This document shows positions 1-64,000 of a DNA stretch of 64,000 bases, piece after piece. The stretch lies in the NCBI GenBank assembly GCA_029204225.1, contig CM055094.1:17472402-17536401 (forward strand), given 5' to 3'. Source of the stretch: Diphasiastrum complanatum. Taxonomy: Eukaryota > Streptophyta > Lycopodiopsida > Lycopodiales > Lycopodiaceae. Position 1 is the stretch's first letter. Each line of letters begins with the position of its first letter. Under the pieces are notes generated by a model. That model searched no databases and had not been told where the DNA came from. It worked only from the letters and a program-made list of their open reading frames with translations. The position numbers were made by a program, and so were the translations under genes.

Positions 1-28
1 TAGGACACTATGTGAGTGTGCTAAAGCT

Positions 29-286
29 ATGAGATTAGATGCATCTCTTTCTATTTCATTTTGGGGAGAAGCTATTTTATGTGCAAACTTTCTTTGTAAT
101 AGAATGACTAATAGTGCCATTAAAGGACTTATACCTTATGAAGTATTGTTTGGCAAAAAGCCAAATCTTAGTGATTTGAAAGTTTTTGGATGTACTTGTT
201 ATGTGCATATTCCTTTAGAAACAAGGAAAAAGGAAGATGCCACTTCTTTAAAAGGCATCTTTGTTGGTTATAGTGAAAGTAAGTAG
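29..286 (+). pseudogene. Copia-1 integrase C-terminal fragment
   Basis: The frame carries the end of the Copia integrase core and the conserved stretch after it: a SFWGEA-type motif, then IPYEVLFGKKPNLSDLKVFG and the KGIFVGYSES motif. It enters from outside the window and stops at a TAG at 284-286. Downstream, in another frame, the expected continuation (IYDPITKKVVASRDVLFDE) is readable at 290-350. A small deletion has therefore shifted the frame rather than ending a real protein. The catalytic residues of the integrase lie upstream of the window. Confidence 0.85.
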
Positions 287-404
287 GATATATGATCCTA
301 TTACAAAAAAAGTTGTTGCTAGTAGAGATGTACTTTTTGATGAATCTCTCCAAGCCAAAAGAAAGGTGACTTCCAGCAACACTTAACTTGTCAAAGATCA
401 TGCT

Positions 405-2138
405 ATGGCCGAGGAGGAGCTTCATGAAGATGAAGACCAAGTGGAACCTACTCCAAGTCCAAGGGTGCCAAGAAGATCAACAAGGACAAGGATTGAGCCA
501 TCAAGGCTCACTTATAGTGACAAAGGGGTGCAAAGGGAAGATTCTCAACTACTCAACTCTTATACTTTCTTGACTACTATGCTTGAAGAACCAACTAGTT
601 TTGAGGAAGCAAATAAGTCTCAATATTGGAGGAAAGCTATGCAAGTAGAGTTTGATGCATTAATGGAAAATCAAACTTGGAAACTTGTTGATTTACCTTA
701 TGGAAAGAAGCCTCTTACTTGTAAATGGATATATAGATTGAAATATAATCAAGATGGTTCCATTCATAAGTACAAAGCTAGACTTGAAGCAAAAGGTTTT
801 TTGCAAGTCAAAGGCATAGATTATGATGAAGCCTTTGCACCTGTTGCAAAGCTTGTGACCATTAGATTAATCATATGTCTTGCAATTTCTTTCAAATGGG
901 AGCTCTTCCAACTTGATGTGACAAATGCTTTCTTGAATGGATTCTTGGAAGAGGAAATCTACATGTGTCAACCCGAGGGCTTAATCAAAGATGGAAAAGA
1001 AGACAAGGTGTGTCTCTTGAAGAAGAGTCTTTATAAACTCAAGCAAGCACCAAGAGCATGGTACTCTAGGTTGCATTCCTATCTTATTTCCATTGGATTT
1101 GTTGTAAGTTCTTATGAACCATCATTGTACTACAAATGTAATGATGGAAAGATCATTATCTTAGTTTTATATGTTGATGACATTATACTCACAGGAAATG
1201 ATCTAGATGGCATTAAGAATGTAAAAGTTTCCTTGTCTAGTGAATTTAAGATGGTAGATCTAGGACTTCTTAAAGTTATACTTGGAATAGAAGTCATTAG
1301 AAGTAATGATTTTACCTTCATATGTCAATCTAAGTATGCTAGATCAATCTTAGCAAGATTTGGCATGATTGATTGTAAAGGAGTTGAAACTCCTATGGAA
1401 CTAAGTGTAAAAGTTTCTAAGGAAAGTGATGAAGCATCCTTTGAGGACATCACTACCTATAGAATGCTTATTGGCTCCTTGATATACTTAACTATCACTA
1501 GACCATGTCTTAGTTTTTGTGTTGGCAAGTTGAGTCAATACATGCAAAGTCCATTAATATGTCATTGGAAAGGAGCAAAAAGGGTGTTAAGGTACATCTC
1601 GGCTACAAAAGACTTTGGTATAGTTTATGAAAGGACTAATATTTGTTTGAGAGCATATTCGGACTCAAGTTTTGCAGGTGACAAGATGGATAGAAGATCC
1701 ATAAGTGCATTTGCTACATTCTTATGTGGAGGAGTTATATCTTGGCTTTCCAAAAAGCAAGATATCATCTCTCTTTCATCAATAGAATCCGAATATAAAG
1801 CTATGACAACAACAACAAAGGAGGTTCTTTGGCCTAAAAGTCTTTTGGAGGAGCTACATGTGATCAAGGATGAAGACATTCCATGCATATATTGTGATAA
1901 TCAAGCAGCTCAACAACTTGCAAACAATCCAGTCTTCCATGCTCGAACAAAGCACATCGAGATTGCACATCATTTCGTGAGGGAGAAAGTGCAAGCAAAG
2001 GAGATCAAGCTTATTCATGTTTCATCATCAGATTGCATTGCTGATATACTCACCAAGGCATTGCCTAAAGATCCATTTATAAAATTAAGATTGGCTCTTG
2101 GAGTTATAGATAGATCTATGCTAGATTTACCAAGCTAG
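405..2138 (+). CDS. pol: Copia-1 reverse transcriptase-RNase H polyprotein part (577 codons)
   Basis: In the element this polypeptide copies RNA into cDNA and degrades the RNA strand in the virus-like particle. Residues 1-70 are the acidic, proline-containing connector. RT begins near residue 75 with the family block NQTWKLVDLP...CKWIYRLKYN, followed by KARLEAKGF, the QLDVTNAFLNG block and the catalytic YVDD at residues 256-259 (1170-1181). RNase H follows with YSDSSFAGD, the S-x-ESEYKA block, YCDNQAA and ARTKHIEI near the C-terminus. The frame has no internal stop. The ATG at 405 is only the first in frame; in the living element this was part of one gag-pol polyprotein, so it is probably not a true start. 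LYKLKQAPRAWY is intact. The frame ends 12 bp before the LTR, as usual in Copia. Confidence 0.93.
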   Translation: MAEEELHEDEDQVEPTPSPRVPRRSTRTRIEPSRLTYSDKGVQREDSQLLNSYTFLTTMLEEPTSFEEANKSQYWRKAMQVEFDALMENQTWKLVDLPYGKKPLTCKWIYRLKYNQDGSIHKYKARLEAKGFLQVKGIDYDEAFAPVAKLVTIRLIICLAISFKWELFQLDVTNAFLNGFLEEEIYMCQPEGLIKDGKEDKVCLLKKSLYKLKQAPRAWYSRLHSYLISIGFVVSSYEPSLYYKCNDGKIIILVLYVDDIILTGNDLDGIKNVKVSLSSEFKMVDLGLLKVILGIEVIRSNDFTFICQSKYARSILARFGMIDCKGVETPMELSVKVSKESDEASFEDITTYRMLIGSLIYLTITRPCLSFCVGKLSQYMQSPLICHWKGAKRVLRYISATKDFGIVYERTNICLRAYSDSSFAGDKMDRRSISAFATFLCGGVISWLSKKQDIISLSSIESEYKAMTTTTKEVLWPKSLLEELHVIKDEDIPCIYCDNQAAQQLANNPVFHARTKHIEIAHHFVREKVQAKEIKLIHVSSSDCIADILTKALPKDPFIKLRLALGVIDRSMLDLPS

Positions 2139-2150
2139 ATTTTTGAGGAG

Positions 2151-2954
2151 TGTGAAAAATGCAAAAATAAGCTTGGTAGAGGCCAAAAATCTTGTATATA
2201 GGATGATTACACATGTGTGGAGCCTGTTTTCACGTGTGAAAATAGTGTACTTGTCATGTACCATAATCATATAGGTTGTACATATGATTTAATTCAAGTT
2301 CTAGTGGCTAAAAAGGCCAAAAACTAGTTTTCTAGACATATGACACATGACATCAATCTATTGATTGCATGAGCCACATCCTTTGGTTAGGTGTCACATC
2401 CCATGTGTAGAGGATAGCTCACATGTGTGGAATAAGCTGAAGTAGACGAATTTTGACTTCTAGAATATTTTCAAGTAGATCTCCATATAGAAGGAAAATG
2501 GACCAAAAGTGCTCAAAATAGAAGGTTTTGTCCAAGTGTCAGTTTTGCATGATGAATCATCATATGACAAAGCATCTTCACACATGTGGGATCAAAGGGA
2601 TGATCAGTACCACGAGCTCTCACTTATTGTATATATAGAGCCACATTTGGCCATAATCATTGTGAGACACCAATCTTGGTTTTAGAAGCAATTTTGAGTG
2701 ATTCTCTCCATTTGTCTACATTTGTTTTGATTGTTTTGAGGTGCTATCAATGTGTACTTGATTTTCAGGTTGGAGTCCGTACTCAGACAGGGTTTCACAC
2801 GTGGGAAACCAGAAAGTACACCTACCTTCAATTAATGATTGTTCTTGTTAGGATTTTGTGTCTAGAATTGATCTAGATTGATCTTAATCTCAAGTAGATT
2901 GATAGATCAAGTAATCTAACAACCAATCCCTCTTGAGGATCAGATTAGGATCCA
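2151..2954 (+). repeat. Copia-1 3' LTR (804 bp, TG...CA)
   Basis: It starts TGTGAAAAATG directly after the purine-rich tract at 2141-2150 and ends GGATCCA at 2954. The boundaries are supported by the copies elsewhere: 13825-14405 matches 2151-2731 and 11931-12160 is the reverse complement of 2725-2954, each with the same length. A TATA-like TATATATAG lies near 2630 with a CA-rich start region after it, the likely promoter of the element. ACATGTGT and CACGTG words recur through its 5' half. Confidence 0.88.
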
Positions 2955-3690
2955 TTCTTGGTCCTTTTTGTACTTTTTGCACAATATTCAGAATAGATGT
3001 CCTACTTAAAGTCTCTCAGACAAAATGTGAAGGATTTCAGATCATTCAAGATCCAATCCATGTCCTTGATCTTTGGTTACAAAAGGAGCAAACCAACAAT
3101 CCTGCCAATGTAGAAAAACCAGCATCTACATAGAAAATGAGATGCTAACTCTAAGAGATACTGATCAAACATGAACCAAAACATAAAATATGGTTGTTGT
3201 TCATACAACTACATTACCCTACTGTATTTCACACATGTGAAACAAAAAATAGCAATAAATGATCATTCTACACATAGAATTGCAAGATATCAAACAGAAC
3301 CATGTATAATGATGAAATGAGAGAGAGAAGAGAGAAGATGTGTCTCTCCATGAGTTACATCCTTTCATAACAGGTCCAAACCCTATTTGGCCACTTGGCT
3401 TTCCCTCCAAAATGTAATCCCTACTATTTTTGGGTCTAGATTCAATGTACCCAAAGTTCAAATTTGAATCTCTCTCAAACTCGACTACCAACTTTCCCAC
3501 ACTTTCAAAAAGTGTTTATTGAATGTATTTTAAACTAATATAACTTCAAAAAGTTTATCTCTACGTCTAAAATGAGTTTTGGCCTCATATTGACAATTTA
3601 CCAAAATATGACTAAACTAGACTAAACTAGTTGAAATCTCTCACACAAAACACCATACGAAGTTCGGACAGGCTCCAAACCTTCTCTATC
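2955..3690. other. No gene seen
   Basis: AT-rich sequence between the Copia-1 LTR and the next Copia scrap. The short open frames on both strands show no recognisable family, and no tandem repeat or promoter feature stands out. Confidence 0.5.
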
Positions 3691-4512
3691 GAACATACGA
3701 GTTTTTGGATGTATTGCCTATGTGCAAATTCCGTATGATCTCAGGACGAAGCTCAACTTCCAGAGTATCAAATCGATTTTCATGAGCTACACTACTTCAG
3801 ATCAAGCTTATAAGTTGTATGATCTTGTCGAGTCGAAGATATTCACCAGGCCGGATGTCATCTTCATCGGTTTATCGACCTCAAAGGTAAGGGCAAAGCT
3901 CATATAGCCAAACTATCGGACTCTCCTGAAATATTGGACTCTTTAGTTCCAAAGTCGACTATTCCTTTTGATGGTCCAAGCTTGTCTACTCTCGATGAAC
4001 AGCTTATCAATAGCGAATCCAAAGATGATGATGTTGCAATTCAGCAACTATAGCATGATGAAGATTATCAAATTCGAACATCACCCAGAAGATTGACAAG
4101 ACAAAACAGACCACCTATCAAGTACATCGATGAGTCTGCAACTTACCTTGTTTAAGAGTCGACGACTGTCAAAGAGGCACTCAATCAGTCCGATTCCAAT
4201 CTCTAGAAAGAAGCTATGGATAAAGAGTATTCATCTCTTATCAAGAACCAGACATGGACTATGGTCGAATTACCTACCAGCAGAAATGTAGTTGATTGCA
4301 AATGGTTGTTCAAAATCAAATACAAGGTAGATGGAAGTATCGATCAAAGAAAGACTCGACTTGTCGCCAGAGAATTCTTTCAGGTATACAACATCGACTA
4401 CATTGAGACCTTCAATCTAGTAGTTAAATATTCTTCTATTCGACTTCTATTGTCATTTGTTGTTGTAGCAGATTCGGAAATACATCAAATGGATGTACAA
4501 ACAACATATCTT
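3691..4512 (+). pseudogene. Old Copia remnant: integrase end, connector and start of reverse transcriptase
   Basis: Around 3700-3905 one reading gives FGCIAYVQIPYDLRTKL then SDQAYKLYDL, the integrase C-terminal region. At 4216-4510 another gives NQTWTMVELP, CKWLFKIKYKVDG and QMDVQTTYL, the start of RT. Several stops and substitutions break it, and the canonical FAPVVK-type block is degraded. It ends abruptly in the RT N-terminal third where an LTR begins at 4514, so the catalytic YVDD part is absent. Confidence 0.8.
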
Positions 4513-4513
4513 A

Positions 4514-5564
4514 TGTTGGATTATTCTCCTACTAATCGACTAATCAACATTTTTAATCTTCATCCAACTTTTATCCAGACCTACAAATTTTTTCATGTTT
4601 TTACACAGTCTGCATAACTACTCAAAAATGGCTCACAGTGTCGGCATTCTCGAGATTTTTGTCTTTCGGGATTTTTCTCTCACTTCGGCTTTTTTGCAAA
4701 ATGCCAGATGCCTCAAATGTTAAGGAAATAACATTGGCGAAGACCTCGCATTTTTCGCATGACAGTTTACGTTCATTTTTGCAAAGTGACAGTTTACGTT
4801 GATATCTGCAGATAGATTGTTTACAACCAAAGCCACCGACTTGCATTAATTCATCAAGCAAGAAATTTCTGAGAAGTCCTAACTGGATGGATGCCAGCAC
4901 ATCATAGCCAACTAGATGACGCATTTGATGACCTAATTGCTTAGTATAAATAGCTATTCATATTCCTACATCTCAAGCATAAAGATCAATCATCAAGTAT
5001 TGAATAATTAGCGTTCTCTCTCTCAAGCCTGCGAGCTTGGACACTCCTGAGCATTCTAGCTCACTTCTTTAGAGTTGATTAGAGATTGCTATTGCGCTTA
5101 CTGCTTATCAATAGTTGCGCTTAATTCAGACTTATATTTGGTTTCTCAAAGATAGCTTAGAGTGCGTGTCTTCGAACTGCAAACTTATTGTACTCATTTA
5201 CATTTGGTTTGTTTTCATACTGAATCAATACTATCTTCTTGTTGCATTCAAGTTCGTCTCAATATATGCGTTTCTATAGTTCTTCATGACTGATTATTTG
5301 TCTCATAATCCAATGCTTTAAATGTTTGGCTATGTAATCATTGTAGTACTAATGATTTCAAAACTAGTTACTATAAGATCGAACGTGATTTCTACCACTA
5401 TTGTTTTGTTCAAAATTGATAGGCGTAGTTATGCATAGAGAAAGAGAAAGATAGTTTATTATGCTATGCACGATAAGTTTTAATTCTTGTCGTTCGAATT
5501 CTTTTTATTCGATTCTATTCTACCTATCTTTTTCACACACCTCTTTCCAACATTGTATCAGAGC
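4514..5564 (+). repeat. LTR (4514-5552) followed by primer binding site (5553-5564)
   Basis: The unit starts TGTTGGA and ends TCCAACA, a perfect 7-bp inverted terminus, 1039 bp long. It is followed at once by TTGTATCAGAGC, one mismatch from the Copia primer site TGGTATCAGAGC that pairs with initiator Met-tRNA. It is thus a 5' LTR in plus orientation, yet only about 210 bp of leader follow before unrelated sequence. The LTR end and leader resemble those at 40240-41291. No coding region of this element remains downstream. Confidence 0.75.
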
Positions 5565-5775
5565 AGTGATTCTTCAAGGCCTAATACTATATCAGAGCGC
5601 AAGCTCTTATATTTGATATCTTTCATGATATCAAATTATTCTTTAGTTCGAATCAATTTTTTTCGGTATCAGCAAATTGATTTCCAATTGTAACGCAGCA
5701 CTGTATGTTTCTCTTAATGACAATCGAATTATCGATAGTCTAAAGTTCCAGATAGATTTTCAAAGTAAAGTCGGT

Positions 5776-6318
5776 ATGTCATGTGCCAAATCTCAAGCAA
5801 ATAGCAATTACAAAAGAAGTAAAGCTAATAGCAAGAAAAATACATAGCATTCAAGATAGCATATCAATAGAAATCTAGAAACATGGAGATCACCATAGAA
5901 TCACATTAGCAATGGAAAGAAGATTACAAGATATGTACATGAGCATGGATTCATGTGAATAGGGCACATGAGACCTAGCAATGGAGATCCCTATGGCTCA
6001 CATTCACAAGGAAGTTAGAAGCTCTCACTTGCAAATGAGCCAAAGATTCACAAATTGACGTCTCTTGCCTAGTTATAGACAATGCTCTCACTTAACTTAA
6101 CTATCTTGAGGGATAGTTAGCCCTTGTTAAGCATTATTTAAACTACATTGGGCCCTTATTGGCCTATTATCCTTATTAATTACTTTGAAGGGCCTAAAGA
6201 GAGAGCCGCTTTGTTATTAAGGCTAATAGCTCCTTTTGGGCCTACAAAGCTTACAATGGATATTATATTGCCTTGAAAAGCATTGATGTACTAAAAGTAC
6301 ATGACACTCCCCCTACTT
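5776..6318 (-). repeat. Possible Ty3/Gypsy-type 3' terminus: purine tract and LTR-like sequence
   Basis: Read on the minus strand, TTTGAGGACAAAAATG leads into AAGTAGGGGGAG (6318-6307) and then TGTCATGTAC. This is the usual layout of a polyprotein end, polypurine tract and LTR start in plant Gypsy elements. The left end at about 5776 (TG on the plus strand) is a guess, because no second copy is available. No reverse transcriptase of this element was found. Confidence 0.35.
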
Positions 6319-6618
6319 AAACATTTTTGTCCTCAAAAATGAAGACGCTTGTCTGATTGGTTTGATCGCCTGTCATGATTGAGGATGTGTCGTCCATAAA
6401 CGTATTGCCTCATTACAAATCTAAAGCTGTCGAATTGAAATTATTTTGTTGGCTTCATACTGTAATCCTTGTTTCCATGAAGGAAAACGGATGGTCAAAG
6501 AAGAGTTTGATGAAGCACCATATTGCTTGTTGGCAACCAATCTGTATGGAATGGACAGAGTGCATCACTACAATATCCTCTTTTGTCTGCTTCCTTGACA
6601 TCATAACAAATTGGATGC

Positions 6619-7200
6619 TTATCCAATTCCCTTGGATTCTTGATTTTGTGTTGCATATGGCTCTTCTACCGTAGTTGGCAATCCATGTTGTTTAACCAAC
6701 TTGATAAAGAACATTATAATTCTTCCATGAGCAATGGTAGTCATGAATTGTTGTTTAAATGCTCTATACGAAGTAGTCAGCATGAACATTGAAACTCGGT
6801 CGTATGATGAAACATGATTTTGGGCATATTGTTGACTGAAATATATTTCTTCAAATTGGGTCAATACCTCATTCATAGGTGTTTGTGAATATTTGACTTG
6901 ATTGACCTCAAAAATGAACTCTTTTCTCGAAATATAAAATTTGCAGTTGCCCATATAAATCATTGAAGCATCAATACCAAATAGTGAAAATACATTCCAA
7001 AGTTGAAATAGGGATTTGACGTTTCGATTGTTCCAAATAACCATTGATGAACAATCATTGTTGACATTACTCAATTGAGGATTGATCACATTAGAGTCCA
7101 CTGAGCAATGTAAACCTCTCCAAATAAATTGATATAGATTGATAGCATATTTTAAAATCAGCTTCCTATAAAGTGTTGGTTGATTGAGAGAACCCACCAA
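6619..7200 (-). CDS. Unrecognised open frame of 193 codons
   Basis: This is one of the longer uninterrupted minus-strand frames in the first 20 kb that is not a shadow of a plus-strand gene. I do not recognise it. It is hydrophobic and aromatic-rich, with no signal peptide and no repeated motif. Its stop lies about 300 bp before the Gypsy-like purine tract on the same strand, so it may be a decayed part of that element's polyprotein, but no catalytic motif is visible. It could also be a chance frame in AT-rich DNA. Confidence 0.25.
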   Translation of the reverse strand: MVGSLNQPTLYRKLILKYAINLYQFIWRGLHCSVDSNVINPQLSNVNNDCSSMVIWNNRNVKSLFQLWNVFSLFGIDASMIYMGNCKFYISRKEFIFEVNQVKYSQTPMNEVLTQFEEIYFSQQYAQNHVSSYDRVSMFMLTTSYRAFKQQFMTTIAHGRIIMFFIKLVKQHGLPTTVEEPYATQNQESKGIG

Positions 7201-7214
7201 GAAGGCCTAGAGTC

Positions 7215-8020
7215 TTTATACTCTCTACCTCAAATGTGATTGAGAGTAGAGATGTTATTTTCTATGAAGAGCAAAAATCCAATTTGGAAGGGGCCGAGAT
7301 CAAAGCATCTCTAGACGCATCACCAACTATTGCTATTGAAGACAATTATGATGTGATGGGGTCAAGAATCAAAGAGGAGTCTCCTCGGATTTTTTCACCA
7401 AGAAGATCTATGAGAGAGAGATCCGAGACCAAGAGGCTCTCATATGTTGATAAAGGCAAGCAAGTGGATTTTGATTGCCTTATTTGTTTCTCATGAAGAG
7501 CCAAAGAATGTTCAAGAGGCACTCAATACCAAGGAGTGGTATGATGCCATTAAGCAAGATTATGATGCATTGATCACCAACAATACTTGGGAGCTTGTGA
7601 ATCCACCATCCAACAATCATGTGATTGGATGCAAGTGGGTATTTCGAATCAAATACAATCATGATGGCACCATCAACAAGTTCAAGGCAAGATTATGTGC
7701 TAAAGGATTTGCTCAAATCCATGGTCTTGACTATGAGGAGACCTTTGCACCTGTTGCAAAGATGGTGACAATAAGAATTCTTATCTCTCTTGCTTGTTTT
7801 TTCAAATGGAAGGTGTTCCAATTAGATGTATCCAATGATTTTTTAAATGGTTATCTTGAGGAGGAGACATATATGGAACAACCTCAAGGATTCATCAAGG
7901 ATGAGTCCAAAGTGTGCTTGCTCTTCAGAAGTATTTATGGACTAAAGCAAGCACCAAGATCATGGTATACAAGACTCAACTCTTTTCTTATTTCACTAGG
8001 ATTTGTTCTTAGTGACTACG
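7215..8020 (+). pseudogene. Copia remnant: connector and N-terminal half of reverse transcriptase
   Basis: SRDVIFYEEQ at 7240-7270 is the end of the integrase region. A frameshift near 7470-7490 separates it from a clean RT start at 7487-8020: NNTWELVNPP, CKWVFRIKYNHDG, KARLCAKGF, FAPVAKMVTIR, QLDVSNDFLNG and IYGLKQAPRSWY. It breaks off just before the YVDD block where the LTR end and primer site of Copia-2 begin. The connector resembles that of Copia-1 (PRRSMRERS, YVDKGKQ), so it is probably the same lineage, truncated when Copia-2 inserted or by later deletion. Confidence 0.85.
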
Positions 8021-8155
8021 TAGGTGGCATAGAGAGCATTCTTCATACATCCCATCAGGTGATATTTGTTCATTTTTCATTTCCTTCCATCCTCCGTTCT
8101 CACATGTAATATCAGAGTGTAACTCACTAAGCCGAGAGGTTACTATCAGTTCAAA

Positions 8156-9040
8156 ATGTCTCTCACTGGTAACTCAGCTTCTTCATCCTCCAATGAAGTT
8201 AGAATCATTGATAGATTCAACAGATCTAACTTCTACCTCTAGAAACTAAAACTTTGGATGATGCTTATAGATAGAGACCTTTGGGATGTCATAGACGGGT
8301 CTAACAACGATGATTATGAATTAGTGAAGGCATGGAAGATCAAGGATTAGAAGGTCTTAGCATCATTCATGTTGAATCTAGCCGACTCCTAGATTTCCCA
8401 TGTTACCACATGCAAGTCCTCTAAGGAAGCATTCTATTTGCTATCAAATATGTATGAGACTCAAGATGTGACCACATGATTACACCTTAGAAGGAAGTTC
8501 TTTACTCTTAGGATGTCTGATTCAACAGCTATCACTACCCCATCAACAGCTTCAAGTCTTTATTAGATCAATTGTCAGTTGTAGGATATTCTATTTAGAA
8601 TTATGACGCTGTAATGACCTTGCTTTCTTCTTTACCAAAGTCTTACGAACACTTTGTTGTAATGATCTCTCTTCAACCTGACCTGACTCTTCAAAAGGTC
8701 ATCGATCATCTTCTTCAAGAAGAGATGCGGAGAAAGACCAGTGATTGTTGGTCAAAGACAAGTCCCTAACTCTATACACCAAGAAGAAAAACAATTTCAA
8801 GGGCAAGAATCAAGTGCAGCAGCATAAGCCTCATACTCAATCAGAGAGTAGTGGATCATGCAAGAAGCTCTTTTGTAGATATCGTAAGAGAGTGAATCAT
8901 GACATCAAGGAGTGTCGTATCCGCATCTACAACGAGGCAAAGAAGCAGCAGCAACAACAACAATTGAATTCTACTAATGCAACGAAATTTAAGGAGCACA
9001 CCTCTGATGAAGCAAACCATCAGAATTGTTAGTGGCTTAC
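8156..9040 (+). pseudogene. Copia-2 gag (UBN2-type) with damaged zinc knuckle
   Basis: The ATG at 8156 opens a gag-like frame (RIIDRFNRSNFYL, the DGSNNDDYE region, then SSKEAFYLLSNMYET and LHLRRKFFTLRM). Five or more TAG or TGA codons interrupt it. Near 8870 the nucleic-acid-binding knuckle reads CRYRKRVNHDIKEC: the second cysteine of the CX2CX4HX4C pattern is arginine, so zinc binding is probably lost. A CAG-rich run gives seven glutamines just after it. Gag normally packages the element RNA in cytoplasmic particles. Confidence 0.8.
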
Positions 9041-9059
9041 AACAGTAGCAACGAGTGAC

Positions 9060-9650
9060 TACAATAGCTGGTATCTTGGTAGTGGCACGACCCAACACAT
9101 GACTCCTCGTAGATTATGGTTTATTGAATACGAAGCTTATACCAGAGAACAATTCATCTACCTCGGAGGCTCAAACACCATCCACGTAGAAGGGAAAGGA
9201 ACAGTCAAGATTGTGTTCAAGAATGATGTTTTCATTTCTGTTCCGAATGTTCTTCACGTACCTCAATTATCTAAGAACCTGTTATCAATTTCGAAAATGA
9301 CTGATGAGGGCTACACTTTTACATTTTCTTCTGAACAATGTACAATCTTCGATGAAGATACTACTTTGAGTACCTGCACACGAGTCGGAAATTATATGTA
9401 CTCTCACTCAGTTGCATTAGCTAGTACTTCAAATGAAGATGTAAATGACAAGGCTTTATTGTGGCATGGTCGATTTGGACACGTTAATACAAGCTCACTT
9501 TCTTACATGCATTGTAATAATTTAGTTGATGGATTGTATTTCCCTCTTTCATTAGATAGGAATTATTTTTTTGTGAATCTTGCATCTATGGCAAACACTC
9601 TAGAAGAAGATTTCCCAGAACACATTTGGTCAAAACAAAACAGGTATTAG
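9060..9650 (+). pseudogene. Copia-2 protease and GAG-pre-integrase domains
   Basis: The aspartic protease motif is readable as YLGSGTTQHMT: the catalytic D of DSGA is replaced by G. HVEGKGTVKI and VLHVPQLSKNLLSISKM follow, the typical downstream protease block. Then comes the GAG-pre-integrase segment LLWHGRFGHVN, where the family has LWHxRLGH. The frame ends at 9650 within the zinc-binding start of the integrase, whose C-x-x-C pair has been lost. Confidence 0.85.
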
Positions 9651-10470
9651 ATCTTGTACATAGAAATCTTTGCGGTCCAATGCCAACTTCATCCCTAGGA
9701 GATGCACTTTATTTTATCACTTTCATAGATGATTATTCTAGGTGGTCAACATTCATGTTCATAAAGTACAAATTAGAAATCTTTTAATGCTTCAAAAAAT
9801 TTAAGGCCATGGCCAAGACCCAAACATCTAGAAAAGTGAAAGCACTCCGAACTGATGGTGGTGGTGAATACATCTCCAATGAGATGTCAGACTACCTGGC
9901 CGAACATGGCATTCGAAGACAATTTACAGCAGAATGGAATTGCAGAAAGGAAGAATTGAACGCTACTTAATTCAACCAAGATCCATGCTACATCAAGCGT
10001 ACTTACCTACAAAATTCTGAGCAGAAGCTACTGCCACAGGCTGTGATGTATAGAACAGATCCAGCACAAAATCCATCAATAACAGAACTCCTTATGAAGT
10101 ACGGCACGGACAAAAGCCTAGTGTTAGTAGCCATTTAAAAATCTTTGGCTGTATATGTTTCGTTCATGTTCTTAAACAGCTTAGGAAGAAATTAGACCAG
10201 AGGTCAGATAAATGCATTTTCATTGGCTATCCTGATGAACATAAAGCTTATAAAGTTTATGATCCATCCACGAATGTAGCATTTGTTTCTAGGGATGTAA
10301 TCTTCAAAGAAGATACATTCTACGACTTCAAACAACCATTGACAGATGATGTCTTGTCATTTCATCCTTTCTACACTCGTGATGTTTTTTCTTCAGAACC
10401 TGCAGCTATAGCTATAGAAGCCGAGCAGCTGACAACACCTGTCACCAGACCCAGACCAAGCTAGCTCGAG
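9651..10470 (+). pseudogene. Copia-2 integrase core and C-terminus, heavily mutated
   Basis: Readable blocks in shifting frames are LRTDGGGEYISNEM near 9850 (the second catalytic aspartate), the remains of the NGIAERKN block near 9930, and TPYEVRHGQKPSVS, LKIFGCICFVHV, KCIFIGYPDEHKAYKVYDP and SRDVIFKEDTF between 10080 and 10320. Frameshifts near 9660, 9790, 9950 and 10060 separate them. No functional integrase could be made from this copy. Confidence 0.8.
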
Positions 10471-10539
10471 CAGATCTGAACAAATTGAAAAAAAAACACC
10501 TTCGAAGATCTTCAAGAACTTGAACAGTTCCTGAGAGGT

Positions 10540-11930
10540 ATATACCTCAATCTTATTGGACTTCATCTGGAGATCCAGAGACCTTGGCCGAAGCAATCAG
10601 CTCTGAGGAAGTCGCAAGAAGAAAAGGAAAGCGAGTACAACTCACTTTTGACGGACATTGGTTGACTTCTCCACTCACAAGAGAGTTATTGATACCAAGT
10701 GGATCTTCAAGAAGAAGATCAACTCTCATGGTTCCATTGCAAAATGGAAAGCGTGGCTAGTGGCTAAAGGATTCACTCAAGTCCAAGGAGAAGATTATCA
10801 AGAAATCTTCACTCCTATGTTAAAATACAGTCAATGAGGACTCTCATTGCATTAGTAGTTGTGGAAGACCTCGAGATGTATCAAATGGATGTGAAGACAG
10901 CCTTTCTCAATGGCTAAGTCAAAAAGAAGATATACACCTTCCAACTGGAAGGATTCAAAGTCAAAGGCCAAGAGCACAAAGTGCGCAAGCTACACAAAGC
11001 AATCTCTGGCTTGAAACAAGCCGCAAGAGCTTGGTTCGAAAGAATCAACGTTTATCTCATTCAATTGGATCTTGCAAACAATTCATCTGACTGTAACGTT
11101 TATTCCAAATACATAGGTGTCAATTCAGTTCACATAGATGATGCATTTATTCTATCTAATGACACTTTCTTACGACACACTACAAAGAGTGATCTGTCAA
11201 AAGAGTTTGACATGATTGATCTAGGCACTATTCATTCATTATTAGGAATACACATCACTAGAGATAGATTGCATAAAAAAGTCTATCAAAGCCAACAGAA
11301 ATATCTAGAGAGCATTCTAGAGAAGTTTCACATGTCTCATTGCAAACCGATTGATACACCAATGGATCCAGCTATGATATTGACTAAACCTTCCAGTGCA
11401 GACACTGAAAGTGAGATACTTGACTTGTCCAAGTATCCTTATCGTTCACTTATAGGATCTTTGAGGTATGCAATGCTATGCACTAGACTAGATTTAGCAT
11501 ACACTATTAGCACATTGACTCAATTCATGTCTAATCCTAGGATCTTACATTCGAAAGCATTAAAGAGAGTGATGAAAAATATTCAAGGAATTTCATATCA
11601 TATTTTATGCTATGATGGAAATGCTATCGACCCAATGGTTCTTCATGGCCACTCTGACCCAGATTGGGGAGGAAATGCTCAACCAGAAATCCACTTATGG
11701 GTTCTGTTTCTTTCTGGTAGGGGGACCAATTTCATGGAACTTAAGAAACCAGAAATCAGTGGCGCTTTCTTCTGAATCAATCGAAACGGAATACATCGCA
11801 GCATGTCAAGATTCCAAAGAAGCTATATAGATCAGATCATTATTTCATGATTTACATCGCACTCAGTTCAATGCTAATATCATTCTGTGTGACAACATGA
11901 GTGTGCAAAAAGTACAAAAAAGACTAAGAG
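10540..11930 (+). pseudogene. Copia-2 reverse transcriptase and RNase H (first part)
   Basis: Connector and early RT are frameshifted between 10540 and 10980. From 10981 a long open stretch (264 codons) covers RT from SGLKQAARAWF onward. The catalytic block reads VHIDDAF where YVDD is expected, so the two aspartates remain but the tyrosine and valine are changed. FDMIDLGTIHSLLGI and PYRSLIGSLRYAM follow, then RNase H (GHSDPDWGG). A frameshift near 11680 moves the reading to PISWNLRNQKSVALSS and ETEYIAACQ. It stops at 11930 where a foreign LTR half begins. Confidence 0.85.
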
Positions 11931-12160
11931 TGGATCCTAATCTGATCCTCAAGAGGGATTGGTTGTCATATTACTTGATCTATCAATCTACTTGAGATTA
12001 AGATCAATCTAGATCAATTCTAGACACAAAATCCTAACAAGAACAATCATTAATTGAAGGTAGGTGTACTTTCTGGTTTTCCACGTGTGAAACCCTGTCT
12101 GAGTATGGACTCCAACCTGAAAATCAAGTACACATTGATAGCACCTCAAAACAATCAAAA
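11931..12160 (-). repeat. 3' part of a Copia-1-type LTR, inverted
   Basis: This is the reverse complement of 2725-2954 with the same length (230 bp) and few mismatches. It starts TGGATCC, the complement of the LTR end GGATCCA, directly at the break in Copia-2 RNase H. Its inner end, at the word TTTTGAT, coincides with the inner end of the plus-oriented LTR half at 13825-14405. Confidence 0.9.
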
Positions 12161-13824
12161 TCTGATGATCGAAGAGAGTTCCAAGATTTTTGGAGGACAT
12201 ATAAGAAAGGAGACCAAGGAGGTTCAAAGAAAGTGACTATTGAAGATAACTCCAAACTCAGCAGCTTAGTGAATGCTTTACGACCACAGCCCTCTTGGAG
12301 AATCGTGATGTTGTTAAACAATGATGAACAACTCCAAGAGTATCTAAGGGCACCAAGTTGGAAGATGGTTGATCTCTAGTATGTGCTGCGATCCGAAGAA
12401 GAGACCCTTGGGAAAGAAAGAAGCCAGCAGAGAAGCAAGTCAACTGGCTAGTAATTCCAGGATTTGGACCCAATACTTCATTTGAGGAGTATCAAGCAAC
12501 ACTATTGAAGTTTGAACATAACTACAAAGGTAGTGCTGATACAATAGTATGATAAAGCGCATCTCATTGCATATCCATTGCCTTTCTCGTGTCATTGGGG
12601 TGCTGGGATAAAGGATTGCCACCAATATGGCTAAATGTCAACTAGCCACTACAAACTGAAGACGAACATCTTATAATGGCAAGACTCTTCTACCGAGCAA
12701 CATTCTCCTCAAGACAATATGTGCAGATGATTGAGAGATAGTATACGAACAAGTTTATACCAAGGATTAAGTGTTATTTGGGACCTATTCCGTTGGGCAT
12801 AAAAATGAGATTCAGCGCATTTGAAACCATTAGAAGAAAGGTAGGCTATGAGAAGTCTCTTGACAGGAAGAAGGCTACAAGAGATATGCAAGAGGCACTC
12901 AGCTATGCAGGGCTATCCTAACAAGACCCTTGTATAATTTGGAGCTATTACAATGAAACATGATGCTAGCGACGAATAAGTTCTTGGTTTTACAAAGGCA
13001 AAAGTTGATCCATGCCTTTCTATGAACCCAAGCGCATCATATTGTGTTTAGATCTATTGTGATCAAGAAATCAAGATTCTAGGTGCTAGGATTTGCTAGA
13101 AGAGAGAAAAGGAGAGGCTAGAGTGGTTCCATTTCTTTGTGATTTCTTCTTGAGTTTCATTTGTTGATTTTCAAGAGAGTGCTAAGTGCGTTGGAAGAGG
13201 TTCAAAGAAGATCAAATCATTGCAACATGGCAACCTCAAGTGGCTTCATGTTGGAAGGCAATGATAGGCTTACCTCAATCAACTATTCTACTTAGAAGGT
13301 GAGGATTGAGTCCTTATTGGAGATGAATGAGTTGATGGAAATTGTTGCAGGTGTGGAGGATAGACCTTTGACACCTCAAGATCAATTGAGGTATGATAAG
13401 AGATCTAAAAAAATATGCTTCCTCTACAATCATGGCTCTAGATATTGTTCTTCGAGCTATGAGATCTAGACTAGCGTAGCACTAGCTGAATATCACCTCA
13501 CAATCCTCCTAAAAAATAGTCGACCAATATTTACGGGTGTAATTCTATCAAGAAGCTTGGGTCTAGTTGCCATACTAATCCTCAAGAATTGTCTAGCATA
13601 CTGATGTGCATCTTCTATAGACGTCTATTGTACTGTGAATAGTGAAAATATCATTGCTATCTAAATTGTAAGTGCCTCTAAATTCTTTCAAAAATTCTTG
13701 ATAGGTCAATGGTGCTATCTTCACGATCTTCAAGGAGAGTTGGTATTGTGAGCTCTTGCGATGTCTATTCTTGAGTCTCAATAACTTTGGATCTCGGATT
13801 TAGAGATAGTGAAATGTAGCTCAT
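12161..13824. other. Segment between the two LTR halves, with a gag N-terminus of a Copia-1-like element
   Basis: At 13227-13412 (plus) an ATG opens MATSSGFMLEGNDRLTSINY, then a TAG, KVRIESLLEMNELMEIV and DQLRYDKR. This is a Copia gag start of the same type as those at 45233 (minus) and 47062 (plus). A leader-like stretch precedes it. I do not recognise 12161-12960, which reads with stops in every frame. 13420-13824 also holds nothing I can name; a 62-codon minus frame at 13593-13781 has no clear relative. Confidence 0.6.
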
Positions 13825-14405
13825 TGTGAAAAATGCAAAAATAAGCTTGGTAGAGGCCAAAAATATTGTATATAGGATGATTACACATGTGTGGAGCCTG
13901 TTCCCACGTGTGAAAATAGTGTACTTGTCATGTACCATAATCATATAGGCTGTACATATGATTTAATTCAAGTTCTAGTGGCTAAAATGGCCAAAAACTA
14001 GTTTTCTAGACATATGACACATGGCATCAATCTATTGATTGCATGAGCCACATCCTTTGGTTAGGTGTCACATCCCATGTGTAGAGGACAGCTCACATGT
14101 GTGGAATAAGTTGAAGTAGACGAATTTTGACTTCTAGAAGATTTTCAAGTAGATTTCCATATAGAAAGAAAATGGACCAAAAGTGCTCAAAATAGAAGGT
14201 TTTGTCCAAGTGTCAGTTTTGCATGATGAATCATCATATGACAAAGCACCTTCACACATGTGGGATCAAAGGTATGATCAGTACCACGAGCTCCCACTTA
14301 TTGTATATATAGAGCCACATTTGGCCATAATTATTGTGAGACACCAATCTTGGTTTTGGAAGCAATTTTGAGTGATTCTCTCCATTTGTCTACATTTGTT
14401 TTGAT
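13825..14405 (+). repeat. 5' part of a Copia-1-type LTR
   Basis: It matches 2151-2731 over exactly 581 bp, with point differences only. It begins TGTGAAAAATG and ends TTTTGAT, followed at once by the resumed Copia-2 RNase H. Together with 11931-12160 it makes up a full LTR length with a 7-bp overlap. Confidence 0.92.
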
Positions 14406-14409
14406 GGGG

Positions 14410-15000
14410 AAGTCAAAGCACATCAAAATCCAATATCATTTTATTCGGGAAAAGTTTTTCTTAGGATAAGTGATTATACAATACTGCTCCACATCCGAAA
14501 TGGTAGCAGACATCTTCACTAAAGCTTTTCCCAAGATCAAGTATCAGAAATTCTCTAACATGCTAAACCTGACGAAGATACTCAAGGCACCAACTGTGAC
14601 CTTAAGGGGTAATGTTGGGAATTAAGCTCACAGTTTACTCCTTGAAATTATAATTTAATTTTGCTATCCTACATATTTTGTCGTGTTCTTGACACAAACT
14701 ACAACACCTACAAAATCACTCATTCTGCGCAACAGTTCAAAACCAGATCAAAGGGTAACCAATCCTGATTTCTATTCTACATTCGAATGTCAAGTATTTG
14801 AAGAACATTGGAGACCTAGCCATCTTCAACGACTTCAACAAATCATAAAACAATCTGCAACGATGAACTTTTTTCTCCACAGTCTGCAGCAACGTCAAAT
14901 CTGATCGTCAGACGTAAATCCATCGGATTTGATCGTCGACGCAATATAATTGAATGTAAGCTTATAAAGTACCGTCGACGCACCGCTAAGGCTCCGCAAG
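14410..15000 (+). pseudogene. Copia-2 RNase H C-terminus and start of its 3' LTR
   Basis: KSKHIKIQYHFIREK at 14410-14455 and, in the next frame, SEMVADIFTKAFPKIKYQK and MLNLTKIL at 14496-14575 are the last blocks of Copia RNase H. CTTAAGGGG (14602-14610) is the polypurine tract and TGTTGGGAATT starts the LTR. The LTR end seen at 8021-8104 does not recur before 15340, so the 3' LTR is truncated. The break point near 15000 is approximate. Confidence 0.75.
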
Positions 15001-15044
15001 GAACCGCCAAGGCATCGCAAGGCAGCCAAGGCACCGCCTAGCTA

Positions 15045-15140
15045 CACCGCCGAGTCAACTCTACGGTCATTATGCGAAGACCAGCCCACGGCACCGTCGA
15101 GTCACCGCCGAGTCAACTCTACGGTCATCATGCGAAAACC
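15045..15140. repeat. Short tandem repeat, GC-richer, period 58 bp
   Basis: CACCGCCGAGTCAACTCTAC followed by GGTCATNATGCGAA occurs at 15045 and again at 15103 with one or two changes. Shorter pieces (CACCGCC, AAGGCACCG) extend from 14980 to 15160. Local GC content is clearly above the surroundings. No coding function is evident. Confidence 0.75.
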
Positions 15141-15337
15141 AACCGCCGAGGCACCGCCGGAATATCGCAAGTTCACAACGAATGCAGTTTACATGCAGTT
15201 ATCAATCACGAAGAAAATGGACCGCCCAATTACTTCATTTGTGCTCTGTATGGGGCTGCGGTAACTCATGACAGATTTCACGCTCCACCTGCAACTGAGA
15301 CAAACCATTGAGGCACCACAACAACAATGGCTACGGT

Positions 15338-15660
15338 CTTGGCTCGTACTAAAGAAAGTCAATTGAATGAAGCCCGTATTTTGTCATGAAAAAAATGTGG
15401 GAAAATAGGTTGTAATACTTTTGTAGGAGCTTTGGAATTTGTAATAATTTCTCGTGTTATTATTGTATTATTGTTGAGCATTTATATTCAAATTCACACA
15501 TCCTTAAATAGCGAATCATATGAGTGCTTGACAAAATCGATGTACAAGAACAAGGTATTGTATTTTATAAGTAAAATGGCTAGTTATCAAGCATGTCATG
15601 TCCTTCCATCCGTTATTTTTTTTTTTCACTTATGGCTCATCTCAAGATGTATCATACCTT
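15338..15660 (+). repeat. Direct repeat unit, left copy (323 bp)
   Basis: CTTGGCTCGTACTAAAG to CATACCTT recurs at 16503-16824 with about a dozen differences. The two copies flank the hAT 3' fragment exactly. The unit has no long coding frame shared with a known family; the open frames in both copies are AT-rich chance frames. Confidence 0.9.
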
Positions 15661-16172
15661 GTTTGTAGAGAGGACTGGAGTTTCACAGGCAGTTGAGGCC
15701 CAGGTCGGCTCTGAGTTTATAGGGCCTTCCCAGGCTACGAGATTACAGTTGAGAGGGCGACCTAGAGGGAGTAGCAGAGGAGGAGCAGTTGGAGCCAACC
15801 AGGAGGGGGCAGGAGGAAGAGAGAGAGGGAGAGGGAGAGGTAGGGGACAGGGAAGAGGTAGACGTAGAGGTAGAGGCAGAGGCTCACCACGACACATGAC
15901 ACCCTCAGCGTCATCTACAGATTCCTTGTTTGGCAGTTCCACGAAGACTGATGACTCGGACTTTGAGTTAGAGGACGATTATTAGTTGTTAGTTGTTATG
16001 AGACATTATTTATCAGACGTCACTCTATTTTTTTTGGGCCTGGAGCACGACATTATATATTTTTGCGTTTTTACATTGTGTCCTATCGGTTTGTGTTTCG
16101 ATATGATTTTTTTTCAACATGGTCTATTTCAGTAAGTAATTTGGTATGATTTTTTCCCAGCATGGTCTACTT

Positions 16173-16218
<46 letters not shown>

Positions 16219-16502
16219 CAATATGCTTTCAATGCTTTGCTTTGCACATGATTTCATTTCACACAATACTAGTAACTGTAGAAAATGATATAATAGTGAA
16301 AAATAAGTTAATGGACGACAATGGTCCTGAAATTGATGGCAAACTTGATAAATGAACTGTCCTTGAAAAAACCTTCCATTCGATACCCATATTGGCATTA
16401 AAAAAATTTCAAAAAAAAAAAAACATGTTCCGAGAAACCCTAATGGGAATTCCCGGAACACGATCCGGAATGCGATCCGTGTTCCGGATCGTGGCCTGCA
16501 AC
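15661..16502 (+). pseudogene. hAT transposon 3' fragment: RG-rich C-terminus and 3' end
   Basis: At 15664-15985 the frame reads a linker, an arginine/glycine-rich tract (about 15755-15890, GRGRGRGQGRGRRRGRGRG) and an acidic tail [20 protein letters not shown], then a stop. The same tail and 3' untranslated sequence occur at the end of the hAT copy in the large intron (32610-32702 and 35019-35400), including the GA microsatellite and a terminal GGCCTGCAAC-like end. That copy carries the transposase domain, so this is the 3' portion of the same family. The RG tract is missing from the other copy. Confidence 0.8.
16176..16216. repeat. (GA)n microsatellite
   Basis: About 20 GA units in the 3' untranslated part of the hAT fragment. 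A GA array stands at the equivalent position of the second copy (35188-35231), so it belongs to the transposon family. Confidence 0.97.
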
Positions 16503-16824
16503 CTTGGCTCGTACTAAAGAAAGTCAATTGAATGAAGCCCGTATTTTGTCATGAAAAAAATGTGGGAAAATAGGTTGTAATACTTTTGTAGGAGCTTTGG
16601 AATTTGTAATAATTTCTCATGTCATTATTGTATTATTGTTGAGCATTTATATTCAAATTCACACATCCCTAAATAGCGAATCATATGAGTGCTTGACAAA
16701 ATCGATGTACAAGAACAAGGTATTGTATTTTATAAGTAAAATGGCTAGATATCAAGCATGTCATGTCCTTCCATCCGTTATTTTTTTTTTCACTTATGGC
16801 TCATCTCAAGATGTATCATACCTT
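16503..16824 (+). repeat. Direct repeat unit, right copy (322 bp)
   Basis: Second copy of the 15338-15660 unit, same orientation, beginning where the hAT end GGCCTGCAAC stops. After it the sequence diverges (CTATTGCTAAAA). Confidence 0.9.
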
Positions 16825-17038
16825 CTATTGCTAAAAAAAAACCTTTCAAAGTAAAAAAGAATCCAAAGTTAGAAATTGTGTACAACTCTCAAAAATGGAA
16901 AATTAGATCATTTTACAATTTTGAAGCAGTGAACTTGTCTTATTATATGAAGTCAATGAGATTAAATATCGATGACCAAATATGAAAAATTCATGTCTGC
17001 CACCATTTTTTGTAAGGCACTGCTGCCATTTTTTCTTG

Positions 17039-17150
17039 GGCACCCCTAGGTGCCGGCACCACTCTCCCTACACCCTGCGCCACTTTTTCCCGGGCACCGG
17101 CGCCGCTCTCCCAGGCACTGGCACCATTTTTTCCCAGGCACCCGCATCCC
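17039..17150. repeat. Imperfect GC-rich tandem repeat
   Basis: Units of roughly 35 bp with GGCACCGG, CACTCTCCC and CTTTTTCCCGGGCACC recur three times. The block is far GC-richer than its surroundings. Confidence 0.6.
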
Positions 17151-17279
17151 AAACACCTGCACACATGTGAGAACAGTGTCCAATTTCCAATTATACAGGT
17201 TATTGGACAAGGCGTGGGATTGATTATGGGATATTGTGTCTGGCTGCCCAGCAACGTGGTGCTCCGGGCAGCCACTAAA

Positions 17280-18340
17280 AACAAAATGTGTGGCTAACAG
17301 CAGGCCAGGGCCAAACCCGTTTGTGCTTCTTAGATGCAAGGTCCGCCGCTCCCCCCAAAAAAAGAATGCTTTTTTGTTTTCTAAATAGCAAAAACAACTT
17401 CACCTCCAAGCACCTTATGCCCAAATGGGGGGAGGAGTGATGAACCATGTGCTTGGAGAATGACAACTTGTAACTCTTTGATAACATATGCTTACTAAGT
17501 TCACAATTTACATCTATGAAAGTTACGTGGCCTTTCAACATTACAAGATGTGCCATCAAGAGGAAACTGCAAAACATATATTGCTTTGATGTTGAAAGAA
17601 TTCGACACTAATGTAGACTTTGGTTTCACAATATATTATGTTGCTTCCTGAATCACATGAGTCAATCACTTTCAGTGATCTAGTGACCGACTTCATTTTG
17701 GCATGTATGAGACTGTCGTTGCTTTGGATAAATATGCTTAACATGTCCCTCAGTAAGTGTTGTATTAGAGGAAGACCCACTCTCCTCTTCTCTTCAGGTC
17801 CGGGGTTTTAAACCAGAATCAGTAGAATAAAAGAACATCTAAGAGAAGACTATGGCCAACATGAGCACTACATAGTTTGTGAAGGGAGCAGCATGTTGTA
17901 TCCATGTCAAGAGTGCCAAAACCCAAGCAGTGACACTACACAAGCTTGAGTACTTAACTATTGTACCAAGGAAACTCTCAAACTATATCCATACTGATTG
18001 CATTGAAATTTATACTATTACCTTTGGGTTTGTATGCTAACTAATCAAAAAGACTAGATTGGAATCTCCAAGTGATAATAGTGTCATTAATATTCAGAGC
18101 TCTCTATTAGCTTGATAACTCTACTAGCTCTCTAGTATTTTTAAAATTTTAAAGCTCTCTATAATACTCAGTGGTGCTACAGTATCCATGCCAACACTCA
18201 TGCAAAGCTCTTACATCCGTAAAAACAACAAACTCGTGAAAACAATCAACCCAAAGGTTTGTACAAGATTGGTGAAAATGGTTTTTGTAAATCCAGCACA
18301 TTCCACACATTTCTTGTAACAATAGCAAATTGAAGTGCTA
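17280..18340 (-). pseudogene. Faint Copia protease/pre-integrase remains
   Basis: On the minus strand around 17700-17480 the readings KVIDSCDSGSN, then VYISVEFFQHQSN, GTSCNV and GHVTFIDVN in neighbouring frames match the layout of a Copia protease block (DSGAS, then NGTSxxV, then GxVxL). A cysteine-containing stretch near 18320-18200 could be the pre-integrase zinc region. Frames change often and the catalytic motif is altered, so this is an old relic at best. It lies just downstream of the D-cysteine desulfhydrase gene. Confidence 0.4.
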
Positions 18341-19181
18341 TCGACAGATTTATTTTTGTAGCTTAGAAGAACATGCAACATTTAATTGCTAAGCAATCAT
18401 TCTTTGATAAGCACTACCTAAGCAACACGTGTAAAAGAACATGACTCTTCATGAAAGCAAAGTATATATGGCTGACTCAAGCTAGCAACCAATGTTTGAA
18501 GGGGCTTAGATATCCACAATTGAAGGGCTAAATGTAAATAATGTCCAAGGACACATGGAAGCTTTCCCCACTAGAAACACTCATGAATCTTTCATTCAGA
18601 AGTTGAATAGTCGTTTCCAGACGTTTCCAGATAGACATAAGTGTATGAGGACAGTTAGGCACTGAAACTGTATGCAAAAGAGCTAATTCCAGCAAAGCAT
18701 GCTCAATGAAAAGACTAAAGACATGAAGAAGAATTGATCATGGGGAAACGGCAGAAGCAGATCTGTGAGCTAGTGCAAGCATCACGAGATTGTCAAACAT
18801 CAACGTGAAGCAGCATTTTGCCCATTGCTATCAACTACTCCAAAACATCTGTAGAATGCACAACTTCAGAAAAGCGCAGACATCAAATATTGATTACATT
18901 GAAATGAGTCACAGATGTACAACAATGCAACAAATTAACACACATATCTATTACCATTTATCTTGTCAATGAACCAACACATGTGCACATTCAAGTGCAG
19001 CTGTGCACCACCAATTCAAATGTCTCATCACCCTCTCAAGCATCAATCACACTCTCAAGCAACGCTTTGCCATCACTGTGACCTTAGCACTAGAGATAAA
19101 TTGCAAAAAGAGCCTCAAAGAGTGATTTAATCATGCTACTGGACTCAATGAGTACTAGTCAAATGAGTTTACAATCGGTTT

Positions 19182-19643
19182 CTAAAACATTTTCCCACAT
19201 CCATCTCCATTCTTTAAAAATGATTCAGGAATTCTAAGGCGCTCCCAATTGCTAATCAGAGGGCCCAATTGGTTGACTTTATCATACATTCCAAGCAAAC
19301 CACCAGTATGTATAAAAAGTACTTTTCTCCCTTCCCAAACAGCTGGGTTTTCAGTCATGTCTTTCAACATGCCATTTAAAGCTTTACCACTGCAAACATA
19401 GATCAGATTTAATATTGCTACTTCATGCACATGAGGATGAATGATTCATAAAGTTCAATATACCTCCAATTCACTGAGAATGGAAGGTTAAGATTGCTGT
19501 CCAGATATGCACTAAAAAGCCAATGATTCTCAGTTAAGTGCTGACCTATAAACTGGATCAAGAATAACACCCGTGAGCTCAGAAACTTCTTGCACCAGCT
19601 TCAGCTCCTCAGTGGTACTCAGAGCATAGCCCAATCCCTTTGC
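19182..19643 (-). CDS. DCD: DCD exons 9-10: C-terminal part
   Basis: Exon 9 (19643-19546) reads [14 protein letters not shown] to DPVY; exon 10 (19389-19182) reads [11 protein letters not shown] to GKMF and a TAG stop. The split serine codon of VYSGK restores across the intron. These two exons are 6.9 kb from exon 8, on the other side of a transposon-filled intron. Confidence 0.93.
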
Positions 19644-22600
19644 CTGCATGATGGACAACAGCTCCTTTTCAATCTTTCTTCAAAATCAGCATTCGATCAA
19701 ACCAATTTAGCATGACATACAATGACACATCAGATTATAGCATAAACTTCACTTAACTGAAAACAACGATCACTGGTTCCATGAAAGATCCATGTTCTGA
19801 AACTGAGGCATGTATAGAAACTATGTAAAAACATTATCTTTTAGCATCAAAGCTTAATTGATATTCTAGTGTAATTAAAGCCTCAGAAACCTGTTTAGAC
19901 CCCAAAAGCACTAGTTAAATACATTCAGGTTCTATGTATTTGACAACTTTGACTTCACTTGAGACGGTTTGTCACCTTGTCCACTACCCCCGTGGTAGGA
20001 CCTTCAAACCCACTCGGAACGTACTGGGTCGGAACAAGGTATTAAGTGAAAAAAAACGTTTTCTTTCCCTTTGTTAAATATTTACAATTTTTTTCAAATA
20101 TCTTTTTTGGCCACGTTCCGGAACAAGCAACTATGGGTAGGACACACCCAGCATGGAAATTTCACACTCTGGCCATTCATGCCCTAACCATAACTCACAG
20201 CAACTGCTACAACCACGAGATCACATGAAAATTAACATTTGACCCCCTTAAACAGTTAGATTTCAATATCCATATGCAGGAGACCTTGGCATAGTACTAC
20301 CAAAGCGAGGCTGTGGAACAACAATATGATGGCTTTCGAAGGCACTCTCAAAAAGAATAGTGAAAACCTTATGTACTTGAACTCCTGCTGTGGTTCTTTG
20401 TGCCAACACACCGAATCGTCTCCAAAACATCTTGAAGCTCTCGATAAATCTAGGACTACAGCAATGGTTTTTTGCTCTAAGAAAGGCATCAAACCTCAAT
20501 TCTTGATCACAGGGGATAAAGTAGAAATTACATAAAGTAGAAATGAAGTTTCAGCCCAACCTTTCTTGACACCATAGTAGCAACGAAACTCTTTCGGTTC
20601 TGGGAACAAAATCACTTCAACTCATTACACTTGAAAATCCTTCTTAACTTACTTTGATTTTTTGGAAAACAAAACGTTGCCATCTATTTGCAACTTATTT
20701 GTCATCTATTTGCAATGATATCGAAAGGTTATGCACGGTCCTATGCTCCCTAATGCAGCCTTTTTCTTATAAGGGACAATTTCTCCTACAATATAGTAAA
20801 GATTTCAATTTGAAAGCCTCAAAATCAAAAAAAAATTCCAAACCTTTGGTCGATTTTCCCAAATGTTTAAAATATGCTTCCGACATTTTAAATTTGGAAG
20901 TTTGAAACATTTGGTTGCACACATGTAGAAGAGATAATAATAGGGATTAATGCTATGGAAGCAGCATGTCAAAGAAAAGATTATTTGTGTTGCCAATAGA
21001 AGAGACAACTATTTGAAATGTGAGTCACACCGGTAATACTTTATGGTTGCAAAGTTTGCGGCAAAAGTATCCCCTGCTCACAACGAGTGGAAATTGACAG
21101 AGCTTACAAAAGATTCTTGATCAACATGGGAGTAGAGCAAAGCATTTCCTCCAACAATCTTGGCTAAAAACAAGGCTCTCCCATTGGAGGCATCCACTAT
21201 GATTAGTGTTCTCAAATATACTCGAAAAATGTACAACACAATAAACTCCCTAGACTAGCGGTGGAGATTCGTAACCTTCCACAACTTACCCAAGGGTGGT
21301 GGATGGATATTGATTAATGGTGTTCTCATTGAATACCAAAAGTTGATGACTTTTGGGGAAAAAAAGTTCATGATGAAATGTGGTGTAGTCCCTTGAAATT
21401 GTACAAAAAATAGATACAAAGAGACAATGCTCAATTGAATCTATACAATGCAAAAAGAATTAGATCACACACAAATAGCAGAGACATTCACATGTGCACA
21501 GCAATTTATCATGGGAAACCCTTTGGAAGAAAACCTAGCTATCTAAAACTTGTAGTATCTTAGTTGAACAAACCAATAAACTACTTACAACATCTATTAT
21601 CACAGACCAATATGCCAGAAATCCTAAGATCCACACTATACTCTCTTCCCTGCGGAGATGCGACTATAGACAACCAAAATACTAAAGCGGGTACTCTGAA
21701 AAACCCCAGAAAAGGACCTAAAAAATTCGGCTCAAGGGCTCCACCCTAAAATCCCTTGGCTTAACCCCAACTAACCCCTCGGCTCAAGGGCTACCTCTTG
21801 CTCATCTAACTACCGCACCACTGAATAGGTTCAACTAACAGGGTCTCCACCATCGTCTACATCAACAATAGCATGTAAATTTTTGGTTCTATCCTCCATA
21901 GTTCTTCCTTGGTAGCAAACTGCATAATTTCATATCCCTTGCATGCATTTGAAGATCCAATTCATTCCGATACACTTTCCCCAAACCCTAGCTAATGCTG
22001 TGGGCCAGCCATACTACCACGTGGCTGTCCAATGCCAAGGCTTTTCATTTGCTTTTGTAACTCCTATGTAACACATGGCCCTTGGCTGTTGGCTTTTGGA
22101 TATTCCACATTGGGAACCATTGACCTTTGAAGTTATCTATCTCTACTAGTATAAATAGGCGCCCTCTTTTTGCTGAAGAGGTGAGGAAGAGCCTGAAGAG
22201 GCTGGAGAGACTAGAGAGAGTGGCAATGCTTATGTACATACATTCTTTGTATAGAGATTTGTCTCCATTGGTTACTTAATTCATTGAATCCCGACATGGT
22301 ATTAGAGCAGGTTCATAGGCTGCACGATTAACGCTCATAGCCTCTACATCCTGAAGACTATTATGCATATTGGAAGGTAGGCAGATGGGTGATTTTGTTC
22401 CAGCCAATGGAGTCTCTCTAAAGGGTTTATAATGTCTCTGTGAGAAGGTTTGATGCAGATCTATTGGCACATTTTCCAAGCAGCAAGGAGGCACATATTT
22501 CTAGGCAGATTGGGCGCAAATCTCCTTCACTATAGGCGCATTTTTCACCTATTTTGGAAGTTTTTCTGACAGTGTTAGTCGCTGGTTTTTTGCGGCAGGT

Positions 22601-25600
22601 CATTGTTTTTCAAACTTTTTTTATCGCTGTTTTTTCTTAGATCTGTGGTTCATTTTCCAGCCAGCCAGTAGAAAAAATTTGTGGCACACTAGGTGTATTT
22701 AGCTGCCTCTGTGAGCAGGCTTCCATTTTTTTCAACGCTGGAAATTAGTGGGGTGTTGGATTTTCTTCAAAGGCTTGGATTGTAGGAAAGCAAGAGTCAA
22801 GTCACCAAGATCTAGTTATCAATCAATCTCCACAAGAAACAAGAGAGAAGAGGCTGGGCGCCCAACTCTAAGAGAGAGAGAGAGAGAGAGAGGCAAAACA
22901 GCAACAAGAGCAATGCTTAGCCAAACTGAAAAATGTGACACAATAAGTCAATATGTACTCTACCTACTTACCGACTGTAGGGCAACCCCAAAAGTCAAGA
23001 TAAGGCCCCTAAACCAAATTAGACCCCTAAGGACCCATGAGTCAGTATATGACCAAAATTGGGTCCAACTGAACTTAAGACAAACTTAAGATGGCCTAAA
23101 TAACTAAATACCCATGGTTACACAAATCTCGACCTTTTGGGTCAAAGTAACCTATGGATTAACTTCAGCATAGTCATTTATTTCTAACACCCTCCTTAAA
23201 TGACAATGCAAAAAAACTGAAATCTTCACTCTCCTCCATTTCCCAAAGCGCCTTATTACTCTCTCCCCATGTAATAAAACCACCACCTTGACTACTTAAT
23301 TTCAGGCCTGTCTCCATAGGTGTAGCAACTGGCTTGCAATCTTCCATCTTCAACCGCTTCAAAATCTGCCCAATGTAGCGTTCTTGAGAGATGAAAATTC
23401 CAGCCCCTTCTTGTACAAATTCAAGACCAAGATAAAAGTGCAATAGGCCTGAATTTGAGGTTTCAAAAACCATACCAAGATCAAGTATTACGGCATAAAT
23501 CTATTGCTCATTACTTCCCGTAATAATAATATCATCAACATAAAGCAAAATAATGATGATATAATCTGAAGTATGCTTGATTAGCTAGGACTATTAGTAA
23601 ACCCACGATCACAAAAGTAGGCATGTATCTTTTGATACCACATCCTCGAGACTTGCTTCAGTCCATAAAGTGCCTTCTTGAGAAGACAAACTTTATCTTC
23701 TTGGCCTTCAACCAAAAAACCATCAGATTGTTGAAGGTACACTTCCTCATTGAGATCACCATTAAGGAATGTTGTCTTTATGTCAAGTTGCCGCAAACGC
23801 CAACCAAAATGGGCGGCCAAAGAGGTTACTACCCTCACGGTAGTCATCCGAACAGTAGGAGAAAAAGTCTTCTCATAATCAATTCCCTTTTGCTGAGCAT
23901 AGCCTTTGGCAACAAGCCTTGCCTTGTACCTTTCAATGGTACCATCTGCCTTATACTTGTTTTTGTATACCCATTTAGAACCAATTGCCTTCTTCCCATG
24001 AGGAAGATCAACAAGAACCCAAATCTGGTTCTACATGAGTGAGTCATACTCATCTTGCATCGCATCCTCCCAACATTTTACTCCCTTGGCCTGCTCATAG
24101 AAAACAGGTTCTTCCGCAACATCTCCATGAGATGTAAGAGCAAAATCTGAAAAATCAGCATAGTCCACTGATTTTGTAGAGGCACGTGTCTTTCCATCAT
24201 AGAATAAACTTACTTTGTTGTCCCGCAAAGTCGACAACAGCCACCGTGGGACTGTTTTGGGCTGTCCAACAGCCATGTCTCTTCTTGCAATTTGCTGTCC
24301 AAGATCTTCCGACATTGCACTTGGCTGTCCAAGATCTTCCAAAACTGATCTTTGTTGTCCAACAGTTCCTGCAAGCTGATTATGAGCAACAATGGGTGGC
24401 TCTTGATGAACATTAGGCTCTAAACTTGATGAGGTGTTGGGCAGTTCGAAACTGGTTGATTGCTGCCCCTTATCTCCAGCAATAGAAGATGATACCTAAT
24501 CTGGAAAAACTTCAGCATTCACACTATGTGGGTTGTCCCCCTTCAAGATGTGAGTTGGGGCCACATCTAATGAATTCTTTTCATCAAAATGCACATCACG
24601 ACTAACAATAATCTTGTTAGTGCTCAAATTGAACAGCCTATAGCCTTTGCTTTCACTACTATAGCCAACAAAAATGCATTTAACTCCTTTATCCTCAAGC
24701 TTTGTACGAAGTTTATCCGAAACAAAAGCATAAGCCGTACAACCAAAAATGCGAAAGTGAGAGATTGAAGGCTTCTTCCCATACCAAAATTCATAAGGAG
24801 TTAATGCTTTCAATGCTTTAGTACGACAACGATTATGTATGCTGCCAATATAACCGCTTCAGCCCAAAACTTGTGAGGCAGCCCCTTTGGTTTGCGCATG
24901 CAACGGGCCATCTCCATAAGTGTGCGATTCTTTCGCTCGGCAACACCATTTTGTTGAGGCGTATAGTCATTTGATGTAGAATTCCCTTCTCTCGAAGAAA
25001 TCTCATCAATATTGAGAAGCTCCTCACGACGATCCTTGATCTTCATCAAGTGATTGGTCACTTGATCCCCTTCTTGCATCTTCAACAAAGAAAGCTGATT
25101 TCTGAGATACACCACTCTTGCTGGTACGCATCATGGGAGAGAAATTGGTGGAACACAATTGGATCTTCTCTAGAGATAGTATGGCAAGTACAAAGCTTTC
25201 TCCAAGCTTGGATTGCGTGACTTCATGGGATTAATGCCATATTTAATGAAATTGGGCAATGTATATGGTTTTGAGGACCCACGGAGCATTTTCTAACTTT
25301 TGGTCCATGTACTGAAGTTTGGAGGGGCCCAACTCATAATGGGGGGTCCATGGGGCAAGTGACCTTCTTCTCCAATTAGCACTTGGCTGTCCAATGCCAA
25401 GGCTTTTCATTTGCTTTTGTAACTCCTATGTAACACATGGCTCTTGGCTTTTGGATATTCCACATTGGAAACCATTGGCCTTTGGAGTTCTCTATCTCTA
25501 CTAATATAAATAGGCACCCTCAGAGGTGAGGAAGAGAATGAAGAGGCTGGAGAGACTAAAGAGAGTGGCAATGCTTATGTACATACATTCTTTGTATAGA

Positions 25601-28600
25601 GATTTGTCTCCATTGGTATCCTACTTTGCTTCCACTTGTATGCGTACAACCTACAAAGCAATGCAGTATCATGAATATCTGTTTTTTTTTCCGGGCGATT
25701 CTGGATCTAGAAATGTTTTTTTCCGATAAACGCGTTTCTGTGCAACTATGCGTAGTATGGGCCTAATTCATGACAACTAGTTGATCTGCAAAAGAATATT
25801 TCCAAGCCATTCCACTTTTCATTGGAAAGCATCCCACCATTCAGCAAATATCACCTAGGTTTTCTTTAAAGAAAGTATTAGTATTTGTTTCATGCATGTT
25901 CAAATAGTTCCATCAAGTTAGAGTTTAAATCAATCTCATAAAGAGATTCTACATACTGAACTTTTTATTTTGCTGGTAAATCCTCTAAGAAGCAGGGGCC
26001 ACTTTGATGTTTGATTGGCCCCTGAGGGTGTGTGGGTGTGTTGACGGTTGGCACGTTCTCAAAATAGCAAGATATGAAGTACTCTATTATTGCATTCCTG
26101 CTTGAGTAGCAAGAGAATTCAAAACATGGTCATCAAATTCAACCACAGTTTCTGGCCGGTAACCTTCCAAGCACACGTATGGAAATTCTTTACGTAATGA
26201 GAATTAAAATTGTGTTTTATTAGCCAATATTTGCTGAGCTCCTAGTGCCCCATGTCTATAAAAAGAGAATGTTACATCCCTCCCTAAGACTTGCTTTCCA
26301 TATAAGCCTCTATAGTGACCATGTATGTGACCTACCATATGATGAATGCATTACATTGAAGGAGTACAACTCGAAAATGCCCATTTCCTACCCAACTACA
26401 GCATGAATGCATGGTAGGTAAACATAAAATCAGTAACACCTACCAATCATAAAATGATACTAGATATTTGCGTATAATTTTTCACGAACTTGTAATGTCA
26501 GGTAATAACTTACATTTACAACTTGGACGATGTCTCGAGAATTCACACCGGCATTCAAACCATCAAGAAGCCCTTGCACATAATCATAGAAATACTCAGG
26601 ATCGTCGCATACCGCATAAGCATGAACCTGAAACGGAATAAGTTGCAAGGTGAGAAACATATTCGTGCACTGCAGTTTCGTTACCAAGAGTATCTAGAAA
26701 TACTCTGCAACCAATATGAAAGGCATGGGTTGCCTGTGCATGAATCACACAGTACCCTGACAGGACCAATTATCAATGGACTCACCTTGGCTCTTATAGT
26801 GCTTAAATGTGAACCTAAGGCCAATCCGGCTGTGGTTCCCCCACTGCAACCAACCAAAATAATTTCGATAGTATAAAGGGTACTCCTAGATATGAAAATC
26901 AGTACAAACTTATTCCTATGATTAAGGGTGAAACTTTCCTGTTTCACCCACCACGTCGGCTTACCTTCCACATGCCATCACTATGTCATCAAAGGCTGAA
27001 ATGCCTTCCACCTTCCCTTGTACTAATTGCTGTTCAATTTCTCGTACTGCTTCAACATAGCCCCTACAATAGTAAAGCAAGTCAAATGTACTGTCCACAT
27101 GGGTTTTGAGCTCATAAAGTATAAGATTCCAAAGCAACACGTGTGAAACCTTTGGCCAACTCTTATCTAGTTATTAGTGATGCATGATCAAACTTCTGTT
27201 CAAAAACTGTCTTGCAAGCAACCCAAAAGCCCATGCAAAACAGGACATACCATGTACCCAAAGAGTTTGAACCTCCAACAGGAATTAGATAGGGATTTCT
27301 GCCCTTTGCTCTTAATTTTTCCAGCATAAGGTCTCCCAAAACCTGCATCCGTAGCAGGTCTTCATGTATAAAATCTATAAGTACAGCAAATTGAGCTTGA
27401 ATTTTGGATCAAGAAATGCCAATTCATACAATGTCTATCCGTAGGAAATGGGCATGCAATAACAATTTCCGACTAGAAATCACTACCATAAAAAACTGCA
27501 GCACCCATTCATGCATTCCAATACTTTCCACTTGAGTTGCCTTTCTTATTAGAAATTTCCATGAAAATCATATAGATTGTCATTGCCTAATGGCTGAGAC
27601 TCTCACAATGCTTCCAAGTTGAATATACTCTTCCTTCGAAACTAGTTCAACATGTGCCCCAACAAGCCGTTCCACAAGTAAATTACCCATCAATCCTGGG
27701 TCTTCATTGACTAGTGTCTGCAAAATTAACAGGAACAGCATGTTTCTCAATCAAGAGTCAACTTGATCATATTTTTTGAGTAAAAATGAAAGCTGATAGT
27801 TTCGAAGTAAAATCTCCAAAATGTAGCTAGGAAAAGGATCAAGGAATTTTTATAGTATTTGTGATGGTTGAAAAATGAAAAACCAGATTATAACCCAATT
27901 TGTCCGCAGAATAAGGTAGCAGTCCATATTCAAATATCGGGCTGCAATGGCAGTGGCTCGACAATGATTGCTCTGAATTCCACCAATTGTTATTACGCAA
28001 TCTGCACCCTGGGCTTTTGCATCAGCGAGCAAAAATTCTAGCTTCCGTATCTTGTTGCCACTCAACTGCATTCCTGACAAATCATCTCTCTGCAATGATA
28101 TGACTTAAAAACTTCATCACAGATCAAAGTACCAAATGAAAGTGTATGCATACAGTTATTCCGGTCTCAAAATAAGTGATTGAAGCTGAATTGCGATCAT
28201 AACAAAGTTTTTGATGAAGATCACAAATGAAAAAGTTATGACAAGAAATGTGCCAAGAAAATCCTATTCGTGTCTAGAGAGCGAAAATGGCCAGAGAGAA
28301 AACAACTAGCAAAGAAACAAAGAAGTATACAGCGTTGATGCCTTTCCAATTTCTCAGAAAAATGCTTCGATATCATGTTAAAAACAAATTCACAGACATG
28401 GCATCACATTAAGCATAGAAAAACTATGATTGATGAATACTATCAGTATGGATCATGACAATAGGTGGGACTCTGGATTTCTGACTCCCAAGTCAGGATT
28501 CAAGATTGATTGTTGATTAGCTATAATCTACATTGCAATTTAAACACTAAAAAAGCACTTGTTTTCCCATAATAGAAGGCTAGACATAAAATCCCCTCCA

Positions 28601-31600
28601 GAATAGAACCCTAAAAACGATTTGCGGATTGTTTCCGATAAAATAAGATAAAATAAACATTGGCATTAGCTGTATTAACTTGTTGTTGGTTCTCTTCTTT
28701 GCCTTTAATTTTCTGCAATCTTTTATCATATGTCCTTTCTTCTTACAGTAATAGCAAATTATGGCTGACTTCGAAGAAGACGCCTTATTACTTGAATCAC
28801 TTTATTGTTGATTCTCCTTATTTGTCTTGACTTGTGGTATAAGGGAAGTGATATTTTGTTGGACTTTGTTGTTCTTCTATTTGTCTTTCTTTGGGAACAA
28901 GGCAATTGATCTAACAAAGTTAAAGGAATTTTTCTAATTTCCTCTTGCAATAACATAGATATAACTCCTGACATAGTCAGTCATGGAAAGTTCCGATTGC
29001 CGAGCCCTAAATCCAGGTGTTGTTTTGGCCCTAATTGTGAAGTGATTTGTAAGCATCCGGGGTTGAGGCAAGATTTAGAACTACATTGCATTTATTCATG
29101 CATGTAGAGACTCCCATGCTATTAGGTTCGCCCGTTATCGTCCTTGGTGGAAGCTTCAAATGTCATGCCCTAATCCCATGTGTTTTTGGGTCCTCACTTT
29201 GATCTGATCTATGGGCATCTGACTGTGGTGCGGTTTGGAGCTACCAGAATGACTGGGATGCCTATTGTGATGAGAACAAGTTGTGCAATGTTTTCAACTA
29301 CTTTCTAAATTCAAAGCATTGTTAAACAAAAAAATTTAGGGGTTTTGTTAATACTTTCTTGTCATGAGCAATTGCACCGAACATTTGCTCGTTATTTTCT
29401 TTTGCAGGACTAAGTTCATATTCGCATTATGCTAGTCGTCGACAGAGGCCTTTGGTTTGAGGTTAATCTCATGGAGGGGGATGTGGCTATTACCCGTTGT
29501 TCAGGTACATGCAGATGGAGATGCCTACATTGTGGTGGGTTATTCACTGGATCGCTTACCAAGATTAGGGCACACCTACTACGACTGAGAGGGCCAAATG
29601 GGCGGGTTGGGCATAGCTGCTTGCCTTGGGATTCTGATGAATAGGTGTAGAGATTAGTGGATATGTACAAGCCTGATGGTACATCCACCCATCCAGTGAG
29701 ACCATCACAAAGATTTGGTCATGATTCAATAGCAAGGGTAGCTTCAGGATCACATGCAAGGCCTAGTACAGGTGCAGGTGTAGCACGGACAGAGGCTATG
29801 GTTTAGGTCCAGTACATGATCTTGGATAGGCTCTTCCAGTTCCAACCACAATAGCAAGGCCTAGTTCAGGTCCACGCGTATTACATGAGGTTGTTGGTAA
29901 AGATATGAATCTCATGCCCCTTTTCCATGTGTTTTTGGCTCTTTTTGTAAACTAGCTTATACTCATAAAATTGAGGTGCAATTTGAAGCTAAACTGTGTT
30001 TTTTCATGCCCACAAACATGCTTGTGTATTAGTTTCGGCTGTTATCGCTTGTAGAGAAAGTTTTCAGTGGCATGCCCAAATCACGTGTTTTTTAGGGTTT
30101 AGGGTTTATGGGTCTTGTAGGCATGCCATTGAGTTGCAATTTGAAGCTACACTGTGTTTCTTCATTGCAATAGGATGCTTGTTTTGATGAGTTCAAGGTC
30201 CAAGACAAGTTTTGCAGCTTGCACCTGTTGTTGATGCAACAAAATGGCAGTTTTTTTCGACGTTGGGTTTAGGGTTATTGTAAGCAATTGATTCTTGTGG
30301 ATGCATATGTGGAATCCGAATGTTGTTGCTACCAACGGAATACTGACATGTGATTGTTTGTTTCCTCTTTTGCAGGTCTAATACATTGACTGATTCACAC
30401 GATCTAATACATTGACAAATTCACACGATGCCAGTCCTTGGTAGAGGCATTTGGTCAGAGGTTGAGTTGACAGAGGGGGATGTGGCTATGCACAAGGGAT
30501 TTGGTTCCCGCAGATGGAGATGCCTGCATTGTGGTGGCATCTTTACTGGTTCTCTTACTAGGGTCAGGGCCCACTTGCTACGGCTCACCGAGCGAGATGG
30601 GCGGGGGATGGGCATATCCATTTACCCTCGCATATTAAATGCAGAGGTGGAGAGATTGATGGACACATACGGGCCCGACGGTACATCTCTTGAGCCATTG
30701 AGACCATCGCTGTTCAATGGCAAGAGCAGGGACTAGAGCAGGTCCAGGACATAGTGTAGGTGCAGGGTCCAGTGCAGGTGCAGGGCCTGGAGCAGATGCA
30801 GAGGCAGGGCAGTCACATGGGGGGGATGTTCCTAGAGCTATTAAAACACATGCAGCCTCTCATCCTGTTGTTCCTTCAGCAGCAGGTCCCTCTCGTCCAG
30901 CGTCATCATCAGTTGTTGATGAACCATTTACAGAGCCAGATCTTGCCACAGGGGGGCGCAGAGATCCAACAAGCAATGCTCCACAATCAGACACACCTTC
31001 AATGCGCCCATATGTTGTTTCCGACGGGCACTCTAGACCAAGAGCGCCTTTTGTGCAACAGAGAGCAGTTAGGGCTAGCCAGCAGACCTTGGACCAGGGT
31101 CGGTGGCAGAGACAGCATCATGCCCTGTGGACCTGACGAATTGGCCAACTCTTCTATGAGTGTGGCATTCCTTTTGTTGTTGCTGACTTGGATCTTTAGG
31201 GACACTTGCCTTTAGATCGCAGCAGCTGATTCCTCATGGAGGCCTCCGAGGAGAGAGGCATTGAGCACGACCATGCTACGACAGGAGGAGGAGACCATCA
31301 CACGGGAGGAGACCATCACACGGGAGACACGGGAGCTGAGCTCCATTCGCACAGCGTGGCAGACGTAAGAATTTTTTGCTACTCTTTACCACTGCATTTG
31401 TTTCACTCTGCAAAGTACCACAGTGTTTGCAACGTGCATATGTCTAAGAAATGTTATATTTTTGCAGCTATGGATGCTCGATATTGAGCGATGGATGGAC
31501 TGACACTCGTCGGCGATCTGTCGTCAATATCCTAGTATCTTGCCCACTTGGCACAATCTTCCTACGAGGCATGGATGCAACTCGAGCTGGTGGAGCCATC

Positions 31601-34600
31601 ACGGCCGAGTTCATCTATGAGGCAGTCAGAGATGTAGTGCAGGAGATTGGGGCAGATCACGTGGTTCAAGTTGTCACAGACAACGCCACGAACTACAGAC
31701 AGATGGGAGAGATGGTGACGAGGGAGCACCCGAATATTGTGTGGACCCCGTGTGCTACACATTGCATCGACCTTCTCATTCATGACCTGGTCGCACTTCC
31801 ATGGGTTCGTGAGGTACAATTTTCGTCACTTTGTAAAGCCTTTTTCACTTGTCAGTTGTTCTAGGCCCTTAACCTCTTTCAGCTTCTAACGGTTTTTTGT
31901 TTAATGTTTTTCTTGCAGCTCACCTCTCAAGCCATTTGCGTGGTGAACTTCGTCACCAGGAAGAGGTGCTTGTTGGCGCTGTTCCGTATCTTCTTGCGAT
32001 TGGACCTGAAGAAGCCAGTGCCCACTCGCTTTGCCTACTTTTTCCTGGTTCTCGAGCGACTTACGAGATCATTTGCGGAGCATGGCATCCAGTAAGGCAT
32101 TTGATGAGTTCAGGAATCGACAACAGAGGCAATATTTTTCCAGGCCATAGTCTTTGGAGACGACTTCTGGACACGGTCGGGTGAGATTGTAGAGGTTCTT
32201 CGACCTGTCTTCAATGTGTTGCGCCTAGTAGACCGATAGGGGTGCACTCTCGGTCTCATATACGAGTTCATGAACCGCATCGGCGAGGCACTTCAGAGAT
32301 GTGACTTGGAGGAGGATAGGTACGTCTCCTCCCACTTTCTTTTCGTTTAAGTTTCACTTTGCTTTCGTGCTTTCAAAGATGACTAACCATTTGCAATGTC
32401 ACATGCGCAGGAAGGACGAGCTCCTCCTTGTTTGGGAGACGAGATGGGACTTCTTCCACAGACCCATCCATGCGGTAGCCCACATGCTGCACCCATTGCG
32501 CTCTACCAGACGTCCTGACGACATGGATCTCTACCGAGGATGGGTGGAGTACACTGAGCGTGTATGGCCCGGTGCAGGTATTGCAAATATTCTTGACAGT
32601 CTACTTGTTTATATGACACCTTCAGCGTCATCAACAGACTCCTTGTTTGGCAGTTCCACAGACACCGATGACTCGGACTTTGAGTTAGAGGACGATTGCT
32701 AGTTGTTAGTTGTGAAGAAACTTAGTGTTTCTACCCACAAAGCGCTTTTAGCTTGTGAGTTCATACCTGCAAAAAATACACGGGATTTCTACACAGGCAG
32801 CAATCGAAGTCATCGACGAGGCCGAAGTCCTCAACTCAGCCGAAGTCCCCGGCGCCTACGAGTTGCCAAGGCACCAGCCTCAATCCAAGTCATCGACGAC
32901 GCCGGAGTGGCCGAAATGGCCGAAGTCCCTAAAGGCGACAAAGGGAGCAAAGGGAAACCAAAGGGAAACCAAAGCACCAAACACCGAAGTGCCTGACGCC
33001 AACAATGTCTCCAACGAGGACTCAAACCCAGCTATGAGCAAAGCCAAAAGTCGAGCCAGACACGTCGAATGTCGAGTACGTCATTAGAGCTCGACGAGCG
33101 TGACAGTTTGAATGTCACAACTCAACCGTTAAGCCCTTGTAGTTAAGCGGAGTAGCAAGAAAATAGTTGTTTTTAGCTTAAACTATCTTGTAATGCTTAG
33201 CTAATTAGTTCTTGTAATTGTTGGAAAAATAAAGAAGGCTAGAATAGCTCAAAATTAGGATTCAGGACCCTAGAAATGCTATTTTCAAGGACTACTTGAG
33301 CCTAACAGATCTAGGAATGAAACATGCATCTGAAATACACATAAAACAGCAAGCTGTAGATCATAAGAATGATCCTAATTCAATCCTATTTGAACTCTAT
33401 TCATTGCATATTGAATGAATCAAGATGTGGACTTTTCCCTACTTGCTAGCTACATCAAATAGGTGCCTCAGATCTGAAAAATCAGATTCTGATCAGGCTT
33501 CTATATGACTTCTATTCACTATGAAAGAAAGAGCCTATGCAAGAGAAACCACTAGCAAAAGATCCTATTCAATTCTGACAATTTATGAGAGAGTTAGGAT
33601 GATATTTGGAAATCAGATCCAGCGCCCTACTTCAAATGGTTGGATGGCTGCCCTGCTTCCAGAGTAGTGAGAATTGAGTGGGAGAAGATCTGAGATGGAG
33701 CGCCCTCCTCTATGGATCAGCTTGCAACAGATCTCATGCAAATCTGACAAGATTTGAGAGAGAAATGAATGATTGAGGAAAACAGAACCAGTGCCCTCCT
33801 CCAAATGGTTTGATTGCTGTCCTGGCTCAGATTTGCTCAGATTCAAGGTGGGAATGACCTGACTAGTAGCGCCCTCCTCCAACTAACAGATTGCAACTGT
33901 TGTCACTGAATTTTGATGAGGGAAGGAGTAACAAGCAAAAAACCAGATCAGATCCTCCTGCGAGCTACTACAAAAATTGAGATGAAGAATAGAACAAGAT
34001 GATGAAGAGTGGAAGATTATTCCAAAAATCACCCTTCTCCAAATCGTGGAGGTTCTATTTGTAAGAAATTGTGTAAGTACAAGGCATGGCATGCTATTGC
34101 CAAGTGTCCAAGATAGGTGGCAATTTGCATGTCTAATTGCATGTGTCTAATTTGTCATGCATGCGTCTTGCATGTTGCATGCAAACTAGGATATGTGGCA
34201 AACTAATTTTTTCTCCCCCATGCACATATGCATGGGGGTCTACCAAACTCAAGTGGGTATGTGGCATCAACATGCAAGAGGGCCTCCCACGAGTTTGCAC
34301 AAAAAAATTTGCCTAAGTTTGGGTCTCAAAGTATTTTTGTACCCATGTGACAAGTTCTATTTATTTAACAAGGTTTACAAGTTCAACAGTAATCAGATCA
34401 AGCATGCTATATGTATTGGAGATCGGATACAGACAGAGAAGTGGAAGAAGCATACACAGAGAGTGTGTGTGGAAGAGGTCGATGAATGCAGTCTTGCAGT
34501 AGCAGACACATATTATCAGACCGAAGTTTAAGTACTAGCAGTAGCTAGTCACTGGTAAGGGAGATACCTCTCTTACCTCCTCGCGCTGATCTGGGAAACA

Positions 34601-35184
34601 GACAACGCTTTCAAAGGGAATCATAAGTTGTATACTTAATTTTGTTAATATAGACAAGTAGCAGTTCCTATTGCTCTATGTGTGTGCAATCTTTGAATGA
34701 TTTGTGTTGCTTATTCAATTCAATGGTAGATATACTACCGCTGTCATCTGACATTATCTACTATTCATAATGTAGCATCACATTAGCAGTAGCTATCTGT
34801 AGCTCGGAGGATCTTTGATCGCGGAATGAAGCAGTAGCTTTGTCCGACAGATCGGCTCCATCTGAGCTCATATCGGTGAATCTCGACCAGCTCCGACTTC
34901 GAAGTGATCGAAGTCTCCGATGTCCACGACGAAGGCTGGTCACTGGCTTCACATAAGTGGTATCAGAGCTAGCGACGTCGAAGATTCACAACAGACTGAA
35001 GGTGATTCACACCCATCAAGTTGTTATGAGACATTGTTTATCAGACGTCACTGTACTATTTTACGGCCTTGAGCCCGACATTATATATTTTCACGTTTTT
35101 ACATTGTGTCTTGTCGGTTTGTGTTTCGATATGGTTTTTTCCAACATGGTCTACTTCAGTAGGTAATTATCACATTCTACATGC

Positions 35185-35233
<49 letters not shown>

Positions 35234-36337
35234 CAATATGGTTTCAATGCTTTGCTCTGCACATGATTCACACAATATACGATTGAACACATGCCTGGTG
35301 GGTAGAAAATCACTTAATGGCCCGAAACTAGACGACATTGGTCTTGAAAATGATGGAACCACGTTCCGGGAAACCCTAATGGGAAATCCCGGAACTTGGC
35401 CTACAACAATAATGTGATTTCATAGGGCTTGCTTTTGTAAGTACCAACATTGTGTAAATTGAGACGAAGATAGTACTTATGATGATGTGATATTGCAATA
35501 CTAAGATAGAACAAAGTACGTTTCTTAAACTGAAGGATTTCCAATAAGGATATGGTTCCAATGTTGACCTATCATTGTTGTATTGGAATTATAAGTGTAT
35601 AAGGAAGGTGTGTCGTATACCTATTGGAGGATGGGTAGTTCTCAAGAGATCTCTTTGCCACAGATTCAAGTACGAGGCAATGTGTTACTTTTTTATGGAA
35701 CATCATTGACTCTTATGTACATAAATCTAATATTACGGTTTACACAAGCAGATGTGTCGAGTACATAAAGATATGAGGTATGAATGCCCGTACAATGCTA
35801 AGACGATGTGTTAGGGTTGGTAATACTTGATTATGCAATTCTAAATGTGATGTAGAATGATTTTCATAGGATACAAGAATTATGGATAAACGAAAATCAG
35901 TTGTTGTACGTAAGCTAGAACCTTATGTATGTGGAATGCTAGCATGAATTTCATACGTTCGTTGTGCCCTTATACTGATCAGTATGGCATCTGCCCTGAT
36001 ACGGTTATGTTTTTAGGACAGAACATATTGCTAGGAATGTAAGTCACGGTTGGGAAGATTGGACGTATGATATGTAATTGTCGTTGAGCTGATAGAGTAG
36101 TGAATCTTGTTTCGGACATGGATAACAATTGATGCTCGGCTATGACACCTGTCTTCCCCACTCTACTAACTCATGCGGTTTTGTGTTGTGGGATGGTGGC
36201 AGGTAACAGCTGAGTATCCTTAAACTTGCTTCGCTTTATGGTACCTGGTACTGTAAGACTTTATACAGCTTTGTTTTTACCTGTTATGCTATAAAATGAA
36301 AGGGTTCAAAGGATTTGGTCTTGACTTGTCAAGAGGG

Positions 36338-36391
<54 letters not shown>

Positions 36392-38893
36392 CCCAACACA
36401 CCTTAGACCATTAAGTTTATTGGGGCATGTGAAGGACTAAGACTTCCTAACTAGCATCACCAAGAACGATGAGCAAGTAAAGTGAGAATAATGCTTTCGG
36501 TTTTAGCAACCCGTGGGATCATAGAGAATTGAACCTAGGTGGGCGAGCCCAACTCAAGCATGATACACCAACTCACCACATGTACGAAGATAAGTGGCAA
36601 CAATGGTGGATTTGTCTGTATGTACACAATGCAACTCAATCTCAAGCACGAAGAATGGATTCAGCCATAGTCTACTACTGAGAGAATTCAAACCTCAATA
36701 ACCAAATAAATAATTTATGTAAATCAATCAATCAGAGTGTATCATGATTTTCCCAAAGTCATTTGTATCATATTCATCTCCCACAAAAAGAAATTCATCA
36801 ATGGTCTCATAATGACGCCCAAAACCTTTATAATTACTACTGAGATTGCTATTCCTTGTCAATATTTACCATACCATACTAGAGTCATGCTTATGGGCTT
36901 CCAATCGAGAAAATATACATAAAAAATTAAAAACAAGAATTTGTACCTTTAAAAAAATCTCTGTACCATTTGGAAGTCTTGGCAGTTTCCAACGGTGTAT
37001 TGGTGTCGGCAACTGGCATGCAATACAATTTCAAAACAGTCAAGTTTTACTCATGTAAAGACAACACACGCTCTTTCTGACAACAACGTGCATCGCAAAA
37101 ATAAGCCAACAATGAACAGAATTCAAAGAGCCAAAGACATTTTAAATCATCGAATATCAACATTGCAAACCCTAGTTGCATGTTGCCATCATCTCTAACC
37201 GTGAAAAGACAACACAAATAGGGCGTTGGCTCTCAAGAAAGCAATCATGTCGTTACAATGAAGTTTAAGACATTGCTTACAAATTTGCTATCTTGCAAAG
37301 ATAGTGCACTAGTAAAAAAAGAGAAATTTGAAAAGTAATGTTTGATTGAACTTATTTTAATAAGTTGTGAAAATGTAATTAAGGTCAAAGCACATAGTAA
37401 TCATTCAATCGACTAGAGAGAGATCACAAAGCTTGCAATAGAGAATAGAGCACAAGCTACAATACTATGAGAGACGTCACATTCCTAACCATCTAGTCCA
37501 CTAGTACTTGGTCCTTTGACACATAGAAGGGACCGGTCCACATTCAGTACATTGCTTATCACACGTGCGCCCTTATAGTCGTTATCATATTAAAGTACAT
37601 GGTGAGTACGTTCAATAAACAACTAACTTAACGTGCAATGTAACTAATTATCACATGTCCAACTATTGCACTATGCACATGTCACGAACACAACAGTTAT
37701 TAGTAGAAGTATGAATAGCATTCAAAACCTATTTTTATAAGAATAGAAGGCTTAGCACTAAGTCCACTAACAAAGAACCAAAAAAAAAAAAAAACCTTGA
37801 ATTGGCTTGAAATCAATGAATCTGCCCAATACGAACCGACCAATTCGAATCAGCTGGAAACACTAGGCAATGTACATAAGGGCATGCAACTTGCAAAAAG
37901 AGCCATCTATCAACCCTAAAAACTCTTGGCATATACATCACATCAACAAACATAGTGACACCAACATTTTGATAATTGACTATCTGAACCATAACTAAAA
38001 TTTTGGAAATTGTGAAGTCAATTCCTCTCCTATGCAGCACTAAACCATCTAAAACCCCTAAATGTTTCCAACTCTGTAATATAACTCATCTGAATGACAA
38101 ATTTGAAAAATATGTTTTGCTGTGCTGTTTTCAGATCGAGTTCTCATGGATCGTAGTTCCAAAGGATCGAATTGGAGATTTTATTTGAGAAATTCAAATT
38201 TCAAGTTTTTTGTTTGAAGATTTTCAAATAAATTTAATTTTCTGAAATTTTTGAATATATTTTCCAAACTCAATTCGAGCGAGAAAAAACATATTACCGA
38301 AAACCCTAAAGCACAAGATTACTCCCTGATTCTAATCTGCGTATTACTTACATATTCTTGTACTTCTGCCTGGGAAAGGCAAGTACCTGGGCAAGGCTGT
38401 AGAAATGAGAGGGAATGGCATGAAGATGAGTCGCCCAAGAAGGAGGTACGTAGGGAGCCTTGCTCAGCATCGGTTGTCTCTCCATGCTAACCTCTTCAAG
38501 CTCTTCCGTTTCCAGAACTCCAGCCCGTGAACCCATTGCCTCGGCGCCACGCCTTTCTCTTGATTCCTTATGGAAGCTCCAATGCTGAGCTGCTTGAACA
38601 CTTGTTCCTGCCCTGTGGGGAATATCCGATCCTCTACCAGCAACAGAGAACTGTGACCGAAATGGGCTAGAACTGGGCAATTTGCTGCCCCAAACAAGCG
38701 AAGCGAATTGCTCTGGAGATGCAGGCGGAGCTGAATTGCCTCCAGAAATGCTAGAAAAATGAAGGGAGAGAGGAGAGGATCGAGAAAGATCAGCAACGGG
38801 AGAGAGGGAAGAAGGCATTAACGCCATAGCAAATAGAATAAAGAAAGAGACAGGTGTGCATAGAAAAGAACGGGGGAAATTCCTTAATGGCAA
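19182..38893 (-). CDS. DCD: D-cysteine desulfhydrase (ACC-deaminase-like PLP enzyme), ten exons
   Basis: The enzyme splits D-cysteine into pyruvate, ammonia and H2S. Exons (minus): 38893-38387, 37012-36947, 28089-27895, 27717-27607, 27342-27251, 27063-26965, 26843-26786, 26627-26514, 19643-19546, 19389-19182. All junctions are GT-AG, reading phases agree, and there is no internal stop. Conserved blocks in order: [25 protein letters not shown] with the PLP-binding lysine, [88 protein letters not shown], ending GKMF. Serine in VYSGK and threonine in IHTGG mark desulfhydrase; true ACC deaminases carry Glu and Leu there. Translation from 38893 gives 515 residues, about 110 more than Arabidopsis DCD; starting at the Met at 38827 gives 493. 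The extra N-terminus is Ser/Arg-rich and probably an organelle-targeting region (inference). Confidence 0.93.
21015..21400 (+). pseudogene. LINE (non-LTR retrotransposon) reverse-transcriptase C-terminal remnant
   Basis: [13 protein letters not shown] at 21030 and [12 protein letters not shown], then, one frame over, [19 protein letters not shown] and a tail like [13 protein letters not shown], match the region downstream of the RT core in plant LINEs (LLYGxExW, KxFL, PxExxAMxRVxKYxxK). Stops and frameshifts make it non-functional. It lies in DCD intron 8, opposite to the gene. Confidence 0.55.
22022..22306 (+). repeat. LTR-like direct repeat (left copy) with primer-site-like end
   Basis: 22022-22272 recurs at 25382-25614 in the same orientation, about nine tenths identical. 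After the left copy comes CCCGACATGGTATTAGAGCAGG, in which TGGTATTAGAGC is one base from the Copia primer site. A TATA-like TATAAATAGG lies near 22150. This suggests a 5' LTR of a plus-oriented element whose interior is replaced by the minus-oriented Copia-3. Confidence 0.65.
22754..23189 (-). repeat. Copia-3 3' LTR
   Basis: On the minus strand it starts TGTTAGAAAT just after AAGGAGGG and ends AATCCAACA. A (GA)n run at 22868-22893 (CT on the minus strand) lies within it. Confidence 0.75.
23200..24065 (-). pseudogene. Copia-3 reverse transcriptase, interrupted
   Basis: At 23847-23581 the reading is [29 protein letters not shown], then [17 protein letters not shown]. At 23570-23475 the YVDD region is in another frame. 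At 23473-23290 it is [26 protein letters not shown] and [12 protein letters not shown]. Upstream (24065-23850) the KWVYKNKYK and AKGYAQQK-like blocks are frame-shifted. RNase H is missing: RT is joined to a short tail and then the purine tract. Confidence 0.8.
24031..25115 (-). pseudogene. Copia-3 gag fragment fused to integrase C-terminus and connector
   Basis: At 25115-25020 [20 protein letters not shown] is a gag segment. It passes without a break into [34 protein letters not shown] and, after a frameshift, [39 protein letters not shown] and SRDVHFDE (to 24560). Gag is thus joined straight to the last third of integrase, a deletion of zinc knuckle, protease and the DD part of the integrase core. 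The connector to 24031 is readable with one stop. Confidence 0.8.
25382..25614 (+). repeat. LTR-like direct repeat (right copy)
   Basis: Matches 22022-22272, with a 12-15 bp deletion after CACCCTC. It is preceded by a G-rich stretch (about 25330-25365) that could be the polypurine tract of the plus-oriented element. After CTCCATTGG the two copies diverge. Confidence 0.65.
26514..28089 (-). CDS. DCD: DCD exons 3-8: PLP-binding core
   Basis: Six exons of 195, 111, 92, 99, 58 and 114 nt with introns of about 120-250 bp. They contain the lysine of SGNKIRKLE (Schiff base), QSNH, the loop [12 protein letters not shown] and the phosphate-binding GSGGTTAG. Splice phases are 0, 0, 2, 2, 0, 0 and all match. 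The Met-like reading just before RDD is not a start; it is the last bases of the intron (TTGCAG). Confidence 0.93.
28640..28985 (-). pseudogene. Copia gag C-terminal scrap with intact zinc knuckle, in DCD intron 2
   Basis: Minus-strand reading gives [13 protein letters not shown], then, after frameshifts, [20 protein letters not shown], a perfect CX2CX4HX4C knuckle, followed by [10 protein letters not shown]. Only this part of an element is present. Its upstream edge near 28985 is where the hAT transposon region starts. Confidence 0.75.
29429..29644 (+). pseudogene. Extra copy of the hAT BED-finger exon
   Basis: 71 codons: [20 protein letters not shown], then [36 protein letters not shown]. 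The C-x2-C ... H ... H/C pattern of a BED-type zinc finger is complete. It ends in a TAG where the second copy (30428) continues with [14 protein letters not shown]; that continuation is also readable here after the stop. About 1 kb separates the two copies and the sequence before each is alike (TTTGCAG acceptor), so this exon was duplicated in tandem. Confidence 0.75.
30428..32702 (+). pseudogene. hAT-family transposase (BED finger + DUF659), decayed
   Basis: A BED exon (30428-30736: [20 protein letters not shown]) leads into a Pro/Ala/Gly-rich linker (30717-31130). The DUF659/RNase H-like core follows at 31462-31815: [45 protein letters not shown] and [15 protein letters not shown], as in hAT transposases (DGW and VTDN aspartates). 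Further exons read [15 protein letters not shown], then [20 protein letters not shown], and the acidic end [17 protein letters not shown]. The C-terminal dimerisation region with the third acidic residue (hATC) is not found, and frames shift at 30730 and elsewhere. The element is antisense to DCD inside its intron 2. The second cysteine/histidine of the BED finger tail is lost in this copy (GISI instead of GHSC). Confidence 0.85.
32713..35018 (+). mobile_element. 2.3-kb LTR-retrotransposon-like insertion in the hAT 3' end
   Basis: The hAT 3' end is continuous in the second copy (15985-16010: ...GTTAGTTG/TTATGAGAC...). Here it is split, and AGTTG stands on both sides (32708-32712 and 35019-35023), a 5-bp target duplication. 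The insert begins TGAAGAAAC and ends CACCCATCA. Near its right end TGGTATCAGAGC (34963-34974) is a perfect Copia primer site. No protease, integrase or RT is readable. It may be a non-autonomous element or a deleted Copia whose LTR occupies most of 33218-34955. Confidence 0.75.
33616..33890. repeat. Tandem duplication of about 172 bp inside the 2.3-kb insert
   Basis: CAGCGCCCT...CAAATGGTT near 33620 recurs near 33790 (CAGTGCCCTCCTCCAAATGG), and GAGCGCCCTCCTC near 33697 recurs near 33869. The unit is itself made of two related halves. Confidence 0.55.
35019..35410 (+). mobile_element. hAT 3' end after the insertion, with GA microsatellite
   Basis: TTGTTATGAGACATTGTTTA onward matches 15995-16170. 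The GA array is 35188-35231. The last shared words are GTTCCGGGAAACCCTAATGG and GGCCTACAAC near 35360-35405. The corresponding left end of the transposon was not fixed; the hAT region starts near 28985. Confidence 0.75.
35411..36946. other. DCD intron 2, non-transposon part, with (CT)n array at 36341-36389
   Basis: No coding family was recognised in this 1.5-kb stretch. About 24 CT units lie at 36341-36389. It ends at the donor of the 66-nt exon 2 (read on the minus strand). Confidence 0.6.
36947..37012 (-). CDS. DCD: DCD exon 2: 66-nt exon encoding LPTPIHRW...
   Basis: Between AG (37014-37013) and GT (36946-36945) the 22 codons read [20 protein letters not shown] plus LK. This matches the PTPIHRW-LP-LP-GTE block that joins the N-terminus to the RDD motif in all members of the family. 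It is phase 0 on both sides. It stands 1.4 kb from exon 1 and 8.9 kb from exon 3, so similarity-based gene finders could easily miss it. Confidence 0.9.
37013..38386. other. DCD intron 1
   Basis: 1374 bp, AT-rich, with GT-AG ends in the minus direction (GTACTT at 38386, TGCCAG at 37018-37013). No element was recognised inside it. Confidence 0.8.
38387..38893 (-). CDS. DCD: DCD exon 1: N-terminal extension and start of mature protein
   Basis: The open frame runs from the Met at 38893 to the donor CCAG/GTACTT at 38387. Its last 23 codons ([20 protein letters not shown], then YSLAQ) match the conserved N-terminus of plant DCD. Before them lie about 140 residues rich in Ser, Pro and Arg, including an [13 protein letters not shown] hydrophobic stretch. 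Candidate starts are 38893 and 38827; the second leaves a more typical transit-peptide start ([18 protein letters not shown]). The frame and splice phase (0) are compatible with exon 2. Confidence 0.85.
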
Positions 38894-39239
38894 TTCCTAT
38901 GTAGGCGCGCACACTTATATGCTAGCCACGACCTGGAAGCTTTTAATTTCTCATTTGTTTGTCCCACATCAGAATTAGCAACATCAGGTCCACATAAAAC
39001 ACGGAAAGGAGATAAAAGATTAGAAATCCATGTGTCGTCCAGAAACATGCATATGAAAGATTAGGGTTTAACACTCGATTTTTAGAGATCAAACGAAATG
39101 ACACGAACAATGAGAGATGCAAGAACTGGAAGCATTTTGTAATTTGATATAATTTAAGTGATTTATTCAACACTCGTCGAGCTGCTAACTGTTGATTGCT
39201 AGCTCAACTTGTCCGCCTTTTGGTTTCAGCTCAAGGTTC

Positions 39240-39345
39240 ATCTTCAGCACTTCGAGGTGTCTTCGTCCTTCAGGACCTTCGAGGTGTCTTCGACCTTCGA
39301 GATCTTTTCGTCCTTCGGAACATCTTCCTCCTTCGGGATCTCTTC
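39240..39345. repeat. Degenerate short tandem repeat (CTTCG-rich)
   Basis: TTCGAGGTGTCTTCG and related CCTTCG/CTTCGGGAT words repeat about every 15-27 bp; on the minus strand they encode repeats of KxEDxxK (KVEDTSKVLKDEDTSK). Confidence 0.6.
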
Positions 39346-40240
39346 GGCAAGGTTGCAAGAGTTCACCATTTCAGACACTCCCTCTTGAACGTTGCAATCT
39401 TTTTTGTATCTCCCTATTGCCTTTCTGTGTTTCATGAACAACGGTTTGTCGAGTGGCTTCGTGAGCAAATCTGCAATCATGTCTTCGAATTTTATATATT
39501 GAACATTCAGCTCTCCTTTCGAAATCAGGCCTCAAATGTGATGGTACTTCAAAGGTATGTATTTGGTTTTCTAGTGGAAGACTGGATCCTGGGATAGACA
39601 TATAGCACTCTGAGAATCCATCATCATCTTGCATGGTTCTCCTTGTTGTATTCCAATTGCCTCCAGCATCACCTACAACCATATTACATCATTCGCCATC
39701 TGTGAAGCTGCAACATGTTCAGCTTCGCATGAGGATTGAACCACTGATGTTTGTTTCTTGCATGTCCAGCTGATTGTTGCTCCGCACGTCTCTGCCTTGT
39801 AGGTCAAACTCATATTTTGGGTGTCTTTCAAATATTGCAGAATTCTTTTCACCATTTGCCAATGTGCCATGCTAGGGTTGGAGGAGAATTGGCTCAATGC
39901 GTAGACAGGGAGGGCCAAGTCAGGTCTGGTACAAATTGTAAGGTACATCAAACTATCGATCAAGTTCTGGTATGGTATACCTTTCATCTTCTATCTCTCC
40001 CCATCAGTGTTCAGGTAGTCTTGTTTCGTCAATCTGGCTCCAGCTATCATTGGCGTGGCTTTTTCTTTGCAGTCCAACATTCAATTCTGCTTCAGCATCT
40101 TTTCGGCGTATTCTGATTGACTCAGATGCATTACTCCTCTCATTTGATCTCTTTTAATCTGTAGCAAGGAGCAGTCGAATGTTTGCCGTCTTGACCATTG
40201 GTGAGTACGTATCAAAGTAGTCGTGTTTTACACGTGATTT
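39240..40240 (-). pseudogene. Copia-4: RT/RNase H remnant directly upstream of DCD
   Basis: From right to left on the minus strand: VKHDYFDTYSPMVKTANIRL (RT start, about 40235-40175) is joined straight to KRDQMRGVMHLSQSEYAEKM (RT end), so the catalytic centre is deleted. Then PYQNLIDSLMYLTICTRPDL, ALSQFSSNPSMAHWQMVKRI, AETCGATISWTCKKQTSV, SCEAEHVAASQMANDVIWL (RNase H) and, after a gap, MIADLLTKPLDKPLF. It ends in a lysine/acidic repeat tail encoded by a short tandem array (39240-39340). It lies about 350 bp upstream of the DCD start, so it is in or next to the promoter. Confidence 0.85.
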
Positions 40241-41291
40241 GTGACAGGCGAAAAAGACGACACTGCCCTACAAATGTCGAAGGTGCCCTAATAGAAAAGT
40301 GAAGGCACCCTGTAAATCAAATCTTAAGGCATTTGTCAGAGTGTCGCAATTTTTGCATCTTCACCAACGTTCATTTCAGCAAAGGTTGACGTCGCGGCCT
40401 TTTCACGCTCATCCCATGCAACTGTGCAAACAGATTTGACAACGACAGCAGCCACCCACGATCTCCCACAGACAACACTTTTGTACTTTCTTCATCTGCA
40501 CACTTGTAAAATTATGTCTATATATTGAATACCATTTGTGTATTATATATGTGAGAAAAATGCACATGTAAGAGAAACAAACAACAAGCATAATAACATC
40601 AGAAGCTTATCGGAAATAGACGAAGTAGATGCTTTCGTGCATCAATTCTTTGTATTGTTAATAATAGGTTTATTCCTTTAACAGATTGGATTAGCTTTGT
40701 GAAGCACGCAGTTTTCGTCCGCCATTGTCTTGTGCTCACCAACATTATTGACCTGTATATTTTGCTATACTAATCTGATAATAGCTCTGTTTGTTCTGCG
40801 TTCAAATTTGTGTCAATATTGCTATGCTTTTTTACATTCTGTCTGACTCTTATTGCTTCATCTGATAGTCTGTTCTTAGCAAATTATTATTAGTCTAGCT
40901 GTTCGTGACTAATATTTAGTCTTGCCTTTCGTGACTAATTCGCAATTGATTATCAGTCGAGCTCAGTCTAGCACTTCATGAATCATTCGCGACAAATAAT
41001 TTGTCTAACTGTTCGCGACAAATTATCTTTCTGATGTTTTGTTGCTTAATGTTTGGCTACGTAATCAAATCGACCGTGATTTCTATCGCTAACATTCTGT
41101 TCGTGCCTGATAGGTGTAGTCATGCTTAGGAAAAGAGTAAGATAGCTTATTCCGTTGCACACGAACACTTTCCGTTCAAGTTCGTTTCTCTTTCGAGTTT
41201 CGAGTTCACTTCTTTTTGTGTTCATTTCTTTTAGAGCTATTTTTCGTTTCTCTCTATCACACACCCTCTTTCTCCAATATGGTATCAGAGC
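40240..41291 (+). repeat. Copia-5 5' LTR and primer site
   Basis: The sequence up to 41279 resembles the end of the LTR at 4514-5552 (GTTTGGCTACGTAATC, CGTGATTTCTA, GATAGGTGTAGTCATGC, CACACCCTCTTTC). It is followed by a perfect primer site TGGTATCAGAGC at 41280-41291. The left boundary is uncertain; TGTGACAGG near 40242 is the best candidate. The words ATTATNNGTCTAGCTNTTCG recur several times near 40880-41030. Confidence 0.6.
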
Positions 41292-41439
41292 TATTTTGGT
41301 AGTCTGATAAGCTTCCACAGTACAAGACTCTACCAGCCGATAGAGTAATTGTCTTCTTGTTCTGTAATCCAGTATGAGATTTTCATACTTAGGTCATTGA
41401 TAGTTTTTTTTTTCTATCACCTAGACTAATCCTTCCACA

Positions 41440-42525
41440 TGGATTCCCAAGGGAAAGCCAGTCCTATAATGGACAAGCTTGATGGAGCCAATTACCATCT
41501 GTGAAAAATTAAGATAAAAATTGTACTAATGGCTAAAGAATTGTATGACATTGTTACAGGTGCAGAAGGAAAACCCAAAGCAGACGACGCAGCAATCGCC
41601 AGATGGAAGCTGAAGGATGGAAAGGCTTTCGCGCTGATCATCCTCAACATTATGGATACCCAGATCGGCCATGTATCCAAGGCCCAAACATCAAAAGAAG
41701 TCTGGGACATCTTGAGCACGCTATACGAAGTGCGAGATATAGCTTCCAAGCTACATCTTAGGAAGAAATTTTACTCTCTCAAAATGGCGAATGGTGATTC
41801 CCTGCAGAATCACATCAACCAATTCAAGAACCTGCTGAAGCAAATGGCCGCTTTCAGATCTGTCATAAACGATCAAGACACAGTAATGCAACTGCTTACA
41901 AGCTTGCCAAGCTCATACGACAGCTGGGTGATGATTATCACAACACATCCATAATTGACTCTTTCGAGAGTCATTACTATGTTGTTGCAAAAAGACATGC
42001 GGAGGAATGAAGCCTCAAGTTGCTCAGCTGATTCTCATGTTTTGTACACGAACAAGAGCACAACCAAACAGAAGAAGAAGAAAGACCAATCAAAGCAAGA
42101 CCAGAAACCAACACATCACAAAGGACAGTCGAATCCGCAGACGAAAAAGAAGTTGTTCTGTAGATACTACAAGCGAAACAACCATGAAATTCAAGACTGC
42201 CAGATACTGCAAGCAAAGAACAACAACAAGGGACAGTCGAAGCAAGTGGCAAATGCAACTATAGAAGCTCCACAGCCTATTCAAGAAGCGGATCATGATG
42301 CCTTCATGACCAGTCATCAAGGAGCATCCAGCAACAGTTCTTGGTCCTTGGATTCCGGTGCCACTCAGCATATGACCAGTCTCATTGGCTGTTTCGAGTC
42401 CTATACACCTTACAGTACCAATAAATATATTCACCTTGGTGACAATAGCACACAAGCTATTAAAGGTGAAGGTACTATGAGATTGAGCTTTGCAAATGAT
42501 CAATCTAAGCTGCTCTCTAAATTTT
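41440..42525 (+). pseudogene. Copia-5 gag and protease
   Basis: From ATG 41440: MDSQGKASPIMDKLDGANYH, a TGA, then KIKIVLMAKELYDIV onward, a clean UBN2 gag domain (VSKAQTSKEVWDILSTLYEV, LHLRKKFYSLKM, LLTSLPSSYDSWV), a TAA at 41952 and continuing to 42520. The zinc knuckle reads CRYYKRNNHEIQDC: the second cysteine is tyrosine. The protease has an intact SLDSGATQHMTS with DSGA. The frame ends after GEGTMRLSFANDQ where a foreign piece follows. Two stop codons are the only lesions in gag. Confidence 0.85.
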
Positions 42526-42824
42526 GAGACTATAAAAGATAGTCAAATGTTGGATGAGGGAGAATCAAGTCAACAAGGAGCTAAGAGATTGACACGATCA
42601 AGTGGACAATATCATGAAGATGGTGAAGAAACGCATTATGCATTTATGGCTTCAGTGTTGGATTATGAGGATCCTTTATTTTATGAAGATGCTGCAAAAG
42701 AACAAGTTTGGAAAACTACTATGGATGAGGAGTTCAGTTCTATCGTGAAAAATGAGACATGGGATCTTGTTGAACTTCCAGCAGGTAAGAAACCAATTGG
42801 TTGCAAGTGGATTTATAGAACCAT
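42526..42824 (+). pseudogene. Connector/RT-start piece of another Copia element, out of order
   Basis: MLDEGESSQQGAKRLTRSSG, then KTTMDEEFSSIVKNETWDLV, ELPAGKKPIGCKWIYRT is the connector and first 45 residues of an RT. It stands between the protease and the pre-integrase domain of Copia-5, where RT cannot belong. It ends at ATAGAACC/ATATGTACG. The piece is about 300 bp. Confidence 0.85.
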
Positions 42825-43318
42825 ATGTACGTACCAAACTTATCTAGGACAGGCAAAATCTTAGCACTCGAAAAGAGGCATGGATATTTGTATAAATTAA
42901 GTCATTGTTTTTCTGCCTCTAGTCATGCGCTCAATACTTCTATTCATGCAAATAAAAGTTTACTTTGGCATTATAGACTTGGTCACTTGAATCATGCTGT
43001 TGTACAACAAATGTCTAGACAATCTATTGTTCTTAATCTCGACTATCCTCGTGATAAAGTCGAATTACATGTCTGTCAAGACTATCTAGTTGGTAAACAG
43101 ACTAGGAAACCAGTTAAATCAAGCCATCAGCACATTGCTAGAGGATTGTTAGACATTGTACATTCAAACATTTGTGGCCCGATGAAAAATCCTTTGTTGA
43201 AGGATGCAAAGTATTTTATAACTTTTATTGATGAATTTTCTAGAAGGACTATGGTGTACTTTATAAAGAAGAAATCAGAAGTTCTCAATTGCTTCAGAAT
43301 CTTCAAGGAGTAGTTTGG
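42825..43318 (+). pseudogene. Copia-5 GAG-pre-integrase and integrase start
   Basis: MYVPNLSRTGKILALEKRHG reads from the end of the protease block (YVPNLS) into the pre-integrase domain with part of the middle missing. Then SLLWHYRLGHLNHAVVQQMS, VCQDYLVGKQTRKPV (the second Cys of CxxC is lost), HSNICGPMKN (catalytic Asp replaced by Asn) and FITFIDEFSRRTMVYFIKKK. It stops at TAG 43311-43313 and meets the minus-strand element Copia-6 at about 43320. Confidence 0.85.
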
Positions 43319-43319
43319 A

Positions 43320-43975
43320 CATACAAGAGATTCATCCCAAAAGGATTTGGACAAACAAGCATCCAATCTTAAAGCCTTAGAACATTCACATAATGTTCTA
43401 TTCCTTCTTTCAGCAACTCCATTTTGTTGAGGAGTGTAAGGACAATAAGTCTCTTTCTTGATCCCTTCCTCCTCACAAAAGGCCTTGAACTCATTGGAGA
43501 TGAATTCTCCACCATTGTCACTTCGAAGAATCTTGATGCTATGATTATGATGCTTTTCCACAAACAACTTGAAATTTACAAAAGTATCAAATACTTGAGA
43601 CTTGAAGGAAAGTAAGAACACCCAACAATATCTTGAGTAGTCATCAATGAAGGTTAAAAACATGGATGAACCTCCATTAGATTTGGTGCTAGCAATATGC
43701 ACATCCGAGTGTATGAGTTCAAGAGGATGAGATGACTTTGTGACGGAGTTAGGAAACACCTTCTTATGTGCCTTGGATAAAGCAAAAGCTTCACAAACCT
43801 TGTCTTCCTTCCCAATAGACCTTGGTAGGCCTAAAGCATACTCCTCTTTGATCATAGCCTTCATGAAACCCGAGTAGACATGTCCAAGTCTTTTGTGCCA
43901 TAAAGTGAAGGTAGATATCTTGCTCTTATCGGCCATGACAACATTAGTATCCACAAATGCATCCAGCTTTGCCAA
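43320..43975 (-). pseudogene. Copia-6 integrase, catalytic core intact
   Basis: LWHKRLGHVYSGFMKAMI is the GAG-pre-integrase box; the CxxC before the core reads CEAFALSK, second Cys lost. The DDE residues are all visible: HSDVHIASTKSNGGSSMFL, LRSDNGGEFISNEF and NGVAERRNRTLCE. The reading ends at CLSKSFWDE and passes into the abutting Copia-5 sequence. This is the best-preserved integrase core in the window. Confidence 0.88.
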
Positions 43976-44474
43976 GTCTAGTGCCCTTAGCCACTATCTT
44001 ATCCTTATTCTTGATGAAACATTCATTTGAAGCAAAGTCAACATTGAAACCTTTGTCTACCATCTGGCTAACACTTAGTAGATTCTTTGTTGTTGTAGGA
44101 ATGTACAAAACACCTGCTATGTTGATCTTTTTGGAAGATCCTAAGCAAAGGGGAATGCTACCAACTCCTCCAATCTTACAAGCTTCATCATTTGTTGTAT
44201 AGATAGATTTTATAGGTCCATTATAATATAAGAGAAAAGAGAAAAACTCTCTTTTGCTAATCATGTGTGAACTAGCACCCGAGTCAATCCACCAAGGATC
44301 TTCTCCTTTGAAGCTTGTTGAAGAAAATATGGACATCATGAGAGAGTCCTCATGTGAACTCTCCTCCTCCTCCTCCTCCTCCTCTTTGCTCATGTTGGCT
44401 TGGCTTTGATCTTGCTTCATCTTGAAGCATTTCGAGGCATAATGCCCCATCTTGCTACAATAGTAGCACTTCAC
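43944..44474 (-). pseudogene. Copia-6 zinc knuckle and protease
   Basis: MKCYYCSKMGHYASKCFKMK has an intact CX2CX4HX4C knuckle. A run of nine glutamates (GAG array) follows, then PWWIDSGASSHMISKREFF with the catalytic DSGA, VGSIPLCLGSSKKINIAGVL and TKNLLSVSQMVDKGFNVDF. It is open for 176 codons. A frameshift near 43975-43944 separates it from the integrase. Confidence 0.9.
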
Positions 44475-44479
44475 CTTTG

Positions 44480-45233
44480 ATTTGTCCTTCTTGACTTTGG
44501 TGGTTGATGGAGATGCCTTTGAGTGTCCTTCTTGATCCTCAAGCTTTTAAGACTTCTTGAATGTTGATCCTTTGCCTTTGGACTTCCCTTTGCCTTTGGT
44601 GAAGAGAGCTTGGTCATCTCCACCTTGGATGGAAAGTCAATCTATCCTCTCTTGCATTTGGCCCCTTTTTGACTCCTTGACCATGAGTGTGCCTTGGAGC
44701 TCTTCAAGTATGGGCAGCTTACCCATAATTGCATATCCCTAAACCAAATTGTCAAATTCAAAGCTTAGTCCATTCAATATGAGTTGAACAAGCTCTTCAT
44801 CCTTGATAGGATCACCTATGAAGGCTAGCTCTTTGTTCAATTCCTTCACTCTTAAGACAAAAGAATGTGCACTCTCTCCTTTCTTTTGATAGCTTCTATA
44901 GATTTGATTATTCAAAGCTAACATCTTAGTTTGGTTCTTGAATTCATAGACCTTTTGCAAAGTCTCCCAAGCATCTTGAGCCAAAGTACAATCTCCTACC
45001 TCTCTTAAGAGTTCATTTGCAACATTCATTTTTATGCAATGTAGTGCAATATTGCACCTCTTGATGTATTTGGCTTTTTCTTGAGGATGAATAGGTTCAC
45101 CCTCCTTACCATTTACAATCTCCATTAGATCTTGCATGATCATGATGGATTCCATTCTAACTTTCCATATGGAATAGTTAGTTTTGTTGAGCCTCTCATT
45201 AGTATCCAAAAGATATGCATTTAAAGATGCCAT
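44480..45233 (-). pseudogene. Copia-6 gag
   Basis: ATG at 45233: MASLNAYLLDTNERLNKTNY, SIWKVRMESIMIMQDLMEIV, KYIKRCNIALHCIKMNVAN, AWETLQKVYEFKNQTKMLAL and KELAFIGDPIKDEELVQLIL, a typical UBN2 gag, open for 164 codons to a stop at 44739. A lysine-rich stretch (44640-44480) leads to the zinc knuckle. Its N-terminus resembles the gags at 13227 and 47062. Confidence 0.88.
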
Positions 45234-46034
45234 CTATTCTCCTAATCAAGGACTTGACACAAATGAAGGTTACTTCTATTGATTTGATTGAAGACCTACC
45301 TTATCCCACTTCTTAGGGACCTGAAAAGATTAGTAATAGACTTCCTATAAAGATCTTAGAATGATCTTTAATAAAATCAAATCATAGAATACTAGAAACA
45401 ATGCACTTGCTTGATTAAAGTAGACAATACTAGTAGAATTGCCCATCTTTCTATAAAGAACATAAAAGCTTCCAAATGATCTGATCAAGAGTAAATTTCA
45501 GCAACCTAATATCCTTCCAAAATCACTTGCAAAAGATCTAAATGGAACTTAATGAGGATGCAACACAGTCTACTATCCAATCACAAGCAAAAATTGATCA
45601 AAATTGATTTAATTTGATGCATAAGTCAAGCAATGGTTGGACTGAACCTAAATCACTTTAGGAGGTGTCCTCTACACATTAGAACGGCCTTGAAGAGTCC
45701 CCAAATCTCTGATGTTCCCTCTCCTTGAATGCTAGAAAGCCTCCTCTATGAAATCACCTCCAAAACTTGCTTAGAAATCAATGCTTGGAGCAAGCAAAAC
45801 TTGTTATCTTGGTAATGTGGATTGAATTCAACTTTGCCTCTGGTTTTGGACACCTAAACACCTACAAATGAAGTCACACAACACCAATCTCAAATGGATT
45901 TGACTCACTTTGAGTTCTAGAATCAATGCTAGATGCTAAAATCCAATCTACACAAGATTTAGATAAAAAAATTGTGATCAAATTGAATGAAAACCAAGGA
46001 TTTAGCTCATTTCAGTCTTTAGGCTTTGATACCA

Positions 46035-47061
46035 TGTAAAAATTATAGCAAATAAGGATCCTAAAACACTTGAAATTATGAGGAAAACAATAGATTATGA
46101 TCTCATAAGGTTAGCACAAGTTGAACCATCAAAATCCATCTATGCTTGAACCTCACTAAATGGACCAAATCCTTGAAGAAGCTGTTAGCGGATTCCAGAG
46201 AATCCCTAGATGCCGAGCCAAGCTGAAGACACAAAGTATCTCTCACCCATGACCGAGGAGGTCTCAGCAGAAGGAGAGCAGAAGAAGCTGAGAGCCGAGC
46301 ATGAGAGCCGAGGACTACTAGCTAAGATGACAGTTATTTTCTATGTGAGCCTACATGGTGTATCCCAGAGAAGGAACGACCATGTAGGAGCTAGTAATGT
46401 TTCCTAGGCAATGTAAATAAGTGTAGACCCCCTTAAATAATTTATAGTGAGACACCTTTTGATGGTGACCTCTAGTGGAAGGGCTATTTCCACATGTAAT
46501 TTCTAAATTAGCGGAATTGCCACTTGGGCTCCACATGGGCAGCCCTCTTACTTATTTAAGGGCCATCCTCTCTTGTGAGGGAGCTTTTATTGTATTGTCG
46601 TCTCTCTTGATTGAATAAAGAAGATCCTCCATGAGTTCTTGGGACTGTACAGCTCCGGTTTTGACTAAGGAATTTCAAAAATTTGTAGAATTCAACTCAC
46701 ATACCCAATTTGAGTGATTTTTGGTGCAAAATCAAGCATTTTTTTTAAAGTGAATCTAATTCCTTGATTAGTTCTTGGATTAGATCAGCCAAAAAATTAA
46801 AATTGAAGCTTGAATTAGGTGCACTAATTGATCTTCTCTGATTTTTTGAGTCTATGTTGAGGTTGAAGAGAGAAATTGCTAAAAATCATAGATTAAGGAG
46901 TGATTTTCCAAGTTTGAGACTAGAATCTAAATTTCCAACATTCTAGATTGGTTCATGAGTGATAGGATTGAGTCTATAAGCTTTCTAAATTGCTAGAAGA
47001 CTTTAGGTTTAGATCTCTTAGAGAAACCATAAGAGTTTCTAGTGCTTTTTCACATTAAAAA
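46035..47061. repeat. LTR and leader sequences between head-to-head Copia-6 and Copia-7
   Basis: 46035 onward (TGTAAAAATT on plus) is the LTR end of Copia-6 in reverse. TGTTAGCGGATTCC at 46184 starts a block with polyadenylation-like TTGAATAAAG at 46612 that looks like a separate LTR (about 46184-46660), boundaries unproven. 46660-47061 is AT-rich leader of Copia-7. No gene is seen here. Confidence 0.45.
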
Positions 47062-47882
47062 ATGGCATCAATGGGTGGTTTTTTGCTTGAAGCTAGTGAA
47101 AGACTTACATCCACTAATTATGCTACTTGGATAGTTCGAATGGAGTCTTTGCTTGTACTTCATGATCTTTATGACATAGTACTTGAGGTGGAAGTAGAAC
47201 CTCAAGGAGGAGAGATGTAGAGTTGCATTACACTGCATAAAAATGAATGTAAGTAATGAACTTTTGAAAGAGATCTCATCTTGTACCACATCCAAAGAGG
47301 CATGGGATTCATTATAAGCCATTTATGGATCCAAGAACACTTCAAGGATACTCATGCTTAGGAATCAAATCCTTCAAAGCATGAAAGGAAGTAGTGAAAG
47401 TGCCCAAAATTATGTCTTTAGGATCAAATCTTTGAGAGTTGTCTTCTATAGATGATAAAATCAAAGATGATGAATTAGTTCAAATCATTTTGAATGGATT
47501 AAAAGATGATTATTCCAATCTTTTTCAAACCTTTGCTATTCAAGATTCACTTCCTAGTATTGAAAAACTTCATAGTGTGCTTGTTAGTGAGGAGAGTAGA
47601 ATGCTTCATATCAAAAGTAGGATGAGTTCCTTATCTTTGAATGATGGTGATGAAAAAGCTAATTTTTCTTTGAAAGGCAAAAAGAAGAAGTTTTCATCCA
47701 AGAAGACTCAAGACATGGAGATGGAGAACAAAGACAGAGCATCAAGTTCCAAAGGCAAGAGCAAGAAGGACAAGAAGAAGCTAAAGTGTTTCTTTTGTGG
47801 AAAAAAGGGACATTTTGCATCCGAGTGCTACAAGAAGAAGAATGCCCAAGAGAAGGACTCATGTTATGAATGCATTGACTAA
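47062..47882 (+). pseudogene. Copia-7 gag with intact zinc knuckle
   Basis: ATG at 47062: MASMGGFLLEASERLTSTNY, ATWIVRMESLLVLHDLYDIV and a TAG at 47218. Several frames carry the middle part. Then 47439-47882 is open: DDELVQIILNGLKDDYSNLF, VLVSEESRMLHIKSRMSSL and CFFCGKKGHFASECYKKK, a perfect zinc knuckle. It stops within the next codons where the LTR of Copia-8 begins (47898). Everything after the knuckle is missing. Confidence 0.85.
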
Positions 47883-47897
47883 TTTTCAGCAACTAAT

Positions 47898-48661
47898 GAA
47901 AAAATATCAAAATGTGCAAATTGTGCAAATTCAAAATTCCATTAAAATTCTAGAAATGAACTGATAGAAATCTCTCGAATGATTTGTGAACAATTTTGCG
48001 AAACTGCTAAATCACGAATAATTTCTGCTCAAGAACAATTCGTGATCCAATCAAGCTCTGCAACGAAACAAAATGAAATGAAACAAAGCGAAACTAGACA
48101 AAAGAGAATAATTCACAAAAAGATCAATCAGGCTCTATAACAAGACAAGACAAGATAAAATGAAATGAAACTATACAAAACGAAGCAAAACGAAACGAAA
48201 CTTAAGTGAGCTTTGAAATTGATTTACGCTTATAGCCAAGTGATCGCGAAGTGAAACGAAGCGAAACACGAAGTGAAAACATTCGTGAATAAAATCAGCT
48301 CCTGTGGAATTCAGATATGATTGGTAGTCACTGCTAGCTATATCATTCTTACAGTCCTCCAGAATGTAGACAGACACTGCTGATCTACGTTATTATTATA
48401 GCAATCAACAAAATCAAACCAATATGCGGAATTGAATAAACAAGTGAATCAGATACACAAATAATAGCAGACAAAAATTCATTTGAGATCATATAATCAT
48501 TCAAAATAATATGTGCATACAGCTACAATATTATCAATTGATCTTCTGATTTTTCAAGCACTGTGCGACGGACCACACAGTGCATTGGCGTGAGAGAAAT
48601 ACAGTTCTCTCACGAATAATGTCTCGCTTACTAGCGGACTTCTAGATCTGTTGATCCAACA
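47898..48661 (-). repeat. Copia-8 3' LTR (764 bp)
   Basis: Reads TGTTGGATCAAC... on the minus strand from 48661, ending ...ATATTTTTTCA at 47898. 47898-48588 aligns with 62994-63676. Many GAAAC/GCGAA words give it a simple-sequence look near 48060-48260. Confidence 0.75.
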
Positions 48662-49399
48662 TATAAGCACAATCTTATTTGAATAGTGAAATTAAGTCTC
48701 AAATGAAAATAACAAAACTTTTATTTAAGAAATGACATTCTTGATGCTTACATTGCAAACCTTAAACAAGGCCTTGTGCACATCTACTTGTTGCCAATTG
48801 GAGTAAAATATCAGTACTATTCTACAAAGTGGAGCCATAATGACCTCCAAGAAACCTATAACTACATCCATGACCTTTGTGTATTTGAAGGATCTCTCGT
48901 CATTCAAAAAGTGAACCCGTAAGGAATGTCCGCCATACAAAGGGTGTAACATGTCTCTTTAACAAATTGGTGACCTCCTTTACATCGCATGGTTGAACAA
49001 TGTAGTGGCATGGTTGCTCATCAACATATTTGGAAATGTAAGTTTCATTTGGATCATCTTCAACAACAATGCCTCCACTTTATTCAAATCTATGCTACCT
49101 CTTCACAAAATTGTCTCGCTCACAGGCGGACATGTGTTCTGTATATTTTCATCTTTTTCGTATTATGCATCAAGCAGAAAGTATGTAGTTCGCGAACTTT
49201 TTCGTGTCGCATCATGTAACTTCCAGATTAGAAAGATTAAACATCTACAACTAATCGCGAATTACCGTGAGTGGCAGATTAGCCATGATCTAGAGTACTG
49301 CTGTTGATGTCATGGTATCTGATCAAATGCTTGTACCCCTTGGTACTTGGCTAATCTTCTTGGTCGTTTGTGGAGTAAGAATGATTTTGAGTCGTGAAA

Positions 49400-49717
49400 C
49401 AATTTCGTGTCATGTGTCGCAAAATTGTTCGCAAACAATTTTGTTTCTTGTGTCTTTTATGTCAAAATCAGAGTGGAGAGCTAGCAAGGCTTTGGCAATA
49501 GAAACATTTTGTTTCTTCAGCTCCCTCTCAAAGCATGATAGCTTGACGACTCCAAGACTGCTCCTCTGTTTCTCGAATAGACCTTTGTCTAAGGCCTTTG
49601 TGAAAATGTCAACTACCATCTCCTTCATTCCAATGAAGGTAGTCTGCAACATCTTCTTCCCAATCAGATCCCTTATCAAGTGGTACTTGATTGCAATGTG
49701 TTTTGTCCTTGAGTGAA
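49400..49717 (-). pseudogene. Copia-8 RNase H C-terminus
   Basis: HSRTKHIAIKYHLIRDLIGK, then KMLQTTFIGMKEMVVDIFTK and ALDKGLFEKQRSSLG are the last blocks of Copia RNase H, followed by an unusual extension to a stop at 49410. About 740 bp without coding lie between it and the LTR. It continues, across the 9-kb insertion, the RNase H that stops at about 58750. Confidence 0.88.
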
Positions 49718-49724
49718 ACCATTA

Positions 49725-50221
49725 GAGGAGTTCTCAATATCAAAAATACCCTTTAAGGAATGCCATGTAGGATATAGAAAAATATCAAAAAAAAAAAACA
49801 ATATTGTTTATTTGCTTGCCCACACCACTCCCAAGGCCTCTCCAACTCCCAATGATCTAAACACAGTGTCTATAGTCACAGTTAAAAACTGTTAACAGTT
49901 TGCTAAAAATAACTTACTAAACTCAAAAATATTCCCTCCATTGATTACGAAAAGGGCAATATTTTCAATAGATCTAGAATATGACCGCCATCCCCAAATT
50001 CGAATCAGAAAAAATTGCAAAATGTTTACATATGCATTCCTTCCACGAGAATGGAAATATGGGTGCCATCTCCAATTATGAACGCCATCATCACTTTGGA
50101 ATGGAAATATGAGCACCAACTACCTATTGGAATGAAAAAATGGGTGGCATTTCCAAATTTGAATCAAACATACAAGCATGGAGTTTGGATTGATCGTACA
50201 TAGTATATAATATAATCAAAG
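49725..50221. promoter_or_regulatory. Left end of the transposon and presumed promoter of the transposase-like gene
   Basis: No coding. The words GGAATGGAAATATG and GGGTGCCAT/GAGCACCAA recur three times between 50040 and 50140. TATATAATATAA at 50204-50216 is a possible TATA box just before the ATG at 50222. Confidence 0.4.
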
Positions 50222-52944
50222 ATGAGTGCTTTGCTTTGCTTCATAGAATCTGGTCATAGTACTTTGATGCAACTGATTACTCTATTATTTTTTTTGATGA
50301 TGACATTGTATCATCTACATGTGGATATCCCTATTGATTTGGCACCTTTGCAGAGAAGAGGAGGCAAAGGAATTCAAATATCTGCTGAGGATCGTTCTCG
50401 TTACAAGGCAGAAGGAAAAAAAAACTTGGATTTGTGGATAGATGGAACATTATATCCACAAGATCCAAGCACTTTGACACATCCCACGTTCTCTTCAATA
50501 ACTAATTTAGTTACATGGATATGCAATGGACATAGTGGATTACTAGGATATTGTGAAAGATTGCAGAACCATGGAAAACAACTTTATATGAATAAAGTTC
50601 ACTTTTTAGAAGGTGAGTTATTTCGGATATCTTCTTATTGTCAGAATAGAGATTGTCATCTCCAAAAGACATTAGAAGAAAAGGAACAACTTAAAAAAAA
50701 TAATGAATCATTACAGAAGATAACAATCAATATCAAATCAGAACTAGAGCAAATGCAATCACTCTTACAGTCTATTCGTATTGAAAACTTACAATTATTG
50801 AAGGATGTGGATTTGGCAAAGAAGAAGGCTGAAAGTAAGAAGCGAAAGCGAAGAACTTGCAAGGATATTCAAACGTTTTCAAAAGGAGGTTATCGAAATA
50901 GAAGGATCTGTGCATTCAAGTAAGCATATTCAGATTTTTGTAAGTTTTTCAATGACATTTGATTTTAATTTCAGCTATGGTGATATTCTGTTAACTATCT
51001 GTTTTTTTGTAGATTTGCATTAGTAGCTCCTCGGAATATTAAAGACAATGCTTCACTAGGAATGTCATTGGGCACAATATTGACTTGCAAATCCACTGAG
51101 CGTATCATGATGAACAATAGGATTTCAAATGTAAAGTGTAAAATAGTAGTCTTTGATGGTGGACATTCAAAAAATTTTAGATAAGACTATAGTTCAGGGT
51201 GCTTGTGATTTTGCGAGTATTAGCAGGGAAGCATATGCAACAATATTTAAACTAATTAGAGAAGCTTTTAATCAAGTTCAAATTAGAAAAGTCCCAATCT
51301 CTAGGACATATCACTTGAAGAAAGAGAGAGATACATTAAACATAGGTATGCATAAGATCATTGTAACTCCATTTCATATTGAGGAGGTGTATGAAACTGA
51401 TGGAAGATCGATATTCTATAATTCATCAAACAATTTATTTGTTGATCTAAATTACTTGTTGAGATACATCGTCACATTCTATGATATAACCTATAAAAAG
51501 GTGAATGGAAAAATAATCATAGTACTTAAGTTAGATGAGTCAAAAATTGTGAAAGGACAGAAGATGGAGAAGGTTAGTATAACTCTCATGAATGGTGCTC
51601 TATCACAAACAGAAAACCAAGAAGATTTCAGATTCAGTGTCCAGTCAGAAAATGATATATGGTGGTTGGCAGCATTTCAGGTTAACTAGCCTAATTATTA
51701 CATTACATTCATTGAATAGTATTAATACATTGTAAATTAAGTCTGATTAATTTTTTTGGACAGGTGCTAAAAGAGGATCATGATATATTATCATGGATAT
51801 TCTCAAGGACATCTTATCCTATGATCATCAAGGACCATATGGATGGAGGACTTCTCAACGTTCCAGGAGTTGGAGACTTCAATGTTGAATGGCACTTAGC
51901 AGGTGATTTGAAAACATTAAAATGTATGTATAATGTCTCTCACGGTGCTACATCAAAACACCCTTGTTTGTACTGTATGAAAATGACAAAAGATGTAACT
52001 AGGAGCACAGCAATTACTAGAGAATATGCATATCCAAACTGGAAGCCTGTGCTGCCTATCCTCTTAAAAAATGTGCATGTTTGCACTCTTCATGCAAAAG
52101 TTAGATTAATAGAAAAGATCATTTATCTTCATATAGTTTTTGCTTGGAATACTAAGCCAACATCATTAGCAAAGGAAGCTATCTCTCGATTAGAAGATGT
52201 TTTATCAAAAGCAAGACTCCATAAAGGACATGTCAAAATTCAAAAAGATGAAAAGCTTTCAGGAAAGAATGGGAACATGTCAACTAAGCCAAGCATAGGA
52301 GGAGCAAAAGCACGTCGTTTCTTATCAAATCATATTGGTAGGGCTTCTAATATTCAACACTCAGTCTAGACATATATCATTGCTGCTACTCAGGACTTCG
52401 AGAAAGACGGCAAAACCAAAGTACTAAAAGTTGATGTATGGAAAAAGCTTGATAGTATGATTGTTATTTTAAGAAAAGAAAAATACTCTGATATTGATAA
52501 AAAAGCTGTCCAAAGGACTTGTGTCGAGTTTATTAATGCAGTATCAAAAGCATGGGGAGATGATCACGTCACTCATTACATGGTTAGTATTGAATTCTTA
52601 AAATGCTTTCAGATTTTCATATATATTTAGATCCAAACATAAGACTAACATTATGATTTTGACATATGCAGCACATACTAAGAGATCATACAACATTTTT
52701 TGCAAATACATATGAAAGCTTGAGTGTATGGTCGTCGCAAGGGATGGAGAAGTCACACTGGCAAGCACGAGCAACACTTCATCGAAATACACAACATGGA
52801 GGAACCAATGAAAAACGAAACTACATTTGTCAATTGTTTCAGTGGTTCTACGACAGAGTTCAAATTCGACATATAACAAAGTCCACACAATACAACAAGT
52901 TTAAAAAAGCAGGTAAGTTCATACATGAAGAGAAAATTAGATGA
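50222..52944 (+). pseudogene. Transposase-like protein, four exons, one frameshift and one stop
   Basis: Exons with GT-AG ends and fitting phases: 50222-50919, 51013-51680, 51764-52582, 52672-52944 (about 819 codons). Exon 1 has a coiled-coil-prone segment (LQKTLEEKEQLKKNNESLQK) and a basic end (KKKAESKKRKRR). Later parts hold possible catalytic blocks: LKLDES (about 51528-51545), HLAGDLK (51893-51913) followed by SKHPCLYCM with CxxC (51955-51978), then HAKVRLIEK and GMEKSHWQA (52741-52767). This D, GDxK, CxxC, E order recalls an unnamed DDE family of lower animals and fungi that I know only by pattern. Lesions: one extra or missing base near 51150 and TAG at 52367-52369 inside an otherwise open exon. 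The start at 50222 is uncertain; TTTGCAG at 50346-50352 could be a splice acceptor. Confidence 0.65.
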
Positions 52945-53078
52945 TTGTTGAGTACAAGATCATCATTATCATCAAATCATGACATGTTCAGAATTGCTTT
53001 GCAAATTCATTGAACAAGAAAGGAGAAATACTCCATGTAAATGTATTGATTGTATTATATGAACATACAAAGTGTCAA

Positions 53079-54578
53079 CTATCCATCATCAGATCTTGTG
53101 TCAGATTCTATGGCGGTATTGTCATGAAGAAATTCTCTGCTAGCGTATGCATCTAATAGATGTGCATTATTCTTATTTCCACTAAGCTCAATATAAGTGG
53201 AATACAATGAATAATGGGAGCTCCTTAAAGGAACATTCCCATCAGTAATGCCTAAAAAGTTCAAAACATAAGATCTTTTGACAAAAATGATCTTATTTCT
53301 CTTTACAAATTTATGTCCTCCTAGGTAAAATGATAAAGCTTTAACTGCCATTACAAGAGTCTCCCCGACTGGGCTCAGCTTGGAATGAGCAATACAGATC
53401 TCATTCTTTAGGAAATGCCTAAGATAGTGGCCAAGTCCACTATCCCTCTGGAAAGACGATGTGTGTTGTCTGAAACCACCTCGTCTCGCAGCAAAATCAT
53501 CTATTATGAGAGCATCCTACAATAGGAAATTTGTTAGCAAAAACACATTCAATGATTAGAAATATCGTAATGCAAAAAAGTTTAAGCACTTACACATTCT
53601 TCATCATCAACAGTAACCAGATCATGATGATCAATATAATGACCACGTACTGAACTGGAATCATCCGTGAAATGCAATAATGATGGACGAGGGAAGCCCA
53701 TCTGGGATTGAAATGCCGTGAATTCTTCATCGAATGGTTTGCCTCGCCCATCCTTAGCTATATTTGATAAAGTCTTAGTCAAGCATTCTTCACTAGTCAT
53801 AATTCTTTCCTCATCATCAAAATCAATACCAGCAACAAGATCATCTGTTTCAAAATCTACGAAGTCGGAGAATTCAAAAATTGTGTCAGATAATAAACAT
53901 AGAACCTCGTCTTCACGATAGTCAAAAAATTTACATAAATCAACATAGAATATACATCGTCATTAATATAATATACAAGCAAATTGAATATACATTTAGA
54001 ATCCTCTGTAGGGTTGGATTCATCAGCAGATGTATTTGGGCCAATAAAAGAATCCCGTAGAGAATCAGTATTTATATTTATGAAGTCACTTTCTTTATCA
54101 GGAGTGTCGATAAGAAAGTAACTGATGTCCTTAATAGCTGATTGAACGGAGGATGATAAAAAGGGAGGGTCAACAACAGAAATTTCATCATCATCTGGGA
54201 TCTGAACTAACAGGAAAAGTAAGAAACCATTCTGATATTCAACCAATCGACATTTCTTGTTGCAATAAGGATGCAGTGAACTGCTTTTGAAAAGATCAAA
54301 CAATTTGGTGAACATTCTATCTAGTCTATGTCTGAAAGTTGAGAAGAAGTGAACTTGATCAGTATAATGCATGTACTGGAGTGAACAGGCTTACTAAGTA
54401 TATCTCTGAATCTAACATAATGTTGATAAAAAATGTCAGAATTTGGTTGTGCAGTCCTAAAAACATGTAGATATGGCCTGAATAGGCTATGGAAGTAGTC
54501 CAGATTTTCAGGATTCCCAAATTCACTAAGAAATGAACTCAAATCTGAATCTTGTGAGGACCCTGAGGAAGAGGCCAT
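53079..54578 (-). CDS. Unrecognised acidic protein of the transposon, four exons
   Basis: I do not recognise a family. The ATG at 54578 starts MASSSGSSQDSDLSSFLSEF. Exon 1 ends at a GTAAGC donor near 54395. Exon 2 runs from about 54331 to 54002 (MFTKLFDLFKSSSLHPYCNK, IPDDDEISVVDPPFLSSS). Exon 3 (about 53910-53594) is acidic: FEFSDFVDFETDDLVAGIDF, then TSEECLTKTL and GHYIDHHDLVTVDDEEC. Exon 4 (53516-53079) is clear: GTAAGT donor, TTGTAG acceptor, phase 0, reading DALIIDDFAARRGGFRQHTS, LGHYLRHFLKNEI, KALSFYLGGHKFVKRNKIIF to a stop. Exon borders 1/2 and 2/3 do not agree in phase by my reading. It is convergent with the transposase-like gene (135 bp apart) and shares a divergent promoter with the histone-fold gene. 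Confidence 0.6.
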
Positions 54579-55411
54579 CGAAATAAAGTGAATATCGCAC
54601 TTGTGCACGAGGGAGACGAGAAAGAAAACTAACTACCAAGATGGCACACAAGAGAGATATGTACGACGCAAGATACCGAATATCGCACTTGAGCACAAGT
54701 AGGTGTCGTTGAGTGCAAATGATCAACAAAGCGCGCGCACAAGATCGATATGTCGCGAATTTCAATAACGGAAAAAGGTAAAAAATTAATCGGTTTGCGT
54801 GCCATTTATACTAAATTTTCACACGTGTAGTCAACGGTCAATGGACACGTGTCTACTTTCGATTCGACTACAGCTACTGGCACTTGCGACGTGACACCTA
54901 GACACGTGTAAAATGACAACTGGACACATGTTGCGTGTTCATTCGCGTGCTCAAAAACACGTGTCGCTCTATCATTTGCTCGTACAAATCTCACATGTGT
55001 AAAGTGATAGCGTGACACGTGTCGCTCTGTCATTTGTTCGTACAACTCCCACACGTGTGATTGGACATTCTTTCGTACGTGCAAACCAGGATATAAAATC
55101 ACAAACTTCGATGAATTTTTTTCACTTTTTTTTTTCGCTTCGCATATCGCACTTGTGCGCGTCCTTCACACTCGAATTTCCACCCACCGTCTTTCATGCG
55201 CACAGGTCCGATACACCTACCTACGTGTCCCCCTGTATCACACTTGTGCGTGTTTCTTCAAAACTAATTTCTTTCTATTATATTCAGCTCGCATAGGTCC
55301 GATATACCGTACGTTCCTTCCGTACATATCGGTCCTCTACGAGATTTTTATCACCCTTCCATTCTCATTCTCCCCGTCGCGCGCAAGTCCGCTATTGCAT
55401 AGTACACATCC
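54579..55411. promoter_or_regulatory. Divergent promoter with ACACGTGT palindromes and ATATCGCACTTGTGC repeats
   Basis: The palindrome ACACGTGT (G-box core CACGTG) occurs at 54821, 54845, 54902, 54957, 55015 and 55051, with variants at 54924 (ACACATGT) and 54992 (CACATGTG). Two tandem 58-bp units start at 54957 and 55015. A second word, ATATCGCACTTGTGC, is at 54592, 54680 (one change), 55144 and, shortened, 55236. GGTCCGATA occurs at 55205 and 55294, and inverted near 55325. In plants CACGTG is bound by bHLH and bZIP factors; in a transposon such clusters can also be transposase-binding sites. Which applies is unknown. Confidence 0.7.
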
Positions 55412-57170
55412 ATGGATAGGAGAAAGCAAACCAGGAGGGACTTCTTCTCTCCTGGCTCATCCTTAGCCCCTGTGGTGGCCATTACCCATCCTGCTAGACA
55501 TAGAATGCGCAACCGCAGCAGGTGGCCCTCTGAGATAAGCAAGTACCAGACATCAACTGTGTTGTTGATCCCAAGGGCTCCATTCTACTGTGCTGTCCGA
55601 AACATAACAAGAAATGATCTCGGAGAGCTGGTCTAATTTACACCCAGTGCTCTTCAGTGCCTTCAGGAGGCTGCTGAAGACTACCTTAGTTTTTTTTTTG
55701 AAGATTCATTTTTGCTTGCCATTCATTTCAAGAGAGTCACAATAATGCCCAAGGATTTTCAGCTCCTGATGAGAATGAGGGTTAGGTTCCGTAGGTTGCA
55801 CGTATCTCAGCCTTCTGCTCCCAAGCCAACACCTGTAGATAGGACTGATCTTCCTACGGGGCATCCTAGAAAGCAGAGTGCCCCCAAGAGAGCTCCAAAG
55901 AAAGCAAAGATCGTAGACACCACAAATTCTGTGAAACCTGACCCAAAATCAATTGTAGATAACGATGTTGTTGATAATGCTGTAAATATAGCTACAGCTG
56001 TTTTGGATACCGCTTTAATTCCTGTAGATACTACACATCTACCTCCTCCTCCTCCTCCAAATTTTTATACATATATAGATTTGGATGAGTATCTTAGATT
56101 TGAGAAAGACATATCGGATGCTATGGATAAAATTGGTACTCCTTTTTGTTTTAGACTAGATGAACTTGATTTTAGTATTAACTTTAGAGTTTTAGATTGC
56201 TTGGATCTCAAAGACAGACGGACTTCTATCAGTGATCCTGTGATAGAGTCTGGGCTGACACTCTTGCAATTTGACATTGCAAGAGATTCATCCAACGAGT
56301 TGCTGGTGCTGAGTAACTTTTTGCTCCAGGCCTTCAAGGAGAATAATGACACATTGTCACAGTGTCTGACAAGTGGATTCACACCAGCAACAAAGTTTAT
56401 GGTCATTCCTTATCATACCAAGTAAGATATATTAAGTGCTTCTTCCTGTCTTATGCATTAACATTGACATTTTCAATTTAAATAGTTCTCAGAATTGTCG
56501 CTAAAGTACTTTCAATCTTATTTTGCAGTGACCACTGGAGTTTAAACTTGATCTCTATTAAGAGATTTGTAAATAATAGTATCAAAGGTTTTTGTGTCAA
56601 GATGAATTCGGCGAAAAATACGCATAAAAATGTAGATATATATTTGCCATATTTAAGTAAATATATTCCTACAGATGTTTCCCATTCCATGGACTGGGAG
56701 ATCGTGAGTTTGGAGGTAAACTCTATCGTTCTTAATAGCATGTTAAAATCAGTATTCTAATGTAATTGTTTCATTCTAATTCATTCTGTTTCATAACTGA
56801 TTTCCTTTGTGCTGAATTATTTTGCAGTCACCACAGCAAAATGATTCATTCAACTGTGGGTGGTACACGTTATACAATGTCAAGTTATTTTTTGAGTGGT
56901 TCAACCTTCAGGAAGATGTTGATATTTCTAAGGTAATAAATTTTGCTTATTCTTATTTTTGGAATCATGATTAATTTTCTATTTTGTTGATGTTTTTAGC
57001 CATTACTAATACATGAATGTTCTATTTTGCAGTTTACACTTCCTGAGTACACATCAAGCGAGGTGTACAGATTCAAACAAGAAATCATCCTGAGTATACT
57101 GGCTAGGGCAAGGCTTCAGCCTCCCTTTATTGATGATGGTGCAAAGGATGATGTAGTAGTACTAAATTAA
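55412..57170 (+). pseudogene. Histone H3-like histone fold fused to Ulp1/C48 protease domain (one in-frame stop)
   Basis: Exons 55412-56421, 56529-56715, 56828-56932, 57033-57170 (GT-AG, phases agree; 479 residues plus stop). Residues 1-9 (MDRRKQTRR) recall the H3 tail ARTKQTAR. Residues 38-125 align with the H3 core: EISKYQTSTVLLIPRAPF (helix N/1), [14 protein letters not shown] (helix 2), [19 protein letters not shown] (loop 2/helix 3). LLIP, VRx[10 protein letters not shown] and KDF are features of plant centromeric H3; KYQxST and VTIMPKD are canonical. A basic, proline-rich linker follows, then Ulp1: DHWSLNL (His339), Gln403 and Cys409 in SPQQNDSFNCG. The usual Asp seems replaced by Asn363 (MNSA), so activity is uncertain. 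Known Ulp1 enzymes cleave SUMO. TAA at 55634-55636 (codon 75, loop 1) is the only lesion; the same frame continues on both sides. Confidence 0.88.
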
Positions 57171-57365
57171 GATCAGAACATATATAGATAGCATAGAAAA
57201 AAAATACATGTATAGAATTCATAGAAAAATATACATTTATATATCAAATGCTGCTCCATTTTATGAATTTGGGAGCACAAAATAGATGTATTGATGCCCA
57301 ACTTGGGCTTTCATTTACTGAATGAAAGAGTGTAGACACAGATTTCTACTAAAGTTTATTTGAAA

Positions 57366-58734
57366 CTATTGTTCTCCCACAATGGTGATTGTTGTAGGTA
57401 GATCTTTGCAGCACGTTATCAGCTCCTGTCTTTTTCGCATCTGTGACATGACAAATATTAGTGAATGTACAATTGTAAATCATGACATTGTCTATTATTT
57501 TGTTCTATTTTGACATGGCAATAAACATAAAGTACTTACGAGTCTTCCGTTGATGATAAATCTGAAATATGTTGGTAGATTGGTTTGTAATAGCATGAGC
57601 TCTGTTTTGATAAAATCAAGCTTCCAATGTTCTTCCACCTCAACCATAGTCAAATATTTCTCATTGTAGATAATGCTTATCTCCATTCGGTTTGTGTGAC
57701 CATTTAGTTCAAAGTCTTGATCCAGTGGTAGCCATGTACCTTCAATTTTCTTGTATCTCTGGTAGCTAAATGTGAGACTGAGAATTTGCTTTTCGATATG
57801 ATAACAAAAGATCATTGAGGACTTTTTAATTCTGCATTCTATGTCATTATTTGTTTTACTATCCCAGCCTTGATCCATGAGATCTGATAAAGTCTCATAT
57901 GATAAATCCTTGCAAACAAATAAAGTTGGTGTCCTACAAACACTAGCACTCGAGAAAAAATCAACAAATGTAATGAGATAAACCAACTTAGGTAAACAAT
58001 TTTCGAGCCTGTGCTTATCTTCATAGCATTTCTAATATCAATTAGTAGCTTGCATCTGAAGGATTCAAAAACAATGCTGTCAAGAGTAGGCCACTCATCA
58101 CTTTGAAAACTAGGCAATGGAATTGCTTCGAGCTTGTCAAAACCTCCATCTGTTTGTGGCGTATATAAAGATTCATAAAAATAGATACCACAATCTGCAA
58201 GTTCCTTTGGACTTCTTCCTCTGTATTGCAGCTTTCCAACATCAGAGTGAATCACGTCTAATATTCCTGCAAGTAATTGTGCGGGCTCCCATTCACTTAT
58301 CATGATGGATATAAATCTGAAAGAAAAAAAATAATATTGAAGCATTTAAATCATAATCTGAAGAGCATCAATAAAGAAAATCATCTATGATTGTTGTAGA
58401 GTGCATATGTTTTGATATACTTACAATTACATTTTTTATGATCATGAGGATTGATATCATGTACTTTGATTTCTGAATGCATATATACATGTTGTACTAA
58501 GACTTCTGATATAGATTGACCTCCCGGGGTAGACTTAAACTCCAAAATTTTTGCTTTCCAATAAGATTTGTAAGTCATTTTTGCTCTTTTCTTTTGTCGA
58601 AAATTGCCCTTTGATGATGGATGCAGCAATACCCATGAGTTCTTCATGTATTTTGTTGGCTTCCAGTTATCAGCTTCATCTTTCTCATTGTAAAGAATCA
58701 CAGAATCGATTGTAGATCTGGGTCTCCTTGCCAT
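57366..58734 (-). CDS. Transposon protein with a possible BAH-like region, four exons
   Basis: ATG at 58734 (MARRPRSTIDSVILYNEKDE). Exons about 58734-58425, 58316-57998, 57935-57541, 57440-57366, ending ITIVGEQ and TAG. Exon 1 has SWVLLHPSSKGNF, then YWKAKILEFKS, VLVQHVYMHSEIKV; exon 2 has FISIMISEWEPAQLLAGILD. The spacing (opening block, AKIL, V-V--VYM, then LxSxxWEP...IxGxxxV) resembles a BAH domain, a chromatin reader of histone tails, but no diagnostic residue proves it. The exon 1/2 join does not fit in phase by my reading, so either a base is lost or a border is wrong. Exons 3 and 4 join cleanly. It is convergent with the histone-fold/Ulp1 gene (195 bp between stops). Its start lies only about 15 bp inside the insertion edge, so its promoter may be lost. 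Confidence 0.55.
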
Positions 58735-58749
58735 TGCTATTCTAATGAC

Positions 58750-59340
58750 ATGGTCTTTTGTCAACTGTATTGCAAATGTGTTGTCCATATGCAAAACTAG
58801 AGGTTCATTTCTCGTTTTGCCTAGTTTGTAAAGGAATTGTTTGAGCCAAATTATTTCGTTGGCCATCTTTGCTGCTGCAACGTACTCTACTTCGCAGGAT
58901 GACTGAGCCACAATGGTCTACTTCTTGCTGATCCAGAGAATTGCTGCTCCTAACGTGATGGTACATCCTCTTGAAACACTTTTGCAGTTGTCCTTGAGAG
59001 ATGCCCAGCTAGGACCACTGTAGGAAAGCATCTAAAACCCTGCATCACGAGAATAACATAAACCAAAATCTTTTGTTAATTGAAGATATTGCAAAATTTG
59101 TTTTACAATCTTCCAATGAGTCGATCCTGGACTTGTACAGAATTGGCTCATCCTGAACACGGCATAAGCAATGTCAAGACATGTGTTATCTACAAGGTAC
59201 ATCAACGATCCGATCAGCTTCATGTATGGTGTTAGCTGCATCAATTCCCTTTCTTCTTCAGTCCTTGAATAATTTTCGTTCGTCAGTATCGTTCCTGCAA
59301 ACATTGGAGTATTCGCTCCTTTGTAATAGCATCCCAAAAC
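58750..59340 (-). pseudogene. Copia-8 RT end and RNase H (first part)
   Basis: From the right: YMKLIGSLMYLVDNTCLDIA, FCTSPGSTHWKIVKQILQYL (59240-59070), then a gap with stops and QSSCEVEYVAAAKMANEIIW, LKQFLYKLGKTRNEPLVLHM, DNTFAIQLTKDH. The frame then passes without a stop into the start of the transposon gene at 58734, which is a chance fusion. Confidence 0.85.
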
Positions 59341-60070
59341 CTTCTAGGATTTTCTAGGTATATCTGGACTGATGAAGGTACAATTCACCTCCCTCATAGT
59401 CCTTGTCAATTTGTAAGCCAAGGTAACACCTGGCTTCTCCCATATTTGCAATCTCAAAATGTTTCGAGATATCATTCTTCACTTCAGCAATAAGCCTCTC
59501 ACTCTTGCAGAGTATCAGAGTGTCGTCCACATACACAACTACAATGATAATCTTCCCATCTATAATTCTTACATAGACATTGGATCAGCCAATAGTGGCT
59601 TGAATCCTAAAGAATTAAGGACTTGATCTTTCTTCTTCTACCATTGTCACTCTGACTGCTTCAGACCATATATACTCCGATGCATTCTGCATGCATAATT
59701 AGGAAGTGAATTCGAGACATAGCTTGGAAGTTGATCCATATAGACCTCTTCGTCTAGCTCACCATGCAAAAAGGCTGTTTTTTTGTACACAACGTGAATC
59801 CTGAAATCATAAGCAGCTGCATATGCAAATAGTAAACATAGGGACAAATGTTTCACGACAGGAGAGAAGGTCTCAAAATAGCCAATACCATATCTCTGAG
59901 AGAATCCCTTCTCTACAAGTCTTGCCTTATACTTAGAGACATCTCCATCCGGTCCATACTTCAGCTTGTATACCCATTTGTATTTTATAGTCTTTCGCTT
60001 ATCTGGTAATGGCTGCAACATCCATACCTGGTTCTTCCTCATGGATTTCATCTCCTCATTCATGGCCTGG
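59341..60070 (-). pseudogene. Copia-8 reverse transcriptase
   Basis: KNQVWMLQPLPDKRKTIKYK, WVYKLKYGPDGDVSKYKARL, YFETFSPVVKHLSL and GELDEEVYMDQLPSYVSN, then YGLKQSE with a stop where W is expected. The catalytic block MYVDDTLILCKSERLIAEVK is intact at 59536, followed by FEIANMGEARCYLGLQID. Two or three stops and a frameshift near 59640 break it. Confidence 0.88.
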
Positions 60071-60433
60071 ATCCATTTGTCCTTCTCTAGACATTCAGCT
60101 GCCTCCTCAAATGTCTGTGGTTCACCACTGAATCCACAGAATTTTTCTAACGTAGAAGCTGAGTTGCCTGGTACATATCTTGTTGGCGCTTTTCATTGTC
60201 TTGTTGACCTTCTAGGAGATCCTTCTGGAACTGCAATGTCTTTGCCTTTGTCTGCACTGCTAGGTCCGGAACCATTTCGGTTTACAGGTACTGTAGCAGT
60301 AGGTTGCCTCTCAAAACTTTTTTTGTCTGATTCGTCAGTCGAATGCAAAGTGACTCAAACATTTTTGTCTTCATGTTCGTCCTTTGCTCCCTCTGTCACA
60401 GTTGGAAGATCATAATACTGTCTTTCAAGATGC

Positions 60434-60557
60434 ATGATGGCCTATTCGAAGGCACCAAAAGTGATATGGGCTGAAGCAGTAGCTACAACCGCCTACATCC
60501 AGAACAGGATACGCAAATCAGGTGTAACTCACACGACACCACACGAACTATGGAACT
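60434..60557 (+). repeat. Inverted fragment of a Copia integrase C-terminus
   Basis: On the plus strand MAYSKAPKVIWAEAVATTAY and IQNRIRKSGVTHTTPHELWN are readable. This is the same stretch as the minus-strand MAYSKAPSVLWAEAVAEAAY at 60905-60790, about four fifths identical, so it comes from a different copy of the family and lies inverted in the connector of Copia-8. Confidence 0.8.
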
Positions 60558-60596
60558 GACAGGATCATCGTTGGCCATCGTTCTGCTCTCATCAAA

Positions 60597-61440
60597 TTAG
60601 ACATCTCTAACTATCTTCGTAGTGTTTGTCTCTGGCATATAGACTCTATAGTATGACAAATTGTTGTCATATCCTACAAGATATCCCTGTTCAGTTTTCT
60701 CATCAAGCTTCTTTTGAAGCTTATCAAGAACATGTGCATAAGCTGCATAGCCAAAGATACGGATTTGAATCAGATTGGATTTTCTACCCCACCACAATTC
60801 GTGTAGTGTCATGTGAGGAACACCAAACTTTCCTGTCCTGTTCTGAATATAGGCTGCTTCAGCTACTGCTTCAGCCCATAGCACACTTGGAGCTTTCGAG
60901 TAGGCCATCATGCATCTGGTAGCCTCCATTAGGGTCCTGTTCTTTCTTTCTGCAACACCGTTGTACTGCGGTGTGTAAGATATAGTCCTTCTATGAATGA
61001 TACTATGATCATTGTAGAAGTTAGCGAATCGATTTGAGATGTATTCTCCATCTCGATCTGTTTTGATCTACTTCACTTTATTACCAGTCCATCTCTCTGT
61101 CCAATTCACATACTCTATGAATTTGTCAAATGCTTCTGATTTGTTGTGAATAAAGTAGACTCTGGCAAATTTATTGTAATCATCAATAAAGATAATGTAA
61201 TATTTTGAGCCTCCTACTGAGATCACATTGAAAGGTCCATAGATGTTAGAACGCACTAACTCCAGAATCTTAGTCATTCTGTAGGAGTCCTTCACAAATG
61301 GAGTGCATGACGTTTTACCCTTCAGACATGCATCACAGGTCGTCGAACTGGTTGCATTTGAGATGCTCACCTCTGTGATTGCTCCATGATGGCTTGTTTG
61401 GTATAGTGCCATTGAATTCGTATGGCATAGTCTCCTGTGC
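60597..61440 (-). pseudogene. Copia-8 GAG-pre-integrase and integrase
   Basis: CDACLKGKTSCTPF gives the CxxC of the zinc domain; LVRSNIYGPFNVISVGGSKY, where the first catalytic Asp (HSD) is replaced by Asn; FIDDYNKFARVYFIHNKSEA; then, in another frame, DRDGEYISNRF near 61050 and the E block near 60945. The C-terminal part is MEATRCMMAYSKAPSVLWAE, GVPHMTLHELWWGRKSNL, FGYAAYAHVLDKL and TEQGYLVGYDNN. Confidence 0.85.
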
Positions 61441-62976
61441 TATAGAGTGTCTGGTGAATCATCGTGAGTCTGATGCACTTGATCTGCAGGCAAGCATACC
61501 TTTAGGTGATACAAATTGTCTTTTCTTCTGCCTTGAGTGATCAGGGTACTGGTACTTGCATCAACAACGTTGCATGCTTTGTCTGATAATGTCACACGCA
61601 TCCTTGCATCAGTTATTCTTGCCACTAATAGCAACTCCAACTATAGTGTAGGCACGAACAGAACATCTTTGAGTCGTCTGTCTCTGCCATTCGTGTTGAG
61701 CCACGGTGAATCAATACCATTCACTTGGTGTTTTGATCCATTTCCAAGAACGATAGATCTTGATGGATCTGCACTTCAAAAATCAAACATGATTTTTCTT
61801 GATGTAATGAAGTGTGAGGTAGCTCTTGAGTCTAGAATTACACCTGTGTGTCACATGTTGACATTGCACACATGTATGCACATTTGTAGGCGGTCAAATT
61901 ACCACGATTCAATCTTTCTTTGCCCATTTTTGAGCTCTCTAGCTCCTCGACATAGGACGAACTATTATTGTTCTCCTGTCTGCTTTGTGTTGATTTGTTT
62001 CTTGGGTTCAGGTGACAGTCCATGGCTGAACGACCTTTCTTGTGACAGTGGATACACTCAATTTTTGGATTGATCCAACACAAATCGACTGTATACCCTT
62101 CGTGTTTGCATCTCATGAAGGTCTTCTTGTCTCCACTCTGTTGTTTCGACCTTCATTTGTCTATACTGGTTTCTTCTACTTCCTGACCACGATCTTGCTT
62201 TTGATCTGACTCCCTCTTAGGCTTGAATTGTTTCTTTATCTTTTTCTTGTTGTTGTAAAGGGCTTGGTTAGAAGCATCTTTGTAATCAAGGTGCTCTCGA
62301 GCCTCGACTTCTTCTCAAATCTCGACAATTGCCTTTTTGAATTTCATTGTAGGATCCTTTGCTAGCAATGTTTTGGTTGTCTGGAAGGATCTTGATAAGG
62401 TTCTCAACAGATAAGTGAGCTGCTTCTCTGCTGACACTGCATTTTCTGCTCCAAAATTGTGTAGAGAAAGGAATATATCCTTCATCTTTCTAAGAAACAA
62501 AGTGAGGTCTTTGCCATCCCACTGCAGGTTTGTCAGCTGATCCTCAAGCATTATTATCTTACTGCGTGATTTCATCTAAAATCTTGTGAGTAGTGTGTCC
62601 CACATCTCTTTTGCTTTAGAGAGTGTAGCCAGGTCAAGATCCAGGCTATCCTCGATGGATGATGATAGCAAGGCTACTGCCTTGTCATTCTTCTCCCTCC
62701 ATTGCATAGCTTCTTGTCTATTGTTGTAGGCATCTCCTCAGTGCCATCTACCCAAGGAAATAATCCTTTTACCTTTAGTATCAGCGAGGTCTTTACCTTC
62801 CATGCTAGGAAGTTAGATCCTGATGAATCCAGAACTATACAGATCTTGGATTGTATGCTACTTATTGAAGCCATTGCTCCTGAATTTGTGTTATTCACTT
62901 GTTAATGATTCTTTGTTTGAATGCTTAGCCTCCTGGATCTGATAGTTTTTTGGGTATGTCAGATTATGACAAGGTA
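61441..62976 (-). pseudogene. Copia-8 gag and protease
   Basis: Gag starts near 62898 (MNNTNSGAMASISSIQSKIC, FLAWKVKTSLILKVKGLFPW). The middle is at 62575-62315 (LTNLQWDGKDLTLFLRKMKD, LTYLLRTLSRSFQTTKTLLA). The knuckle-like stretch near 62060 reads CIHCHKKGRSAMDC, CX2CX4HX4C with the histidine position changed to Arg. The protease near 61880-61640 is frameshifted. The primer site (62989-62977) immediately precedes the leader. Confidence 0.8.
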
Positions 62977-63862
62977 GGCTCTGATACCACTAATGGAAAA
63001 ATATCCGAACGTGCAAATTGTGCAAATTCAAAATTTCACTAAAATTCTGGAAATGGACTGATAGAAATCTCTCGAATGATTCATGAACAATTTTGCAAAA
63101 CTGTTCTGATCATGAATAATTTCTGCTCGAGAACAATTCGTGATCTAGTCAAGCTCTGCAATGAAATGAAACAAAGCAAAACTAGACGAAAGAGAAGAAT
63201 TCACGAAAAGATCAATCAGGCTCTGTAACAAGACGAGATGAGACGAAACAAAACTATACGAAATGAAACGAAACGAAACAAAACTTAAGTGAGTTCTGAA
63301 ATTGATTTACGCTTATAGCCAAGTGATCGTGAAACGAAACGAAATGAAACACGAAGCGAAAACATTTGCGAATAAAATCAGCTCCCGTGAAATTTAGATA
63401 TGATTGTTGGTCACTGCCGGCTATATCATTCCTACAATCCTCCAGCATGTAGACAGACACTGCTGATCTACGTTATAAATTATTATAGCAGTCAATAAAA
63501 TCAAATCAATGTGCGAAATTGAATAAACAAGTGAATCAGATACATGAATAGTAGCAGACAAAAATTCATTCAAGATCGTACAATCATTCAGAAGAATATG
63601 TGCATAACAACTACAATATTATCTGTTGATCTTCTGATTTTTCAAGCACTGTGCGACGGACCACATAGTGCATTGGTACCCCTTGGTACTTGGATGATCT
63701 TCTTGGTCATTCGTGGAGCAAGAATGATTATGTGTCGCGAAACAATTTCGTGTCGTGTGTCGTGAAATTGTTTGCAAATAATTTTGTTTCTTGTGTCTTT
63801 TCTGTCAAAATGAGTGGAAAGTTAGCAAGGCTTTGGCAATAAAAATATTTTGTTTCTTCAGC
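62977..63862 (-). repeat. Copia-8 primer site, 5' LTR part and RNase H end of a neighbouring copy
   Basis: TGGTATCAGAGCC (minus, 62989-62977). 62994-63676 aligns with the 3' LTR 47898-48588. At 63676/63677 the sequence jumps to what corresponds to 49334 in the other copy, losing about 745 bp (LTR start and 3' untranslated part). 63677-63862 then matches 49334-49510, the coding end of RNase H. Confidence 0.8.
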
Positions 63863-64000
63863 AGCCTCTATGCAACATCGAAATTATATATATCATAATC
63901 ATTCATGGTTTTGTATATGGTGCAATATTCAAAATGCTCCACCATATATAAAACCACGAATGACCTTAATTACATTTTATCTCACATGATCAAGACACGA
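63863..64000. repeat. Imperfect inverted repeat (hairpin, MITE-like) at 63900-63970
   Basis: ATTCATGGTTTTGTATATGG is answered about 20 bp later by CCATATATAAAACCACGAAT, complementary in roughly 18 of 20 positions. The flanking DNA to the window end has no gene. Confidence 0.6.

Follow-up and report, generated by a model that had tools for sequence, protein, structure and literature searches.

Capture of histone H3 by a fungal hAT transposon and the presence of Ulp1 domains in plant transposons are both already in print. In Dothideomycetes, hAT elements captured H3 and amplified to hundreds of copies (PMC6710886); ULP1 regions occur in MULE and CACTA elements (PMC2528002); and KIU, in which a Ulp1 domain lies within a VANC-type gene, is carried by Vandal elements that induce hypomethylation of related elements (PMC13317346). 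SENP6, a SUMO protease, has been connected with CENP-A chromatin (PMC6726658, PMC6981222). Here we describe, in a stretch of 64,000 nucleotides from Diphasiastrum complanatum (the whole of which we call the window), a transposon gene that encodes an H3 fold and a Ulp1/C48 domain as one protein in one frame, a pairing that had been predicted from the letters of the sequence and that profile searches, fold prediction, copy number, selection and two divergent subfamilies now confirm. The pairing is abundant in the host genome and has been retained by selection, and we infer that the protein may carry out deSUMOylation tethered to chromatin. What is new is the H3-Ulp1 architecture, which we found nowhere else in this analysis; Ulp1 accessory proteins are already known.

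The coordinates of the gene and of the element that carries it are collected in Table 1. As the original prediction stated, the gene keeps a single frame whose sole break is the TAA at 55634, and its three introns are clean. That TAA is absent from the other 35 loci read, several of which have other stops. The N-terminal tail of the window copy, MDRRKQTRRDFF, keeps some of the ARTKQTARKS of H3; Lys9 is lost.

Table 1. Features of the H3-Ulp1 gene and of its carrier transposon, in window positions.
Feature	Position	Strand	Remarks
DNA transposon carrying the gene (window copy; ~450 bp beside right end missing)	49720..58747	.	nested in copia
Left terminal inverted repeat (TIR) CATTAGAGGAGTTCTCAATATCAAA, 25 bp, starts CATTAG	49720..49744	+	
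Broken transposase-like gene; motifs LDE, GDLKTLKC, CLYC, HVCTLH	50216..52944	+	
Accessory ORF fragments, no Pfam family	53079..54632	-	part open over 355 aa in L038
H3-Ulp1 gene	55412-57170	+	four exons, 479 codons, all introns GT..AG
Exon 1: tail, H3 fold, basic linker, Ulp1 N part	55412..56421	+	open in L005, L035, L036, L039
Histone H3 fold, codons 38-123	55523..55780	+	PF00125, predicted helices, dN/dS 0.19
In-frame TAA, codon 75, equal to the Arg83 codon of H3	55634-55636	+	
Linker, codons 124-222, basic and proline-rich, weakly constrained	55781..56077	+	dN/dS 0.70
Ulp1 N part, codons 223-337	56078..56421	+	dN/dS 0.34; profile matches in 5/6 B and C loci
Exon 2: His339 (56533-56535), Asn363 (56605-56607) at the catalytic Asp position	56529..56715	+	
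Exon 3: Gln403 and nucleophile Cys409 (56855-56857)	56828..56932	+	
Exon 4, C-terminus	57033..57170	+	
Second accessory ORF, no Pfam family	57495..58345	-	
Right TIR remnant CTAATG	58742..58747	-	full right TIR in L034, L036, L037

Both domain assignments held when the window protein was compared with Pfam. The Histone family, PF00125, matches residues 28-123 above its curated cut-off (E 1.3e-22), and since the pieces before and after the TAA each match this profile alone (2.3e-6 and 7.9e-12, respectively), the histone match is independent of read-through of the stop. Peptidase_C48, PF02902, matches residues 326-437 with E 7e-8 and a score of 33 bits (cut-off 20.7), and the Ulp1 structure 1euv matches the protein at E 4.4e-4. 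The 60 sequence matches listed of 179 in the PDB are all histones, H3 wherever the type is named, with H3.3C the best at 3.3e-19. Structure prediction for exon 1 likewise gave the helices of H3, at residues 37-47, 55-73, 78-106 and 113-130 (alphaN, alpha1, alpha2 and a long alpha3), in a model whose pLDDT by blocks is 82-91 over residues 51-130 and 56-61 over residues 31-50 (alphaN) and which is of low quality elsewhere (overall mean pLDDT 55.9). When this model was searched with Foldseek, the 50 matches listed of 297 were chains of nucleosome structures, the best at E 8e-6.

The residues on which each domain depends are unevenly preserved across the family, which comprises the window's subfamily, A, and the divergent subfamilies B and C described below. 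His113, Arg116, Val117, Thr118, Asp123, Leu126 and Arg129 of H3, which act in the H3-H3 bundle and in DNA contact, are kept in a representative of each subfamily (L033 for A, L067 for B and L066 for C) and are conserved in all eight aligned A copies. Arg69, Arg72 and Arg83 are also present in these three representatives, the first two being DNA contacts of H3. Across the aligned A copies, Arg69 is found in three of eight (four have Cys, among them L005, as does the window copy), Arg72 in five and Arg83 in seven, with Lys in L005 and the TAA in the window; decay of old copies may explain part of the variation at Arg69 and Arg72. In the Ulp1 part, His339, Gln403 and Cys409 are in place, as predicted, but the His-Asp-Gln-Cys catalytic set of Peptidase C48 is incomplete, with Asn363 at the position of the catalytic Asp by our reading of the alignment, a placement that rests on a shared xS motif and where the phmmer alignment sets a gap-shifted neighbour. 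The same Asn recurs within an MNS motif in the exons of B and C and is therefore old in the family. Over 30 copies the His is present in 26, the Asn in 26, the Gln in 27 and the Cys in 21, several of the missing residues belonging to copies with a rearranged 3' part, and two of the four intact copies no longer have Cys409 (L035 has Phe, L039 Tyr). These residues suggest a C48-like domain for which protease activity is possible and should not be assumed.

The description of the fold as CENH3-like is borne out at some positions and not at others. At the 22 sites where three plant CENH3s all differ from H3, the A representative carries the CENH3-type residue at eight, the H3-type residue at five and neither at nine, and its overall identity to host H3 (56%) and to CENH3 (51-53%) is about equal; B has eight CENH3-type and six H3-type residues, and C nine and two. 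Likeness to plant CENH3 extends to Pro63, Ala65 and Leu89 in all three subfamilies (Pro63 standing in place of Arg, as in the three CENH3s), to Trp84 in B and C, and to Asp98, as in Arabidopsis CENH3; loop 1, read by eye, exceeds the H3 length in A (by one residue in L033) and in B, but not in C. Unlike plant CENH3, the transposon protein has a C-terminal Ulp1 extension and many dispersed copies, and A has Pro121 as in canonical H3. In a phylogenetic tree the transposon rows cluster together (84/88), with the protein P0044 and the locus L064 inside, and in a wider tree a split supported at 88/63 places them, with P0044 and P0063, on the plant-CENH3 side. Constrained trees rejected neither grouping (p-AU 0.124 when held with CENH3, 0.068 when held with H3). 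The host's own CENH3, sought in the genome with the full fold as query, was not found among the 150 matches scored, which look like H3 and more diverged copies. Taken on these sequences, the H3 fold may lean towards CENH3.

The architecture is continuous wherever subfamily A was scored. We scored 89 first-exon matches, the window's own included, which as the best of 14079 first-look candidates are a biased sample and include some near-identical duplicates. All 89 stay in one frame, stops aside, beginning no later than residue 32, reaching at least residue 310 and passing from the H3 fold into Ulp1, at identities of 72-100%; the alternative of separate histone and Ulp1 genes, which was looked for in these copies, is thereby excluded. 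Counted by eye, 19 of the 89 first exons are stop-free and 70 carry stops. The spliced frame was extracted from 36 loci and is open throughout to the final stop, with all six splice dinucleotides, in four copies (L005, L035, L036 and L039), of which L036 and L039 have in-frame indels within the open frame; L010 has no internal stop and is missing the final one. L005 and L034 are the same place in the genome.

Purifying selection acts on both domains. After six rows (the window and duplicates) were dropped, 30 copies remained, and the 22 with few insertions gave dN/dS values of 0.51 for the tail, 0.19 for the H3 fold, 0.70 for the linker, 0.34 for the Ulp1 N part and 0.33 for the Ulp1 core. In frames shifted by one and two bases the values were 0.85 and 1.15 for the H3 fold, 0.57 and 1.14 for the Ulp1 N part, and 0.68 and 0.85 for the core, whereas the linker gave 0.50 and 0.58; each domain is therefore constrained in its proper frame, unlike the linker. 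This frame-specific constraint, to which the linker is the exception, excludes a chance open reading frame or a pseudogene. Among the four intact copies dN/dS is 0.156 for the H3 fold, 0.27 for the Ulp1 N part, 0.30 for the tail and 0.55 for the linker. Because these figures take in decay after insertion, constraint on active copies was probably stronger than they indicate.

Two subfamilies divergent from the window's carry the same fusion architecture. A genome search with the Arabidopsis CENH3 fold gave 150 scored matches of 5531 candidates, 13 of which resemble canonical H3 genes by score and identity (one, L051, was read), while the other 137 are more diverged, at 47-56% identity to the query. 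We fetched eight of these 137, assigning L065, L067, L068 and L070 to B and L066 and L069 to C; L063 is a rearranged copy and L064 has a different architecture. In the B and C loci the tail leads into a CENH3-like fold that contains VRWN, and the basic linker and the N part of Ulp1 come next. L066 and L068 start MARTKQTAR(L), from which the other four differ at one to three places, and exon 1 has no break in L065, L066 and L067 and has stops in L068, L069 and L070. When profiles of the window's subfamily were run against 613 sequences, they matched the H3 fold in five of the six B and C loci at 1.2e-24 to 8.3e-30 and in L070, where a stop splits the fold, at 6.2e-13 and 1.8e-10; the Ulp1 N part in five of six, L069 excepted (1.3e-12 to 1.6e-10); and the Ulp1 catalytic exons in all six (1.1e-4 to 6.1e-9). 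In the five loci with the end of exon 1 in view, it falls at a common putative splice site just before an HW motif. A further genome search with subfamily C scored 97 more matches of 9525 candidates. Across four B copies dN/dS is 0.34 for the H3 fold and 0.31 for the Ulp1 N part; the linker, at 0.37, is constrained to the same degree as the domains, so that the linker contrast seen in A is not repeated there, and the tail, at 1.01, is unconstrained. The H3 folds of the three subfamilies are 43-56% identical to host H3.

The carrier is a DNA transposon that fills a gap between about 58745 and 49719 in the minus-strand RNase H frame of a copia element. A search for its terminal inverted repeats confined to the window gave nothing convincing; in the genome (1.74 Gb in 5176 contigs) the TIR with at most two mismatches has 1047 + 1091 = 2138 matches, with 0 and 0 for the control, and exact copies of the 57-bp left end number 168 + 173, with 0 for the control. 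At least one TIR was found in the DNA fetched at 9 of 11 distinct copies examined, and both ends in two (L034, and L038 with L040); the DNA fetched for L035 and L039 has no TIR. L035 to L038 run on beyond the base matching window position 58741, the right TIR of L036 lying 459 bp past it, and L034, a near-copy of the window locus (98%), has both TIRs 8009 bp apart and a right part that differs and is shorter. None of the open reading frame fragments of the element matched a transposase family in Pfam above cut-off. For a fragment at L039 of a divergent related element, which matches the transposase-like gene, 27 relatives were found, and a model of the relative P0025 (mean pLDDT 66) had no match in the PDB (best E 0.85).

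We read six insertions at both ends: the one represented by the window copy and L034, the one at L038 with L040, and four on contig C1, each a pair of facing TIRs assumed to belong to a single element. The letters shared by the two flanks were AC in one case, T in another, TCA in a third and none in the other three, and a fixed target duplication is therefore absent from these six. For two insertions within copia coding frames, the copia frame, judged by eye, is unbroken across the junction if nothing was removed. Joining the L073/L074 flanks gives an open frame of 46 codons, which is weak evidence because one L071/L072 frame is open likewise. Several known types were rejected on these features: KI-MULE/Vandal, where the element has 25-bp TIRs and the broken ORF fragments scanned gave no MULE transposase match; CACTA, where the TIR begins CATTAG, the six insertions have no constant target duplication and the fragments scanned no Tnp2; and hAT, where the fragments scanned contain no hAT domain and the six insertions no 8-bp duplication. 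We also set aside a viral origin, as a scan of viral contigs with the portion of exon 1 that follows the stop yielded no relative among 32 pattern matches.

Selection on both halves suggests that the element acts by bringing an enzyme-like module into host chromatin. Our tentative best explanation, to which we give a probability of roughly 45%, is that a high-copy TIR element encodes, alongside a transposase-like protein, a CENH3-leaning H3 variant that tethers a Ulp1 module to chromatin. The H3 fold would pair with host H4 and be loaded by histone chaperones, which would place the fused Ulp1 module on chromatin, where it could remove, or bind, SUMO on silencing or centromere proteins, a choice of target that is a guess. 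Chromatin of the element might then stay permissive for expression and transposition, although the direction of such an effect on silencing is also a guess, and silencing might be countered much as by the VANC/KIU proteins of Arabidopsis Vandal. With its extension, the histone may be too large to fit in a nucleosome. A more specific proposal, which we consider unlikely, is that the transposon makes nucleosomes of its own: a histone derived from CENH3 and equipped with a SUMO protease would be placed on chromatin of the element or of centromeres, edit SUMO there, and thereby escape silencing or hijack centromere maintenance.

Two alternatives would give the histone fold a different task. It could be a decoy that captures H4 and the chaperones of H3 or CENH3 in the nucleoplasm, or that locally poisons nucleosome assembly, without serving as a nucleosome subunit itself, and with the Ulp1 part adding stability or SUMO binding; the conserved helices and bundle residues would be needed by a decoy too, and the reading is favoured by the variation of Arg69 and Arg72 within A, by the replaced catalytic Asp and by the loss of Cys from two intact copies. 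A decoy would not, however, need Arg116, kept in all eight aligned A copies, or Arg83, kept in seven, nor Arg69, Arg72 and Arg83 as they stand in the B and C representatives, and we hold this reading to be possible but unlikely. An improbable one is that the fold is an adaptor leading the integration complex to target sites such as CENH3 chromatin while Ulp1 clears SUMO-bound factors from the place of insertion. The CENH3-type residues at 8-9 of 22 sites fit such a role, the absence of a constant target duplication hints that insertion proceeds in an unusual way, and the 100 exact TIR places listed, all on contig C1, include 28 within 65.0-66.7 Mb (the largest count in any 2 Mb over 1000 uniform simulations was 12). 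Against it, the 100 exact left ends listed are spread over seven contigs, C1-C7, only 2 of the 11 on C1 falling in that cluster, and two 9-kb samples of the cluster contain no centromere-like satellite. Groups of left ends among those listed on C3 (5 at 57.6-58.1 Mb) and C7 (7 at 53.3-54.5 Mb) may be local duplications.

Ulp1 recurs in unrelated transposons, in MULE and CACTA and, by word counts, in Ginger, a recurrence that suggests a common use internal to the element; here Ulp1 would process proteins encoded by the element itself, or SUMO-like tags attached to its transposase, with the H3 fold as a handle for dimerisation and DNA binding. The H3-H3 bundle residues are kept beyond the needs of a generic DNA-binding handle, and we rate this reading slightly below the adaptor. 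Least probable by far is passive capture of a functionless histone and protease fragment, as in the fungal hAT with H3. Transposons that captured H3 passively have been described (PMC6710886), 70 of 89 copies here have stops and the window copy is itself broken, yet dN/dS of 0.19 in the H3 fold and 0.33 in the Ulp1 core stands against 0.68-1.15 in shifted frames, and the fusion has been retained in three subfamilies despite the divergence of their H3 folds from host H3. The selection result refutes passive capture in the main.

When relatives were sought elsewhere, a protein search with a single sequence found none among 4156 candidates, and a profile search returned 40 hits of 4559, of which the 13 read are mostly ordinary H3 in longer predicted proteins. 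One hit, P0028, is a tandem H3 of Actinidia unrelated to the fusion. Another, P0044, begins with MARTKQTMRK and combines a CENH3-like fold with a long C-terminal stretch, which the Ulp1 profile matches only at E 0.067; it is therefore no more than a candidate for the same pairing. Among the open-licence PMC papers searched we found no histone-Ulp1 fusion protein. If deposited in chromatin, the protein would be, as far as we know, the first case of a mobile element encoding a histone variant fused to an enzyme. An H3-protease that is under selection and in high copy would give a mobile element a new way to act on chromatin, as part of the nucleosome itself or by interfering with it, and not through DNA binding or mimicry of regulators. 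It also offers a concrete handle on why Ulp1 recurs among unrelated plant transposons and on the means by which elements resist silencing or cope with centromeric chromatin.

Set beside the known systems, the window protein shares something with each. SENP6 is a SUMO protease acting at centromeric chromatin; it is a host protein and is not known to be histone-fused or transposon-borne. KAONASHI/KIU of Arabidopsis Vandal, a non-TIR MULE, is likewise a Ulp1-type accessory protein of a plant DNA transposon, but Vandal has a MULE transposase, no TIRs and no histone fold mentioned for it, whereas the window element is bounded by TIRs, encodes a different transposase-like protein and places an H3 fold ahead of Ulp1. 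The CACTA-ULP elements of grapevine and rice also hold a ULP1 region in a transposon (PMC2528002); unlike the window element, they have a Tnp2 transposase, while here the TIR begins CATTAG, an H3 fold is fused, and Tnp2 is absent from the fragments scanned. The H3 of the fungal hAT elements is mostly truncated and RIP-inactivated, in elements with an 8-bp target duplication and a hAT transposase, and neither 'ulp1' nor 'sumo' occurs in the text that describes them (PMC6710886), whereas in the window's family selection maintains a divergent H3 that is joined to a protease-like domain.

The transposon, a DNA element with terminal inverted repeats (TIRs), lies within a copia retrotransposon, and a near-copy of this locus is found elsewhere in the host genome assembly (L034, at G000:C3:29554400). 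Across the six insertions read, namely that in the window (49719/58748), that represented by L038/L040 and four facing TIR pairs (L071-L078), a constant target-site duplication was absent, and the copia frame was uninterrupted across two of the six junctions. Elsewhere in the window, ARAGORN predicted a tRNA-Pyl at 24385-24467, most likely a false match in a plant genome.

Copia element enclosing the transposon in the window
Feature	Position	Strand	Remarks
Copia retrotransposon	47892-63869	minus	two LTR-like repeats
LTR-like repeats of copia	62989-63869 and 47892-49528		pieces 82-94% identical

Among the 100 exact TIR matches listed, 28 fall within 1.7 Mb of contig C1 (101.6 Mb) of this assembly, at 65.0-66.7 Mb; the highest 2-Mb count over 1000 uniform simulations was 12. 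The exact 57-bp left end occurs at only two places in this cluster among the matches listed, and no satellite was seen in two 9-kb samples from the interval.

P0044, a protein match from a 3375-bp contig, carries an ARTKQT tail and a CENH3-like fold whose loop 1 is long. Its C-terminal part is also long and contains IIILPYVER, which may correspond to the strand preceding a HW motif; the Ulp1 profile matched this protein weakly (E 0.067). The locus L063 (G000:C7:53543400-53546600) is a rearranged copy that holds a single open frame of 412 codons in which a transposase-like frame runs straight into the H3-Ulp1 gene. The open frame at L064 (G000:C17:36125200-36128400, bases 1-930) is proline-rich, spans no fewer than 310 aa and ends C-terminally in an H3 fold (PF00125, E 3.9e-29), with no Ulp1 downstream of the fold within that frame, an architecture that differs from that of the H3-Ulp1 gene.
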